From NCBI GenBank assembly GCA_947474705.1, contig CANJJS010000005.1:1-64000 (forward strand): a stretch of DNA of 64,000 nucleotides. Reading direction: 5' to 3'. Within the stretch, counting starts at the first letter, position 1; every line of letters starts with the position of its first letter. This DNA is from Acetobacteraceae bacterium. GTDB lineage: Bacteria; Pseudomonadota; Alphaproteobacteria; Acetobacterales; Acetobacteraceae. The notes beneath the pieces were generated by a model. It saw nothing but the letters and a program-made list of their open reading frames with translations. It was not told the DNA's origin and searched no databases. Positions 1 to 64,000 of the stretch are shown here, in pieces. The position numbers and the translations under genes are program-made.

Positions 1-737
1 CAGGCTTCCAAAGTCGTGTAATCCAGGTGATGCGGGCCCGCCATGACTTCCAGCATCAGCGCGGAATCTTCCACCGTCCGCGACAGTGGCCCCATATGCG
101 ACGTCAGATCCCCCGTCCCCACCGGATAATACGGCACCCGCCCAAAACTGGGTTTGATGCCGAAGACACCGCAGAAATGCGCGGGCATGCGGATCGAGCC
201 GGCCCCGTCGCTCCCCTGGTGCAGCGGCCCGAACCCCGCCGCGGACGCCGCGCCCGCGCCCGCCGAGGACGCGCCGGCGTTCATGCCGAATTTCCACGGA
301 TTATGAGTGATGCCCGTAAGCGGGCTTTCGGAGACGCCTTTCCAGCCGAATTCGGACGTCGTGGTTTTACCCAGAATAATCGCGCCCTCGGCTTTCAGGC
401 GGGGCACGACCGGCGTGTCCTCGGTGGGCTGGAACCCCTTGGACGTGTTGGAACCGCTTTGCGTCGGCATGTCCTTGGTCCAGGCGAGGTCCTTGATCGT
501 CGCGGGCACCCCGTGCAGGCGGCCCAGACGTTCGCCGCTCATGACCGCTTTTTCCGCCGCGCGCGCGGCGTCCATGGCCTGGTCCGCGGCCAGATGCGCG
601 AAGGCGTTGACTTTCGGTTCCAGCGCGGTCACGCGGTCGAGCAAGGCGCTGAGAGCCTCGACCGGCGACATCTCCTTGCTCCGGATTTTCGCGGCCCATT
701 CGGTCGCTGGCATGAAGCCGATCGTTTCGGAATCCAT
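1..737 (-). CDS. Amidase signature family protein (partial, C-terminus outside window)
   Basis: This is an amide hydrolase of the amidase signature family. The first 245 residues are present and the gene runs off the left edge. The Ser-cisSer-Lys triad is visible: Lys82 in TIKDLAW, the cis-Ser in GASSAG (about 157-158), and the nucleophile Ser181 in GSDGAGSIRMPA. The two glycine-rich motifs differ slightly from the usual GGSSGG and GSDTGGS forms. The start has a strong GGGAGG ribosome site directly upstream and lies 14 bases after the SDR stop, so the two genes are probably one operon. The substrate cannot be told from sequence; fatty amides, aryl amides or glutamyl-tRNA are all handled by this family, but no gatBC context is seen. 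Confidence 0.9.
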   Translation of the reverse strand, partial: MDSETIGFMPATEWAAKIRSKEMSPVEALSALLDRVTALEPKVNAFAHLAADQAMDAARAAEKAVMSGERLGRLHGVPATIKDLAWTKDMPTQSGSNTSKGFQPTEDTPVVPRLKAEGAIILGKTTTSEFGWKGVSESPLTGITHNPWKFGMNAGASSAGAGAASAAGFGPLHQGSDGAGSIRMPAHFCGVFGIKPSFGRVPYYPVGTGDLTSHMGPLSRTVEDSALMLEVMAGPHHLDYTTLEA

Positions 738-751
738 GAAAAACCTCCCCC

Positions 752-1480
752 TCAGTAAACCGCGCGCCCGCCGGAAATGTCGAAAACACCGCCGGTGGAA
801 AAGGAACATTCGTCGCTGGCGAGCCACAGGACCAAAGAGGCGACCTCGTCGATCTCGCCAAACCGCCCGATGGGGATTTTCGACAGCATCCAGTCGATCT
901 GCTGCTGTGTCATTTGCGTGAACAATGGGGTCTTCACGGCGGCGGGCGTGACGCAGTTGACGCGGATGCCGGTGTCCGCCAGTTCCTTGCCCAAAGATTT
1001 CGTCAGCCCAATGACACCCGCCTTCGACGCCGAATACGCCGAGGCATTCGGATTCCCGTCCTTGCCCGCGATAGACGCGATATTCACGATCCGCCCGCTG
1101 TTCCGGGCGCGCATGAACGGCACAACCGCGCGATTCGAATAAAAAACGCCCTTCAGATTGATATCGATCACACGATCCCAGGCCTCGACCGGATATTCCC
1201 AGGTGGGCATGTTCGGGCCCGTGATACCGGCGGAGGTCACCAAAATGTCGATCGATCCCAAAGCAGCCACAGCCGACTCCGCCGCGCGATGCACCGCGGC
1301 CGAGTCCGTCACATCCAACCGAACCGTGTGCGCCGCCCCGGACGCGGCCAAACCGGCCTCGTCCATGTCCCACAAACTCAACCTGGCCCCCTCAGCCGCC
1401 AACCTGGCCGCGATCCCCGCGCCAATGCCCGATACCCCACCCGTCACCACCGCCACCCGGCCCTCGAAACGCCCCGCCAT
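752..1480 (-). CDS. Short-chain dehydrogenase/reductase
   Basis: This is a 242-residue classical SDR, an NAD(P)-dependent oxidoreductase. The N-terminal TGGVSGIG cofactor motif starts at residue 13, a TSAG replaces the usual NNAG near 82, and the catalytic residues are Ser136, Tyr149 and Lys153 (YSASK). The sequence resembles 3-oxoacyl-ACP reductase/FabG-like catabolic SDRs, but the substrate is unknown. The ATG at 1480 was chosen because the motif begins about ten residues later; a longer open frame upstream runs through repeat DNA and is not credible. The amidase follows after 14 bases. An acidic Asp38 after the second strand suggests NAD preference (inference). Confidence 0.9.
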   Translation of the reverse strand: MAGRFEGRVAVVTGGVSGIGAGIAARLAAEGARLSLWDMDEAGLAASGAAHTVRLDVTDSAAVHRAAESAVAALGSIDILVTSAGITGPNMPTWEYPVEAWDRVIDINLKGVFYSNRAVVPFMRARNSGRIVNIASIAGKDGNPNASAYSASKAGVIGLTKSLGKELADTGIRVNCVTPAAVKTPLFTQMTQQQIDWMLSKIPIGRFGEIDEVASLVLWLASDECSFSTGGVFDISGGRAVY

Positions 1481-1545
1481 GTCATCCCCCAGCGCATACA
1501 CCGGCCGCGAGTGTGGTCCGAAGGCGGCCATGGGCGCAACGGTGC

Positions 1546-1811
1546 GGGGGAGAGGCCGGATTGGGGCTTTGCCCCAAACCCCACGGGGGCTTTGCCCCTC
1601 GACCCCACCAAAGGGCATAGCCCCTTGGAACCCATTCATTGGGGGATATGAGAAGGGGGGCCTACGATGGCTGACGAACCGCCTCGGTTGGCCCCCCTTC
1701 TCATATCCCCCAACCGATCGCGGTCCAGGGGACGATCCCCTGGTGGGGTCCAGGGGCAAAGCCCCTGGCGGGGTTTGGGGCGGAGCCCCAACGGTCCCCT
1801 CCCCCGCCCCG
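1546..1811. repeat. Dispersed long-hairpin repeat, copy R1
   Basis: The whole stretch is an imperfect inverted repeat of two arms of about 115 bases. Each arm has small G/C palindromes such as GGGGCTTTGCCCC and GGGGCGGAGCCCC. The inner stem 1639-1662 pairs perfectly with 1690-1713 (24 bp), leaving a 27-base apical loop at 1663-1689 containing GAACCGCCTCGG. The right arm carries ACCGATCGCGGTCC. Three relatives occur in the window. It lies between the divergent SDR and Pat-like genes, so it occupies their promoter region. No coding role is supported. Confidence 0.9.
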
Positions 1812-1819
1812 GTGCATCC

Positions 1820-4465
1820 ATGACCGTTCGGAACCTCGACCGCATGCTGGCGCCGCGGCGGGTGGCGGTGATTGGGGCGTCGGGGCGGGCGCGGGCGGTG
1901 GGGCATTTGGTGCTTTCGAACATGCGCGCGGCGGGGTTTTCCGGGCTTCTCATGGGGGTCAATCCTCGGGAGACGGAGGTTGACGGTATCGCCTGTTATC
2001 CGTCGGTGGAGGCCTTGCCGGAGGATCCGGATCTGGCGGTGATCGCGACGCCGCCGGACACGGTGCCGGGGTTGATCGCGGCGCTGGCGCGGCGTGGGTG
2101 CGCGGGGGCCGTGGTGATCACCGCCGGGTTTGGCGAGGGCGGCGCGGAAGCGGGTCTGGCGCGGCGGCGGGCGATGCTGGAGGCGGCGCGTCCGGCGCTG
2201 CTTCGAATCGTCGGTCCGAACTGCCTGGGCATGGTAGTGCCGGGCGCGGGGGTGAACGCGAGTTTCGGGCCGGTGCCAGCGCGGGACGGCGGGATCGCGT
2301 GCTTTACCCAGTCGGGCGCGGTGGCGGCGGCGCTGATGGACTGGGGCCACGCGCACAACGTGGGGTTCCGGTATTTGATTTCGCTGGGGGACATGGCGGA
2401 CGTCGATTTCGGGGATTTGCTGGATTACGCGGCCTCCGATCCCGGCACCAAGGCGGTGCTGCTGTATGTGGAAAGCGTTACCTCGGCGCGGAAATTCATG
2501 AGCGCGGCGCGGGCGGCGGCGCGGGGCAAGCCGGTGATCGTGGTGAAGTCGGGCCGCCATCCCGCGGCCTCGGCGGCGGCGCGGTCGCATACGGGGGCGC
2601 TGGCGGGCGCGGACGCGGTATACGACGCGGCCTTCCGCCGGGCGGGCTTGCTACGGGTTCAGGGGTTGGGGGATTTGTTCTCGGCGGCCGAGACCTTGTC
2701 GCGCGCGACCAGCCCGCGGCGGGGCGAGCGGCTGGCGATCCTGACCAATGGCGGCGGATTCGGCGTGCTGGCCACCGACGCCTGGCTGGATACCGGCGGG
2801 GTCATGGCGGAGTTGTCGCCAGCGACAATGGCGGCGCTGGACGCGGCGATGCCTCCGGCCTGGTCGCGCGCCAATCCGGTCGATATCATCGGCGACGCGA
2901 CCGCGGACCGCTACAAGGCCGCGTTGCGCGCGTTGCAGGCCGATCCGGGCATCGACACGATTCTGGCGCTGAACTGCCCGACGGGCGTCGCGTCCTCGGT
3001 CGAGGCCGCCCAAGGATTGCTCGCCGCCTGGGCGGGACGGCCGAAATACGGCGCGCCGAACCTGCTGGCGTGCTGGTTGACCGCGGTGGATGGCGCGGCG
3101 ATCCGGACACGATTCGCGGAGGCGGGTGTTCCGGCCTTCGACTCAATCGAGAGCGCGATCGGCGGCGCGGCGGAACTGGCGGAGTTCGCGCGAAATCAGC
3201 GGCTGATGTTACGGGTGCCCGCCTTGGGCGAAGACGCGGAACCGGACGTCGATACCACGCGAGCCAAAGGGCTGATCGAGGGATCGGCGCGGCCGTGGAT
3301 GGAGGCGGCGGAGGCGAAGGCGTTGATCGCGGCGCACGGTATCCCGGTTGTCGCGTTCTTGACCGCCGCCTCGCCAGAGGAAGCGGGACGCGCCGCCGCC
3401 GAACTGGGCGGGGCCGTCGCGCTGAAAATACAGTCGCGCACCGTGCTGCACAAATCCGATGTGGGCGGCGTGGTGCTGGATCTTTCTGGCGCGGACGCGG
3501 TTCGGGCGGCGGCGGAGTCGATGCTGGCACGCATCGAAGGCGTCGATGGGTTCACCGTCGAGGCGATGGCCCAACGTCCCGGCGCCTTCGAACTTATTCT
3601 TGGCGCCAGCGTCGATCCGACCTTCGGACCGGTGATCCTGTTCGGTCAGGGCGGCGTCGGCGTGGAGGCGATCGGCGATACCGCGTTGGCGCTGCCGCCG
3701 CTGGACCTGGAACTCGCCCATGGCATGATCGGGCGGACGCGGGTGGCACGGCTGTTGCGGGGGTATCGGGGGCGGCCGCCGGTCGATCTGGATGCGCTGG
3801 CCCGCGCGTTGGTCGCGGTGTCCCGGCTGATGCTGGATCATCCGGAGGTGGTGGAACTCGACATCAATCCGATCCTGGCCGACGCCAATGGGGTCGTCGC
3901 GGTGGACGCAAGGGTGAAGCTGGCCGACGGGAAACGGGTGCCCTCGGCGATCGTGCCCTATCCCCGGGAAATGGAGACGACGATCGTGGCGCGCGACGGC
4001 ACGCAAGTGCGGCTGCGGCCAATCCGGCCGGACGACGCGGCACTGCTACGTCGGTTTCTGGACGCGGTGCCGCCCGAGGACATTCGCGCCCGCTTCCATG
4101 GCGCGATGCGCGATTTCTCGGAACCGTTGATGATACGTCTGACGCAGATCGATTACGACCGGGAAATGGCGTTGCTGGGGTTCCGGGAAGGGGACGAACT
4201 GCCTTTGGGTGTCGTCCGGCTGCATGCCGATCCCGATGGCGACACCGCCGAGTTCGCCATTCTTATCCGCGGCGACGTTCACGGTCTCGGCCTGGGAACC
4301 GCCATGATGCGGCGGATTATCGAGGTCGCGCGGCAACGCGGACTGTCTCGCCTGATCGGATCGGTGCTGCGCGACAATGGGCGCATGATGCGGCTGGCGC
4401 GGGAGCTGGGGTTTACCGCGGAAACAGCCCATGGGGACGAGGTGTCGATGGTGTTGGCGCTGTAA
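1820..4465 (+). CDS. Pat/YfiQ-type acyl-CoA synthetase (NDP-forming) fused to GNAT acetyltransferase
   Basis: This 881-residue protein has the order CoA-binding Rossmann domain (from about 10, VAVIGASGR), succinyl-CoA-ligase-like domains, ATP-grasp domain (about 480-710, AAHGIP and ALKIQS..HKSDVGGV), and a C-terminal GNAT domain (about 720-881, with RGDVHGLGLGTAMM as the acetyl-CoA loop). Order and length match the Pat/YfiQ lysine acetyltransferases, which acetylate enzymes such as acetyl-CoA synthetase. The alternative is an ADP-forming acetyl-CoA synthetase with an added GNAT domain. The start at 1820 is the first ATG after repeat R1; the longer frame upstream is repeat DNA. The glycerol kinase follows after 73 bases on the same strand. 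Confidence 0.88.
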   Translation: MTVRNLDRMLAPRRVAVIGASGRARAVGHLVLSNMRAAGFSGLLMGVNPRETEVDGIACYPSVEALPEDPDLAVIATPPDTVPGLIAALARRGCAGAVVITAGFGEGGAEAGLARRRAMLEAARPALLRIVGPNCLGMVVPGAGVNASFGPVPARDGGIACFTQSGAVAAALMDWGHAHNVGFRYLISLGDMADVDFGDLLDYAASDPGTKAVLLYVESVTSARKFMSAARAAARGKPVIVVKSGRHPAASAAARSHTGALAGADAVYDAAFRRAGLLRVQGLGDLFSAAETLSRATSPRRGERLAILTNGGGFGVLATDAWLDTGGVMAELSPATMAALDAAMPPAWSRANPVDIIGDATADRYKAALRALQADPGIDTILALNCPTGVASSVEAAQGLLAAWAGRPKYGAPNLLACWLTAVDGAAIRTRFAEAGVPAFDSIESAIGGAAELAEFARNQRLMLRVPALGEDAEPDVDTTRAKGLIEGSARPWMEAAEAKALIAAHGIPVVAFLTAASPEEAGRAAAELGGAVALKIQSRTVLHKSDVGGVVLDLSGADAVRAAAESMLARIEGVDGFTVEAMAQRPGAFELILGASVDPTFGPVILFGQGGVGVEAIGDTALALPPLDLELAHGMIGRTRVARLLRGYRGRPPVDLDALARALVAVSRLMLDHPEVVELDINPILADANGVVAVDARVKLADGKRVPSAIVPYPREMETTIVARDGTQVRLRPIRPDDAALLRRFLDAVPPEDIRARFHGAMRDFSEPLMIRLTQIDYDREMALLGFREGDELPLGVVRLHADPDGDTAEFAILIRGDVHGLGLGTAMMRRIIEVARQRGLSRLIGSVLRDNGRMMRLARELGFTAETAHGDEVSMVLAL

Positions 4466-4538
4466 CAAAACGGACACGGGCCTGGAACGGCGCGGGAGAT
4501 GTGGCAAACTCGGCCCCGATTGAAAACAGGCGGAAACG

Positions 4539-6005
4539 ATGCGGCGATATATCGGAGCAATCGATCAGGGCACGACATCGACGCGCTTCATCGTCTTCGA
4601 TCGGACGGGCGCGACGATCGCCTTGGCGCGCAAGGAGCACCGGCAGATTTACCCGCGGCCCGGCTGGGTGGAACACGACCCCGAGGAAATCCTGGACGCG
4701 GTGCGCTGGACGATCGAAACCGCGCTGCGCGAGGCGTCCTTGACCACGGCGGACCTCGCCGCCGTCGGTGTAACGAACCAGCGAGAGACCACGGTGCTGT
4801 GGGACCGGCGCACGGGCCGGGCGGTGCACAACGCCCTGGTCTGGCAGGACACGCGCGTGGAACCGATGGTCGCGGAGATGGCGCGCGACGGCGGACCGGA
4901 CCGGTTCCGGGCGAAAACAGGTCTGCCGCTGGCCAGTTACTTTTCCGCGTTGAAGCTGCGCTGGCTTCTCGACCACGCGGGACGGACGGAAGACCTCGCG
5001 TTCGGGACGATCGACGCCTGGCTGATGTGGCACCTGGCCGGGCGGCACGCGACCGACGTCACCAACGCCAGCCGCACGCAACTCATGAATCTTTCGACAT
5101 TGGACTGGGACGACGATTTACTCTCGGCGTTTGGCGTGCCGCGTTCGGTTTTGCCGGAGATCGTTCCGTCCTCGGCGGTACTGGGCGAAGGCCGAGGCGT
5201 GCTGGAAGGTGTGCCCATCGCGGGCATTCTGGGCGACCAGCAGGCGGCGCTGATGGGCCAGACGTGCTTCGAACCGGGCGAGGCGAAGAACACCTATGGC
5301 ACCGGGTGTTTCCTGTTGATGAACACGGGCACATCGCCGGTGGTCTCGCGGCATGGACTGCTCACGACCGTCGCCGCGAAACTGGGGAATGCCCCCGCGA
5401 CCTATGCGCTGGAAGGCTCTGTCGCCATCGCCGGGGCCGCGGTCCAGTGGCTGCGCGACAATCTCGGCATTATCCGCGCCAGCGGCGAGATCGAGGCCTT
5501 GGCGGCCTCGGTCCCGGATAATGGCGATGTCTATTTCGTGCCCGCGTTTTCGGGACTCTACGCGCCTTATTGGCGGGCGGACGCGCGCGGCGTCGTCGCC
5601 GGTCTGACCGGGTTCGCGACGAAAGCGCATTTGGCGCGGGCGGCGCTGGAGGCGGTGGCGTTTCAGACAATGGACGTCGTTCGCGCGATGGAACAGGACT
5701 CGGGGGTCCCCCTGCGGTCGTTGCGGGTCGATGGCGGCATGATCGTCAACCGGCTGCTGATGGGGTTTCAGGCCGATATTCTGGATACACCGGTGACCCG
5801 GCCGACGGTGCTGGAGACGACCGCGCTCGGCGCGGCCTACGCGGCCGGCCTGGCGGTGGGGTACTGGCGCGGGTTGGACGACCTGCGCCGCAATTGGTCC
5901 GCCGCCGAGACCTGGACGCCCGGCATGGACCCGGCCCGGCGGCGCCATCTCTCGGAGAGTTGGGCACGGGCGGTGACCCGTTCGCTGGACTGGCACACGC
6001 CGTAA
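4539..6005 (+). CDS. glpK: Glycerol kinase
   Basis: This cytoplasmic FGGY-family kinase phosphorylates glycerol to glycerol-3-phosphate with ATP. At 488 residues it has typical length. The N-terminal phosphate loop [10 protein letters not shown], the substrate-loop WQDTR, the domain-II motif [10 protein letters not shown] and TYGTGCF, and the C-terminal DGGM region are all visible. No glpF, glpD or glpR is nearby, so it is isolated from a glycerol regulon. A clear hairpin terminator follows at 6022-6056. Confidence 0.97.
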
Positions 6006-6021
6006 GACAGCGTGGCCCATG

Positions 6022-6056
6022 AAAAAAGGCCGGTGTCCTCGCGGACACCGGCCTTT
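6022..6056. terminator. Bidirectional intrinsic terminator between glpK and rpoC
   Basis: A GC-rich stem AAGGCCGGTGTCC / GGACACCGGCCTT with a short TCGC loop is flanked by an A run on the left and a T run on the right. It can therefore act as an intrinsic terminator for both the plus-strand glpK and the minus-strand rpoC transcripts, whose stops lie on either side. Confidence 0.93.
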
Positions 6057-6075
6057 TGCTTTCGTGGTCCGGCGC

Positions 6076-10518
<4,443 letters not shown>

Positions 10519-10525
<7 letters not shown>

Positions 10526-13500
10526 GCACGGTTGTCAAGATCGACGTTCAGACCAAGGGATTTAAGCTCCTTGACCAGCACGTTGAAGCTTTCGGGAATG
10601 CCGGCCTCGAAGTTGTCCTGCTCGCGCACGATGGCCTCGTAAACCTTGGTGCGGCCGGACACGTCGTCCGACTTCACCGTCAACATCTCCTGCAACGTGT
10701 ATGCGGCGCCGTAGGCTTCGAGCGCCCACACCTCCATCTCGCCGAAGCGCTGTCCGCCGAACTGCGCCTTACCGCCCAACGGTTGCTGGGTCACGAGGCT
10801 GTACGGGCCGATCGAACGGGCATGGATCTTGTCATCGACGAGATGATGCAGCTTCAACATATAGATGTAGCCAACGGTCACCTTGCGTTCGAAGGACTCG
10901 CCCGTGCGCCCGTCGGTCAGCACGACCTGGCCGGAGGTGTTGAGACCAGCGCGGGTCAGCATGCCCTCAATGTCCGACATGCGGGCGCCGTCGAAGACCG
11001 GCGTGGCGATCGGAATGCCCTTTTTCAGGTTTTCCGACAGTTCCACCAATTGCTCCGTGGTCATCGGCGCGATCTGGTTGGCGTAGACGGTCTCGCCGTA
11101 AATTTCGCGCAACCGTTGCAACAGATCGTCCCGGCGGGCGCCGGTGCGGCGATACTCTTCCACCAGTTCGCCGACCTGTTTTCCCAAAGTCGCGCAAGCC
11201 CACCCGAGATGGGTTTCCAGGATTTGCCCGACATTCATGCGCGAGGGCACGCCCAAGGGGTTCAGCACGATATCGACGGAGGTGCCGTCTTCGAGGAAGG
11301 GCATGTCTTCCACCGGGACAACTCGGGAGACGACACCCTTGTTGCCGTGCCGGCCCGCCATCTTATCGCCCGGTTGAAGTTTGCGCTTCACCGCGATGAA
11401 AACCTTGACCATTTTCATCACGCCGGGCGGTAACTCGTCGCCGCGTTGCAGTTTTTCGACCTTGGACTCGAAGCGGTCCTGCAGGCGCTTGATGGCGACG
11501 TCGTATTCGCGGCGCAGGATTTCGATCTCCGACATCACGGCGTCATCCTGCACGCCGATATGGCGCCAAGAGCCACGGGGATGCTCGGCGAGCACGGCCT
11601 CGTCGAGCACGGTGCCCGATTTGATGCCGCGGAACCCGCCGGCAGCCTTACGTCCAAGCAGTTTCTCGCGGAGACGGTTCAGGAAGGAGCGTTCCTGGAT
11701 CGCCTGCTCGTCGTCGCGGTCCTTGGCGAGGCGTTCGATTTCGGCGCGCTCGATGGCCATCGCGCGCTCGTCCTTATCGACGCCACGGCGGCTGAATACG
11801 CGGACATCGACGACCGTCCCGGTCACCCCCGGCGGCAGTTTTAATGACGTATCCCGAACATCGGAGGCCTTTTCGCCGAAGATGGCGCGCAGCAACTTCT
11901 CTTCCGGCGTCATCGGGCTTTCGCCCTTCGGCGTGACCTTACCGACGAGAATGTCGCCCGGGTTCACTTCCGCGCCGATATAGACGATGCCCGCTTCGTC
12001 GAGGTTCTTGAGAGCTTCCTCGCCGACATTTGGGATATCGCGGGTGATTTCCTCCTGGCCGAGCTTGGTGTCGCGCGCCATCACCTCGAATTCCTCGATA
12101 TGAATGGACGTGAACACGTCGTCGCGCGCGATCCGTTCGCTGATAAGAATCGAATCCTCGAAATTGTAGCCGTTCCAGGGCATGAACGCGACGAGCACGT
12201 TCCGTCCCAGCGCCAGTTCGCCGAGTTCCGTGGAAGGACCGTCGGCGATGATGTCGCCTTCGTCCACGAGATCGCCGACCCGAACCAGCGGGCGCTGGTT
12301 AATGCAGGTCGACTGGTTCGAACGCATGAATTTCCGCAGGCGATAGATGTCCACGCCCTTGGTGGTGGCGTCCTCGGAGGTCGCGCGGACCACGATGCGG
12401 GCGCCGTCGATCTGATCGACCACGCCGCCGCGGCGGGCGACGATCGTCGCGCCGGAGTCGCGGGCGACGGCGGCTTCCATGCCGGTCCCGACCAACGGCG
12501 CGTCGGCGCGGATCAGAGGCACCGCCTGCCGTTGCATGTTGGAGCCCATGAGCGCGCGGTTCGCATCGTCGTTCTCGAGGAACGGGATCAGCGCGGCGGC
12601 GACGGAGACCAACTGCTTCGGCGAGACGTCGATCGCGGTCACGTCCGTCGGTTTCACCAGGCGGAAATCGCCCTGCTTACGCACGGAGACCAGTTCCTCA
12701 GTGAAGCGGCCCTCGCTGTCCATCGGCGCGTCGGCCTGCGCCACGACCAGGCGTTCTTCCTGCATCGCGGAGAGGTAGAGCGGCTCCTTTTGGACCTGGC
12801 CGTCCTTGACCAACATATACGGGGTCTCGATGAACCCGTACTTGTTCACTTTCGCATAGGTCGCCAGCGAGTTGATCAGACCGATGTTCGGGCCTTCCGG
12901 CGTCTCAATCGGGCAGATGCGGCCGTAATGGGTCGGATGCACGTCGCGGACTTCGAAGCCCGCGCGTTCGCGGGTCAAACCGCCCGGCCCAAGCGCCGAC
13001 AAGCGCCGCTTATGGGTGACTTCGGACAGAGGGTTGGTCTGATCCATGAACTGGCTGAGCTGCGACGAGCCGAAGAATTCCCGAACGGCGGCGGCGGCCG
13101 GCTTCGCGTTGATCAGATCGTGCGGCATGACGCTGTCGATATCGACGGAGCCCATGCGCTCGCGGATCGCGCGCTCCATACGGAGCAGACCGATGCGGTA
13201 CTGGTTTTCCATCAGCTCGCCGACCGAGCGCACGCGGCGGTTGCCGAGATTGTCGATGTCGTCGATCTGGCCGCGGCCGTCCTTCAGGTCGCACAGGGTT
13301 TTCACCGTCGTGACCAGGTCTTCCTTGCGCAGGATACGCACGGTGTCCGCGACATCGAAATTCAACCGCATGTTCATCTTCACGCGGCCGACGGCGGAGA
13401 GGTCGTAGCGGTCGGAGTCGAAAAACAGGCCGCGGAACAGCGCCTCGGCGGTTTCAGGCGTCGGCGGCTCGCCGGGACGCATGATGCGGTAGATGTCGAT

Positions 13501-14691
13501 CAGCGCTTCGTCGCGGTTGGTGTTCTTGTCCACCGCCAGCGTGTTGCGGATCCAGGGCCCGTTCGACTGGTCGACGGCGAGCGTCGGCAGGCGTGTGATC
13601 CCCGCGTCTTCCAGCGCGGCGAGGCGGGCTTCCGCCAATTCCTCGCCCGCTTCGGCGTAGATTTCGCCGGTTTCCATGTTGACGAGGTCTTCGGCGACAT
13701 AGCGGCCCAAAAGATCGGCGCGGCCGACGAGCACTTCCTTGGTGTTCTCGGCGATGCGGCGAAGCTGGCGAATGGTCAATTTCGCCTCGGTGTCGGCGAC
13801 GATTTCGCCGGTGGCCGCATCGACCAGCGGCTCCATCAGTTTAATGCCGCGGAACGCCTCGGGGTCGAAGGGACGCGCCCAACCTTTCGGCGTCCGATCG
13901 AACACCACCTGGGTATAAAATCGGGAAAGTATTTCCTCGGGGTCCATACCGAGGATTTCGCCGGGTTCGACGGTTTCGCCCTTGGCTTCGCGGGCCGCGC
14001 GCAACGCCTCGGTCTGCGCGCCTTCCAGCGCGTAGAGCAGCGTCGTCACCGGCAGTTTCCGCTTCCGGTCGATGCGGACGTAGACGATGTCCTTGCTGTC
14101 GAACTCGAAATCGAGCCAGGAGCCGCGATAGGGGATCACCCGCGCCGCGAACAAATATTTGCCGGACGAATGTGTCTTGCCCTTGTCGTGATCGAAGAAC
14201 ACGCCGGGCGAACGATGCATCTGGCTGACGATGACGCGTTCGGTGCCGTTGATGATGAAGGTGCCGTTATCGGTCATGAGCGGCATGTCGCCCATGTAAA
14301 CCGGCTGTTCCTTGATGTCGCGGATGGAGCGCGCGCCGGTGTCTTCCTCGACGTCCCACACAATGAGACGGAGCGTGACCTTCAGCGGCGCGGCATAGGT
14401 CATCCCGCGCTGGATGCACTCTTCGACGTCGTATTTCGGCTCTTCCAGCTCGTAATCGACGAATTCCAGGCGGCCGCGCCCGGCGAAATCGTCGATCGGG
14501 AAGACACTTTTGAAAACTTCCTGCAGGCCGGTGTGGGTCCGGTTGTCGGGTTTCACATCCGATTGCAGGAACGCCTCGTAGCTGGCGCGCTGCACGTCGA
14601 TCAGGTTTGGCATGGGCGCCACTTCCTGGATCCGCCCGAAGCTTTTGCGGATTCTCTTGCGCCCGGTAAACGACCCGTTGATCGCGTTCAT
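10519..14691 (-). CDS. rpoB: DNA-directed RNA polymerase subunit beta
   Basis: This is the 1390-residue catalytic beta subunit. The N-terminus [19 protein letters not shown], the rifampicin-region motif [21 protein letters not shown], the [17 protein letters not shown] block and the C-terminal switch region [20 protein letters not shown] are all intact. The residues commonly altered in rifampicin resistance appear wild type here. The gene sits 166 bases after rplL, a gap that holds two strong hairpins, and before repeat R2 and rpoC. Confidence 0.98.
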
Positions 14692-14761
14692 GGATTATCC
14701 CGCCTGTCGTTGCGTGGGGTGGGACTCGCGGCAGCGAGACCCGTCGTCGGTCGTGAAAGCA

Positions 14762-14797
14762 CGATGGGGCGGGAATCGTATTGATTCCCACCCATCG
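14762..14797 (-). promoter_or_regulatory. Hairpin in the rplL-rpoB gap (possible attenuator/processing site)
   Basis: The stem CGATGGG..GGGAATC / GATTCCC..CCCATCG has 14 pairs around a short internal bulge and a five-base loop. In enterobacteria the rplL-rpoB spacer carries an attenuator and an RNase III site that set the ribosomal protein to polymerase ratio. The position here is equivalent, but the sequence is not homologous as far as I can see. No T run follows it, so processing or partial attenuation fits better than full termination. Confidence 0.6.
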
Positions 14798-14807
14798 CCG
14801 GATTTAA

Positions 14808-14835
14808 CCGGACCGGGGGCCGCCCCCCGATCCGG
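14808..14835 (-). promoter_or_regulatory. Second GC-rich hairpin in the rplL-rpoB gap
   Basis: CCGGA..CGGGGG pairs with CCCCCG..TCCGG around a four-base loop. On the transcript it comes just after the rplL stop and before the hairpin at 14762-14797. Together the two occupy most of the spacer, suggesting a structured attenuator or RNA-processing region. Confidence 0.55.
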
Positions 14836-14857
14836 GTGAAGATCGCCGAAAATCGTG

Positions 14858-15232
14858 CTACTTGACCTCCACGGTCGCGCCGGCGTCTTCCAGCATCTTC
14901 TTGATCTTCGCCACTTCGTCCTTGCCGACGCTTTCCTTGACGGGCTTCGGCGCGCCTTCGACCAGGTCCTTGGCTTCCTTCAGGCCGAGACCGGTGATGG
15001 TGCGGACTTCCTTGATAACGTTGATCTTTTTGTCGCCGGCAGAGGCCAGGATGACGGTGAACTCGGTCTGCTCTTCGACCGGGGCGGCGGCCACGGCGGC
15101 CACGGGGGCGGCGGCGGCGACCGGCGCGGCGGCGGAGACGCCCCACTTCTCTTCGAGCAGCTTCGACAGCTCGGCGGCTTCCAGCACGGTCAGGCTGGAC
15201 AGTTCTTCAGCCAGTTTTTGTAGATCAGCCAT
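14858..15232 (-). CDS. rplL: 50S ribosomal protein L7/L12
   Basis: This is the 124-residue stalk protein that recruits translation factors to the ribosome. The N-terminal dimerisation segment ([23 protein letters not shown]), the Ala/Pro-rich hinge at about residues 35-55, and the C-terminal domain with [18 protein letters not shown] and a final ATVEVK are all typical. It lies 68 bases after rplJ, whose product L10 anchors it on the ribosome. Confidence 0.98.
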
Positions 15233-15300
15233 TTTCGTTCGTCCTTACGGTATCATGGGGTGTTGGTTGGTTCCGCGCGAGCCGGTTGCCCGGCCGGCGG

Positions 15301-15831
15301 CTAAGCGGCTTCGGCTTCAGCCTCATCTTTCCTGGCGTAGGCCCCAAAGACCCTGGCGAGCTGTCCGCCCGGCGCCTGAAGGATCGCGGCGATTCGGGTC
15401 GCGGGGGTGGAAATCATCCCCACGAGACCGGCGCGCAGCACATCCAGGCTCGGCAGATCGGCGAGCGCCTTGATCCCGTCCGCGTTCAGCGTACGGGCGC
15501 CAAGGGCGCCTCCAATCACTTCGAACTTATCGTTGGTCTTGGCGAACTCGACGGCGGCTTTCGCGACCGATACCGCGTCGGTCGACCACGCGAGCGCGGT
15601 CGGACCTTTCAGCATCGGCTTAATGCCGTCGAACGGGGTCCCTTCCAGAGCCAGATGGGCCAGCCGGTTTTTCGCGACCTTGTACGTCGATCCCGAGGCT
15701 CGCATCTTGCGCCGCAGATCCGAGGCTTCCGCGACCGTCAGTCCCCCATTACGGGCGACGACGACCATGGAAGTGGCCTGCAACGCGGAATTGAGCTCAG
15801 CGACGAATTCGCGTTTTTCCGTACGGTCCAC
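15301..15831 (-). CDS. rplJ: 50S ribosomal protein L10
   Basis: L10 forms the base of the ribosomal stalk and represses its own operon. The protein is 176 residues, with the standard N-terminus DRTEKREFVAELN, the YKVAKNRLAHLAL segment, and a C-terminal helix that binds L7/L12. The GTG at 15831 is chosen as start: it gives the canonical N-terminus, and CGGAGA lies at the right distance upstream. The in-frame ATG 19 codons further upstream would add a basic tail not seen in the family. Confidence 0.95.
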   Translation of the reverse strand: MDRTEKREFVAELNSALQATSMVVVARNGGLTVAEASDLRRKMRASGSTYKVAKNRLAHLALEGTPFDGIKPMLKGPTALAWSTDAVSVAKAAVEFAKTNDKFEVIGGALGARTLNADGIKALADLPSLDVLRAGLVGMISTPATRIAAILQAPGGQLARVFGAYARKDEAEAEAA

Positions 15832-16134
15832 GCATCGTCTCCGTTTTGGTGTCTTTTGGCTTTCGCCAGCCAACACCGGGTTGCCCAAAGACCGGAAGGT
15901 TACCCCACCGGTCCGGTTCGCCTGTCCCGTGCCACTTCCGAAGGAAGCGCCACCTTAAAGCCGGAACCACCAAACGCCCCGCTTTCGCGTATTGTCTGGC
16001 ACCCCGTCTCCCACTCGCGAGCCCGAAAGCTCCTTAATACCTGTTACGGTAACGCGCGGTCTTGGACAGGTTCGGACATCTTTCGATGTCCTGCCCACCG
16101 CCGCCCGGAGAACCGGACAGCGGCGTATTCTGTA
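15832..16134 (-). promoter_or_regulatory. rplA-rplJ intergenic leader (possible L10 autoregulatory RNA)
   Basis: These 303 bases between rplA and rplJ have no credible gene. They contain several local inverted repeats, for example around the GGCGCTTCCTTCGGAAGTG segment (minus strand) and a GGCTGGCGAAAGCC hairpin near the rplJ start. In many bacteria the rplJ leader binds the L10-(L7/L12) complex to control rplJ, rplL and rpoBC. Position and structure fit that role; the specific L10-binding fold was not verified. Confidence 0.5.
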
Positions 16135-16833
16135 TCAGGTGCCGGCGCCCAGAGAGCCGACATCGACCCGGATGCCGGGTCCCATCGTGCTGCTGACCGC
16201 GGCCGCCTTCATATAAGTGCCCTTGGCGCCGGTCGGACGGGCCTTCTGCACGGCGTCGGCCAAAGCACGGGCGTTTTCCAGCAGCGCCGCCTCGTCGAAG
16301 CTGACCTTGCCGATGCCGGCGTGAATGATCCCGGCCTTTTCGGCGCGGAACTCGACCTGCCCGCCCTTGGCCGCCGTGACGGCGTCCTTGACGTTCATCG
16401 TCACCGTGCCCAGACGCGGATTCGGCATCAGGCCACGCGGTCCGAGGATTTTGCCGAGGCGCCCCACCAGACCCATCATGTCCGGAGTCGCGATGCAGCG
16501 ATCGAAGTTGATCTCGCCGGCCTGAATCTTCTCGGCCAGATCGTCGGCGCCAACCACGTCGGCGCCGGCCGCAGTGGCCTCGTCGGCCTTCGGTCCACGC
16601 GCGAACACGCCCACGCGGACCGTCTTACCGGTGCCGTTGGGAAGATTGGTCAGCCCACGCACCATCTGGTCCGCGTGACGCGGATCGATGCCGAGGTTCA
16701 GCGACAGCTCGACCGTCTCGTCGAACTTCGCCTTGGCGCCGGACTTGATCAGCTTGATCGCTTCGTCCAGCGAGTAGGATTTGTTGACATCCACGGCCGC
16801 GTAGGCCGCCTTCAGACGTTTGCCCTGTTTCAT
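16135..16833 (-). CDS. rplA: 50S ribosomal protein L1
   Basis: This is the 232-residue ribosomal protein L1, which binds 23S rRNA at the L1 stalk and can repress the L11 operon. The family signature around [15 protein letters not shown], the N-terminal [11 protein letters not shown] and the C-terminal [16 protein letters not shown] are present. It starts three bases after the rplK stop, so the two are co-transcribed. Confidence 0.98.
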
Positions 16834-16836
16834 CGC

Positions 16837-17271
16837 TCAGCCCTCCACGACCGTGAGACCCATCGACTTCGCGGAACCGGCCAGCATGCGGATGGCGGCG
16901 TCGATGTCGTTGGCGTTCATGTCTTTCATCTTGATCTCGGCGATCTCGCGCAGTTGCGACTGCGTGACCCGGCCGACCGCGGCGCCCTTGCCGACGGTGG
17001 GGCTGCCCTTGTCGATCTTCGCCGCCTTCTTCAAAAAGTAGGTGTTCGGCGGCGTTTTCGTGATGAACGTGAAGCTGCGGTCGGCATAGGCCGTGATGAC
17101 CACGGGCGTCGGCGTGCCTGGCTCGATGTTCTGGGTGAAGGCATTGAATTCCTTCACGAAGTTCATGATGTTCAGGCCGCGCTGGCCCAGAGCCGGTCCC
17201 ACCGGCGGGGACGGATTGGCCTTACCGGCCGGAATTTGCAGCTTGATATAGCCGACGATCTTCTTCGCCAT
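16837..17271 (-). CDS. rplK: 50S ribosomal protein L11
   Basis: This 144-residue protein binds the GTPase-associated region of 23S rRNA. The N-terminal [24 protein letters not shown] and C-terminal [18 protein letters not shown] segments are characteristic. It is the first gene of the operon in this window. nusG and secE, which usually lie directly upstream, are absent; repeat R3 and a divergent lipocalin-like gene are found instead. Confidence 0.98.
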
Positions 17272-17436
17272 GTGATCCCAGGTCCTGTTCTGTTCGACCC
17301 CAGGGACCGCGGTACGAACGACGACGAGCCGTCATAGCGCGACGGCTCGGGTCTCCCGCGTTCCGAGTGAGGGAGCGTATGTAGATGCCCGCGTTTGCGT
17401 TGTCCAGGGACAAATCGCGGGCCGGGACTCGGACAG
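17272..17436. other. Region upstream of rplK, presumed operon promoter
   Basis: This stretch separates rplK from repeat R3. No tRNA-Trp, secE or nusG is visible. It must hold the promoter for rplK-rpoC unless that lies beyond R3, but I could not pick out convincing -35/-10 elements. It includes a short inverted repeat CGACGAGCCGTCATAGCGCGACGGCTCG near 17317-17348. Confidence 0.4.
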
Positions 17437-17693
17437 GCACCAGGGCTCCGCCCCGGACCCCGCGAGGGGCTTTGCCCCTTCGAACCCCACCAGGGAAACG
17501 TCCCCTGGACCGCGATCGATTTTGGCCGGCTATTAAGGGAGGGCCTTCCACGGACGACTCAACAGCCTCGCATGGCCTTCCCTTAATAACCGGCCAAACC
17601 CCGGGGTTCCAAGGGCCAGCCCCCAAGGCCCATTGGGGCGGGATCGAAGGGCGGAGCCCTCGTGGGGTCCGGGGCAAAGCCCCGGCGCTTGAC
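17437..17693. repeat. Dispersed long-hairpin repeat, copy R3 (inverted orientation)
   Basis: This is the third copy. The inner stem 17521-17545 pairs with 17574-17598 (25 positions, two non-Watson-Crick) around a 28-base loop containing ACGGACGACTCAACAGCCTCG. The GGACCGCGATCG motif lies in the left arm here, whereas it is in the right arm of R1 and R2, so the copy is inverted. It sits between the divergent rplK operon and the lipocalin-like gene. Confidence 0.88.
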
Positions 17694-17744
17694 CCAGAGC
17701 CCGAACCCGCCACTGTGCCCGGACAAACAACGGAGGAACCCACA

Positions 17745-18140
17745 ATGGCCGAACTCACCGGAACCTGGCGCCTCGTCCGCGCCGTCTCTCGCGATGGCGA
17801 GGGCAACGAACTCCCGCCACCCTACGACGGCCAGGGTCTGGGCCGGATCGTCTTCACCCCGGACAACCGCATGGCCGTGATGATGATCGACGGCCGCGCC
17901 GCGATTCCCGCCGGCGAAAAACGCGAATACAGCGGCTACTGCGGTACCTATACCTACGACGGCAAGCGCCTCGTCACCACGGTCGACACCGCGCCCGACC
18001 CCAGCCGGATCGGCTCCGAACAACCTCGCGGCGTCCGTTTCGAAAACGGGCTCATGATCCTTCAGCCGCCGCCGCGCGCCATCCCCGGCGGCAAAACCGA
18101 GCACCGCGAACTGACCTGGGAGAAAATCTCAAACATCTGA
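17745..18140 (+). CDS. Lipocalin-like domain protein
   Basis: This is a small 131-residue cytoplasmic protein. The opening LTGTWRLVRAVSRDGEGN and the later YSGYCGTYTYDG and LTWEKI fit the lipocalin-like family of short beta-barrel proteins often found near catabolic genes. Function is unknown; it may bind a small hydrophobic ligand. The start is supported by a CGGAGGA ribosome site. Its end overlaps the convergent monooxygenase gene by 12 bases. Confidence 0.75.
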   Translation: MAELTGTWRLVRAVSRDGEGNELPPPYDGQGLGRIVFTPDNRMAVMMIDGRAAIPAGEKREYSGYCGTYTYDGKRLVTTVDTAPDPSRIGSEQPRGVRFENGLMILQPPPRAIPGGKTEHRELTWEKISNI

Positions 18141-19346
18141 CCGCCGCGCCGCGATATGCGCGGCCAGCGCCGCCGAGTCCTGGCCAACGCCGAACAGAAA
18201 CGACGAACTCATCCGCGACAGAAACGGCAGACCGAGGAAATACAGGCCAGGCACCTCGGTCACGCCGTCGCGATGCACCGGCATCCCCCTGCCATCGAGA
18301 ACCGGCACATCGATCCAACCGAAATCGAACCCATAGCCGGTCGCCCAAATCACCGCGCCGACCCCGGCCACGCGCAGGTCCAGACTCCGAACCGGCGTCT
18401 CCAAACCCGGCGGCGCCGGCGCCAGAACCCGCGCCGCCGGATCTTCCGGCGAATTCATGCCGTGCCTGGCGATATGCGCATCGACGAAATCCATGAACGC
18501 GAAATACGCGGCATCGCCCTGCGCCAGATTGTCCATCAAATCCGGCCCGAACCCCATGACCCCATCCACCGCCCGCTCCGCCCGTCCCAACAGCACCATC
18601 CCCTGGTCCGCGAAACGCCGGAAATCGATGGTGCCGCCACCATAAGCGCCCGTATGCACCAAAGGCCCCCGATCCGGCCCGCGCTTCGCCGCCGGAGTCT
18701 GATCCATCCCCGTTTCGATCCACCACCAGATGTGATCGTGCCCCCGGTAACGCCGCGGCGCGCGCCGGTGCCGGCTGACGGAGAAGTAGACCTGACGTCC
18801 CGCCCGCATCAGCTCATGCGCGATCTGCGAACCCGAAGCCCCCGCGCCCACGACCAACACCGCGCCCGCCGGCAATTGTCGGGGATCGCGATACCGGCTC
18901 GCGTGCATCTGGAGAATATCCGGCGTTTCCGGCAACAACGGCGGCACGATCGGACGTTGAAACGGACCGGTGGCGACAACGACATTGTCCGCCGCCATGG
19001 GCCCATCCGAGGTTTCCGCGATAAACCCGCCCTCCCCCACCCGCAGACCGGTGACCGCCACCCCGCGGCGAACCGGCACACCCGCGAACCGCGCGTAATC
19101 GTCGAGAAAATCGGCGATCTGCGCGGCCGTGGCGTACCCGTTGGGATTGACGAGCGAGAGCGGAAAGCCCGGCAATCGAACCAGCGCGTTGGGCGTCTGA
19201 AAATGCATCCCGGTCCAACGCTCGGATCGCCAGCGCTCGCCAACCCGGCCGCGTTCCAGCACCAGATGCGGGCGGCCCAGTTTGCTTAACGCGTGACTCA
19301 TGGTCAGACCCGCCTGACCCGCGCCGATAATCAACGTTTCGGGCAT
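18129..19346 (-). CDS. Flavin-containing NAD(P)H-dependent monooxygenase-like oxidoreductase
   Basis: This 405-residue protein has an N-terminal FAD motif (IIGAGQAG, residues 6-13), a second nucleotide motif near 168 (VVGAGASG) for NAD(P)H, and the late ATG motif (VIWATGYGFDFGWID). This is the layout of the YUCCA/FMO-like and putative potassium-transporter-associated CzcO oxidoreductases. The substrate is not predictable. It follows the UspA-like gene by 23 bases, and with the Lon-like gene upstream may form a three-gene operon. Confidence 0.82.
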   Translation of the reverse strand: MPETLIIGAGQAGLTMSHALSKLGRPHLVLERGRVGERWRSERWTGMHFQTPNALVRLPGFPLSLVNPNGYATAAQIADFLDDYARFAGVPVRRGVAVTGLRVGEGGFIAETSDGPMAADNVVVATGPFQRPIVPPLLPETPDILQMHASRYRDPRQLPAGAVLVVGAGASGSQIAHELMRAGRQVYFSVSRHRRAPRRYRGHDHIWWWIETGMDQTPAAKRGPDRGPLVHTGAYGGGTIDFRRFADQGMVLLGRAERAVDGVMGFGPDLMDNLAQGDAAYFAFMDFVDAHIARHGMNSPEDPAARVLAPAPPGLETPVRSLDLRVAGVGAVIWATGYGFDFGWIDVPVLDGRGMPVHRDGVTEVPGLYFLGLPFLSRMSSSFLFGVGQDSAALAAHIAARRSDV

Positions 19347-19369
19347 GAGATCTCCCCGGGATCGCCGTG

Positions 19370-20122
19370 TTATTCCAGAACCAGCACCGGCACGCCCCGC
19401 CGGGCCGAAAGCTCCGCGGCCACTTCCCCAAAAGGTCCGGTCCGCGACAGCGCGATCATGCGCTCCCCCGCGTCGTTGAGCGCACCCGCCAACTCCTCCG
19501 CCGAAACGCCCGCCACGGGATAATCTCCCCCCCTGGGCATCGCCACCGCAAGCACCTCCCCGATTCGTTCCGCGATCTGACGGGCAGCGGCGATACAGGG
19601 ATCCGCCGCGTCCGCCGCGGCCGCCACGATCGGTCCGCGACGCGGAGCGGCATTGGGCGGCAACCACAACACCGCGGCCGGAGATCCCTGCGCGGTCGCG
19701 GTCAACCGTTGAAAGCCATGAGTCGCGCCGCCAATCCGGGACGGCGACACCGCGACAATATCGGTTTCGACGCAAAGCCCGGCCGCCAAGGGTCCGGGAT
19801 CGCCGCGGCGAATTTCGAATGTTTCGGGGATGCCGGCTTCTTTCGCGGCGGTCGAGAACCGCTCGCGCGCCCATGCCGCCGCCGCGCGCATCTCGTTTTC
19901 CAGCCGTTCCGGTTCCAGCGGGCGCCAACGATGCGTAACCGGATCGATCTCGCGGGAAAACGGCAAGGCGCTGGCATGCAACAACGCCTCGTCCTCGACA
20001 AACACCGCCAAAAGCTCCAACCCCAGCGACTTCGCGAACGCCGCGGCCTCCCTGGGAGACGACGGACCGGTCGCGCCCACGCCGAGTTCGAGAATCAACC
20101 TGCGAAAACCGGGAGCGCTCAT
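19370..20122 (-). CDS. UspA-like hypothetical protein
   Basis: This is a 250-residue protein with an N-terminal half resembling universal stress proteins: a Rossmann-like start (RRLILELGVG), LGLELLAVFVED, and later HGFQRL and AAVLWLPP. A clear ATP-binding GxxG-9x-G(S/T) motif is not seen. Its ATG overlaps the Lon-like stop by four bases (ATGA), so translation is probably coupled and the product may serve that protease or share its stress role. Confidence 0.6.
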   Translation of the reverse strand: MSAPGFRRLILELGVGATGPSSPREAAAFAKSLGLELLAVFVEDEALLHASALPFSREIDPVTHRWRPLEPERLENEMRAAAAWARERFSTAAKEAGIPETFEIRRGDPGPLAAGLCVETDIVAVSPSRIGGATHGFQRLTATAQGSPAAVLWLPPNAAPRRGPIVAAAADAADPCIAAARQIAERIGEVLAVAMPRGGDYPVAGVSAEELAGALNDAGERMIALSRTGPFGEVAAELSARRGVPVLVLE

Positions 20123-22542
20123 GGTTTCGCCGCCCGCGGCAACTCATCCGGCCTGCCGCCCGCGTCCTTGATCACCTGAAGGAATTTTTTCAGGCGGGCG
20201 GCGACCGCGCGGTTGACACTGCCTTCGGGCCAGCCGCCGTCGGGCCCGCGTTCGCTCATCGGATGTCCCGTCAACAACGCCATGCCCTGGTCGATCGTTT
20301 CAATCGGCCAGATCGCGAATTTTCCCGCCGCGCAGGCCGCCACCACATCGGCGCGCAGCATCAAATGCTGGGCGTTACTGGCGGGAATCATCACCCCCTG
20401 CGTCCCGGTCAGACCGCGGGCGGCGCAAATATCGAAATATCCTTCGATCTTGTCGTTCGCCCCGCCAATCGCCTGCACGATCCCATGCTGATTGACCGAA
20501 CCGGTCACGGCGATATCCTGGCGCAACGGAATCTCCGAAATCGCCGACAACAACGCGTAAAGCTCGGTCGAGGACGCGCTGTCGCCGTCGACGCCGCCAT
20601 AGGATTGTTCGAACACAAGACTGGCGTTCAGCGAAATCGGAGTGTCCTGACCGTAACGTCCCGCCAGATATCCCGACAAAATAAGCACCCCCTTGGAATG
20701 CAAGGGACCGCCCAGTTCCACCTCCCGTTCGATGTCCACGATGCGCCCCGCGCCGGGACGCACGCCGCAGGTGATCCGCGACGGCTTTCCGAAGGCGAAC
20801 CCTCCCAAGGACATAACGCTCAGACCATTGATCTGGCCCACACGGGCACCGGATGTATCGATCAACGCGATATCGCGCAGAATCATCTCCCGGCCCCGAT
20901 CGCGTATGCGCGACGCCCGCGCGATCTGTTGGGCGATCGCATGCTCGACATCGTCGCGCGTCGCCACCGCGCGCCCCGCCACACCGGCCCAATGACTGAC
21001 CTCGGTCAACAAATCGCGCAACAAATCCACCCGCAGGGTCAAACGAGTCTGGTCCTCGGCGAGCCGGGCCGCGTGCTCGATCGCGCGCCCCACCGCGTCG
21101 CGGTCGAGCGGCTTCAACCCCTCCGCGTACGCGATCCCGCCAATGATCCGCGCGAGCATCATTTCGTTTTCGACGCCGCGCTCGCATTCGTCGTCGAAAT
21201 CGGCGAGCACCTTGAAATGCCGGGCCAGATCGGGATCGGCGCTCGACAGAAGATAGTACAGATTACGGTCGCCGAACAGAACGATCTTGATATTCAACGG
21301 AATCGGGTCGGGTTCCAGCGAAACCGTCGCGGTCAGGCCAACGAACCGGGTCACGTCCTCGATGACGATCTCGCCCCGCGTCAACGCCCGCTTCAGCGCC
21401 GACCACGAGTACGGCTCCGACAACAACGCGCGCGCGTCGAGCAGCAGCGTGCCGCCATTCGCCCGATGCAAGGCCCCCGCCTTGATCATGCCGAAATTCG
21501 TTACCAACGCGCCCTGGCTTTGCAAATACTCGACCCGTCCAACGAGGTTGGAAAGCGTGGGGTTGAGCTCCTCCACCACCGGCGCGTCGGAACCGTGATC
21601 GAATTGCGAGACAACGACATTGATCTCGTACCGCTCCAACGCGCTATCGAGCCGCGCGATCGCGGCCGGATCGGCGGCGGCTTCCTGACGCGCCACGAAA
21701 AGCTGGATATTTTCAAGAAGGTCGGCCGCCATCGCGTCGATATGCGCGAGCACCCCTGGCAGGTCCTCGTACGCGGCTTTGACCTGCCGCACCGTATGTT
21801 CCATGGCGAAACGCGCGGTATCGCGCTCCAGCGCCTGGGTCGCGTCGCGGGTTTCCTTTTCCAGCCGCGACATGCCGCGCAGCGTATCTTCCAGGTCCTT
21901 TTCCAACGATTCGATCGCCTGTTGCGCGGCGTGCTGTTCGTCGCGCAGCCAGGCATTGAAATCGGCCGGCGGAACGATTTTGCCGTCGCGCACAGGCGCC
22001 AGCGTGAATCCGGCGGGTGTGCGCAAAATCGCCACCCCCTTCTCCTGCGCCTTCTCGTTCAACGCCGCGAATACCGCCTGACCCTTGGCCTGAATCCCCT
22101 GCTGAACCGCCGCGCGCCGCTTTTGATAGTCCTCGCTTTCGAACACGGCCGGGAGCGCCGCTTTCAACTCGGCGATCAGATCGTGTACCGCCTTCTGAAA
22201 CCCAGGCGCCCGGCCCGCCGGTAAAGACAAGGCACGCGGCCGCCGCGGATCGACGAAATTGTCGACATAAACCCAGTCCGGCGGACCCGGCCGGGTCAAC
22301 GCCGCCTCGTCCAACATCAAACGCACGGATTCGCGCACCCGGTCAGCGGCGTCCCCAATCGCGAAAATATTGAAGCCCGCCTGCCCTACACAGGTCCCGA
22401 AGCCAATCGCCTCCCGCGCGCGCGGCTGGTGGATCAGCCCAGGGAGCCGCGCCATGCCGGACGTGTCGGCGAAATCGAGCGCGGCGGGATCCGTCCGCCG
22501 ATATAAACGCTCCGGCGCGAGCGGTACAGGCACTTCAGCCAT
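20119..22542 (-). CDS. Lon-like (LonB/COG1067-type) protease with degenerate Walker A
   Basis: This 807-residue protein belongs to the Lon-related proteases that lack the Lon N-domain and have an insertion inside the AAA+ module. The catalytic dyad is Ser655 (DGDSASS) and Lys698 (GGANDKIEG), 43 residues apart as in Lon. The Walker B-like HRANGGTLLLDA is present. The expected GPPGTGKT loop after NIFAIG (about 63-70) reads GDAADRVR, so ATP binding at the usual site looks lost. A long coiled-coil-like insertion spans about 170-280. The start MAEV at 22542 has GGGAGGGAAG upstream. Confidence 0.85.
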   Translation of the reverse strand: MAEVPVPLAPERLYRRTDPAALDFADTSGMARLPGLIHQPRAREAIGFGTCVGQAGFNIFAIGDAADRVRESVRLMLDEAALTRPGPPDWVYVDNFVDPRRPRALSLPAGRAPGFQKAVHDLIAELKAALPAVFESEDYQKRRAAVQQGIQAKGQAVFAALNEKAQEKGVAILRTPAGFTLAPVRDGKIVPPADFNAWLRDEQHAAQQAIESLEKDLEDTLRGMSRLEKETRDATQALERDTARFAMEHTVRQVKAAYEDLPGVLAHIDAMAADLLENIQLFVARQEAAADPAAIARLDSALERYEINVVVSQFDHGSDAPVVEELNPTLSNLVGRVEYLQSQGALVTNFGMIKAGALHRANGGTLLLDARALLSEPYSWSALKRALTRGEIVIEDVTRFVGLTATVSLEPDPIPLNIKIVLFGDRNLYYLLSSADPDLARHFKVLADFDDECERGVENEMMLARIIGGIAYAEGLKPLDRDAVGRAIEHAARLAEDQTRLTLRVDLLRDLLTEVSHWAGVAGRAVATRDDVEHAIAQQIARASRIRDRGREMILRDIALIDTSGARVGQINGLSVMSLGGFAFGKPSRITCGVRPGAGRIVDIEREVELGGPLHSKGVLILSGYLAGRYGQDTPISLNASLVFEQSYGGVDGDSASSTELYALLSAISEIPLRQDIAVTGSVNQHGIVQAIGGANDKIEGYFDICAARGLTGTQGVMIPASNAQHLMLRADVVAACAAGKFAIWPIETIDQGMALLTGHPMSERGPDGGWPEGSVNRAVAARLKKFLQVIKDAGGRPDELPRAAKP

Positions 22543-22706
22543 GACAAAGCTTCCCTCCCGCCAAAACAACCGGCCCGCCGATCATGTCACGATCCCGGCA
22601 AAACCGCCACGCGGCCCGCGCGGCACCCGGCATGGCGCCTATGTTTTGAGAGAAACCTGGGCGCCGCCCCCGGCCCATGCCGAGAGGAACGCCCCTCCAG
22701 CCCGCT

Positions 22707-22955
22707 TCACTCGGTCGCGTCGTCGCGGAACCATGCCTCGACGGGGCCGTTCAGTTTCATGGTCAAAGGCCGGCCTTTGCGATCGACGGTTTTGCCGACG
22801 GCCATACGGACCCAGCCTTCGCTGATGCAGTATTCCTCGACCGTATGACGTTCGATGTCTTTGAATTTAATGCCGATTCCACGGGCCAGCGCGGCCTCGT
22901 CGTAAAACGGGCTGGCCGGGTTGTTGCAGAGGCGATCGGGCGGCGTATCGGACAT
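22707..22955 (-). CDS. DUF3297 family small protein
   Basis: This is an 82-residue protein starting MSDTPPDRL, with SPFYDEAALARGIGI, EEYCISEGW and GNPLT-like KGRPLTMKL segments, which match the DUF3297 family found widely in Proteobacteria. The function is unknown. It lies 42 bases downstream of the PEP-mutase-family gene on the same strand. Confidence 0.85.
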   Translation of the reverse strand: MSDTPPDRLCNNPASPFYDEAALARGIGIKFKDIERHTVEEYCISEGWVRMAVGKTVDRKGRPLTMKLNGPVEAWFRDDATE

Positions 22956-22997
22956 GGAGAACCTTTCAGGCGAAGCGAACGAAGGACGGACGTGCGA

Positions 22998-23813
22998 TCA
23001 CGTCATGAACCTGTTCCAATCCGGCGTCGGCATGGTGCCGTCAAGATACGAGAAGGTGCCGTGGTCCCGGACCTCCATGGCCGCGTTCATCGCGCCGGTC
23101 ATCGCGGCGCGGAACAGCGATGTCGCGAGGCTGATCCGCTTCACCCCCGCGGCGGCCAGCTCGGGCACCGTGAAGGATTTACCGCGGATGCCCGCCATGA
23201 AGTTCACGGGCTTCGACACCGACGAGCAGACGGCCCGCACCGCGTCCAGGTCGGGCAGCCCAGGCGCCATCAGGACATCGGCACCGGCGGCCTCGAAGGC
23301 CTGGAGACGGGCGATGGTGTCGTTCAGATCGGGGTTGCCGCGCAGGTAATTTTCCGTCCGCGCCGTCAGCAGGAATGGAAACCCGAACCCTTGCGCGACC
23401 TGGGCCGCCGCGGCGATTCGTTCCGCCGCGAGGCCGATATCCATCAGCGGATACGATGGATCGCCCGTCGCGTCCTCGATGGACGCGCCGACCAGGCCGA
23501 CGGAGGCTCCCAGCGCGATCGTCAGCGCGGCGTCCATCGGGGTATCGCCAAAGCCTTTTTCCATGTCGGCGGAGACCGGCAGATCGGTGGCGTCCACGAT
23601 GGTCCGGGCGTTGATCGCGGCCTCTTCCCGCGTCACCTGCCCGTCCTTGCGGCCCAACACACCGGCCTTCGCCCCCGACGACGTCGCCAGCGCCTTGAAC
23701 CCCAGGCCCGCCAGCAGTTTCGCCGAGCCCGCATCCCAGGCGTTGGCGATCAGGAAAGCACCCGGCGCATCGTGCAAGGCGCGGAAGGCGATGGCTTTTT
23801 CGGTCTGTGTCAC
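22998..23813 (-). CDS. Isocitrate lyase/PEP mutase family protein
   Basis: This 271-residue (beta/alpha)8 enzyme of the isocitrate lyase/PEP mutase superfamily makes or breaks C-C or C-P bonds next to oxalate-like substrates. The metal/substrate region reads VSADMEKGFGD, close to the family ADxExGYG pattern, and SSGAKAG replaces the usual loop near the N-terminus. The typical ICL KKCGH catalytic loop is absent, so it is not isocitrate lyase proper; an oxaloacetate hydrolase-like or methylisocitrate-lyase-like role is possible. It starts with GTG, sharing GTGA with the GMC oxidoreductase stop, so translation is coupled. Confidence 0.85.
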   Translation of the reverse strand: MTQTEKAIAFRALHDAPGAFLIANAWDAGSAKLLAGLGFKALATSSGAKAGVLGRKDGQVTREEAAINARTIVDATDLPVSADMEKGFGDTPMDAALTIALGASVGLVGASIEDATGDPSYPLMDIGLAAERIAAAAQVAQGFGFPFLLTARTENYLRGNPDLNDTIARLQAFEAAGADVLMAPGLPDLDAVRAVCSSVSKPVNFMAGIRGKSFTVPELAAAGVKRISLATSLFRAAMTGAMNAAMEVRDHGTFSYLDGTMPTPDWNRFMT

Positions 23814-25465
23814 GCGGCGATTCCTTCCACGGGGGCGAGCGGTTCGCGACCTCTTATCATGTCCGACGCCTTTTCCGCGATCATCATGGTCGAGGCATAG
23901 GTATTCGCCGACGGCATGTTCGGCATGATCGAGGCATCGACCACGCGAATGCCCTGCAACCCATGAATTTGGAGCCTGTCGTTGACCACGGAGGTTTTGT
24001 CCGATTCGGGTCCCATCCGCGCGGTGCCGATCAGATGGTAACAGGTGGAACCGTATTGCCGCCCGAAATCCAGCCACTCGTCGTCCGTTCGCACGCCCGG
24101 CCCCGGCAGTTCGTCGCAATCGAAATAAGGCGCCAGCGCCCGCGTGTGCAGCAATTTCCGCGCGAGTTTCATACCGTTGATCATGACACGGCGGTCCATC
24201 GGGTCCTTCAGGTAATTCGGCTGTATCGTGGGATCGACGAAGACATCGGTGGATTTCGCACGCACGTAACCCGTGCTTTCCGGACGGTGCTGCCAGACCC
24301 CGGCGGTCATTCCGGGATAATCGTCGAGCAATCCGACAAACCCTTGCTTATAGCTCGCCGGGGTGAAGACGCCCTGCAGGTCCGGCTGGTCCATCGTGTC
24401 CTCGGACTTCCAGAACCAGTGCACCAAGGACGGGCTGACCGACAGGATCGACGGCTTTCCGAGCGCCCACCGCGCGATTTGCGCGGCGAGGCCGAAGCCC
24501 TTGGCCATTTCGTTGATGGTTTTGATGTTTTTCACGCGCGCGACCAGGCGGGCGGCGTAATGATCGCGGAAATTCTCGCCGACGGGCAGATCGGCGATCA
24601 CCGGAACCCCCAGGTCGCCGAGCAGCGACGCGGGCCCAACCCCTGAAATTTGCAGCAGACGCGCGGTGTTGGCGGTGCCGGACGAAACGATGACTTCCTT
24701 ACGCGCGTAAACCTGGCGCACCGTCTTCCGGTCGCGATCGTCGATGTAGCGAACACCCGTCGCGCGAGTCCCCTCGAACAGGATTTTCGACGCGCGCGCG
24801 TCCGTGCGAATGTCGAGCTGTCCGGTCGACGCCGCCGGATGCAGAAACACCCGCGCGGCGGAATGGCGGTAACCACGGTTGATCAGCCGCTGGAAATAAC
24901 CCACGCCCGCCTGGTTATCGCCGGAATTGTAATCGGCGCAGCGCGGAATCCCCAGTTCCCCCGCGCCTTCCATGAACGCGTCGCAAACCGGATGAAACCA
25001 GTCCATGTCGGTGACGGGCAAACTCCCACCGCGGCCATGGATGCGGTCGTCGCCTCCGCCCACCCGGTTCTCCCCACGCTTGAAATAGGGGAGAATATCG
25101 ACATAGCCCCAGCCGCGATTGCCGCGCTGCGCCCAGTTGTCGAAATCGGCGCGTTGTCCGCGGTTATAGATCATGCCATTGATCGAACTGCCACCGCCCA
25201 GAGTCCGCCCCTGCGTCGTCGGAATGCGTCGGCCGTTGGTCCCCTCCCCCGGTTCCGTCTGGAATTGCCAGGTGTAAGTGGGGTTAAAAAGCATCTTGAT
25301 GAAGCCGGCGGGGATATGAATAAACGGATGCCGGTCCGGCGGCCCGCACTCCAGCACGCAAACCGTGACCCCCGGGTCCTCCGTCAGCCGACGGCACAGA
25401 ATCGAGCCCGCGGCGCCGCTGCCCACGATCACATAGTCGAAAACATCCCCGTCGTTATCAGCCAC
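23810..25465 (-). CDS. GMC family FAD-dependent oxidoreductase (choline dehydrogenase-like)
   Basis: This 551-residue protein has the N-terminal FAD motif VIVGSGAAGS, the GMC signature GRTLGGGSSINGMIYNRG near residue 85, a second signature (SSGTANTARLLQISGVGP), and the C-terminal catalytic stretch CYHLIGTARMG..VVDASIMPNMPSAN. It oxidises an alcohol group and reduces FAD. The alcohol is unknown; choline is not implied. The GTG at 25465 gives the normal N-terminus and has GGAG about 11 bases upstream; longer frames reach into the divergent gene. It is coupled to the downstream PEP-mutase-family gene. Confidence 0.9.
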   Translation of the reverse strand: MADNDGDVFDYVIVGSGAAGSILCRRLTEDPGVTVCVLECGPPDRHPFIHIPAGFIKMLFNPTYTWQFQTEPGEGTNGRRIPTTQGRTLGGGSSINGMIYNRGQRADFDNWAQRGNRGWGYVDILPYFKRGENRVGGGDDRIHGRGGSLPVTDMDWFHPVCDAFMEGAGELGIPRCADYNSGDNQAGVGYFQRLINRGYRHSAARVFLHPAASTGQLDIRTDARASKILFEGTRATGVRYIDDRDRKTVRQVYARKEVIVSSGTANTARLLQISGVGPASLLGDLGVPVIADLPVGENFRDHYAARLVARVKNIKTINEMAKGFGLAAQIARWALGKPSILSVSPSLVHWFWKSEDTMDQPDLQGVFTPASYKQGFVGLLDDYPGMTAGVWQHRPESTGYVRAKSTDVFVDPTIQPNYLKDPMDRRVMINGMKLARKLLHTRALAPYFDCDELPGPGVRTDDEWLDFGRQYGSTCYHLIGTARMGPESDKTSVVNDRLQIHGLQGIRVVDASIMPNMPSANTYASTMMIAEKASDMIRGREPLAPVEGIAA

Positions 25466-25553
25466 TTGTCCGCTCCGTTGCGCGCTGTCGAGATTCCATC
25501 CTAAGCTGCCCATGGAAATCAGTCCAAGCACGGATCGCCAGACCGGAGCCGGT

Positions 25554-25970
25554 ATGGAATACGTTTGCGACGCGCCCAACGACGAGACATGGTTCCGTCT
25601 GATGACGGAAGCCGAGGCCGAGGCCGAATCCGCCGAGATGCGGCACGCCGTGGAGAAGCATTTTCGGCGAGAGCGCGAACGCGCCGCCGAAAGCTTCAAG
25701 CCGCTGACCAGCGTCTACATCGAGCAGGACATCGGCAAGGAATCCCACATCGCGAAATCGATGCCGATTTTTCTGACCTTACGCAATCAGGACGGCAAGG
25801 GCCTCGTGACCGCGATGCTCCCCCCCGGAGGAAAATCCGGCGGCGCCAGCATCGTCGTCGGCCCCGCCAACGCCGATCCCTATATCGACCACGCGGACGC
25901 CATTGAGGCCTTGGGCCGCCATTTCGGCCTCACCCTCGATCGCGCCCAGTGCTACCCTTATCGCCGCTGA
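25554..25970 (+). CDS. Hypothetical protein
   Basis: This 138-residue protein has no recognised family. The first half is acidic and helical (EAEAEAESAEMRHAVEKHF); the second half has a strand-rich segment and a glycine run PPGGKSGGASIVVGP. The ATG at 25554 is preferred because GGAG precedes it; another in-frame ATG at 25512 would add 14 residues. It is divergent from the GMC oxidoreductase and 16 bases upstream of the cupin gene, so probably co-transcribed with that gene. Confidence 0.65.
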   Translation: MEYVCDAPNDETWFRLMTEAEAEAESAEMRHAVEKHFRRERERAAESFKPLTSVYIEQDIGKESHIAKSMPIFLTLRNQDGKGLVTAMLPPGGKSGGASIVVGPANADPYIDHADAIEALGRHFGLTLDRAQCYPYRR

Positions 25971-25986
25971 ACAGGAGAACGAAAGA

Positions 25987-26505
25987 ATGGCCAGCAAATT
26001 AGACAAATTCGTCGCGGACTGCCGCACCGCGCTGACCGCCACGCCCGGATCGCCCGGGCGCGAGAAAGTCCGCGACCTCGTGCAGCAGGCGCTGAGCGAT
26101 CCCGACTTCATCGCCACCTATATCCCCGAGGGCACCCCGGAACGCCACATCCTGCACGAAGACGCCGATCTCGGCTTCACCGTCCTGGCCCATGGCTACA
26201 CCGGCGCCAAAGGCTCCAACCCCCACGATCACGGTCCTTCCTGGGCCATCTACGGCCAGGCCGCCGGCGAAACGATCATGACCGCCTGGGATTGCCTGGC
26301 ACGCCCGACCGAGACCGGACCCGGCAAAGCGAAGTTCAACCACAACTACACGATGAAGCCGGGCGACGCGTATCTCTACGACGTCGGCGTGCTGCACTCC
26401 CCGGAACGCAAGGCGGCGACGCGCCTGATGCGGATCGAGGGCATCAACATGGCGAAAGTGAAGCGTAAACCCTACGAGGCGGTCACGCAGGCGGCGGCGG
26501 AATAA
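25987..26505 (+). CDS. Cupin-fold protein
   Basis: This is a 172-residue protein. The metal-binding cupin motif is visible as NPHDHGPSWAIYGQAAGET near residue 78, with a second motif KPGDAYLYDVGVLHSP near 130. This resembles small cysteine-dioxygenase-like or hydroxylaminobenzoate-lyase-like cupins. The substrate is unknown. An AGGAGAACGAAAGA ribosome site supports the start. It converges with the EthD-domain gene and overlaps it by 23 bases. Confidence 0.75.
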   Translation: MASKLDKFVADCRTALTATPGSPGREKVRDLVQQALSDPDFIATYIPEGTPERHILHEDADLGFTVLAHGYTGAKGSNPHDHGPSWAIYGQAAGETIMTAWDCLARPTETGPGKAKFNHNYTMKPGDAYLYDVGVLHSPERKAATRLMRIEGINMAKVKRKPYEAVTQAAAE

Positions 26506-26827
26506 TCTGCTTCTCGTCGATCACATAGGACTTGATCCGCCCAATGAACAACGCGCCGTCGTCCGTCAGAATCTTCATCTCTGGCGAGGCGGCGGCACGT
26601 TGGGCGGCCTCCATATCGTCGTACCAAAGCTCCGCGAACCCATCGATCTCCACATCCGTGTCCGGAATATCCGGCCGCGACCGCGTGCCGACAATGTGCG
26701 ACTGCACATAGCGACGCACGCCCGGCACCGCGAGCGCCAGCGGGCCGTGAATGTTCATCCAGTGATCGACGAACTGCTCATGCGTCAGATGGGGTTTCCG
26801 CGTGAGCAGGGACATCATCTTGATCAT
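26483..26827 (-). CDS. EthD domain protein
   Basis: This 114-residue ferredoxin-like-fold protein matches the EthD family: MIKMMSLLTRKPHLTHEQFVDHW, HGPLA, FAELWYDD and the late GALF-like segment. EthD-type proteins are small dimers often encoded with degradation enzymes; a few are decarboxylases or dehydratases. Its ATG overlaps the DUF29 gene stop by four bases, making it the last gene of a four-gene operon. Confidence 0.85.
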   Translation of the reverse strand: MIKMMSLLTRKPHLTHEQFVDHWMNIHGPLALAVPGVRRYVQSHIVGTRSRPDIPDTDVEIDGFAELWYDDMEAAQRAAASPEMKILTDDGALFIGRIKSYVIDEKQIIPPPPA

Positions 26828-27336
26828 TCTTCGATTCCTTTTGGGGCCGGCCACCAATTTTCGATAATATCGTCCGGGCCATAATTCGGGGGAACGGTTT
26901 GCAGCGGGACCTCGCCTCGACGGATCAAAGCGTCCGTCGCGAATCGCGCCGCCTTGGCCGTCAAAGGCGAACTCAGAATGTCCGGCAGTTCCCTCCGCAA
27001 TGACGGGTTCTGCTCCAGCAGGTCTTCCAGTTCGAAGCGGGACCGTTGCACGGTTTCTTCCCAACCCCGCCTGGGCTCGCGAACCGTGCTGAGTTCCAGC
27101 TTCGCGAGATGCTCGACAATGGTTCCGATCCGCTTGCGAAGCTCCGACCTGACGCCTCTGGCCAAACCGTCCAACTCCTCGATCAGATTGTCCCAGTCGA
27201 GCGCGTGAAGTTCTGGCGGGAAATTGCTCCCCGGACGCCTCGCCGCATCGCGCAACGCCGCGACCGCGCGGGCCTGACCGAGGGCCCACTCGTAAAAATC
27301 CCGATCGTAGAGGCTGGCCTCCTGGATATCCGCCAT
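26824..27336 (-). CDS. DUF29 family protein
   Basis: This 170-residue helical protein has the DUF29 hallmarks: YDRDFYEWALGQA at the start, LDWDNLIEELDGLARGVRSEL in the middle, and many charged residues. The family has no firm function and is often found in cyanobacteria and Rhodospirillales. It lies 9 bases downstream of the dioxygenase gene and overlaps the EthD gene, so it appears to be a passenger in the operon. Confidence 0.85.
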   Translation of the reverse strand: MADIQEASLYDRDFYEWALGQARAVAALRDAARRPGSNFPPELHALDWDNLIEELDGLARGVRSELRKRIGTIVEHLAKLELSTVREPRRGWEETVQRSRFELEDLLEQNPSLRRELPDILSSPLTAKAARFATDALIRRGEVPLQTVPPNYGPDDIIENWWPAPKGIEE

Positions 27337-27345
27337 TTCGCCGCG

Positions 27346-28239
27346 TCAGGCCGCCTCCGCCATCGTGGAACGTTCCGATGCCACCGTCGTGCGGTGCATG
27401 TCGCGGACCTCGGAATCCGGGAAGGGACGAGCCCGGTGCATGGTGGCGCGATTGTCCCACATTACCAGATCGTATTGTTTCCACACGTGCGAATAGACGA
27501 ATTTTCGCTGGGTCGCGTGCTCCGTCAGATCGCGCAGGAACTGCCGCGCCTCCGGCACCGGCCACCCCTGAATGGCGCCCGCGTGCGACGCCAGGAACAG
27601 CGACTTTCGGCCGGTCGAGGGATGACGGCGCACCAGACGTTGCAAAACCGGCTTGAACCGAATTTTGTCTTCCTCGGTGAAATCCGCGAACCCCAGCACG
27701 CCGCGCGAGTAACGCTGACTGTGCTCGCAGATCAGGTTCTCGCACTCCGCCTTCAACTCGTCGTCGAGCGAATCATAAGCCACCCGCATGTCCGCGAATT
27801 CGGTATTCCCGCCCGCGGACGGAATGACCCGCGCCGACAACAACGAAAATTTTGCTGGAACTTCCTTGAACGAACTGTCGGAGTGCCAGAGCCGGTTGCC
27901 CAGACTGAACAAACGCCGGCGCGAATCCCGCGCCAGCACCTGGTTGTTCATGTCGAGGTTCGAGATGTCGTTCACCAAAGCCGAGCCCAGCCGCCGCGCC
28001 TTGTGGAAATTCAGGTCGCCGGTGGCTTCCTCCAAATCTCCAAAGTTGCGGCTGAACGCGAGTTGCGACTCGTCGTCGAAATGCTGGTCGTGGAAGACCA
28101 GCACTCCGTACTGGTCCATCCCCGCCTCAATCGCCCTCGCCTGCTCTGTCGTCAAAGGTTTGGTGATGTCGATCCCGGACACCACGCCCGCGAAGAACGG
28201 ACGCGATACGGGATCGATGGGGGCGATGGACAGGCTCAT
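27346..28239 (-). CDS. TauD/TfdA family Fe(II)/2-oxoglutarate dioxygenase
   Basis: This 297-residue enzyme couples oxidative decarboxylation of 2-oxoglutarate to hydroxylation of a substrate. The iron triad is His119-x-Asp121 (LWHSDSSF) and His268 (ATMHRARPF), with Arg279 or Arg283 to hold 2-oxoglutarate. The sequence looks closer to TfdA (2,4-D dioxygenase) than to taurine dioxygenase, but the substrate is unproven. Its ATG overlaps the stop of the upstream 536-residue gene by one base (TGATG), indicating coupling. Confidence 0.9.
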   Translation of the reverse strand: MSLSIAPIDPVSRPFFAGVVSGIDITKPLTTEQARAIEAGMDQYGVLVFHDQHFDDESQLAFSRNFGDLEEATGDLNFHKARRLGSALVNDISNLDMNNQVLARDSRRRLFSLGNRLWHSDSSFKEVPAKFSLLSARVIPSAGGNTEFADMRVAYDSLDDELKAECENLICEHSQRYSRGVLGFADFTEEDKIRFKPVLQRLVRRHPSTGRKSLFLASHAGAIQGWPVPEARQFLRDLTEHATQRKFVYSHVWKQYDLVMWDNRATMHRARPFPDSEVRDMHRTTVASERSTMAEAA

Positions 28240-29849
28240 CAGGCCACAAGCTCCGCCATGTCGAAGGCTTTGGCGAAGCGCTTCGCCGGTTCCAGCGGAT
28301 CGCCGTATTTACGGTGCATGGCGGTGTGATAGGCGGCCGCGAGCAGCAGCCTGTCCCGGCCCGCCAACTGGTTCGTGCCGTAATCCATCAGCATGCACTG
28401 GGCGATTTCCTGGTTGTGCGGATCGTTGCCCAGTTTCGCGGCGGCCAAGGCGATCCGCGCGACCAGCGGCCCGCGATCGGAGAAATTGTCGCAATAGGCC
28501 TGGGTCCAGCCCACGCTGTCCGGCCCGTTCAACGAACAAATCGCGGCATCGACCTTGTCGAGGATCTGCCCCTGCGACAGCCCACCCACGGACGGCGTCT
28601 TATAGGCCATCGGATGAACGTCGTTCAGCCCGACCATGTTGTAGGCGACACGGCTCAGGAAGCTCGCCGCGACATACAGCAGGCGCAGGCGGCGCGGATG
28701 GTCGAAATTGTCCCAGAACCACGCCAGCGTGTTGTGGTACTCGTAGCAATGATGCGGCATGTTGAAGTTTTCGGGCACATGCGTTTCCAGCACGACCTGC
28801 CCGATCGCCAATTGCAGCGCGTCCAGGATACGCCGCGGATTCTTACCGGCCTTCAGCAGCCGGGTAATCTCCTCCAGCGTCACCATTTCGTCTTGCCGCA
28901 GCACGATCTCGACAAGGCGCGCCGCCTCCTCGTCGGTCACGGGGCCGGTCTGGCGCAATGTGGAAAGTTCCGCCTCGCTGACGCCGCCATAGGGCACGGC
29001 GTGCAGGGATTCGCCCTCGATGTTCATTTTCACGAAGTTGCAGGCGAGTTCGTACGTGGAATACCAGCGCGGCCCGACCGCGATATCCAGCGCGCCCGCG
29101 TAAACGACGTTATGGGCGTTTTCCCAGCCCAGCATGGAGCCGATTTCCACGGTGGAGCGGGCGCGATAGGCCTTGTGCCCCGTCGTATAGGACCGGTTGT
29201 GCAGAATCCGGTCCTGCACGTCGATCAGGCCCGCGAAGCACATCTCGGCGAGCACCTCTTTCCGCTCCCCGCCGTTTTCCATCAAACCGAGGAACACCTT
29301 ATAGGCATCGACGACATTGCCGCGATGCACCTGCGTCATCCAGTGGTTCAGCCGCTCCTTCAACGGACCGTCGAGCTTCGTCGCTTCCTGGTCTTCCCAA
29401 TAGACGACCGGCGGCGGCGGCGCGGTGACCTCGCCCAGATTGCCGCGGTGACGGGTGTAGTGTCCCGGCGCCTTGTTGATCTTCTGGTTCCAGATATCGA
29501 GGCCGGTCGGGATGTACCAGATGGTCTGCGCCATCGGCAGCATCGCGAACTTCTCCGGCACCATCTTGTTCAGATTGATGGTGGCGCGGGCGCTGAGCAG
29601 GCAATGGTCGTTGTTAACGAAATTCGGGTACCCGTCGTCCAGCCGCTCATGGTACGGCACATGAGTGAAGGGCGCGTGGATACGCACCCCCTCGGCGACG
29701 ATTTCCGCCAGCGGCCGTCCCGCGCGGATCAGGTCGTAGTAGGCCTCGCTGGCGCCGACCTGATCGCGCATCAGGCAGCGGTCCTCCAGCCTGTCGTAAA
29801 TCGCCTTCGCGGCGCCTAAATCCCGCCCGAGCGTGGTCTGGTTGTCCAT
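28239..29849 (-). CDS. Uncharacterised 536-residue protein, first gene of the dioxygenase operon
   Basis: I do not assign this to a named family. It has no signal peptide or membrane segment. Conserved-looking clusters of histidine and aromatic residues occur near residue 65 (IHAPFTHVPYHERLDDG then NNDHC) and near 385 (HVPENFNMPHHCYEYHN), which could bind a metal. The C-terminal third is helical. Being first in an operon with a TfdA-type dioxygenase and an EthD protein, it is likely a catabolic enzyme or its accessory (inference). It starts at 29849, divergent from the NHL-repeat gene. Confidence 0.8.
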   Translation of the reverse strand: MDNQTTLGRDLGAAKAIYDRLEDRCLMRDQVGASEAYYDLIRAGRPLAEIVAEGVRIHAPFTHVPYHERLDDGYPNFVNNDHCLLSARATINLNKMVPEKFAMLPMAQTIWYIPTGLDIWNQKINKAPGHYTRHRGNLGEVTAPPPPVVYWEDQEATKLDGPLKERLNHWMTQVHRGNVVDAYKVFLGLMENGGERKEVLAEMCFAGLIDVQDRILHNRSYTTGHKAYRARSTVEIGSMLGWENAHNVVYAGALDIAVGPRWYSTYELACNFVKMNIEGESLHAVPYGGVSEAELSTLRQTGPVTDEEAARLVEIVLRQDEMVTLEEITRLLKAGKNPRRILDALQLAIGQVVLETHVPENFNMPHHCYEYHNTLAWFWDNFDHPRRLRLLYVAASFLSRVAYNMVGLNDVHPMAYKTPSVGGLSQGQILDKVDAAICSLNGPDSVGWTQAYCDNFSDRGPLVARIALAAAKLGNDPHNQEIAQCMLMDYGTNQLAGRDRLLLAAAYHTAMHRKYGDPLEPAKRFAKAFDMAELVA

Positions 29850-29945
29850 CGTCGCGTCCTCCGGAACAGCTTTTCTGGCGGAAAGCTTACGCTTGACAGG
29901 GCGCCCTCGACAACCATGGATGCGGCCAACGGAGGGAAGCGGACC

Positions 29946-30986
29946 ATGGCGGACAAAACCGGTTGGACGATTGGCACGGTCGCGGGCACGGGCGCGCAAG
30001 GACTCGCGGGCGACGGCGGTCCCGCGCGGGCGGCTCTTTTGAACAATCCGTTCGATCTCGCCTTCGATGCAGATAAAAACCTGATTTTTTCCGATACGTT
30101 CAATCATCGAATTTGCAAGATCGACATGAAGACCGGCGCGATCGTTACGGTCGCGGGCACGAGCGAGCGCGGATTCGACGGCGACGGCGGCCCCGCCACG
30201 GCCGCGAAGATGAACGAACCCTACGGAATCGTCGTCGACGCCGCGAAAAATATTTACACCGCCGACCGTCTGAACGGGCGCGTCAGAAAGATCGCGGCGG
30301 ATGGAACCATCTCCACGCTCGCGGGTAACGGCTCCAAGGAATACTCCGGCGATGGCGGCCCCGCCGCCACCGCGGGCCTCGTGGAACCGAACGGCCTCGC
30401 GCTCGATCGCGGCGATGCGCGGCTGTTCGTCGCCGACGTCGCGGACCACCGCGTCCGCGTCGTCGATCTGAAAACCGGCGCGATTTCCACCTTCGCGGGC
30501 ACCGGCGAGGCCAAACACGACGGCGACGGCGGCCCGGCCGAGAAAGCCGGTGTGTTCGGCGCGCGAGCCGTCGCCCTGGCGCCCGACGGCTCGCTCTATG
30601 TGATGGAACGCCAGGGAAGCTGTATCCGCCAAATCCGCGACGGGATCATCCAAACCGTCGCGGGCACCGGCGAGCGCGGCTATGCCGGCGATGGCGGCGA
30701 CGCCAAAGTGGCCGTCTTCGCCGCGCCCAAGGAAATGGCGGTCGCGCCCAACGGCGACATCTTCGTCGTCGATACCGAAAACCACGCCATCCGCGTAATC
30801 GACGCCGCCACCTGGATCGTCCGCTCGATCGCCGGCAACGGCACCGCCGGGCCCGGCGAGGACGGCGCGCAAGGCGGGCAGGCCTGCCTCGGACGCCCGC
30901 ACGGCGCCACGGTCGGCCCCGACGGCAAACTCTACATCGGCGACAGCGAGAACCATCGCGTGCGCGTCCTGACCCGCGCGGACTGA
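29946..30986 (+). CDS. NHL-repeat beta-propeller protein
   Basis: This 346-residue protein is made of about six NHL-type blades. Each has a GDGGPA turn (near 24, 75, 130, 195, 243) and a strand ending in a NHRIRxxD-like motif such as SDTFNHRICKID and DVADHRVRVVD. No signal peptide is visible from the ATG at 29946, which has GGAGG upstream. Such propellers act as ligand or enzyme scaffolds, and some are lactonases. It ends five bases before the ABC permease gene, so it may be the cytoplasmic partner of that uptake system. Confidence 0.85.
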   Translation: MADKTGWTIGTVAGTGAQGLAGDGGPARAALLNNPFDLAFDADKNLIFSDTFNHRICKIDMKTGAIVTVAGTSERGFDGDGGPATAAKMNEPYGIVVDAAKNIYTADRLNGRVRKIAADGTISTLAGNGSKEYSGDGGPAATAGLVEPNGLALDRGDARLFVADVADHRVRVVDLKTGAISTFAGTGEAKHDGDGGPAEKAGVFGARAVALAPDGSLYVMERQGSCIRQIRDGIIQTVAGTGERGYAGDGGDAKVAVFAAPKEMAVAPNGDIFVVDTENHAIRVIDAATWIVRSIAGNGTAGPGEDGAQGGQACLGRPHGATVGPDGKLYIGDSENHRVRVLTRAD

Positions 30987-30991
30987 GACCC

Positions 30992-32668
30992 ATGGCGAAA
31001 TTCGATTTAAGAAACTGGATCGTCCCGATCCTGATCCTGGTCGTCGGCGCGCTGGTGCTCTACCCCATCGCGTTCCTGATCACCTCCTCGCTGAACATCG
31101 GCGACCCGCAACTATTCCCGCCAGAGGAATGGGGCGTCGGCAACTACCTCCAACTGTTCGAGGAACCGCGGATCATCGGCAACACACTGCTGGTGGCCTC
31201 TGTGGCAACGGTCCTCGCGGTGTTCTTCGGCTTCGTTCAGGCTTGGATCCTCACCCGGACGGAAATTCCTGGGCGCGAGCGCCTCGAGCGCCTGATGGAA
31301 CTGCCCTACTATATGACTCCCCTCATCGGCGCCCTCGCCTGGGGTGTCCTCCTCGGTCCCAAAACCGGGCTTGGCAACCAGTTCTGGCGCTCCCTCGGTT
31401 TCAGCAGCGATTTTTTCAATATTTATTCCCCCCAGGGAATCGCCTGGGTCATGGCGCTGTTCGAGGGCACCGTCGCCTTTGTCATGATCTCCGCCTCCAT
31501 GAAATCCATGGATCCCTCGCTGGAGGAAAGTTCCCGCGTGTTGGGCGCCAGCAAATTCCGCACAACCATTAAAATCACCCTGCCCATGGTCGCCCCCGGC
31601 GTGCTCAGCGCCACCATCTTCGTCTTCGCCGAAATGCTGGGGTCCTTCGCCGCCGCCTTCGTCCTTGGCATCCCCGGCCGTTTCTATGTCGTCACTACCG
31701 CGATCTGGGAATCCGCGCTGTCATATCCCCCGGATTACGGTCACGCCGCCGCGATGGGATTGTCGCTGTTCGGCGCCATGCTGGTGACACTCGGCATCGC
31801 CCGCGTGATCATGCGCCACGGAAGCTACGCCACCATCACCGGCAAAGCCTTCCGCCCCCGCCCCATGGACGTCGGCGCCGCGAAGTACCCGCTGATGGGA
31901 ATCGCCTGGGGTTACATCGTCGTCGCCGTGATCCTGCCGCTGGCCGCGCTGACCCTGACATCCTTCCAGAAATTCGCCACCGTCATCATTCCGCAAATGC
32001 AGTTCACCTTGGCGAACTACGAACAAGCCTTCACCATGGGCTCCCTCGGACCCGCCTTCTTCAACAGCATGATTCTGGGCATTTCCGTCTCCACACTGGG
32101 CGTCCCGGTCATCGGAGTCATCGCCTGGATCATCTACCGCTCCAACATGCCCGGACGCATTCTCATGGAATACGTCGTCATGGTCCCCCAGGCGGTACCA
32201 AGACTGGTCTTCGGCCTCGGCCTGCTCTGGGCGTGGATCAACATCCCCATCCCGATTTACGGGACGTTGTGGCTGCTCGGCATCGCCTATTTCACCGTGT
32301 TCCTGCCACTGGGTCTCCGCACCATCGCCGGCGTCGTGCTGCAGGTGGACAAGAGCCTTGAGGAATGCGCCCGGGTCTGCGGCGCCTCCTGGACGCATCA
32401 GATGCGCACCGTCACGCTGCCGCTGCTGAAACCGGGACTCGTCGCCGCCTGGCTTCTTATCTTCATCGCCTCGGTGCGCGAACTTGGCGTCTCCGTGTTC
32501 CTGATGGGACCGCACTCCAAAGTGATCGCGCCCTCGATCGTCAACTCCTGGCTGACCGCCAGTTCGGAACTCTCCGCCGCCATGGCCTTGCTCCAAACCC
32601 TCATGGTCTTCATCGCCGTCGCGATCATGTTCCGGGTGGCCCGCAAGGTGACAGGAAACCAGACATGA
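30992..32668 (+). CDS. ABC transporter permease, two fused domains (iron/polyamine type)
   Basis: This is a 558-residue inner-membrane protein with about twelve membrane segments in two BPD-transport domains. Each has an EAA loop: EESSRVLGASKFRTTIKITLP near 180 and EECARVCGASWTHQMRTVTLP near 455. The fused form is typical of Fe(III) (FbpB/SfuB) and related carbohydrate-acid or 2-aminoethylphosphonate importers. The substrate cannot be deduced. It overlaps the ATPase gene by four bases. No binding protein is encoded next to it. Confidence 0.92.
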   Translation: MAKFDLRNWIVPILILVVGALVLYPIAFLITSSLNIGDPQLFPPEEWGVGNYLQLFEEPRIIGNTLLVASVATVLAVFFGFVQAWILTRTEIPGRERLERLMELPYYMTPLIGALAWGVLLGPKTGLGNQFWRSLGFSSDFFNIYSPQGIAWVMALFEGTVAFVMISASMKSMDPSLEESSRVLGASKFRTTIKITLPMVAPGVLSATIFVFAEMLGSFAAAFVLGIPGRFYVVTTAIWESALSYPPDYGHAAAMGLSLFGAMLVTLGIARVIMRHGSYATITGKAFRPRPMDVGAAKYPLMGIAWGYIVVAVILPLAALTLTSFQKFATVIIPQMQFTLANYEQAFTMGSLGPAFFNSMILGISVSTLGVPVIGVIAWIIYRSNMPGRILMEYVVMVPQAVPRLVFGLGLLWAWINIPIPIYGTLWLLGIAYFTVFLPLGLRTIAGVVLQVDKSLEECARVCGASWTHQMRTVTLPLLKPGLVAAWLLIFIASVRELGVSVFLMGPHSKVIAPSIVNSWLTASSELSAAMALLQTLMVFIAVAIMFRVARKVTGNQT

Positions 32669-33729
32669 CCGCCACGCCCCGTATCGAAGTTTCCGACCTC
32701 GTCGTCCGTTATGGCGAGACCACCGCGGTCGACGGCGTCAGCTTCGCCATCGCGCCGGGCGAACTGGTCACGCTGCTCGGTCCCTCCGGTTGCGGCAAAA
32801 CCACCTCGCTCCGCGCCATCGCGGGCCTCGAAAACCCCTACAGCGGCACCATCCGCCTGAATGGCGAAACCGTTTGGGCTGGCGGCAAAGGCCCGAAAAT
32901 CCCCTCGGAAAAACGCGGCGTGTCGATGGTGTTCCAGTCCTACGCCATCTGGCCGCACATGACCGTGTTCGAAAACGTCGCCTACGGATTGCGCGTGCGC
33001 AAATCCTCTCAGGCCGATATCTCGGCGAATGTCGCCCGGGTTCTCGACATGGTGCAGATGACGCAATACGCCGACCGCCCGTCCTCGAACCTGTCCGGCG
33101 GACAGCAACAACGCGTCGCCGTCGCCCGCGCCATCGCCTTCTCCCCAACCGTCGTCCTGTTCGACGAGCCGCTGTCGAACCTCGACGCCCGTCTGCGCGC
33201 GGAAATGCGCGTCGAACTGCGCGAACTGCAACGCCGCCTCGACATTACCTCGCTGTACGTCACCCACGACCAGGAAGAAGCCCTCGCCATCTCCGACCGC
33301 GTCATCGTCATGAACGGCGGCAAGATCGAACAACTCGGCTCCCCTGAGGACATCTTCAACCGCCCCGTCAGCCGCTTCGTGGCCGATTTCGTGGGCTCCG
33401 CGAACATGGTCGAGGGCCGGGTGAAAGGCACCGATCCCGATGGCACCATGGTCTTCGAAACCAAAGCGGGCACCCAGATCCGCGCCACCGCCGGCAAGCG
33501 CGACGGAAAACTGCTCGCGCTGCGCTCGTCCTACGTCCATTTCGGCGGCAACGAGGCCAACGCGATCCAAGGCACGATCCACCGCCGCATGTTCCACGGC
33601 GATTTCATTCAATACGTCGTCGATTGGCCGGACGGCCAGTTGATCGTGCGGCGGCCGCCGACGGAAATGCTGGAAGAAGGCAGTCCGGTGACCGTCAGCT
33701 TCGCGTCGGATTACTGCGTGTTGCTGTAA
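32665..33729 (+). CDS. ABC transporter ATP-binding protein (PotA/FbpC type)
   Basis: This 354-residue ATPase powers the upstream permease. Walker A GPSGCGKTT (about 36-44), the Q-loop, the signature LSGGQQQRVAVARA, Walker B VVLFDEPLSNLDA and the switch histidine (VTHDQEEAL) are complete. A C-terminal TOBE-like domain follows (about 280-354), as in iron and polyamine importers. The ATGA overlap with the permease indicates coupled translation. Confidence 0.95.
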   Translation: MTATPRIEVSDLVVRYGETTAVDGVSFAIAPGELVTLLGPSGCGKTTSLRAIAGLENPYSGTIRLNGETVWAGGKGPKIPSEKRGVSMVFQSYAIWPHMTVFENVAYGLRVRKSSQADISANVARVLDMVQMTQYADRPSSNLSGGQQQRVAVARAIAFSPTVVLFDEPLSNLDARLRAEMRVELRELQRRLDITSLYVTHDQEEALAISDRVIVMNGGKIEQLGSPEDIFNRPVSRFVADFVGSANMVEGRVKGTDPDGTMVFETKAGTQIRATAGKRDGKLLALRSSYVHFGGNEANAIQGTIHRRMFHGDFIQYVVDWPDGQLIVRRPPTEMLEEGSPVTVSFASDYCVLL

Positions 33730-34340
33730 CGCGACGGCCAGGAATAACACCGAAGGCACGCACCGCCACTCCCGGACAGGGGTCGGGAAGACTGAGCCCC
33801 CTCCCTTTGAACCATGCGGGCGGCTCTATCGCACACCTCTCTCCAGTCGCTGGTTTTCTCATCGGGGGTGTCTCGCGTCCGCATGGGCTGTTTGTAGGGT
33901 GAACAGACCCATCGCCGCGAAGAAGGCATTCCTTCGATTTCCAGGCACCGACTCGCCGGGACACGAACTTGCACGGTGCTGACAAAGCGTCCTCATGGTC
34001 GCCGAATGTCGTCCATCCACGTCTTTCGCCAGTCCGGCACCGCAAATCGTGATTGGTCCGCCTTCGCGGACCATGACGCGGTAGTTTGGATCGATCGACG
34101 CGTTCCTCTTCGCGCGTCACCTTACCGGTCGGTTGAGTTGACGCACCGATTGCCGAGCATCCCATCGGGCGCCGCAACGCGCGCGGGGCCGGCGCGAAAG
34201 GGTGCTGTCCAGGCGGTTCGACGGGTTTCGCGCCTTGCGCCTCCTCTTCCGCTGCGCCCCCGGCGAAGCGATCGGCGCTTGCGCGGCGCCTCGCGGCCCG
34301 TAATCTGGCCGCTGGGACAACGGGCCAAGGGGACACGACC
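33730..34340. other. Intergenic region of 611 bases without a supported gene
   Basis: No reading frame here looks like a known protein on either strand; the open frames are short and their translations low in complexity. A clear hairpin TGGTCCGC / GCGGACCA with a CTTC loop lies at 34054-34073. An inverted segment near 33880-33960 may be a decayed repeat. The minus-strand frame reading PMRKPATGERCAIEPPAW has a repeat-like look but I could not tie it to any gene. Confidence 0.5.
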
Positions 34341-35282
34341 ATGCGTTACGGATTCTATCTGCCGACCCGCGGTCCAACCGCGACACGCGAAGGCGTGCTG
34401 TCGCTGGCGCGCGAAGGCGAGCGGCTCGGCTTCCATTCCGCCGAGATCGCGGACCACATCGTATTTCCGGTGACCAGCGAGTCCGATTACCCCTACACCG
34501 TCGATCGCAAGCATCCTGGCGGCGGCGACGCGCTCGAAACGTTTTCCATTTTGGGCGTGGTCGCGGGGGCGACGGAGAAGCTGCGGCTTGTCACTTCAGT
34601 ACTTGTGCTGCCCTACCGCAACCCGGTTCTGACCGCGAAAATGGTGGCCTCGCTGGACGTGCTCTCCGGAGGACGCGTCACCCTGGGCGTTGGGGTTGGC
34701 TGGCTGAAGGAAGAATTCGAGGCTTTGGACAGCCCCGATTTCGCGCGCCGGGGCGCGGTGACGGACGAGTGGATCGCGATCTTCAAGCAGTTGTGGACAC
34801 AATCGCCGGCCAGCTTCGCGGGCGAATTTTACAAATATTCGAACATCCGTTCGGAGCCGTTTCCGTTGCAGAAGCCGCACCCGCCGATCTGGGTGGGCGG
34901 ACATTCGCGGGCGGCGCTGCGCCGGACAGCGAAGCACGGCGACGGGTGGCACCCCGTGGGCGCGATCGCCGCGGTGCCGCTGCCACCTCAGGAAATGCGG
35001 GCGCATCTGGACACGCTGAAACGCATGACGGAGGCGGAAGGACGGGATTTTTCGAAAATCGAAATTTCCTATAAAGCCCCTCTCTACGACACCGGCCTGC
35101 CGAACGCCGACGGGTCGCGCCGGGGCTTCACCGGCGACCCCGGCGACATCGCGGGCGACATTCGTTCCTTCGCCGCGATCGGCGTGCACGAATTGATCTT
35201 CGATTTTCGCGGCGCCTCGATCGAAGAAAGCATCGCCCGCCTACAACGCTTCGCGGCCGAGGTCATGCCGCGGGTCGAATAA
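34341..35282 (+). CDS. Luciferase-like monooxygenase (LLM class, F420/FMN type)
   Basis: This 313-residue TIM-barrel oxidoreductase uses reduced FMN or F420. Features include the N-terminal MRYGFYLPTRGP, the ADHI turn, RVTLGVGVGWLKEEFEALD and the phosphate-binding PIWVGGHSRAALRR. It resembles TIGR03619-type F420-dependent proteins, but cofactor choice in an alphaproteobacterium is uncertain. It is followed 39 bases later by the nitronate monooxygenase gene on the same strand. Confidence 0.9.
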   Translation: MRYGFYLPTRGPTATREGVLSLAREGERLGFHSAEIADHIVFPVTSESDYPYTVDRKHPGGGDALETFSILGVVAGATEKLRLVTSVLVLPYRNPVLTAKMVASLDVLSGGRVTLGVGVGWLKEEFEALDSPDFARRGAVTDEWIAIFKQLWTQSPASFAGEFYKYSNIRSEPFPLQKPHPPIWVGGHSRAALRRTAKHGDGWHPVGAIAAVPLPPQEMRAHLDTLKRMTEAEGRDFSKIEISYKAPLYDTGLPNADGSRRGFTGDPGDIAGDIRSFAAIGVHELIFDFRGASIEESIARLQRFAAEVMPRVE

Positions 35283-35321
35283 GCCCCTTCCGGAACAACC
35301 TCATCGCGAGACAGAACCGCC

Positions 35322-36401
35322 ATGCCCGCCATCCGTCCCGAACTCGCCCGTGCCATGACTTTTCGCGAGGCGCATGGCCTTCGCGCGCCGATCCTGCTGG
35401 CCCCCATGGCGGGCGCCTGCCCGCCCTCTCTCTCGATCGCCATCGGCGCGGCCGGCGGATTGGGCGCCTGTGGCGCTCTGCTGATGTCCCCCCAGGCGAT
35501 CGCGAAATGGGCGGCGGACACGCGCCGGGGCGGCAACGGCGCGTTCCAGATCAACCTGTGGATCCCCGATCCGCCGCCAGTGCGCGATACCGCGGCGGAA
35601 TCCCGCACACGCGCCTTTCTCGCGGCCTGGGGACCAGAAGTGCCACCCGAGGCCGCCGATGCACCCGCGCCGGATTTCGCCGCGCAGTGCGAGGCGATCC
35701 TGGAGGCGGGGCCACCCATCGTGTCCTCGATCATGGGATTGTATCCGCCGGAATTCGTCCAGCGGTTAAAGGCACGCGGAATCAAATGGTTCGCGACCGC
35801 GACCACGGTCGGGGAGGCCCGCGCGGCGGAGGCGGCGGGCGCGGACGCGGTGGTGGCGCAGGGGATGGAAGCCGGCGGCCATCGCGGCGCCTTCGAGGCC
35901 GGAAACGCCGAAGCGGCGATGGTCGGACTGTTCTCTCTGCTGCCCGCCGTCGCCGACGCGGTGAAAGTGCCCGTCGTCGCCACCGGCGGCATCGCGGACG
36001 CCCGCGGTATCGCCGCGGCCCTGCTGCTCGGCGCCTCCGCGGTACAGATCGGCACCGGGTTCCTGCGCTGCCCCGAAGCAAACCTTCACCCCGCCTGGGC
36101 TGACGCGATCGGACGAACACCGCCGGAGCAGACGATGGTCACACTCGCCTTCTCTGGCCGGCCGGGACGTGGCATCGCGACGGGATACGCTCGCGCGGCG
36201 GCGGCACCGGGCGCCCCCGCGCCGGCGCCCTATCCCATTCAACGCGCGCTGACTCAGGGGATGCGCGATGCCGGAACAAAAGCCGGCGACCTCGACCGGA
36301 TGCAGGCATGGGCCGGACAATCCGCGGCCCTGGCGCGAGTTGAACCGGCGGGCGAACTGCTGGCGTCGCTGTGGCGGGAGGCATCCCGGTTGCTCGCCTG
36401 A
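35322..36401 (+). CDS. Nitronate monooxygenase (2-nitropropane dioxygenase family)
   Basis: This 359-residue FMN-dependent TIM barrel oxidises alkyl nitronates to carbonyl compounds and nitrite. The family hallmarks are APMAGACPPSLSIAIGAAGGLG at the start, AQGMEAGGHRGAF with the catalytic-type histidine near 187, and VVATGGIADARGIAAALLLGASAVQIGTGFL. It may equally be an FMN-dependent enoyl reductase of this fold. It is co-directional with the preceding LLM oxidoreductase. Confidence 0.9.
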   Translation: MPAIRPELARAMTFREAHGLRAPILLAPMAGACPPSLSIAIGAAGGLGACGALLMSPQAIAKWAADTRRGGNGAFQINLWIPDPPPVRDTAAESRTRAFLAAWGPEVPPEAADAPAPDFAAQCEAILEAGPPIVSSIMGLYPPEFVQRLKARGIKWFATATTVGEARAAEAAGADAVVAQGMEAGGHRGAFEAGNAEAAMVGLFSLLPAVADAVKVPVVATGGIADARGIAAALLLGASAVQIGTGFLRCPEANLHPAWADAIGRTPPEQTMVTLAFSGRPGRGIATGYARAAAAPGAPAPAPYPIQRALTQGMRDAGTKAGDLDRMQAWAGQSAALARVEPAGELLASLWREASRLLA

Positions 36402-36442
36402 AAACGGCGGACGCTGTCCGGCCGGATACCCGCCGCCGGAGA

Positions 36443-38059
36443 TCAGTAAGCGGCGGCCCATCCGTCCCGGCGCGGATCGGAGCCGGCCATGCGGACGCCG
36501 TTGTCCATGATCCGGATGGCCTCGACGCTGCACGGGCCTTCCAGCGGTCCAACGCGATGCAGGCGGTGGCCCAGACGTTCGAGGCCCGCGAGAACCTCGG
36601 GCCCGAAACCCGGTTCGACGGTCAGCCGCCCGTCGCCGTCGTGCGGCCAGTTGGCGCCCTGTCCTTGTTGGGTGGAGGTCCAGCGGGGGGCTTCCAGGGC
36701 CATTTGGGGGTCGGCGCCCAGGTCCATCATGGAGGTGAGGACCTGGAGGTTGATCTGGATCTGATTGTCGGCGCCGGGGGTGCCTTCCACGGCCCAGAGG
36801 CGGTTGTCCTTGAACACCATGGGCGCGTTCATGGTGTGGCGGACGCGTTTCCCCGGGACCAGCCGGTTGGCGTGGCCGGGCGTCAGGTGCCAGTAGGCCA
36901 TGCGATTATTGAGCAAAATCCCGGTATCGCCCGCGGTGACCCCGGAACCGAAGCCGGAGTTGATGCTCTGAATGGCGGAGACCGCGTTGCCCTCGGCATC
37001 GACGACGGCGAAATAGGTGGTGTCCCCTGCCCTTTCGGGTTCCGCCAGCGCGATCTCCGCCGCTTTACGCATGTCGATCGAGGCCGCCAGTTCGTCCGCG
37101 TAGGCATCGGACAGCAGCCGGTCCAGCGGTACGGTGCCATGGCGCGGATCGGTGCCGAAACGTTCGCGGTCGAGGAAGACACGCTTCTTCGCCTCCACCA
37201 GCACGTGGACCCGTTGGGCGGCGTCGAGGGCCGGAATGTCGAAACGCTCCACGATTTTCAGCATTTGCAGCATGGAAAATCCGGTGGAGTTCGGCGGCGT
37301 CTGGGTCACGCGGAACCCGCGGTAGGCGATCTCGACCGGATCCTGAATTTCGGGCTGGCACTCGGCCAGGTCGCGTTCGTCAACCAAGACGCCCGCGTCT
37401 TTCATGCCGGCGGCGAGGCGTTTGGCCAGGGCGCCGCGGTAGAAGGTTTCGGCGCCGCCCATGGCGATTTCTTCCAGTGTGCGAGCGAGGTCGGGCTGGC
37501 GGAGAATGGCCGCCAGCGGCGGTTCTCCGGACGCGAGGCCACCCAGAAAGACGGCGGTGCTGCGCGGGTCGGGTGTCAGGACATCGCGATGGACATTGGC
37601 GAAGTGGCGGTAATGGTGGGTGACAAAAAAACCGTCGCGCGCCTGGGCGATGGCGGCGGCGCAGAGGCCAGACCAGGTCAACCGGCCCTCGGCCGCATGC
37701 ATGGCGAACAGACCCGCGAGGAAGCCGGGCGTTGAGACGCTCAAAGGCCCGCGTACGGCGATGCCCGCCGCCTTGAAGCGCTCCGGCGTGGCGGAAAAGG
37801 GCGCGGCGCCGGTACCGTTCCAGCAACGGGTCTGGCCGGTGGCGGCGCGGTGGACCTGGAAGAATCCGTCGCCGCCAAGGCCGGACATCATGGGCTCGAC
37901 GACGCTGAGGGAGAGGCCGATGGCGACGGTGGCATCAATGGCGTTGCCGCCGGCGCGGAGCACGTCGAGACCGGCCTGGGTTGCCAAAGGATGGTTGGTG
38001 GCGACGGCGCCGTTCAGGCCCATGATCGGGGTGCGGTGGGCGCGGGTTGGCAGATACAT
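36443..38059 (-). CDS. Gamma-glutamyltransferase family Ntn-hydrolase
   Basis: This 538-residue proenzyme cleaves gamma-glutamyl bonds after cutting itself before a threonine. The self-processing site is Thr347 in AGDTTYFAVVDAEGNAVS, with the downstream SINSGFGSG and NNRMAYW segments of the small subunit. No signal peptide is seen, unlike classical periplasmic Ggt, so it may act in the cytoplasm, as do some cephalosporin-acylase-like members. It is convergent with the nitronate monooxygenase gene. Repeat R4 lies just upstream. Confidence 0.92.
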   Translation of the reverse strand: MYLPTRAHRTPIMGLNGAVATNHPLATQAGLDVLRAGGNAIDATVAIGLSLSVVEPMMSGLGGDGFFQVHRAATGQTRCWNGTGAAPFSATPERFKAAGIAVRGPLSVSTPGFLAGLFAMHAAEGRLTWSGLCAAAIAQARDGFFVTHHYRHFANVHRDVLTPDPRSTAVFLGGLASGEPPLAAILRQPDLARTLEEIAMGGAETFYRGALAKRLAAGMKDAGVLVDERDLAECQPEIQDPVEIAYRGFRVTQTPPNSTGFSMLQMLKIVERFDIPALDAAQRVHVLVEAKKRVFLDRERFGTDPRHGTVPLDRLLSDAYADELAASIDMRKAAEIALAEPERAGDTTYFAVVDAEGNAVSAIQSINSGFGSGVTAGDTGILLNNRMAYWHLTPGHANRLVPGKRVRHTMNAPMVFKDNRLWAVEGTPGADNQIQINLQVLTSMMDLGADPQMALEAPRWTSTQQGQGANWPHDGDGRLTVEPGFGPEVLAGLERLGHRLHRVGPLEGPCSVEAIRIMDNGVRMAGSDPRRDGWAAAY

Positions 38060-38087
38060 GGTGGGGTTCCCCTGAACTGGGGCTTTG

Positions 38088-38316
38088 CCCCAGACCCCAC
38101 GGGGGGCGCTGCCCCCTCGACCCCCGCCAAGGCAGGGCCTTGGATGCCGTCTTGTTTAGGTGAGATGAAGAAGGGGACCATCCGAGGCGGTTCCACCACG
38201 GCCGTAAGCCCCCTTTCTCATCTCCCCCAATGAAACGGGTCCAGGGCTCCGGCCCTGGTGGGGTTCGAAGGGGCAAAGCCCCTCGCGGGGTCCGGGGCGG
38301 AGCCCCGGCGGTGCTA
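38088..38316. repeat. Dispersed long-hairpin repeat, copy R4
   Basis: This is the fourth copy of the element, with GGGGCTTTGCCCC and GGGGCGGAGCCCC palindromes in the outer arms. The inner stem (about 38155-38179 with 38208-38232) is imperfect, the changes being mostly transitions. The loop, read on the minus strand, contains GGAACCGCCTCGG, nearly the same as the R1 loop. It lies between the MoaD-like gene (upstream on the minus strand) and the gamma-glutamyltransferase gene. Confidence 0.85.
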
Positions 38317-38565
38317 CCCGCCCTCGATTCGGGGGATGAAGAACACCTCCGCCCCCGGCGGCACCAGTTGGAAGTAACCGGTTTCGTGTAGTTCGCCGTT
38401 GATGGCGACGTTGGTTTCTTCCTCCAGCGTGTGGCCCAGACCAGGGAACATTTCTTCCATGGCCCGGATCACACCGCGGAGGTTCTTCGCCTCCACCTCG
38501 AACTCGCGCACACCGGCGGTGTATTTGCGCGCGAAGCCCGCGGTGAAGGTGACAGTGGCCGTCAT
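38314..38565 (-). CDS. MoaD/ThiS-like ubiquitin-fold protein
   Basis: This is an 83-residue beta-grasp protein ending in the diglycine IPRIEGG that sulphur-carrier proteins need for activation. The middle reads NLRGVIRAMEEMFPGLG and INGELHETGYFQLVPPGAEVFFIP, typical of MoaD-like proteins. It begins four bases after the stop of the molybdenum-hydroxylase gene, so it probably supplies sulphur for that enzyme's cofactor or its sulfurated site (inference). Confidence 0.88.
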   Translation of the reverse strand: MTATVTFTAGFARKYTAGVREFEVEAKNLRGVIRAMEEMFPGLGHTLEEETNVAINGELHETGYFQLVPPGAEVFFIPRIEGG

Positions 38566-38569
38566 GGTC

Positions 38570-40855
38570 TTACTTCGCCGACAGCGCTTCCAGCACGCGC
38601 GGCGGCGACATTGGCAGGTCGGTCATGCGCACGCCGGTCGCGTGTTGGATGGCGTTGCCGATGGCGGCCATCGGCGGGCAGATGCAGACCTCGCCGACGC
38701 CCTTGGCGCCGTACGGGTGGACCGGGTTCGGCACTTCGACCAGGATCGTTTCGATCATCGGCAGATCGGACGCGACCGGGCAGCGGTAGTCGAGGAAGCC
38801 CGGATTATCGAGCAAGCCCTTGTTGTTGTATATATATTCCTCGCTCAGCGCCCAACCCACGCCCTGCGCGACACCGCCCTGGATCTGTCCTTCGACATAG
38901 CTCGGGTGGATGGCGCGGCCGACATCCTGCGCGGCGACATAGCGCAGAATTTGCACGTGTCCGGTTTCCGGATCGACTTCGACATCGACGAGATGCACGC
39001 CGAAGCCGGGCGCCTGCGCGCCGGCATTGACGCCGGCGGAGGCGGTGATCGGTCCGCCCGTCGCCGCCGCCTTACCGCCGAGTTCGGCGATCGAGAGCGG
39101 CTTGAAGTCGCCCACGTTCGCACCCGCCGGCTTGGCGAAGCCGTCTTCCCAGATCACGCCTTCGGGATCGACGTCCCAGATCATCGCGGCGCGCTTGCAG
39201 AGATCCTTGATCGCCGCCTTGGTCGCGTTCACCACGGCGGTGCCGGTGGCGAAGGTCACGCGGGAGCCGCCGGTCACATGGGTGTAACCGACCGAACCGG
39301 TGTCGGCCACGATCGCCCGCACCGTGTTGTAATCGACGCCCAGGGTCTCGGCGGCCATGATGGCCATGGAGGCGCGGGAGCCGCCGATATCGGGCGAACC
39401 GGTGGCGACCAGAACGGTGCCGTCGGCGTTGACCTGCAGCGTGGCGGAGGATTCGCCGCCGCCGTTGAACCAGTATCCGGCGGCGATGCCGCGGCCCTGA
39501 TTTTTACCCGTGGGCGGCGCGGTATAGGCCGGGTGCGCCTTCAGCGCTTCCAGCGTTTCGCGGAAGCCGGCATGGGCGTGTTTCGGACCGGCGATGGTGG
39601 GCGTGCCGATTCCCGCGACGTTTTTCAGTCGCAGATCGACCGGATCCATGCCGATCGCCTTGGCGCACATGTCGATCACGCTTTCGACCGCCCAATGGCC
39701 GATGGGCGCGCCAGGCGCGCGATAGGCGGCGGCCTTGGGGCGATTGCTGACGACGTCGTAACCGACCGCGCGCGCATTCGGGATATCGTACGGCGAGTAG
39801 GAGCACAGGCAGGCATTCATCACGGGCGAACCGGGATGGGCGCCGGCCTGGAACTTGAAGATGGCGTCGGCGGCGACGATGGTGCCGTCTTTCTTGACGC
39901 CGACCTTGGCCCACATCGACGAGCCCGAGGTCGGGCCGGTGCCGCGGAACACGTCCTCGCGCGTCATTTGCAGCCGGACCGGCAGGCCGGATTTGCGCGA
40001 CAGCACGGCGGCGACGGGTTCGAGGTAGGCGATGGTTTTACCGCCGAATCCGCCGCCGATTTCGGCCGGGGAGACGCGGAGGTCGCCGATTTTGGAGCCC
40101 AGAAGTTTCGCGGTGAGCGCGCGGATCTGGAAATGGCCCTGGCTGGAGGTCCAGATTTCGCCCTGCCCGTCGGCTTCCATCTTCGCGACGCAGGCGTGCG
40201 GCTCGATATAGGCCTGATGCACGGCGGCGGTTTTGAATTCCTTCTCCATGATCACGTCGGCTTCGGCGAAGCCCTTGTCGATGTCGCCGACGACGAATTC
40301 GAGGCGCTTGGAGATGTTGGAGAAGCCTTCGGGCTCGGTGGCGAGGCCACGGGTCTTCATGTTCTCGAACAGCAGCGGCGCGTCCGGCTTCATCGCCTCG
40401 TCGACATCGATGACGTGCGGGAGAACTTCGTAGGTCACTTCGATCAGGCTCGCGGCCTCTTCCGCGATGGACGCCGAGGTCGCGGCGACGGCGGCGATGG
40501 CGTGGCCTTCGTAGAGGGCTTTCTCGCGCGCGAGGATATTACGGGTGACGTGCCAGAAGTTCACGGCGACGCGTTCCGGGCCGATGAACTCGTTCTTCTG
40601 TTCGGGAAGGTCGGCGGCGGTGCAGACGGCTTTGACGCCAGGCAGGGCCTCGGCCTTCGAGGTGTCGATCTTCAGGATTCGCGCATGGGCGTGCGGCGAG
40701 CGGAGCACCTTGCCAAAAAGCATGCCCGGCAGTTTCAGGTCGGCGCCATACATCGCGCGTCCCGTCACCTTCGGCACGCCGTCGGGGCGAATGGGGCGGG
40801 TGCCCACCCATTTGAAACGCTTGGTGGAATCGGTGACGATCGTAGAGTCGTTCAT
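38570..40855 (-). CDS. Xanthine dehydrogenase family molybdopterin-binding subunit
   Basis: This 761-residue large subunit of a molybdenum hydroxylase binds molybdopterin. N-terminal aldehyde oxidase a/b hammerhead (about 25-130: GRAMYGADLKLPGMLFGKVLRSPHAHA is the usual opening) is followed by the cofactor-binding domains with GGGFGGK, YRAPGAP and the catalytic Glu722 in YGAKGVGE. Closest in style are carbon monoxide/nicotinate/4-hydroxybenzoyl-CoA-type enzymes. No iron-sulphur or FAD subunit gene is adjacent, which is unusual. The MoaD-like gene follows after four bases. Confidence 0.9.
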   Translation of the reverse strand: MNDSTIVTDSTKRFKWVGTRPIRPDGVPKVTGRAMYGADLKLPGMLFGKVLRSPHAHARILKIDTSKAEALPGVKAVCTAADLPEQKNEFIGPERVAVNFWHVTRNILAREKALYEGHAIAAVAATSASIAEEAASLIEVTYEVLPHVIDVDEAMKPDAPLLFENMKTRGLATEPEGFSNISKRLEFVVGDIDKGFAEADVIMEKEFKTAAVHQAYIEPHACVAKMEADGQGEIWTSSQGHFQIRALTAKLLGSKIGDLRVSPAEIGGGFGGKTIAYLEPVAAVLSRKSGLPVRLQMTREDVFRGTGPTSGSSMWAKVGVKKDGTIVAADAIFKFQAGAHPGSPVMNACLCSYSPYDIPNARAVGYDVVSNRPKAAAYRAPGAPIGHWAVESVIDMCAKAIGMDPVDLRLKNVAGIGTPTIAGPKHAHAGFRETLEALKAHPAYTAPPTGKNQGRGIAAGYWFNGGGESSATLQVNADGTVLVATGSPDIGGSRASMAIMAAETLGVDYNTVRAIVADTGSVGYTHVTGGSRVTFATGTAVVNATKAAIKDLCKRAAMIWDVDPEGVIWEDGFAKPAGANVGDFKPLSIAELGGKAAATGGPITASAGVNAGAQAPGFGVHLVDVEVDPETGHVQILRYVAAQDVGRAIHPSYVEGQIQGGVAQGVGWALSEEYIYNNKGLLDNPGFLDYRCPVASDLPMIETILVEVPNPVHPYGAKGVGEVCICPPMAAIGNAIQHATGVRMTDLPMSPPRVLEALSAK

Positions 40856-41077
40856 GGCGCACGCATCCCCAGGGATTGGTGTATGTGGTGGTCGGAGGAC
40901 AGGTTCGCCCGGACCGGCGCGAAACGCAAGACCTGACCGGCACGGTCCGGTATGTGGACCGGCGGGTGGGGATGCGCCTCGAGCGGTTCGAGGCACAGCC
41001 CCTGCGCGTCCACATGCGCCGGGGCCGCGGAATTGGGCTTGCGCGAGGCGTCGTGTCTGGTAATGAGCGGCGGCGCC

Positions 41078-41167
41078 GGAGAGATGGCCGAGTGGCTTAA
41101 GGCGCACGCTTGGAAAGCGTGTGTGCGTGAAAGCGTACCCAGGGTTCGAATCCCTGTCTCTCCGCCA
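41078..41167 (+). tRNA. tRNA-Ser (anticodon GGA)
   Basis: The sequence folds as a class II tRNA: acceptor stem GGAGAGA / TCTCTCC, D-arm, anticodon stem CACGC / GCGTG with loop TTGGAAA (anticodon GGA at 41112-41114), a long variable arm, T-arm with GGTTCGAATCC, discriminator G and encoded CCA at 41165-41167. It reads UCC and UCU codons. Mobile-element debris begins just downstream, making this a likely integration hotspot. Confidence 0.97.
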
Positions 41168-41265
41168 GACATTTTTCTTATCCCACTAATACCTCGACGA
41201 AATTTTCTTACGCGCCGGGCACGTCGCCTAAATTTCTCACGGAAGGCGGCGAAAGCAGGCGACGG

Positions 41266-41404
41266 TCAGGCCACCCCCGGGTCCCGCGCCAAAAGAATCC
41301 GCGCCGTCGAATCGTGCCACGCCCCGCCGCGCGCCGTGCGGATGCCTCGGGCGTTGAGCGCTTCGGCGATGGCGCGGCCGGTGGCCACTCCAGACGCCTG
41401 TATC
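41266..41404 (-). pseudogene. Serine-recombinase fragment A
   Basis: The minus strand reads GRAIAEALNARGIRTARGG followed by AWHDST, the typical linker between the catalytic and zinc-ribbon parts of large serine recombinases. It ends at a stop at 41266. The reading stops matching at 41404, exactly where GTAAGCG, an IS66-type end, begins. It is a remnant about 45 codons long. Confidence 0.7.
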
Positions 41405-42005
41405 GTAAGCGTCCGGCCATCCCGCCTTGTTCCTCGGCCCCGCGGTGCCGACACTCCCTCCATAAGGAGCACCTTAAGGCCGGGGTTAAGGACAGTGGCG
41501 GACGGAAGCATCGAGATCATTACGGGCCGCGGACGCCGCCGCCGCTGGAGCGTGTCTGAGAAGCTGGGTATCGTCGCGGAAAGCCACGAGCCCGGCGCCC
41601 AGGTCGCCGGTTTCGCGGCCCGTCACGACATTGCCCGAGCCTGCTGCACGGCTGGCGGCGTCAGGTGCGCGAAAGGCGGCTAGGTTCCCTGGCAACGGCG
41701 GATTTTGTGCCCGAGTGGCTGTTGTCACGATCCGATGACGCATCTTTGGCACTGTCCCTTTGTGGTTTGGCGCCGGAACCGGGAAACGGCGGCGATCGAG
41801 GTCGTGCTACCCTCGGGCGTCCGCATCCTGTCCGCGCGGGCGCGCCGCTTCCCGCGTTACGAGCCGTTATCGCGGCGATACGCGGATGATCGCGCCGCCG
41901 CCGAATGTCCATGTCTGGCTGTCGTGCGGACACACGGACATGCGCAAAGGCTTTGACGACCTGGCATCGCTGGCCCAGAGGGCCCAAGGGACCGTGGCCG
42001 AAGGC
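41405..42005 (+). mobile_element. IS66-family insertion sequence remnant
   Basis: The left end begins GTAAGCGTCCGGCCA, like IS66-family terminal repeats. From the GTG at 41495 an OrfA/TnpA-like start reads IEIITGRGRRRRWSVSEKL, then breaks by frameshift near 41640-41690 and continues in other frames to a C-terminal segment ending ALRAVIAAIRG. At 41886 a TnpB-like start reads IAPPPNVHVWLSCGHTDMRKG and is cut off near 42005. The large TnpC transposase and the right end are missing, so the element is dead. It interrupts recombinase-related genes. Confidence 0.75.
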
Positions 42006-42234
42006 CACGTACGCCCTCGGCGGCAGCGATGTCCTCGATCGTCGCGACCTCGCCCCGCTTCAACCGCCGCCGCCAATCCCTTGCGCGCGCAATGGCGCGC
42101 AAGAGCCGTTGGTCGGGTGCTGGTCCGTCCACCACCGTGTCGATCTCCTCGGGCGGCATAATGCGGGGGCGGCCATTGCGCGGCCTGACGGTCCGCGGAA
42201 TGACGACGCGGATGGTTTCCGATGGGATGGTCAT
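42006..42234 (-). pseudogene. Truncated ORF of recombinase-associated family (MTIPSETIRVV type)
   Basis: The ORF starts at 42234, overlapping the stop of recombinase fragment B by four bases (ATGA). It reads PRNGRPRIMPPEE, LLRAIARARDWRRRLKRGE and IEDIAAAEGV, a helix-turn-helix style end often seen in a small protein next to serine recombinases. After GV at about 42010 the frame enters antisense IS66 sequence, so the IS cut the gene. Confidence 0.65.
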
Positions 42235-42590
42235 GCGACAGCCTCCGCCGGGCGCCGGACGAGCATGTCGCGCACGACCGGCCCGATGCCCGCGGTGCGC
42301 AGGTCGACCGCGATTCCCTCGCCGGCGATGGTGACGCGTGCCTCCAGGAGATGGATGATGCGCGCCTGCTCGGCCGTAAACAGGGACGACCACATCGCGT
42401 CAAACTCGTTCAGCGCCGCGATCACCTCCCGGTCATCAATGTCCGGTTGCTCCTGTTGCGCCACCGTCGCGGTCCGCGCGAGTCGGCGGATTTCCTGGTG
42501 CACGGCGTTTTCGACCATCTCCGCCGGCAACCCATGCGGGGCGGCGCCGGTGGGAACGCCTAAACAGCTGGCCGCCAGGCGCCGCCACGA
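42231..42590 (-). pseudogene. Serine-recombinase fragment B (C-terminal region)
   Basis: The frame reads LPAEMVENAVHQEIRRLAR, then DDREVIAALNEFDAMWSSLF, AEQARIIHLLEARVTI and VDLRTAGIGPVVRDML, a pattern of the C-terminal coiled-coil and tail of large serine recombinases. The N-terminal catalytic domain (with the active serine) is missing; upstream the match fades near 42590. Fragment A, which should precede it in one protein, lies downstream on the same strand, so the locus is rearranged or two recombinases were present. Confidence 0.7.
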
Positions 42591-42713
42591 GCGCTTTGGC
42601 GCCTCCTCTAAAGCCATGGAACGCGGCCGGGGTCTGACACCTTGGTTGACGCGCGGCGGCACGGGGACCAAAAACGGCCGATAACAAGACCCTGCCGGGG
42701 AAGGTCTCATTCA

Positions 42714-43763
42714 ATGGAACTGGGTATCTATCACGAGTTTCCGGTGCTGGCCGGACGTAGCCAGGCCGACTGCTTCGCCGCCGGGTTCGACATCGTCGAC
42801 GCCAGCGAGGAATACGGCCTGGACGTGATGTGGCTGGCGGAACTGCATTTCGACAAAGCGCGCGCCCTCGCCGCCAGTCCGCTGGTCCTTGGTGCCGCGA
42901 TCGCGGCCCGTACCGAGAGAATCAGGATCGGGACCAGCGTGCAGGTGCTGCCACTGGCGAACCCGCTTCGAATCGCCGAGGAAGCGGCGATCGTGGATCA
43001 CATCTCCAAGGGCCGGCTGATCTTCGGCGTCGGGCGTAGCGGTGTCGTAAAGACCTACGAGGCGCTGAACATCGCGTATGTCGAAAGCAAGGACCGCGAG
43101 GTTGAATGTCTCGAGATCATCCAGCGCGCCTGGCGGCAGGACAATTTCTCCTATAAGGGCAAGTTTTACGACATTCAGGACATCACGGTCGTGCCGCGGC
43201 CAGTGCAACAACCGACGCCCGAGATTCGCATCGCGGCGGCGAGCGTCGAAACCTTTCCCGCGGCCGGCCAGGCGGGCATGGGCTTGTTCCTGTCCGCGCG
43301 GCACGAAGATGCGCGGATGTTTAAGCCGCACATCGACGTCTACCGTAAAGCCTGGACCGACGCCGGCCATCCCGGGGAGGCGCCAGTTTATCTTCGTTGC
43401 CCCGGGTTTGTCGCCAAAACCGATGCGGCGGCCCAGGAGGCCTACGGGCCCACGCTGATGCGGCATTTCCAGAACCAAAGCCGCCTTCTCGCCGACTCGG
43501 CCCGGCGGCAAAACACACCGCCGGATCACGCGCGCTGGAAAACCTCAAAGCGCCTGACGGAGATCACGCTCGAGGAAACCATGCGCGGTTCGGTGTTCAT
43601 TGGCTCGCCCGATACCGTGGTGGGGAAGTTGAAAGACCTGCAACGCGACATCGGGCTGTCGGGCGTGCAACTGGAAACGAATTGCGCGGGCCTGGCCGAT
43701 CACGCGGCGGAGCGGGAGGCGATCCGGCTATTGGCTCGGGAGGTCAAGGCGGCGTTCCGCTAA
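42714..43763 (+). CDS. Luciferase-like monooxygenase (LLM class flavin-dependent)
   Basis: This is a complete 349-residue TIM-barrel monooxygenase, close in pattern to bacterial luciferase alpha-like and alkanal monooxygenases. Visible elements are MELGIYHEFPV, VMWLAELHF, the RIRIGTSVQVLPLANPLRIAEEAA strand-helix and GRLIFGVGRSG. The C-terminus has IGSPDTVVGKL and VQLETNC. It stands alone between mobile debris and a decayed region. No F420-biosynthesis neighbours exist, so FMN is the more likely cofactor. The start has only a weak GGGGAAGG upstream. Confidence 0.88.
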   Translation: MELGIYHEFPVLAGRSQADCFAAGFDIVDASEEYGLDVMWLAELHFDKARALAASPLVLGAAIAARTERIRIGTSVQVLPLANPLRIAEEAAIVDHISKGRLIFGVGRSGVVKTYEALNIAYVESKDREVECLEIIQRAWRQDNFSYKGKFYDIQDITVVPRPVQQPTPEIRIAAASVETFPAAGQAGMGLFLSARHEDARMFKPHIDVYRKAWTDAGHPGEAPVYLRCPGFVAKTDAAAQEAYGPTLMRHFQNQSRLLADSARRQNTPPDHARWKTSKRLTEITLEETMRGSVFIGSPDTVVGKLKDLQRDIGLSGVQLETNCAGLADHAAEREAIRLLAREVKAAFR

Positions 43764-44207
43764 GCGCGGTCGAGCACTGGCGGATGCCCAGGCCGGTCCA
43801 GCGTATGAAGGGCGCGGCGGGCGGAACGTCTGCCTTGTTGCGACCCTTTCCGCCGGTTCGCCAGCATCGCGCGGATGCCGTGGTCGATTGACCGGCGGTG
43901 ATCCAGGCAATCCTCCGGTCATCCGGAAGCGTCCGGCCGTCGATTCCGCGTGGGATGATCGACAGGTTCGGACACCCCGCGGATGGGCAACGAGGCAATA
44001 AGCCCGCATGGCACCTGGCTGGTCCTGACGCGGCTTTGCGTGACTCTGGCCAAAGTGGCGCGCCCACAGCCATAATCCGTTCGTGCATATCGTGCGCGAA
44101 TCGAGGATTTTTCAACGACAGATATTTCGCGGAGTCCTGGCCGGGCAATCCTCGTCGAACGCAACATGCGGCATTTCCGTGTTCAGAACAAGATATTTTA
44201 CTTAGGA
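43764..44207. other. Non-coding or decayed region
   Basis: No gene is recognisable here on either strand. The open frames are short, with translations unlike any family I know. Together with the binding-protein stump to its right it looks like decayed accessory DNA. Confidence 0.4.
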
Positions 44208-44513
44208 CTATCCTTTCGTCACGTTCCCGAACACCGGCACCGGGCCCTTCAGGATCGCGTTCATCTTCTCCCGCCAGTCCCCCGGCGGGACGAACCGGCC
44301 CAGAGGAAGATGCGTGACGATACTGAAACAGCGCTGGCGCCACTCACGCTCGATTCCCGTTAGGACCGCCGAATCGCCGGTATCGATCCAGGTCGAACAG
44401 AGTTCCTCGATCCGCGCGTTCGCGGGCCGACCGTAAAATGCCTTTGGCCCGTCGCCACGGATATCTGGCCTGACCTTGAAGCCGCCGCTGAGGTGTTGAA
44501 CCGCGCTCCGGTA
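44208..44513 (-). pseudogene. C-terminal stump of an oligopeptide-type ABC binding protein
   Basis: About 101 codons on the minus strand end at a TAG at 44208 and are closed upstream by a stop at 44514. They read GPKAFYGRPANARIEELCSTW, ERQRCFSIVTHLPLGRFV and ILKGPVPVFGNV across the frame, which matches the end of SBP family 5 (DppA-like) proteins where the strand order is FWGWP..KIEEL..PYIPLGQF..GPVPVFWNV. The rest of the gene is absent, so this is a deletion remnant. Confidence 0.65.
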
Positions 44514-44968
44514 TTATCGCCGACAGCTCGTTTTGGGTGCACGGCCACCGAGAACAGCCTACCGAACTTTCCGGCCGGGTTGGGAGACCGTCCCGGGGAC
44601 GGAACCAGACGATACCGAGCGAAATCCATGCGGCCGGCCGGCGATTTCGATCGATACCCGGAAGAAACCTGTCGGCGGCGCGCGGTCTCGGGCGGGCTCC
44701 ATCGCGTCCAGAGTGGCATGACAGGATCTCGTTCCAACCCACCATCTGGGCCATTTGGACGCGCGCGATAATAGCGGCCCGAAAACGCCGGCTCGCGGTG
44801 CGCGGATTTTCCGTCCCGATCGGGAGGCCACCCAACATGCGATGCTTCCATCGATCGGATCGCGGATTGCTTCAAGCGTTTCGCAATCGGGCGGTGACGC
44901 GCCCGATTGACCGGCGGACCGGCGGTCTGTCAGGATCGGACGGCAACGAACAACCGTCGCGGAGACCG
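44514..44968. other. Non-coding region upstream of the partner-switch genes
   Basis: A long plus-strand frame enters from 44537 and joins the RsbW-like gene, but its N-terminal 144 residues are Arg/Pro-rich with no family likeness, so it is treated as non-coding. The promoter for the RsbW-STAS pair is expected here, but I cannot point to clear elements. Confidence 0.4.
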
Positions 44969-45388
44969 ATGGACATCCAGGGCACACTACTGATCGATAA
45001 CGAACCGTACGAGGTCGGGCGGGCGGCGGAGTGGCTCGATGCCACGATCGGAGAGGCGGACTATCCTCCCCGGTTGCTGGCCGTCATGCAGGTCGCGCTG
45101 GAAGAAGTGCTGACCAACATCATGTTGCACGGCTATGCCGATATCGACGACCACAAAATCGAACTGACGCTGGAGGCCGATACCGAAGCCGTGACACTGC
45201 GTTTCGTCGATGACGGCATCCCCTTCGATCCGACCGAACGTCCGTTGCCCGAGCCGATGGAAACGGACAACGACGAGGCCGGCGGGCTCGGGATTCTGTT
45301 TGTCCGGCGCCTGATGGACGAGGTCGCGCACGAACGTGCGGGCGGGCAGAATCATTTGACACTCCGCAAATTCGTCGCGGCGCATTGA
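44969..45388 (+). CDS. RsbW/SpoIIAB-like anti-sigma serine kinase
   Basis: This 139-residue GHKL ATPase of the HATPase_c_2 family, as in partner switches, binds a sigma factor or effector and phosphorylates its STAS antagonist. The N-box EEVLTNIMLHGY (45-56), G1 box DDGIPFDP (81-88) and G2 box GGLGILFVRRLMD (105-117) are present. The ATG at 44969 has GGAG eight bases upstream; the longer open frame is not credible. It lies 18 bases before the STAS gene, with the phosphatase of the set 8 kb downstream beyond the T6SS spike genes. Confidence 0.92.
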   Translation: MDIQGTLLIDNEPYEVGRAAEWLDATIGEADYPPRLLAVMQVALEEVLTNIMLHGYADIDDHKIELTLEADTEAVTLRFVDDGIPFDPTERPLPEPMETDNDEAGGLGILFVRRLMDEVAHERAGGQNHLTLRKFVAAH

Positions 45389-45406
45389 CTCGATCGGGGC
45401 AGCCAA

Positions 45407-45739
45407 ATGGATATTGTTGAAACACGAGAAGGCGAGACCGCGATCGTCGCGCTGGTGGGGGCACTGGACACATCGTCCTCGCCCGCCCTGACGGCGAAAG
45501 CCTTCGCGCTGTGCGGCACCGGCATTCGCGCGCTGGTCGTCGATCTCGACCGGGTCCCGCATCTGACAAGCGCCGGATTTCGCGCGTTCATCGCCATCAA
45601 ACGGCGTTGCGCCACTGGCGCGATCCAGATGACGCTGTGCGGATGCAACGATCTGGTGCGAGAGATGTTCGAGATCGGCGGCATGCTGGGAACGTTCCGC
45701 ATCGTGGCGGATCGGGAGGCGGCACTCCAGGCGGACTGA
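45407..45739 (+). CDS. STAS-domain anti-anti-sigma factor (SpoIIAA/RsbV-like)
   Basis: This 110-residue STAS protein has the normal switch loop region VPHLTSAGFRAF, in which Ser55 takes the place of the phosphorylated serine in the usual D-S-S-G-L. It is the expected substrate of the adjacent RsbW-like kinase and, when dephosphorylated, would free its target. It ends about 110 bases before the vgrG start, so the switch genes may share a transcript with the T6SS module (inference). Confidence 0.92.
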   Translation: MDIVETREGETAIVALVGALDTSSSPALTAKAFALCGTGIRALVVDLDRVPHLTSAGFRAFIAIKRRCATGAIQMTLCGCNDLVREMFEIGGMLGTFRIVADREAALQAD

Positions 45740-45848
45740 ATTTCGCCGGCGCGCGCGTTACCGTTTGACATGTTACCGGCCTGACCGCAGGCTCGAAACC
45801 GCCGCGACATCGAAACTGTTACGGCCACCGAAGGGGAGATAGAGACCC

Positions 45849-48230
45849 CTGTCGCAGCACACGCAAACCGCGCCACGGTTCCTGACCATGGACTCCTCGC
45901 TCGACCCGGAACGGCTCGCGATCACGCGGCTGGAGGGCGAGGACCGGCTGTCCGCCTGTTTTCTGTATCGTGTCGATGCGGTGACGGAAGAGGCGGACCC
46001 TGCGGTCGACGCGCTTTTGGGCATGCCGGTGACGCTGTGGATGCACGACAACGACCCGGACCGGCGGCGGCCCATCCATGGCCATGTCCGCCGCATCGTG
46101 GGACAGGGCCGCGACCACCACGGGCATCGCCGGTTTCAGATGGAGGTCGTGCCGCGGCTGTGGTTCCTGAGTTGCACCTCGGATTGCCGGATTTTTCAAA
46201 ATCAGAGCATTCCGGACATTCTGAGCACGGTGTTCCAGGATCAGGACCTGGTCAATGTGGAATTCCGTGTCGTGCGCGGCGATTACAAGCCGGTCGAATA
46301 TTGCGTGCAGTATCAGGAATCGGCGCTGGATTTCGTTTCCCGGCTGATGGAACATCTCGGGTTATTTTACTGGCACGAGCACACCGCCAACAAACACACG
46401 CTGGTGATTGGCGATCGTAACGCGGCCACCGGGGTTTGCGTGCCCGCGACGGTCTCCGTCTCGCGGAGCAAGGATTTCGACTCGTTGCGCGAGATGAACG
46501 TCGATTGCTCGTTCCGGCCGGGCAAATGGACGTTGAACGATTACGACTTCGAATCGCCGACACGGCAGTTGCTGGTCGATACGCCGACGACATTGGATGT
46601 GCCGCGGATTGTTAAGCACGAGATGTACGAATATCCCGGGTATTATAACGACCGGGAAACCGGGCGGCTGTTGACGCGGACGCGCGTGGAACTGGAAGAA
46701 TCCCGTCACCGCCGCGTCTTCGGCACCGGGTATTGTTCCGGATTCGATCCGGGACGCCAGGTCACGATCACCGCGGAGCCGGACGGGCGCGGCGTCCGCT
46801 ATTTGCTCACCGAGGTACGTCATCGCGCCTTCGGTCCAGGCCTCGATACCAGCGATGTGGTGGATGTGGAATATTCGAACGAATATGTGGCGATTCCGGC
46901 GAATGTTCCGTTCCGGCCGGAGCGGGTGACTCCCCGGCCGTATATGCGGGGGGCGCAGACGGCGACGGTGACGGGACCCTCGGGCGAGGCGATTCATTGC
47001 GATCAGTACGGCCGGGTCCATGTGCAGTTCCATTGGGACCGGCAGGGGAAGCGGGACGATCGGAGTTCGTGCTGGATCCGGGTGGCACAGGCGCGGGCGG
47101 GATCGCATTACGGCGACCAGGTGTTGCCGCATGTAGGCCACAAGTTGGTGGTTTCGTTTTTGGAAGGCGATCCGGACCGGCCGTTGATCACGGGCAACGT
47201 GCCGAACGCGTTGACGATGCCGCCGATGTCGTTGCCCGCCGACAAACATAAGACGATCCAGAGGGATCATGGCGATAACAAGATAGTGATGCATGGGAAG
47301 GCGGGCGAGGAATCGCTGAGCGTGATGTCGCCGCGAGTTGTGAATGTTTTCGCGTCGGGCAAGAGCGCGCGGCCCCTGTCGGCCGATACGGTCACGTTCG
47401 AGTCCGATCCAAAGGCTGGCGGCGGTTCATCCGGCGCACCAGGCGCGATCAGCGCCGCAATTCCGACTTTTCTCGATCCTGTTGGTCTCGGTGAATTACG
47501 CGGCCAATGGTTCGGAACCGTGCAGAGCGACATCGGGGCGTCGGTGCCTCCGAGCGTGGGTCAGCCTGCCACACAAGGTCAGTATGGAAAACAAGACGGA
47601 TCGACAGCCGGGTCGTATTTGAACTGGGGCAGCGAGGGGAAGATCAACTGCCTAGTGATGGATAATAACAATTTATGGGTCTATAAAAATTCATACGGCT
47701 GGATCAACGGAGATTCAGTTACGCAAATTAACGGAAATAGCACGACCGTGATAGGGGGCACTGCATATGGAGGAACCAACACCTCCGTGATCAGTAAGTC
47801 GGAAGTATGGGGAAAAGCCGATTCCCTGGTTCATGGCGACAGTTCGTCGGTCGTGAACGGCAAAAGCGATTCCTGGGTTTTGAAAGACAGCAGTTCGACG
47901 GTAAACCTGAACTCGGTCTCTTATATTGGCGGCTCCTCGACTTCGACAGTCATTGGTCCCAATCTATCGGATACCTATGGGCCGACTGTCACGCATGCCT
48001 GGGGGGGCGCGGCCGCATTCGTGGCGATGCACAATGTTACGTTCAGCTATGGCTTAACCGTATCTGTATTCGGGGGCGTTAATATTTCCAGCACCTCCGG
48101 CTTTAATATTCAGACGTCCGGGGGAACAGTAACCAACACTGGTCTCGAGATCTACACCAACCCAGGGATGAAAATATCCACAGTTTCCGCCGCGAACATA
48201 AAAACAGCCATACTGCATTTGATTCTTTAA
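45849..48230 (+). CDS. vgrG: Type VI secretion spike protein VgrG, with extended beta-rich tail
   Basis: VgrG trimers form the puncturing tip of the T6SS and carry effectors. The gp27-like part spans about 1-370 (YQESALDFVSRLMEHLGLFYW) and the gp5-like OB fold about 370-470 (QYGRVHVQFHWDR..SSCWIRVAQ). A tail of about 260 residues, rich in Ser, Thr, Asn and Gly, resembles a beta-helix and lies in AT-richer DNA. The first ATG is at 45888, but the family N-terminus SQHTQTAPRFL lies upstream in frame after a CTG at 45849 with GGGGAG nine bases before it; a stop at 45840 bars any earlier start. I give the CTG start tentatively. Confidence 0.9.
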   Translation: MSQHTQTAPRFLTMDSSLDPERLAITRLEGEDRLSACFLYRVDAVTEEADPAVDALLGMPVTLWMHDNDPDRRRPIHGHVRRIVGQGRDHHGHRRFQMEVVPRLWFLSCTSDCRIFQNQSIPDILSTVFQDQDLVNVEFRVVRGDYKPVEYCVQYQESALDFVSRLMEHLGLFYWHEHTANKHTLVIGDRNAATGVCVPATVSVSRSKDFDSLREMNVDCSFRPGKWTLNDYDFESPTRQLLVDTPTTLDVPRIVKHEMYEYPGYYNDRETGRLLTRTRVELEESRHRRVFGTGYCSGFDPGRQVTITAEPDGRGVRYLLTEVRHRAFGPGLDTSDVVDVEYSNEYVAIPANVPFRPERVTPRPYMRGAQTATVTGPSGEAIHCDQYGRVHVQFHWDRQGKRDDRSSCWIRVAQARAGSHYGDQVLPHVGHKLVVSFLEGDPDRPLITGNVPNALTMPPMSLPADKHKTIQRDHGDNKIVMHGKAGEESLSVMSPRVVNVFASGKSARPLSADTVTFESDPKAGGGSSGAPGAISAAIPTFLDPVGLGELRGQWFGTVQSDIGASVPPSVGQPATQGQYGKQDGSTAGSYLNWGSEGKINCLVMDNNNLWVYKNSYGWINGDSVTQINGNSTTVIGGTAYGGTNTSVISKSEVWGKADSLVHGDSSSVVNGKSDSWVLKDSSSTVNLNSVSYIGGSSTSTVIGPNLSDTYGPTVTHAWGGAAAFVAMHNVTFSYGLTVSVFGGVNISSTSGFNIQTSGGTVTNTGLEIYTNPGMKISTVSAANIKTAILHLIL

Positions 48231-48376
48231 AATGTTGAGATGGCGTCGCTCACTCATCAGCCTCGATTCGGTGCCAGTCCGGGCAACGGCCAACGGATCC
48301 TACGCGTACCCGTGTTTTTCTCCGTTCATTCTGGAGACACGCGCGGTCCCCAGTGTGGCAACGATTTGATCGTCTT

Positions 48377-51004
48377 ATGAAAATCATCAAACCTCAAACC
48401 CTCAGCCTCCTCACCCGCCCCTTCGAATTCAAGCGCGAGTTCCGTCTCGGCGTCGCCGTCATCGCCTTCCTTCCCATCGGCCACACCCCCACCCTCCTCC
48501 CCGAAACCGCCATGTGGCCGCTCCTGGGCGAGGAACTGCCGCCCGACCAGCCTCTCGACGCCGTCATTCCCAAAACACGCCCGGAATTCCTGGCCGTGAC
48601 CCAGGCCCATGCGCCGGAAGGCGTCCCCGCGCCTTTGGTACGGACCGGCATTCAACTGGGGTCCGTCATCAAACTGCTGGACGTCTACGGCGACCGCACC
48701 CTCGACCGCCGCGCGGGCGAGATCACGCAGCCCGTGCCATTCCTCGAAACGCCGATGGACTGGGCTCATACGTATGGAGGTCCGGGGTTCGCCGGAAATC
48801 CGGGCGGCAAGGGGTTGACGGAGACGGCGGATGGTTTGGTCGCCGTGCAGAATGTGCTCAATCCGAAGCTTAGCCGCGACGGTGCCCGGGTGCCCGCCAG
48901 TTTTGGGCCGGTCGATCAGACCTGGCCGTCGCGGGCGAAGCTGACGGGGACCTATGACGATAATTGGTTGAAGCAGGATTTTCCGGGGTTCGCGCGCGAC
49001 ATCGACTGGCGTTTTTTCAATGTCGCGCAGCCCGATCAATGGCTGCCGGAACCGCTGACCGGCACCGAAACGTACGCGTTCAAAAATCTTCACCCTCGGC
49101 ACAAGCTGCTGAAGGGACAACTTCCCGGCATCGCCCCGCGGGCGTTTTTGGTGCGAAAGGCCGCGCCGGATGGGTTCGAGGAAGTGCCGCTGACCCTGAC
49201 CACGGTGTGGTTTTTTCCGCACCGCGAGCGGCTCGCGTTGATCCACCACGGTCACGCCCGTTTGGCCGAGGAAGATGGCACCGACATCGCGCGCATCGTG
49301 TTGGGCGCCGATCCGATCGGCGCGCTCCGCCCAAAGGAAGACTTTCACGCGGTCATGGTGAAGCGCGTGGACACCAAGGGCGGCGCGATGCATGCGTTGC
49401 GCGACGCCGATCTGGTCCCGGCGGCGTGGTTGCAACCGGACCCGGCGCTCGCCACGCCGGCCGAGGAGACGTCGGCGCTGAAAATTATCTTTGCGCGTCA
49501 GCGCAAACGCGCGGAGCGGCAGCGGGCGGAGGCGGTGGCGCAGGCGAAAGCCCAGGGGCTGGACCCGGAAGAGTTTGTGGCGCCGCTGCCGCCGGAGGCG
49601 GAGATGCCGACGCTGGAGGAATTGCCCGCTTTCGTCGCGGCCGCGGAGGAAGAAGCCGAGGCGGCGAAAGCCAAGGCGGAAGCCTCGGCGGCGGCGGCGA
49701 AGGCTGAGATGGCGAAGCAGCTCGCCGCCGGTGGGATGTCCGAGGAAGACATCGAAAAGGCATTGAACGCCAAGGCGAAGGGGCCGCCGCGCTTTTCCGC
49801 CGCGGGGATGCGGGCGGAGATGGAACAACAGATCGCGGCGATGCGGGTGCTCGGGGTTTTGACGTTCGCGCTGGAGGCACAGTTGGCGCGGCCGGAGCTG
49901 GCGGAACAATGGCTGAAGGCGGAGGCGGCGGTGCGCGACGGTTACCGCCTGACCGCGCAGCACCAGGACCCGGCGGATGGTTCGTCCGAGGAACGTTCGG
50001 CGGAAATCCGGCGGCTGGTGGCGGGCGATACGGCGGCGGCGCGGGCCTTGTACGATTTGCATGGCGCGGATTTGTCCGGACTCGATCTGAACGGGATCGA
50101 TTTGTCGGGTGTGTGTCTGGATGGCGCGAATTTGGCGGGCACGTCGTTTATCGGGGCCAATTTGACCAACGCGGTGCTGGCGCATGCGCGGATGGCCGGG
50201 TGCGTGTTCGACAACGCGGTTCTGGATGGCGCCAATCTGGGAAAATCCGATCTGACCGGTGCGTCGTTGCGGGCGGCGGCGATGAAGAAGGCGATACTGG
50301 CGGGGGCGGACCTGACCGATGCCTCGCTGGCGGGGGCGGATCTGGAGGAAGCGGATATTTCCGAAACGATCCTGCTTCGCGCCGATTTGACCGGTGTCCA
50401 GGCGCGGAATCTGTTGGCGATGAAATTGTCGTTGCGCGGGTTGAAGGCGCGCGGGATCGTGCTGTCGAAGGCGAAATTCCTCGAATGCGATTTGCAGGGC
50501 GCGGATTTGTCGGGCGCCGATCTGGAGCAGGCGGTGTTTCTGGAGACGAACCTGTCGGGCATCCGGCTGATCCGGGCGAAGATGCGGAAGACGGTGTTTG
50601 TCAGCGGCTCGTCGTTGCTGGCGGCGCATATGGCGGGGGCCGATCTGACGGAGGCCAATTTGCGAGAGACCGTCATAACCGGGGCGAATTTGAACAGCGC
50701 GGTGCTGGCGGGGGCGGATTTGTCAGGCGCGAGTCTCGCCAACGCGGTGCTGACCTTCGTGAACGCGACGGGCTGCCGGATGGTCGCCGCCAATCTGTCG
50801 CGCGCCGATCTGCGTCTCGGCAATTTGTCTGGGGCGGACATGGCGCGCGCCGATCTGCGCGGGGCGAATCTGACGGGCATGTGTGTTTACGAGGCCAATT
50901 TGGCGCGCGCGCGGCTGGACGAGGAAACGCGGCGGGGCGGGATGCTGCGGACGCGCATGCGTTACCAGCCGGTTTATCAGCCGCCCGAGGGAGTCGCGTC
51001 GTGA
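48377..51004 (+). CDS. DUF2169 - coiled-coil - pentapeptide repeat fusion protein (T6SS accessory)
   Basis: This 875-residue protein starts with MKIIKPQTLSLLTRPFEF, the DUF2169 domain (about 1-340) often encoded after vgrG and thought to act as an effector adaptor. An Ala/Glu-rich, probably coiled-coil, region spans about 370-500 (ARQRKRAERQRAE and AAEEEAEAAKAKAEA). A pentapeptide-repeat solenoid (A-D/N-L-S/T-G type) fills about 560-860, giving a right-handed four-sided helix. No catalytic toxin motif is evident. The next gene begins within its stop codon (GTGA). Confidence 0.9.
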   Translation: MKIIKPQTLSLLTRPFEFKREFRLGVAVIAFLPIGHTPTLLPETAMWPLLGEELPPDQPLDAVIPKTRPEFLAVTQAHAPEGVPAPLVRTGIQLGSVIKLLDVYGDRTLDRRAGEITQPVPFLETPMDWAHTYGGPGFAGNPGGKGLTETADGLVAVQNVLNPKLSRDGARVPASFGPVDQTWPSRAKLTGTYDDNWLKQDFPGFARDIDWRFFNVAQPDQWLPEPLTGTETYAFKNLHPRHKLLKGQLPGIAPRAFLVRKAAPDGFEEVPLTLTTVWFFPHRERLALIHHGHARLAEEDGTDIARIVLGADPIGALRPKEDFHAVMVKRVDTKGGAMHALRDADLVPAAWLQPDPALATPAEETSALKIIFARQRKRAERQRAEAVAQAKAQGLDPEEFVAPLPPEAEMPTLEELPAFVAAAEEEAEAAKAKAEASAAAAKAEMAKQLAAGGMSEEDIEKALNAKAKGPPRFSAAGMRAEMEQQIAAMRVLGVLTFALEAQLARPELAEQWLKAEAAVRDGYRLTAQHQDPADGSSEERSAEIRRLVAGDTAAARALYDLHGADLSGLDLNGIDLSGVCLDGANLAGTSFIGANLTNAVLAHARMAGCVFDNAVLDGANLGKSDLTGASLRAAAMKKAILAGADLTDASLAGADLEEADISETILLRADLTGVQARNLLAMKLSLRGLKARGIVLSKAKFLECDLQGADLSGADLEQAVFLETNLSGIRLIRAKMRKTVFVSGSSLLAAHMAGADLTEANLRETVITGANLNSAVLAGADLSGASLANAVLTFVNATGCRMVAANLSRADLRLGNLSGADMARADLRGANLTGMCVYEANLARARLDEETRRGGMLRTRMRYQPVYQPPEGVAS

Positions 51005-52056
51005 CGGCGGACGAACTCGCGCGCCTGATCGCCGATGGCGAGCATATTTCGAAAATTTCGCTCGCGGGCGCCGATCTGGCCGGGGGCGATTATCTCGGCG
51101 CGATTTTCGACAATGTCGATTTTCGCGGCGCGCGGCTGTCCCGTGCCGTTTTGGCGCAGGCGGTGTTCAACCAGTGCGATTTCACCGGAGCCGATCTGTC
51201 AGGCGCGGATTTGTCCGGTGCCTCGGTCGTCGAATGCGCGATGGCCGGGGCGGTGCTGGCGGAGACGAACGCGGGAAAAGCGAAATTCATCAAATGCGAT
51301 CTGGAAGGCGCGCGGTTCGCGGGGGCGGTTCTGGAACTCGCGACATTCAGTGGGTGCGCGCTGAAGGAGACCGGCTTCGCCGGGGTCGTGTTCCTGCGCG
51401 CGGTCGTGGTGGATTGCGCGACAGAGGGCATCGACCTGACCGGCAGCGCCTGGCGCGGCGCGGCGTTTCTGAACGCCGATCTGCGGGCGGCGCGGCTGGA
51501 GGGCGCGACGTTCTTTCAGACCACGATGGCCGGGGCGAATTTCTCGGGCCGCGCGATGCCCGGCTTCGCGTTTGGCGGCTGCATGTTCGGGGACGCGGAT
51601 TTTTCCGGCTGCGATCTGTCCGGCGCCGATCTGACACAATGTTTGTTCACCGGCGCGAACCTGTCGGGCGCCAACCTGACCGGCGCGAAAATGCCGAGAG
51701 CGGTGTTGATGAAAGCGAATTTGGCGGGCGCGAACCTGACCGGCGCCGATCTGACCAATGCGATCGCCATCGAGGCGCTCGCGGACAACGCCATATTCGT
51801 CAAGGCCAGGCTGTATCAGTTCATCGCCACGAATTTGGCGGCGGAGGGGGCGAACTTCATGGGCGCCGACCTCACCTACGCCGATTTCAGCCACGCGAAC
51901 CTGACCGGAGCCGATCTGCGCGGCGTGACCCTGGAGCGAACGAATTTCCACGCGATCGTGGACAAGGACGCGGCGATCCCCTCGCGCCGGGGCGCCCTGC
52001 CGACCGACAAGGCTCGCCTGCAGGCGGCGGCGTGGCACGAGCAGGCACGCAAATGA
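51001..52056 (+). CDS. Pentapeptide-repeat protein
   Basis: This 351-residue protein is almost wholly pentapeptide repeats such as GADLSGADLSGAS and GANLSGANLTGAK, from about residue 20 to 315. The GTG at 51001 overlaps the stop of the preceding gene, so synthesis is coupled. Its solenoid probably pairs with that of the DUF2169 fusion, for example as a chaperone, cargo sheath or immunity protein (inference). Low-complexity arginine-rich frames opposite it are shadows. Confidence 0.9.
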   Translation: MTADELARLIADGEHISKISLAGADLAGGDYLGAIFDNVDFRGARLSRAVLAQAVFNQCDFTGADLSGADLSGASVVECAMAGAVLAETNAGKAKFIKCDLEGARFAGAVLELATFSGCALKETGFAGVVFLRAVVVDCATEGIDLTGSAWRGAAFLNADLRAARLEGATFFQTTMAGANFSGRAMPGFAFGGCMFGDADFSGCDLSGADLTQCLFTGANLSGANLTGAKMPRAVLMKANLAGANLTGADLTNAIAIEALADNAIFVKARLYQFIATNLAAEGANFMGADLTYADFSHANLTGADLRGVTLERTNFHAIVDKDAAIPSRRGALPTDKARLQAAAWHEQARK

Positions 52057-52087
52057 CGGCATATTCACCGGCGCGGAGACCCATGAC

Positions 52088-52771
52088 ATGACGGCCATTT
52101 CCTTGAACACACCGCTGACCGCGCCGACCGAAAGCCAGTCACGCGAAGGTCCGGACCTGACCCTGGGCGGGGCGGCGGTGCTGCTGACGCGCGACGGGCG
52201 GTCAGCCCGGATCGAACGAGAGGGCCTGGTTCAGGACGCGCGCATCGCCTTCGGCTGTCTGGTTCGGCCGGAACCGGGGGACCGCGTGCTGGTGGATGTC
52301 GCGGACGGAACCGTCTGGGTGCTGTCGGTGCTGGAACGGCCCTCCGGCGCGGCGCCCTGTCTGTGGGCGGAGGGCGATTTGAGTATTGTCGCCGTACGCG
52401 GGGATATTTCACTGATGGCGGGCGGCGCGGCGAACATTGACGCGGGCGGCGCGGCGCGGATCTCGGCGCCCGAAATCGGTTTGCACGCGGGCATCGCCCG
52501 TTTCGTCGTGGACGAATTCCTTCAGGTCGGGCGCAAGATCGCCTGGCATGTCGCGAAAATCCGCTCGGTCGGCGAAATCCTGGAAACCTTCGCGGACCAC
52601 GTGTTGACCCGCGCCAAACGCGGCAGCCGTTACATCGAGGAAACCGACCAGTTGCGCGCGGGCGACATCGACCACCGCGCCGAGGGCACGCTGCAACTGA
52701 ACGCGCGGACCGCGTTCGTGACCGCCGACAAGGTCGTCCGGATGGACGCCGACCAAATTCACATGGGTTGA
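52088..52771 (+). CDS. DUF3540 family protein (T6SS accessory)
   Basis: This 227-residue protein matches DUF3540: an opening OB-like half with GCLVRPEPGDRVLVDVADG and VLSVLER, then a strand-rich half with RISAPEIGLHAG, and a helical end with a beta motif (QLNARTAFVTADKVVRMDADQIHMG). DUF3540 genes occur with VgrG, DUF2169 and PAAR-like genes and may add a beta-helix element to the spike. The function is not established. A GGAG precedes the start by 11 bases. Confidence 0.88.
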   Translation: MTAISLNTPLTAPTESQSREGPDLTLGGAAVLLTRDGRSARIEREGLVQDARIAFGCLVRPEPGDRVLVDVADGTVWVLSVLERPSGAAPCLWAEGDLSIVAVRGDISLMAGGAANIDAGGAARISAPEIGLHAGIARFVVDEFLQVGRKIAWHVAKIRSVGEILETFADHVLTRAKRGSRYIEETDQLRAGDIDHRAEGTLQLNARTAFVTADKVVRMDADQIHMG

Positions 52772-52783
52772 GGACACCGCCGC

Positions 52784-53185
52784 ATGTTCGCGAACACGCA
52801 AATGATGGGCATGGACAACGCGTTTCCGGATGTCTGCCTGACGCCCGCGCCGCCCGCGCCGGCGCCGATTCCGATTCCCTATCCGAACATCGCGATGGGG
52901 CCGACGGCGGTGCCGTCGCAGGTGCATATCCTGTTCATGGCGGCGCCCGCGCATAACATGGCGACGGTCACGCCGATGACGAACGGCGACAATCCGGGCA
53001 TCGCGCTTGGGGTCGCCTCTGGGCTGGTCATGGGGCCATCGCGGCATTTGACCGGGGCGTTCACGGTGCTGGTCGCGGGCATGCCGGCGACGCGGCTGAC
53101 CTCCGCGTCGTTGCAGAACTCCACAAATGCGCCGGGCGTCCGCACCGTCCCCAGCCAGACCAAGGTGCTGTTGCTGGCGACATGA
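52784..53185 (+). CDS. DUF4150 (PAAR-like) spike tip protein
   Basis: This 133-residue protein is in the DUF4150 family, which has a PAAR-like fold that caps VgrG. The family start MFANTQMMGMDNAFPDVCLTP with IPIPYPN, then ATVTPMTNGDNPG and GPSRHLTGAFTVLVAGMPATRL, are clear. No C-terminal toxin extension is present, so the effector must be another protein, perhaps the pentapeptide proteins. It overlaps the response regulator by four bases. Confidence 0.9.
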   Translation: MFANTQMMGMDNAFPDVCLTPAPPAPAPIPIPYPNIAMGPTAVPSQVHILFMAAPAHNMATVTPMTNGDNPGIALGVASGLVMGPSRHLTGAFTVLVAGMPATRLTSASLQNSTNAPGVRTVPSQTKVLLLAT

Positions 53186-54357
53186 CCCCGATCGCCCAGG
53201 CGCGTCTGCTGGTCGCGGACGATAATCCCGACAACCGCGAAGTTTTGATCCGGCGACTGCGGCGGCTCGGCTATACAAGCATCGAAAGCGCGGTGGACGG
53301 GCAGGAGGCGCTGGAGATGAACGCGGCCGCGCCCTTCGATCTGATTCTGCTGGACGTGATGATGCCGCGCAAGAACGGCATCCAGGTACTGGAAACGCTG
53401 AACGCGGAAAAGCGGTTGGAAACCACGCCGGTTATCATGATCTCCGCCGCCACCGAGCTGGACACCGTCGTCCGCTGCCTGGAATTGGGCGCCGAGGATT
53501 ATCTCCCGAAACCCTTCAACCCGGCCCTGCTGAAGGCCCGGTTGGGCGCGGTTCTGGAAAAATACCGGCTGCGCGCGGAGCTGCGGCGGCATTTGGCGCG
53601 GATGGAAACCGAACTGGCGGAGGCCCGCGAGCAGCAACTCAGCATGGTGCCCACGGAATTCCCGGCCATCGGCGGCGCGACGCCGGTCGAGGTCCACGGC
53701 GCGATGCGGCCCGCGCGGGAAGTCGGCGGCGATTTTTACGATGCCTTCGAAATCGTTCCGGGCACGCTGTGCATCGCGGTCGGCGATGTGTCCGGCAAGG
53801 GCATGCCCGCCGCGCTGTTCATGGCGCGCGCCCGGAGCCTGCTGCGCGCCACGGCGCTGCTCATGGCCGGGCATCGCGGCATGGCGCCCATGCCGGACGA
53901 GGTCGCGCGGGCGATGAACGACGAGCTTTGCAAAAACAATCCGTTCTGCAACTTTCTCACTTTGTTCATGGGATTTTTGGACACGGCGAGCGGCGAACTC
54001 CGCTACGTCAACGCCGGTCACGTCCGTCCTTACGTGCTGCCGCGCGGCGGCGCGCCTTACGAACTGGTCAGCCCGCCGGATGTGCCATTGGGTTTCGAGC
54101 CGGAGGCGGTGTTCCGCACGGGCGTTCTGACACTCGGCCCAGGTGACGCGTTGGTGGCGATCAGCGACGGCGTGCACGACATGGAACGGGAAGATGGGAC
54201 GATATTTGGGCGGCCCGCGACGCTGGATTGTCTGGCTGGGGCGGTTGACCGGGGCGCAGCGGCGTTGACGAACCATTTGATGGACGCGGTTTTCGCGTTT
54301 GGCGGCGGGGCGGCGCAGGCGGACGATGTCACGATCCTGGCGGTGCGCCGGGCGTGA
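53182..54357 (+). CDS. Response regulator with RsbU/SpoIIE-like PP2C phosphatase domain
   Basis: This 391-residue protein has a receiver domain (1-125: acidic Asp13/Asp14, phospho-acceptor Asp58 in LILLDVMMP, Lys110 in YLPKPF) and a PP2C-type serine phosphatase (about 175-391: REVGGDFYDAF, GDVSGKGMPAALFMA, NAGHVRPYVL, SDGVHD and DDVTILAVR). Such proteins dephosphorylate STAS antagonists in partner switches, fitting the RsbW-STAS pair at the other end of the module. A convergent kinase is next. ATGA overlap with the PAAR-like gene ties its synthesis to the T6SS spike. Confidence 0.93.
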   Translation: MTPIAQARLLVADDNPDNREVLIRRLRRLGYTSIESAVDGQEALEMNAAAPFDLILLDVMMPRKNGIQVLETLNAEKRLETTPVIMISAATELDTVVRCLELGAEDYLPKPFNPALLKARLGAVLEKYRLRAELRRHLARMETELAEAREQQLSMVPTEFPAIGGATPVEVHGAMRPAREVGGDFYDAFEIVPGTLCIAVGDVSGKGMPAALFMARARSLLRATALLMAGHRGMAPMPDEVARAMNDELCKNNPFCNFLTLFMGFLDTASGELRYVNAGHVRPYVLPRGGAPYELVSPPDVPLGFEPEAVFRTGVLTLGPGDALVAISDGVHDMEREDGTIFGRPATLDCLAGAVDRGAAALTNHLMDAVFAFGGGAAQADDVTILAVRRA

Positions 54358-54366
54358 CCGACACAT

Positions 54367-54391
54367 GGCGGGGACGCGTCGCATCCCCGCC
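54367..54391. terminator. Hairpin between convergent response regulator and histidine kinase genes
   Basis: GGCGGGGA and TCCCCGCC form an eight-pair stem around a nine-base loop, located in the 117-base gap between the two convergent genes. No clear T run follows on either side, so termination is plausible but unproven. Confidence 0.5.
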
Positions 54392-54474
54392 CGTCCAGCG
54401 CCTGTTAACCGCCGGCGGTCATAACGCCGGTCAAGCCGCCCCGCGTCGTCAGGTCCGGGTTCATTTCATTGTCT

Positions 54475-56391
54475 TCAAACAATAATATCTTCGTCGTCCC
54501 GGTCCGCGGAGGCGCTCCGCGCCACGGGCGGGGCCGGCAGTTCGATCGTGAAAATGGACCCGGCGCCCAAAGTGCTGGTCACCGTGACATCGCCGCCCAG
54601 TAACTGGATGAGACTCCGGGTGATCGAGAGGCCGAGACCGGTGCCGCCGTAACGGCGGGTCGTGGACGCATCGGCCTGACGAAACGGTTCGAACAATTTG
54701 CCGATTTGTTCTTCGCTCAAACCGATCCCGGTGTCGGAGACGCTGAAGCGCAACCGCCCCTCCCCCGCCGGATCGACGGTCAGCCGGATCGTGCCTTCAT
54801 GCGTGAATTTCGCGGCGTTGCTGAGCAGGTTCAACAACGACTGCCGCAATTTCGCCGGATCGGTTTCCACTGTTCCGATGGCGGGATCGCACACCGTTTG
54901 CAGCCGGTTCGCGTTGCGCGCGATCATTGGCGCGATCATTTGTTCGACGTCGGAAAGCAACGACGGTACATGCACCGGTTCGATCAGCACCTCCATGCGG
55001 CCCGCTTCGAGTTTCGACAGATCGAGCACGCTGTTGATCAGATCCAGCAAATGATTGCCCGCCATTTCGATCTTTTTCAGATCGGCGACGGTTTGGTCCG
55101 CGCCGCCGTCCTCCGCGTCCTCGCGCAACAACTGACTGTAGCCGATGATGGCGTTCAGCGGCGTGCGCAATTCGTGACTCATGTTGGCCAGGAACATGGA
55201 CTTCACCTGCGTCGCGTGCTCCAGCGCGAGTTGCCGTTCCTTTAGTTCGGTGATGTCGGTGCAGACGGAGACGATGCCGCCGTCGTGGGTTTCGCGTTCG
55301 GCGATGCGCACCCAGCGGTCGCCGAACCGGCATTCCACCGGGCCCGGATCGGCGGCGGCGGGCGCCGCCTCCGTTCGACGCGCGATCCACGCCTCCGCCC
55401 GCGCGTCGCTGGGTCTGACGATCCCCGCCGCCACCGCGGCGCGCAGCAGAACCGGAAACGGCGTGCCCACGTCCAGCGCAACCGGCGTGCCCGCGTACAG
55501 CGCGCGGTAGGTGGCATTGAACAAAACCAGACGCCGATCCGCCCCATACAGCGAAAAACCATCGGAGATCGTTTCGATCGCCTGGGCGATCGTCCGCCGC
55601 TGGTGCTCGGCCGCCTGTTCCAGCCGCGCGCGTTCCAGCAGGCCCTCGCGCAGCATGGCCAAAGCGCGGGCCAGTTCGCCGAACTCGCCGTGGGTTTCGG
55701 CCGGCGCGACGGAGGCGGTATCCCCCGTCCCGATCCGCCGGACTTCCGCCACGAGGCCCCGTAACGGCGCCAGGATCGAGCGCAATGTCAGCGCCGTCAT
55801 TCCGGCGCCGAACAGGATCGCCGAGACCACCGTCGCCAGCGAGACGCGATCCGCCGCCTGCCCGTCGCGTTGCACGGCTTCGTGCGCCGCGCGCTCCCGT
55901 TCCGCCAGCGCCGCTTCCAGCCGGTCGAGGCGTTCGCTGACGGACGCGCCATGGCCGCGCGCTTCGGCGAACAGAATGTTGCCGTCCATGCGCTGGTCGC
56001 CGGTATAGGCCTCGACCGCGCGTCCGGCGATCCGGTCGAAGGCGGCGGCGTCGGCGCGCAGGGCGTTCGCCTCGTCGGGCGCGAAGGCCGCGAGGTCGGC
56101 GAGGCGCCGGTCCAGCCGCTCGCGCGCCGCTTCGACCTGGCGTTCCGATGTCATCAGCAGCGAGACCGAGAGGTCGGCCTGCCAGTAGCGCAGCGCGTCG
56201 AAGGCGGCGCGGGTCTGGCGGACGGTTTCGATCCGGGTCACCGTCGCGGCGGCGTCGCGCGCGGTGTCCGAGGCCTGGCGCAGGACGCTGGTCAGGTAAA
56301 GATTGCTGAGCGCGATGGCGAAAATCAAACTGAAGGCGAGCAGCCGCAGCCGCGCCGCGACCGACAGCCGGGACAAGACCCCGGGCGTCAC
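54475..56391 (-). CDS. Membrane sensor histidine kinase (HAMP-PAS-HisKA-HATPase)
   Basis: This 638-residue inner-membrane kinase has TM1 at about 17-37, a periplasmic helical sensor of about 145 residues, TM2 at about 184-206, HAMP at 207-260, a PAS-like domain at about 270-385, HisKA with His406 ([11 protein letters not shown]) and an ATPase with DTGIGL and GGTGLGLSI. The phospho-partner is probably the adjacent receiver-PP2C protein (inference). The heme protein gene upstream ends 22 bases before it, so both are likely in one transcript and the sensor may read redox or gas state. Confidence 0.93.
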
Positions 56392-56413
56392 CGCGGCGGC
56401 TCCGCCCTTCGCA

Positions 56414-57169
56414 TCATCGCGCGATGGTGATGCTGAGAACGCCGCCGAGATCTCCGGCCTTCGCGCCCTCGCGCGGGTATCCCGTGATGTCGATCGAGCC
56501 TTTAGGCAGGCCGTGGCAGCTCATGCACGACTCGGAATAATATTCCGGGAACAAGATCCGGAACGCCGGGCGCGGGCCGTTGGCGCCGTCGATCGCCAGC
56601 GCCTGGCCTTTCGGCCACGTGGGCGAGAGGAAATGCTCGGCGATGGCGGCGCTCTCCGCGGCGTCGGGCAATGCCTTGCGGTTGCGAATCAAGGGGCGCG
56701 GCGCGGTTTGTTTGACATGCGCTTCGGTGCCGGCACGGCGGGCGAAGGCCTCGTTGACCAGACGCGTGAAGGCGGCCGGGATGAAGGCCTTGAAGCCGGT
56801 GCCCCGGACATTGATGGTCGCCTGGTGCGAGTCGACCGCCTCGACGATCGCCTCCATCTGCCATTTCAACAGACGCGCCTCGCGCGTGGTTTGGTCGCCC
56901 GCCACCGGGTCGCGGCCGGTCGCGGCTTTGTAACCCGCGAGGGTGCGCGCCAGCACCACCTGGCCGGTAAGACCCTTGTCGCCAATGGAGGGATCGTTGA
57001 TCAGCGTCTGGCTCTCGCTGATCACCGCGCGCGCGGCCTGGATCATGTCGGCCAAAGCGCGCGCCGAGGACAGAATGTCGGGCGGCACGGTGTCCGCGCG
57101 GGCGGGCGCGCAGGCCAGCGCCCCGCACAGGATGGCGCGCGCGATCCATCGGCGCGGGAGAGTCGACAT
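56414..57169 (-). CDS. Periplasmic Tll0287-like (DUF3365) c-type heme sensor protein
   Basis: This 251-residue exported protein has an N-terminal signal peptide (residues 1-26, ending in ARA-D). The domain matches the Tll0287-like/DUF3365 family, a PAS-like heme-binding fold with a c-type site Cys215-x-x-Cys218-His219 (SCMSCHG). Such proteins are proposed redox or ligand sensors. Being encoded directly upstream of the kinase, it may pass the periplasmic signal to it (inference). Confidence 0.9.
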
Positions 57170-57321
57170 CGTTTCCTCCGATGGTCCGATCTTCGAGAGT
57201 GCGTGTGGAGAGAACCGGACGGAACGTAGCGGAAGGGCTGGCGGCCGCCAACGGGCGGCCGGTTCCCGTGCCGCGCGACCTGCTGTATGCGCGCGGCGAC
57301 GGAAACACGCGACGGGGCCCC

Positions 57322-58944
<1,623 letters not shown>

Positions 58945-58960
58945 CCGGCACGCGCGCGGT

Positions 58961-58988
58961 ACGTGGATCGCGGCGCCGCGATCCACGT
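58961..58988. terminator. Perfect 28-base palindrome between convergent genes
   Basis: The half-site ACGTGGATCGCGGC is followed directly by its complement, giving a 14-bp perfect inverted repeat with no spacer. It lies 16 bases after the ABC-F stop and just before the convergent DUF6295 stop. A stem with a few-base loop could terminate both transcripts, though there is no T run; a protein-binding site is the alternative. Confidence 0.6.
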
Positions 58989-58996
58989 TGACGTAT

Positions 58997-59302
58997 TCAG
59001 GCGCTGTGCACGAGTTTCAGCATGGCGCCTTTGCCGCGCACTTCCGCTTCCTCGTAATCGGCCGCGGCGATGGCCCGGTCCAGAGCCGCGCGTAGTTCCT
59101 TCGCGGAGTCCAGGGTCAGTTCGACCGCGGCGCGCGCGCCGGCGCCAAGGTCCGTGTTGAAGAAATCGAGCGTGATGACATCGCCCAAGGGCGCGTGGCG
59201 CGCGTGGTCGTAGGCGACCACGGATTGCGACAGCGGGAACCATTGGTCCCCGCGTTTCGCCATGCCCTCGGCCCGTACGATCTCGACGATCGACGTGCAC
59301 AT
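58997..59302 (-). CDS. DUF6295 family small protein
   Basis: This 101-residue protein starts MCTSIVEIVRAEGMAKRGDQWF and continues AYDHARHAPLGDVITLDFFNTD and AVELTLDSAKELRAAL, matching the DUF6295 family, whose function is unknown. A strong GGAG lies upstream. It is 11 bases after the dienelactone hydrolase stop and likely the last gene of that operon. Confidence 0.8.
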   Translation of the reverse strand: MCTSIVEIVRAEGMAKRGDQWFPLSQSVVAYDHARHAPLGDVITLDFFNTDLGAGARAAVELTLDSAKELRAALDRAIAAADYEEAEVRGKGAMLKLVHSA

Positions 59303-59313
59303 ATCGCTTTCTC

Positions 59314-60072
59314 CTATTTGGAAAGATATTTGCCGAAGAAGGCCCAGATCTTGTTCCAGCCGTCCGCCGCCTGTTCCGGCCGGTACATCGGGCGGTGCCA
59401 GTAGAAGAATCCGTGGCCCGCGCCATCGTAACGGTGGAACTCGTAGGTTTTGCCGTTTTTCTTCAGTTCGGCCTCGTGCTGGTTCACCTGCTCGGGGCTG
59501 GGGGAACGGTCTTCGTTGCCGAACAGGCCCAGCAGCGGGGCGCTGAGGTTCGCGGTCATGTCGATCGGCGCGACGGGTTTTTTCGCGTTCAGTTCCTCGG
59601 CCGACATCACGACGCCGCCGCCCCACTGTTCGACGATCGCATCGACGTCGTTGCGCTGGCAGCCATAGATGAAGGCGTGGCGGCCGCCGGAGCAGGAGCC
59701 GATCAGGCCGACCTTGCCGTTGTTTTCCTTCTGCGCGCGCATCCATTTGACCGCGGCTTCGGTGTCGCCGACCATTTGCGCGTCGGCGATCCCGCCATCG
59801 GCGCGCACTTTCGCCGCCACGTCGTCCGGGTTGCCATCGCTGCCGCCGCCTTCGCGTTCGTACAGATTGGCGCAGATCGCCATATATCCGTGGTGCGCGA
59901 AGCGGCGGGTTGTCTCGATATACAGTTCGCTCCAGCCGGGCAGATGGTGGATCAGCACCACCCCGGGGAAAGGCCCAGGACCGGCGGGTTTGGCGACGTA
60001 GGCGGTGATGGGAGTGCCTCCGTGACCGGCGATGGTCACGTTTTCGCAGGTCATACCTTTGTAGAATGACAT
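59314..60072 (-). CDS. Dienelactone hydrolase family protein
   Basis: This 252-residue alpha/beta hydrolase has the dienelactone hydrolase triad Cys127 (GSCSGGRH), Asp188 and His220 (DGAGHGFF). Family members open cyclic lactones or esters in aromatic catabolism. No chlorocatechol genes are nearby, so the true substrate is unknown. The ATG at 60072 has an AAAGGAGGA ribosome site. It forms an operon with the DUF6295 gene. Confidence 0.92.
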   Translation of the reverse strand: MSFYKGMTCENVTIAGHGGTPITAYVAKPAGPGPFPGVVLIHHLPGWSELYIETTRRFAHHGYMAICANLYEREGGGSDGNPDDVAAKVRADGGIADAQMVGDTEAAVKWMRAQKENNGKVGLIGSCSGGRHAFIYGCQRNDVDAIVEQWGGGVVMSAEELNAKKPVAPIDMTANLSAPLLGLFGNEDRSPSPEQVNQHEAELKKNGKTYEFHRYDGAGHGFFYWHRPMYRPEQAADGWNKIWAFFGKYLSK

Positions 60073-60189
60073 TTTTCGTCCTCCTTTAAGCGTCGGTCTG
60101 GGGCCGCCATTCGGCCATTGGAGCCGCCCCGCCAGGGGGCGCCGCGCCGTCAGTATTCGACGAACATCGGGCGGGCGCAACCATGGGGT

Positions 60190-61083
60190 TTATTCGGCCG
60201 GTTTCGCGGCTTTCGCGCGTTCCTGCCGCCGCAGGTAATGCTGGCGGAGGTTTTCCGGCAGCGTATCCGGGTCGATCGCCGCGCCGACGGTCAACTCTCT
60301 GTGAGCATGTCCCAACTGATGAACCATGAACGCGTAATTCATCGACGTCCGCCGTCCCATCGAGTCCTGGGCGTGGTTCACCTGCGCCTTCGTCATGTTC
60401 AGTGTCCAGGACGTATGTCCCGTCAGCCGTTCCGCCAGATCCAGCGTATATTTTTCCAGATCCCCGCGCGGCACGACTTCGTTCACCATCCCGTATTGTT
60501 CCGCTTTCGCGGCCGATAATTCGCCGGTGAGTAGCCACATTTTGGCACGGCGCGGTCCGATTTCCCACGGATAGGCATAGAACTCGACGCCGGAACCACC
60601 CATTTTGCCGGACGTGCAAACAAATCGCGCGTCGTCGCTGGCGATAATCAGATCCGAGCACCAGGCCAGCATCAGCCCGCCGGTCATGCAATTGCCCTGA
60701 ATCTGCGCGATCATCGGCTTCGACATGTTACGCCAACGTTCCGTGATTTCCAGATAGATTTCCATTTCGCGGGAATGGCGGCCCTCCGCGCCAGGCCGGT
60801 CGAAGTTGGCCCAGGTGCCGACGACGGGAAAATCTTTCCAGGTTTTGGAGCCGTCGCCGGAGAGATCGTGGCCTGAGCTGAAATGTTGGCCGACCGCCGC
60901 GAGAACGATAATCTTCACATTCGGTTGCCTCAGCGCGTGATCGAAGGCGCTGTTCAGATCGTATGTCATCTGCATATTCTGCGCATTGCGCTTTTCTGGC
61001 CGGTTAAGTGTTACCCGTGCCACCCCTGGGCGTGGCTCATCGTAAAGAATGGTATCGAACACTGGAAAATCGGTTTGGGACAT
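60190..61083 (-). CDS. Enoyl-CoA hydratase/isomerase family protein
   Basis: This 297-residue crotonase-fold enzyme shows TLNRPEKRNAQNMQM at the start, the oxyanion-hole region HFSSGHDLSG and CMTGGLMLAWCSDLIIASDDARF in the middle. The usual catalytic glutamates are not both obvious, so hydratase, isomerase or another crotonase activity is possible. The start at 61083 has a strong GGAGGAAC upstream. It is 117 bases upstream of the hydrolase gene on the same strand. Confidence 0.9.
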   Translation of the reverse strand: MSQTDFPVFDTILYDEPRPGVARVTLNRPEKRNAQNMQMTYDLNSAFDHALRQPNVKIIVLAAVGQHFSSGHDLSGDGSKTWKDFPVVGTWANFDRPGAEGRHSREMEIYLEITERWRNMSKPMIAQIQGNCMTGGLMLAWCSDLIIASDDARFVCTSGKMGGSGVEFYAYPWEIGPRRAKMWLLTGELSAAKAEQYGMVNEVVPRGDLEKYTLDLAERLTGHTSWTLNMTKAQVNHAQDSMGRRTSMNYAFMVHQLGHAHRELTVGAAIDPDTLPENLRQHYLRRQERAKAAKPAE

Positions 61084-61255
61084 CGGTTCCTCCTGAAGTC
61101 GCTGTTGAGGGGACGGATCGCAACATTGTTTTCCCGGCGTGTCGAGACCGCCCTCCCCTGTTCGGCGGCGCCGGGTTCGGCGATACACGGGGGAGGAAAA
61201 ACGCGCCTGGCGGGCGAAGACCTCGCGCGCCGGGCATGACATCGAGGGCACTGGG

Positions 61256-62278
61256 ATGAGCGAGACCGACCGAATTCATTTGACCGTGGCCGAAGCTCGC
61301 GCGCTTGGCGAGGCGGCGATGCGCGGCGCGGGCCACGACGAGGACGATTCGCGGATTCTGACCGATCATGTTCTCGATGCCGCCTTGTGCGGTTACGAGT
61401 ATTCGGGCCTGCCGAAGCTTCTCAACGTTGTTGACTCGCCATTGTTTCGCGAGCCGCGGCGGCCGGTTTCGATCCTGCGGGAGACCGCCTCCACGGCGCT
61501 GGTCGATGGCGGCAACAACAACGGCATGGTCGCGGCCTACCGCACGACGGAGATCGCGATCGCCAAGGCAGAGGCGGCGGGGCTCGCCATCGTGTCCATG
61601 GCCAACACGCACATGACCGGGCGCAGCGCGTATTTTTGCGAAATGATGGCGCGCGCCGGGCTGGTTTCGATTCACACCGTGGCGGCGCCGCCTTCGGTCG
61701 CGCCTTTTGGCGGCACGCGGCCGGCGCTTGGCACGAATCCAATCGCTTTTGGGTTCCCGGCGGAGGGCGATCCGCTGGTCATCGACATGGGCACCTCGGC
61801 GTTCATGGGAACCGATCTGCAATATCGCTCGCGGATTGGCGCGGCGATTCCCGAAGGGGTCGCTTTGGGTCCCAACGGCCACCCGACAACGGACGCACAG
61901 GCGGCGCGTCGCGGCGCGTTATTGCCGTTCGGGGGCCCGGAGGGCGGATATAAGGGATTCGGTCTGGCGCTGGCGATGGACGCGATCGGTGCGCTGGCGT
62001 GCGCGGCACGGACACCTGGCGACATTGGTGGATATTTGTTCATCGCCTTCAAGCCGGATCTTTTCGTCGCGCCGGAAGACTACCGGCGCGAAATCGCCCA
62101 ACGGATCGAAACGGTGAAAGCGACTCCGCGCCAGGACGGCGTGGACGAAATCCGCATTCCCGGCGAGCGGAGTTACAAGACCCGGGCTCGCCTGATGGCG
62201 GAAGGCATCGTCATCGACCGGAAGATACGGGATGCCCTGGTGCGGCTGGCCCAGGGACATCTCGATCACGGCGCGTGA
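61256..62278 (+). CDS. Ldh family (malate/L-lactate dehydrogenase type 2) oxidoreductase
   Basis: This 340-residue NAD(P)-dependent enzyme of the type-2 malate/L-lactate/ureidoglycolate dehydrogenase family has no Rossmann fold. Family landmarks are GGNNNGMVAAYRTTEIAI, the catalytic-region NTHMTGRSAYF with its histidine near 121, FGGTRPALGTNPIAFGFP and the C-terminal IRIPGERSYKTRARL. The true substrate, perhaps a 2-hydroxy acid, is unknown. The gene is divergent from the enoyl-CoA hydratase gene with a 172-base gap that should hold both promoters. Confidence 0.92.
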   Translation: MSETDRIHLTVAEARALGEAAMRGAGHDEDDSRILTDHVLDAALCGYEYSGLPKLLNVVDSPLFREPRRPVSILRETASTALVDGGNNNGMVAAYRTTEIAIAKAEAAGLAIVSMANTHMTGRSAYFCEMMARAGLVSIHTVAAPPSVAPFGGTRPALGTNPIAFGFPAEGDPLVIDMGTSAFMGTDLQYRSRIGAAIPEGVALGPNGHPTTDAQAARRGALLPFGGPEGGYKGFGLALAMDAIGALACAARTPGDIGGYLFIAFKPDLFVAPEDYRREIAQRIETVKATPRQDGVDEIRIPGERSYKTRARLMAEGIVIDRKIRDALVRLAQGHLDHGA

Positions 62279-62283
62279 GGTCG

Positions 62284-63054
62284 TTACGCCGGCGCGCCGC
62301 GGATTTTGTTCCGCAGGCGGCGCATTCCGGTTAACCAGCGATTGCGGTCGCGGGTCTTGCGTTGTTCGTATTCGTGCACGGTGGGGTGGGAGAGGATCAT
62401 AAAGCGTTCCGCTTCCATCGCCTCCAGCACGATCTTCGCGACTTCGTCCGCGGTCATGACTCCGTCGACGCTGGCCGCGCCCGGACGGCCGCTGGTCATT
62501 CCGGTCAGGACGGATTGCGGACACAGAACGGAAACGCCGATGCCTTTGTCGCCGTACTGGATCGCCAGATGCTCGGCGAGGGAGACGCCGGCCGCCTTGG
62601 TCACGCCGTAAGCCATGGAGTTCATCGACGTCAGCAGGCCGGCGGCGGAGGCGGTGTTCAGCAAATATCCCGACCCGCGCGCCAGCATGCCTGGCACCAA
62701 AACCCGCGCGGCGAAGACGTGGGACAGGACGTGGATTCGCCAGTTCAGGTCCCAATCGGCGTCGGAGGCGTCTTCCATGCCGGGGCGCGAAATGCCCGCG
62801 TTCGAATAATAGATATCGACCGGTCCGAATTTCGCTTCCGTCGCGGCGATCAGCGCCTGAATCGCGGCTTCGTTCGAGACATCGGTGGGCACCGCGAGCG
62901 CGCCGATTTCCCCAGCCACTTTCGCCAGTTTTTCCGCGTTGACGTCGGCGATCGCGACTCCGCGCGCGCCCGCCGCGACGAAGGCGCGCGCCACGGCCTC
63001 GCCGATACCGCTGGCAGCGCCGGTGACGACGCAGACTTTACCTTTGGGATGCAT
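62284..63054 (-). CDS. Short-chain dehydrogenase/reductase
   Basis: This 256-residue classical SDR has TGAASGIG (11-18), NAG (85-87), Ser136, Tyr149 and Lys153 in MAYGVTKAAG. Asp37 (ADVN) suggests NAD use. It is convergent with the Ldh-type gene, six bases apart. The C-terminal basic tail (RDRNRWLTGMRRLRNKIRG) extends beyond the usual SDR core and may aid oligomer formation or membrane contact. The substrate is unknown. Confidence 0.92.
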   Translation of the reverse strand: MHPKGKVCVVTGAASGIGEAVARAFVAAGARGVAIADVNAEKLAKVAGEIGALAVPTDVSNEAAIQALIAATEAKFGPVDIYYSNAGISRPGMEDASDADWDLNWRIHVLSHVFAARVLVPGMLARGSGYLLNTASAAGLLTSMNSMAYGVTKAAGVSLAEHLAIQYGDKGIGVSVLCPQSVLTGMTSGRPGAASVDGVMTADEVAKIVLEAMEAERFMILSHPTVHEYEQRKTRDRNRWLTGMRRLRNKIRGAPA

Positions 63055-63219
63055 GATTGTTCTCCGTTTGGATCGATTCTCTCGATGGCGGCACTGTCGC
63101 AGCGGCCAGACCGGCTGACAACACGCCGCGCGGCTTTCCGCCTCGCGTGGAAGGGCTTAAACAGGTGTCAACGACGGGCGTAAGGCTCGCCAACAGGACC
63201 TGTTGAAAAGGGGAAACGC

Positions 63220-64000
63220 ATGCGCTCGCGACGTGGGTGGCTGACCGGACTGATGTTTGGGGTTCTTTGCGCGATGGGCGCCGTTACGGGCGCGCAAGCA
63301 CAGGAAGACGAGGCACTGTCGTATTTCCGGCAGGCGAAGGTGGATTGGCGGCAGGCCGCGGGGCAGTCGCTGACGATCGGGTTGAACAAGCACCCGTTTA
63401 CCGAGTCGCTGCTGCCGTTGATCCCGGAGTTCCGTAAGCTGACGGGAATCAATGTCGAATATCTGATTCTTCCGGAATCCGAATATTTCACCAAGCTCGC
63501 CGCCGATCTGTCGCAGCAGCGCGGAGAATTCTCCGTGATCATGACGGGTCCAATGCGCAACTGGCAATTTGTCTCGGCGGACTGGATTTCACCGCTGGAC
63601 GAGTTTCTTAACAATCCGAAGCTGACCGATAAGGCGTGGTTCAAACTCGAGGATTTCTATCCGGCGCTGATTTCCGCCAACCGCTGGAACGGCAAAATCG
63701 GCAGCGGTGTCGGCGAAGGCCCGCTTTATTCCATCCCGGTGCTGGAGGAGAGCTATATTCTCGCCTATCGCAAGGATATCTTCGACCAGTACAACATCAA
63801 AGTGCCGACGACGCTTGAGGAAATGGCGGAGGCCGCCCGGCAGGTGAAGAAACACGCCGGCATCCCTGGCATCGTCGCTCGCGGCACGCCCAGCGTGGCC
63901 TCCATGGGCACCGGTTTCGGTAGCGGCCTCAAGTCGTACACGGACGGCCAGTGGAGCGAGTTCGACGGCAAACTGAACGCCACGCTACACGATCCGCGCT
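63220..64000 (+). CDS. ABC transporter substrate-binding protein, sugar type (partial, C-terminus outside window)
   Basis: The first 260 residues of a periplasmic binding protein are present. A signal peptide (1-26, ending GAQA) is followed by LTIGLNKHPFTESLLPLIPEF, NVEYLILPESEYFTKLAADL and YSIPVLEESYILAYRKDIFDQYNIKVPTTLEEM, typical of SBP family 1 (carbohydrate) proteins. The gene runs off the right edge; permease genes are expected after it. A GGGGA ribosome site lies before the ATG. Confidence 0.9.
   Translation, partial: MRSRRGWLTGLMFGVLCAMGAVTGAQAQEDEALSYFRQAKVDWRQAAGQSLTIGLNKHPFTESLLPLIPEFRKLTGINVEYLILPESEYFTKLAADLSQQRGEFSVIMTGPMRNWQFVSADWISPLDEFLNNPKLTDKAWFKLEDFYPALISANRWNGKIGSGVGEGPLYSIPVLEESYILAYRKDIFDQYNIKVPTTLEEMAEAARQVKKHAGIPGIVARGTPSVASMGTGFGSGLKSYTDGQWSEFDGKLNATLHDPR

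Follow-up and report, generated by a model that had tools for sequence, protein, structure and literature searches.

A signalling cassette that is conserved among relatives brackets an orphan Class III Tvp spike operon of the type VI secretion system (T6SS) in an Acetobacteraceae bacterium, and its placement suggests that it may well control this spike. A similar bracket around a complete T6SS in the distant bacterium Aureimonas suggests, by analogy, that the signal received by such a cassette could control the weapon. All ten genes reported by a first-pass annotation of the window, the 64,000-nucleotide stretch of DNA that was analysed, were found in the claimed order with open reading frames when the locus was checked by open reading frame analysis, translation, Pfam and NCBIfam (Table 1). 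As that annotation had also claimed, the window holds no core tss gene that a tblastn search could find with proteins from the T6SS clusters of Aureimonas and the genome itself; the core T6SS of the same genome is encoded on another contig (C24).

Table 1. Genes of the spike module and the flanking signalling cassette, with the profile matches that identify them.
Feature	Position	Strand	Evidence
RsbW-like serine kinase/anti-regulator, HATPase_c_2, 139 aa	44969..45388	+	PF13581 8.7e-24; aligned with homologues
STAS protein, RsbV/SpoIIAA-like, 110 aa	45407..45739	+	PF01740 1.1e-14; TIGR00377 above cut-off
VgrG (TssI) with long C-terminal extension, 780 aa	45888..48230	+	PF05954, PF04717; TIGR03361 2.5e-141
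TvpAB, DUF2169 chaperone-pentapeptide repeat fusion, 883 aa	48353..51004	+	PF09937 1.8e-67, PF00805
TvpB, free pentapeptide-repeat protein, 351 aa	51001..52056	+	PF00805 1.2e-62; homologues 39-52%
TvpC, DUF3540, 227 aa	52088..52771	+	PF12059 6.9e-49
PIPY (DUF4150/Tox-PAAR-like) spike tip with PIPYPN, 133 aa	52784..53185	+	PF13665 1.6e-38
REC-SpoIIE (PP2C) phosphatase (REC-PP2C), 391 aa	53182..54357	+	PF00072, PF07228
Histidine kinase, HAMP-PAS_7-HisKA-HATPase, 638 aa	54475..56391	-	domain profiles
Stand-alone Tll0287-like protein (sCache_heme, DUF3365) with CMSCH, 251 aa	56414..57169	-	PF11845 5.3e-17

Spike module and signalling cassette

The five T6SS genes constitute a Class III Tvp spike module of ~7.3 kb that encodes VgrG, TvpAB, TvpB, TvpC and a PIPY/DUF4150 tip. 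Pfam recognises the DUF2169 protein with its pentapeptide extension and the free pentapeptide protein, and these are accompanied by a DUF3540-type TvpC, the DUF4150/PIPY tip and VgrG; the genes lie in the same order in relatives, and the PIPYPN stretch is kept in homologues of the PIPY protein. TvpAB starts at a GTG at 48353 (with the ATG at 48377 as an alternative), and the TvpB start overlaps the TvpAB stop in a 4-bp GTGA. The same set (DUF2169-pentapeptide fusion, free pentapeptide protein, DUF3540, DUF4150 and VgrG) is described for the Serratia marcescens Db10 module VgrG1-TvpAB-TvpB-TvpC-Paar1, and formation of a Tvp pre-complex and its requirement for T6SS firing are reported in that species (PMC13373197). 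As far as this description goes, signalling genes are not named for the Db10 module, whereas a signalling cassette surrounds that of the window, and an effector-immunity pair goes with VgrG1, whereas no effector gene was recognised in the window's spike module (PMC13373197). The missing downstream effector was considered as evidence that the module is broken, but this was dropped, since such an arrangement is ordinary: in 9/13 called loci (8/12 distinct), DUF4150 is followed by a gene on the opposite strand.

Several of these properties would also fit a chance insertion, in which an orphan Tvp-III module landed between the STAS/RsbW pair and the REC-PP2C gene of a switch operon that was already there; the switch would go on serving an unrelated target, and control of the spike would be as elsewhere. 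Tvp modules are scattered (three occur in genome G104), DUF3540 is rare (5/150 family genomes, the window's genome included), a second module in the window's genome (contig C165) adjoins a gene whose match to a transposase is weak and below the cut-off, and the VgrG gene has a lower G+C content (0.584); the strand change after DUF4150 in other loci points the same way. The absence of long flanking repeats around the module in the window argues against insertion, which we consider a serious possibility, if on balance a somewhat improbable one. A tRNA-Ser gene at 41078 was rejected as an integration site, as its 3' end (at least 15 bases) does not recur in the window, and a 23-nt pair, 83% alike, at 45307 and 53886 is probably a chance resemblance.

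The cassette, which is separate from the spike module, comprises the stand-alone heme-Cache (Tll0287-like) protein, the histidine kinase, REC-PP2C, STAS and the RsbW-like protein. It contains the parts of a partner-switching module, namely an RsbW-type HATPase, a STAS protein with a conserved serine and a SpoIIE-type PP2C. Ser55 of STAS is invariant in 8/8 aligned sequences, and the serine of TSAG in this protein presumably marks the usual phosphorylation position. The heme-Cache protein has a Tll0287-type domain with CXXCH (PF11845), the cysteines and histidine of which are invariant in 6/6 aligned sequences, and it probably senses heme-borne signals on the outer side of the cell membrane. 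The basis for the redox or gas signal proposed in the first-pass annotation is the sCache_heme family: a tested signalling-type member is reported to bind NO and a tested stand-alone member looked redox-like, and in that preprint stand-alone proteins are suggested to have redox roles, with NO sensing suggested for members linked to signalling modules (PMC12889525). The window protein shares the Cache-type domain with CXXCH described there; unlike the grouping set out in that source, it is stand-alone yet encoded beside a kinase, as it is in relatives.

A possible route from heme signal to spike

From this gene set we infer a chain of events in which the periplasmic heme-Cache protein would report NO or the redox state to the kinase, and the kinase would phosphorylate the receiver of REC-PP2C. 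In the window this transfer would be direct, as there is no intermediate receiver: the two receiver domains that end the kinases of relatives are absent from this kinase, and the separate receiver gene of relatives is absent from the cluster. In a comparison of receiver helix 1, made to infer kinase pairing, REC-PP2C resembled the stand-alone receiver, a likeness that unrelated REC-PP2Cs share. The phosphatase would then take the phosphate off STAS, dephosphorylated STAS would bind RsbW, and the captive of RsbW, which may be an unlinked sigma factor or other activator, would be set free; no sigma factor or other RsbW target was recognised by profile searches among the cluster genes scanned. 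The VgrG-Tvp-PIPY spike would then be produced and mounted on the core T6SS, the genes for which lie on another contig.

The junction claimed for the last two forward genes was read in the sequence, and the PIPY and REC-PP2C genes are joined by a 4-bp ATGA overlap. If this overlap reflects coupled translation, REC-PP2C would be made with the spike, from a putatively shared transcript, and the loop would feed itself. The overlap would also fit an arrangement where REC-PP2C is simply expressed with the spike and the switch controls another target, for example exopolysaccharide or a general stress sigma factor; the spike's expression would then inform the switch and not the reverse. Related switches do have exopolysaccharide or cellulose-type genes as neighbours in two Pantoea, in Chimaeribacter and in Sphingobium, and one lies beside a T3SS in Nitratidesulfovibrio; in addition, the Pseudomonas aeruginosa HptB pathway is described as controlling biofilm and T3SS through the REC-PP2C PA3346, with T6SS genes unaffected (PMC2904497). 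Co-expression of this kind does not account for STAS and RsbW inside the T6SS clusters of Aureimonas and Rhizobium jaguaris, and we think it improbable.

The cassette and T6SS genes in other genomes

Among family loci, the heme-Cache and kinase genes adjoin in 7/7 (the window, G006, G084, G110, G148, G577 and G546), and beyond the window REC-PP2C follows in 4/6, those whose contigs reach that far (the gene is on a second contig in G110, broken into two frames in G084 and cut by the contig end in G148). RsbW and STAS lie near REC-PP2C in G006, G084 and G110. The earlier view of a complete phosphorelay-to-partner-switch set was borne out to the extent that kinase, REC-PP2C, STAS and RsbW occur together in these three relatives, but T6SS genes are not adjacent there. 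Conservation of the switch without T6SS genes, which the first-pass annotation had named as a sign of a chance link, is therefore found in part: relatives keep the cassette without T6SS genes beside it, that of G006 (on C83) has no tss gene in 16 kb, with TssB and DUF3540 genes on C127 and C30, and G110, the genome of which is 84% complete, has the cassette and gave no match to TssB. In other alphaproteobacteria, the heme-Cache sensor and kinase adjoin a REC-cyclase.

Chance insertion would be consistent with the order in G084 and G110, where STAS-RsbW-REC-PP2C converges with a receiver gene and the kinase, and in G084 also with heme-Cache; this matches the window once the spike module is taken out and STAS and RsbW are swapped. 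Against this, G110 RsbW, G110 STAS and G084 STAS are only distantly similar to their window counterparts (26%, 28% and 28%). Counting against control of the spike by the cassette, the window RsbW and STAS are no nearer to the Aureimonas proteins (35% and 31%) than to the G006 ones (42% and 35%).

Surveys of T6SS loci bear on the same question. RsbW and STAS were absent from 87/87 Tvp stretches (86 distinct loci, L023 and L154 being one), which cover up to 10 kb each side of DUF4150, include 29 shorter than 18 kb and come in many cases from close relatives such as Variovorax; switch genes were likewise absent from 40/40 family TssB loci, defined by TssB alone and scanned over ±20 kb. Therefore, an embedded switch is rare, and these two surveys, read alone, favour chance insertion. 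The count of 0/87 is weaker than it appears because a 10-kb scan misses the far end of a cluster (~17 kb away in Caballeronia), a gap that the ±20 kb scan partly covers. Among the 20 next-best phylum RsbW loci, none was clearly in a T6SS cluster; these include two other RsbW-like loci of the window's genome and G872, in which RsbW, STAS, REC, a hybrid kinase and REC-PP2C occur together without tss genes. TssC is found on 435 plasmid records, and a switch is known to us in 3 plasmids.

The plasmid loci reduced pure chance insertion from the main reading to a rival. On plasmid pAU20a of Aureimonas sp. AU20, the same bracket surrounds a core T6SS operon: STAS, tssH, hcp, vgrG, a DUF6931 gene, tssA-B-C-C-E-F-G, a methyltransferase gene, a protein-kinase gene and REC-PP2C lie on one strand, REC, hybrid kinase and heme-Cache genes follow convergently, and RsbW is divergent from STAS. 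The AU20 REC-PP2C is 49% identical to the window's and falls outside the four Acetobacteraceae copies in the REC-PP2C tree, on forks of moderate support (85/88 and 86/94); in the kinase tree, the window and Aureimonas are not resolved within a group of eight. Caballeronia sp. NK8 has STAS, RsbW and SpoIIE at the tssB end of a T6SS cluster in which a full Tvp-III module is also present, with the switch genes ~17 kb from the DUF3540 gene, and R. jaguaris has them between tssB and clpV. Neither a bracket with different T6SS genes inside it nor switch genes in two further T6SS clusters is predicted by chance insertion. The two best plasmid matches of the window RsbW are those of Caballeronia and Aureimonas, and a rough estimate with a guessed 3% background puts at ~0.04 the chance of at least 2 of 11 plasmid RsbW contexts lying in T6SS clusters. 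Surroundings were viewed for 10 Aureimonas STAS matches, and a tblastn test of ten plasmid regions for tss genes left the weighing of the readings unchanged.

We propose the grouping 'T6SS cluster with embedded partner switch' for the window, Aureimonas, Caballeronia and R. jaguaris, unrelated taxa in which STAS, RsbW and PP2C genes lie among T6SS genes or directly beside them. Judged by gene neighbourhood, partner switching and T6SS have come together on more than one occasion, if seldom. The proposal that the switch controls the spike thus gains from the recurring bracket in Aureimonas and the R. jaguaris and Caballeronia clusters, but loses from the Tvp and TssB loci that lack a switch.

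Relation to known switches and T6SS control

The proposed chain resembles the P. aeruginosa system of HptB, PA3346 (REC-PP2C) and PA3347 (STAS), in which a phosphorelay-controlled REC-PP2C acts on an anti-anti-sigma-like protein (PMC2904497). It differs in that T6SS genes are reported as unaffected in the hptB mutant, whereas the window's switch brackets T6SS spike genes, and a heme-Cache protein, present in the window, is not mentioned in what that source says of the HptB chain (PMC2904497). The PP2C, STAS and RsbW-type kinase of the Bacillus subtilis RsbU-RsbV-RsbW/sigma-B switch (PMC2904497) all have counterparts in the window; in contrast to the sigma-B switch, no sigma factor was recognised in the cluster, and the phosphatase carries a two-component receiver.

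Literature searches found no described T6SS-linked partner switch. T6SS control is known to proceed by Gac/Rsm, sigma-54, Ser/Thr kinase-Fha-PppA and ECF-kinase routes. We tentatively raise, as a rather unlikely generalisation, that partner switching is a recurrent, undescribed form of T6SS control, in which the STAS-first, REC-PP2C-last operon would be a closed unit that takes its input from a heme-Cache two-component system, and RsbW would restrain an activator or component dedicated to the T6SS, not a general sigma factor. If control of the spike by the cassette is correct, a partner switch would couple T6SS deployment to a heme signal, NO or redox, from the periplasm, and stand-alone heme-Cache proteins, for which redox roles have been suggested, would gain a kinase partner.

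Layout of the locus and the T6SS genes of the source genome

All ten genes that the first-pass annotation had placed in this region, in the layout it described, were borne out as real by open reading frame, translation and profile checks, and the gene arrangement as a whole is confirmed. In the source genome, a 5.48-Mb draft of 205 contigs (the window is C5:1-64000), the locus reads RsbW-STAS, a Tvp spike module, a REC-PP2C phosphatase, a histidine kinase and a Tll0287-like heme-Cache protein, without the three receivers of its relatives, an apparent shortening of the phosphorelay. One locus of G104, a genome from the same family group, is identical to a locus in a Neoroseomonas marina record, which points to Acetobacteraceae as the probable host family. 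Two start codons overlap the stop of the gene before them: that of REC-PP2C with DUF4150 (ATGA), and that of the second pentapeptide gene with the DUF2169 fusion. A simple terminator scan found no terminator in the 148-bp gap between the STAS and VgrG genes.

Features of the locus with their positions in the window
Feature	Position	Observation
Stretch upstream of RsbW	43764-44968	About 1.2 kb without a gene (simple gene caller); possible regulatory region
Histidine kinase	54475-56391	Without both C-terminal receiver domains of relatives; free receiver gene also missing from the locus

The five-gene spike set (VgrG, DUF2169-pentapeptide fusion, pentapeptide protein, DUF3540 and DUF4150) matches the Class III Tvp system, reported as defined in S. 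marcescens (PMC13373197); DUF4150 'PIPY' tips are reported to need a DUF2169 chaperone (PMC11883445). DUF3540 is rare: among sampled genomes, 5 of 150 in the family (source genome included) have it, and 7 of 385 in the class have a match (3 of them over the cut-off). A second Tvp module of the source genome, whose TvpAB fusion is 59% identical, lies on the 7.3-kb contig C165 (stretch L026), where no VgrG was recognised with it; it adjoins a gene whose match to a transposase is weak and below the cut-off. Another contig, C24, encodes a core T6SS, comprising by Pfam TssA, B, C (two), E, F, G, J, K, L and M, Fha, TagF, PP2C and a ClpV-like ATPase, plus Hcp (found by tblastn) and VgrG (found by profile). 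Therefore, the window spike appears to be an orphan, one that would be loaded onto a T6SS machine encoded elsewhere in the genome.

The heme-Cache cassette in relatives

Among family genomes, 6 of 397 encode a close Tll0287-like relative, as do 8 of 372 class genomes (the latter counting the source genome) and one further congener reached via its kinase (G546); so do 79 plasmid records (67 Sinorhizobium, 10 Rhizobium, 1 Aureimonas and 1 Phyllobacterium). In the usual set, a heme-Cache protein is followed by a hybrid kinase that ends in two receivers, by a single free receiver and, last, by an output protein. REC-PP2C takes this output place, with RsbW and STAS close by, in genomes G006 (a permease gene lies between the RsbW-STAS fusion and heme-Cache), G084 (REC-PP2C broken into two frames) and G110 (spread over two short contigs); in G148, REC-PP2C stands alone at a contig end. 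The output is a REC-cyclase in G472 and G272 (Pfam) and in Sinorhizobium (annotation), and G487 and G302 have a REC protein; five stretches (L085, L189, L194, L195 and L196) give no output assignment, owing to a contig end or genes too divergent. G084 and G110 share the gene order STAS-RsbW-REC-PP2C; the receiver gene and the kinase, joined in G084 by heme-Cache, lie convergent to this run. On contig C83 of G006 (L067) the RsbW-STAS fusion is a single protein, and a plasmid RepA_C protein is encoded ~1.4 kb beyond the cassette, so this copy may be plasmid-borne. On plasmids of S. meliloti (L174) and S. medicae (L175), stand-alone heme-Cache and receiver genes adjoin an adenylate/guanylate cyclase gene, with a hybrid kinase also present in the former.

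Conservation of the cassette across relatives ties a stand-alone heme-Cache protein to a kinase. In a preprint on sCache_heme proteins, the role suggested for stand-alone members is redox, not sensory (PMC12889525), whereas here a stand-alone member is conserved with a kinase.

Partner switches in T6SS clusters

No paper among those listed by literature searches describes, by its title or abstract opening, a T6SS cluster that contains a partner switch or is controlled by one. P. aeruginosa HptB is reported to act via the REC-PP2C PA3346 and the anti-anti-sigma-like PA3347, with T6SS genes unaffected in an hptB mutant (PMC2904497). Neither RsbW nor STAS was found in 87 Tvp stretches, which represent 86 distinct loci (all five families present in 75 stretches; 58 stretches ≥18 kb long); four Pseudacidovorax loci gave weak partial PP2C matches (13-14 bits) that were absent with refined profiles and a 20-bit floor. 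TssB is present in 77 of 150 family genomes, and 40 loci from 39 of these (≤40 kb each, 1.49 Mb) contained no RsbW, STAS or SpoIIE; positive controls were detected in this TssB/Tvp profile scan, some having built the profiles. There were 45 RsbW-like matches in 200 phylum genomes, the window's own among them; none of the next 20 read (12 as full 20-kb stretches) had clearly T6SS surroundings, one showing a marginal DotU match near a contig end.

Among plasmid records, the window REC-PP2C had two matches at 1e-40 or better, in Aureimonas and Runella. Plasmid pAU20a of Aureimonas sp. AU20 carries on one strand STAS, tssH, hcp, vgrG, a DUF6931 gene, tssA-B-C-C-E-F-G, methyltransferase and protein-kinase genes and REC-PP2C, beyond which the genes for a receiver, a hybrid kinase and heme-Cache run convergently; its RsbW is divergent from STAS, beside PAAR, FHA and tssJ-K-L-M. 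The bracket is the same as in the window, but core T6SS genes fill the place of the spike module. In the REC-PP2C tree, four heme-Cache-linked copies from Acetobacteraceae exclude the Aureimonas one at moderate support (85/88, 86/94), by which the bracket would either be ancestral and lost in relatives or have formed twice; the kinase tree places the window and Aureimonas copies in one group of eight without resolving them there.

Searches with the Aureimonas STAS and RsbW also reached Caballeronia sp. NK8, whose T6SS cluster includes a Tvp-III module and has two STAS, RsbW and a SpoIIE protein with a Cache-like domain at its tssB end, and Rhizobium jaguaris, with STAS, RsbW and two SpoIIE proteins between tssB and clpV. 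The window RsbW matched 12 plasmid records; 2 of the 11 whose surroundings were seen (Deinococcus left out) lay in T6SS clusters, namely the two best matches, Caballeronia and Aureimonas, and the other 9 had no tss genes by annotation or tblastn over 14-36 kb. Overlapping with these counts and with each other, the Aureimonas STAS matched 39 records (10 seen: 3 T6SS, 1 T3SS, 6 neither) and its RsbW 17 (8 seen: 3 T6SS, 1 T3SS, 4 neither). On a Nitratidesulfovibrio vulgaris plasmid (L202), STAS and RsbW-like genes sit within a type III secretion cluster, adjoining sctR. T6SS-linked switches are rare, given the 435 plasmid records that have TssC at 1e-30.

Proposed control of the spike by the cassette

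The arrangement is a conserved heme-Cache/partner-switch cassette joined to T6SS genes, a joining that is rare yet found in two brackets of different composition. The earlier proposal that a redox or gas signal from the periplasm, acting through dephosphorylation of STAS, would control the spike is partly supported. The Aureimonas bracket and the switch genes in two further T6SS clusters argue for it and against its main rival, chance insertion. The absence of switch genes from the Tvp stretches and family TssB loci speaks against a general link and, like the occurrence of the cassette apart from T6SS, lends weight to that rival: in G006 the two are on separate contigs, and G110 (84% complete) has the cassette but no TssB match. 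Control of the spike by the cassette is the best single reading, one that we give about an even chance of being correct.
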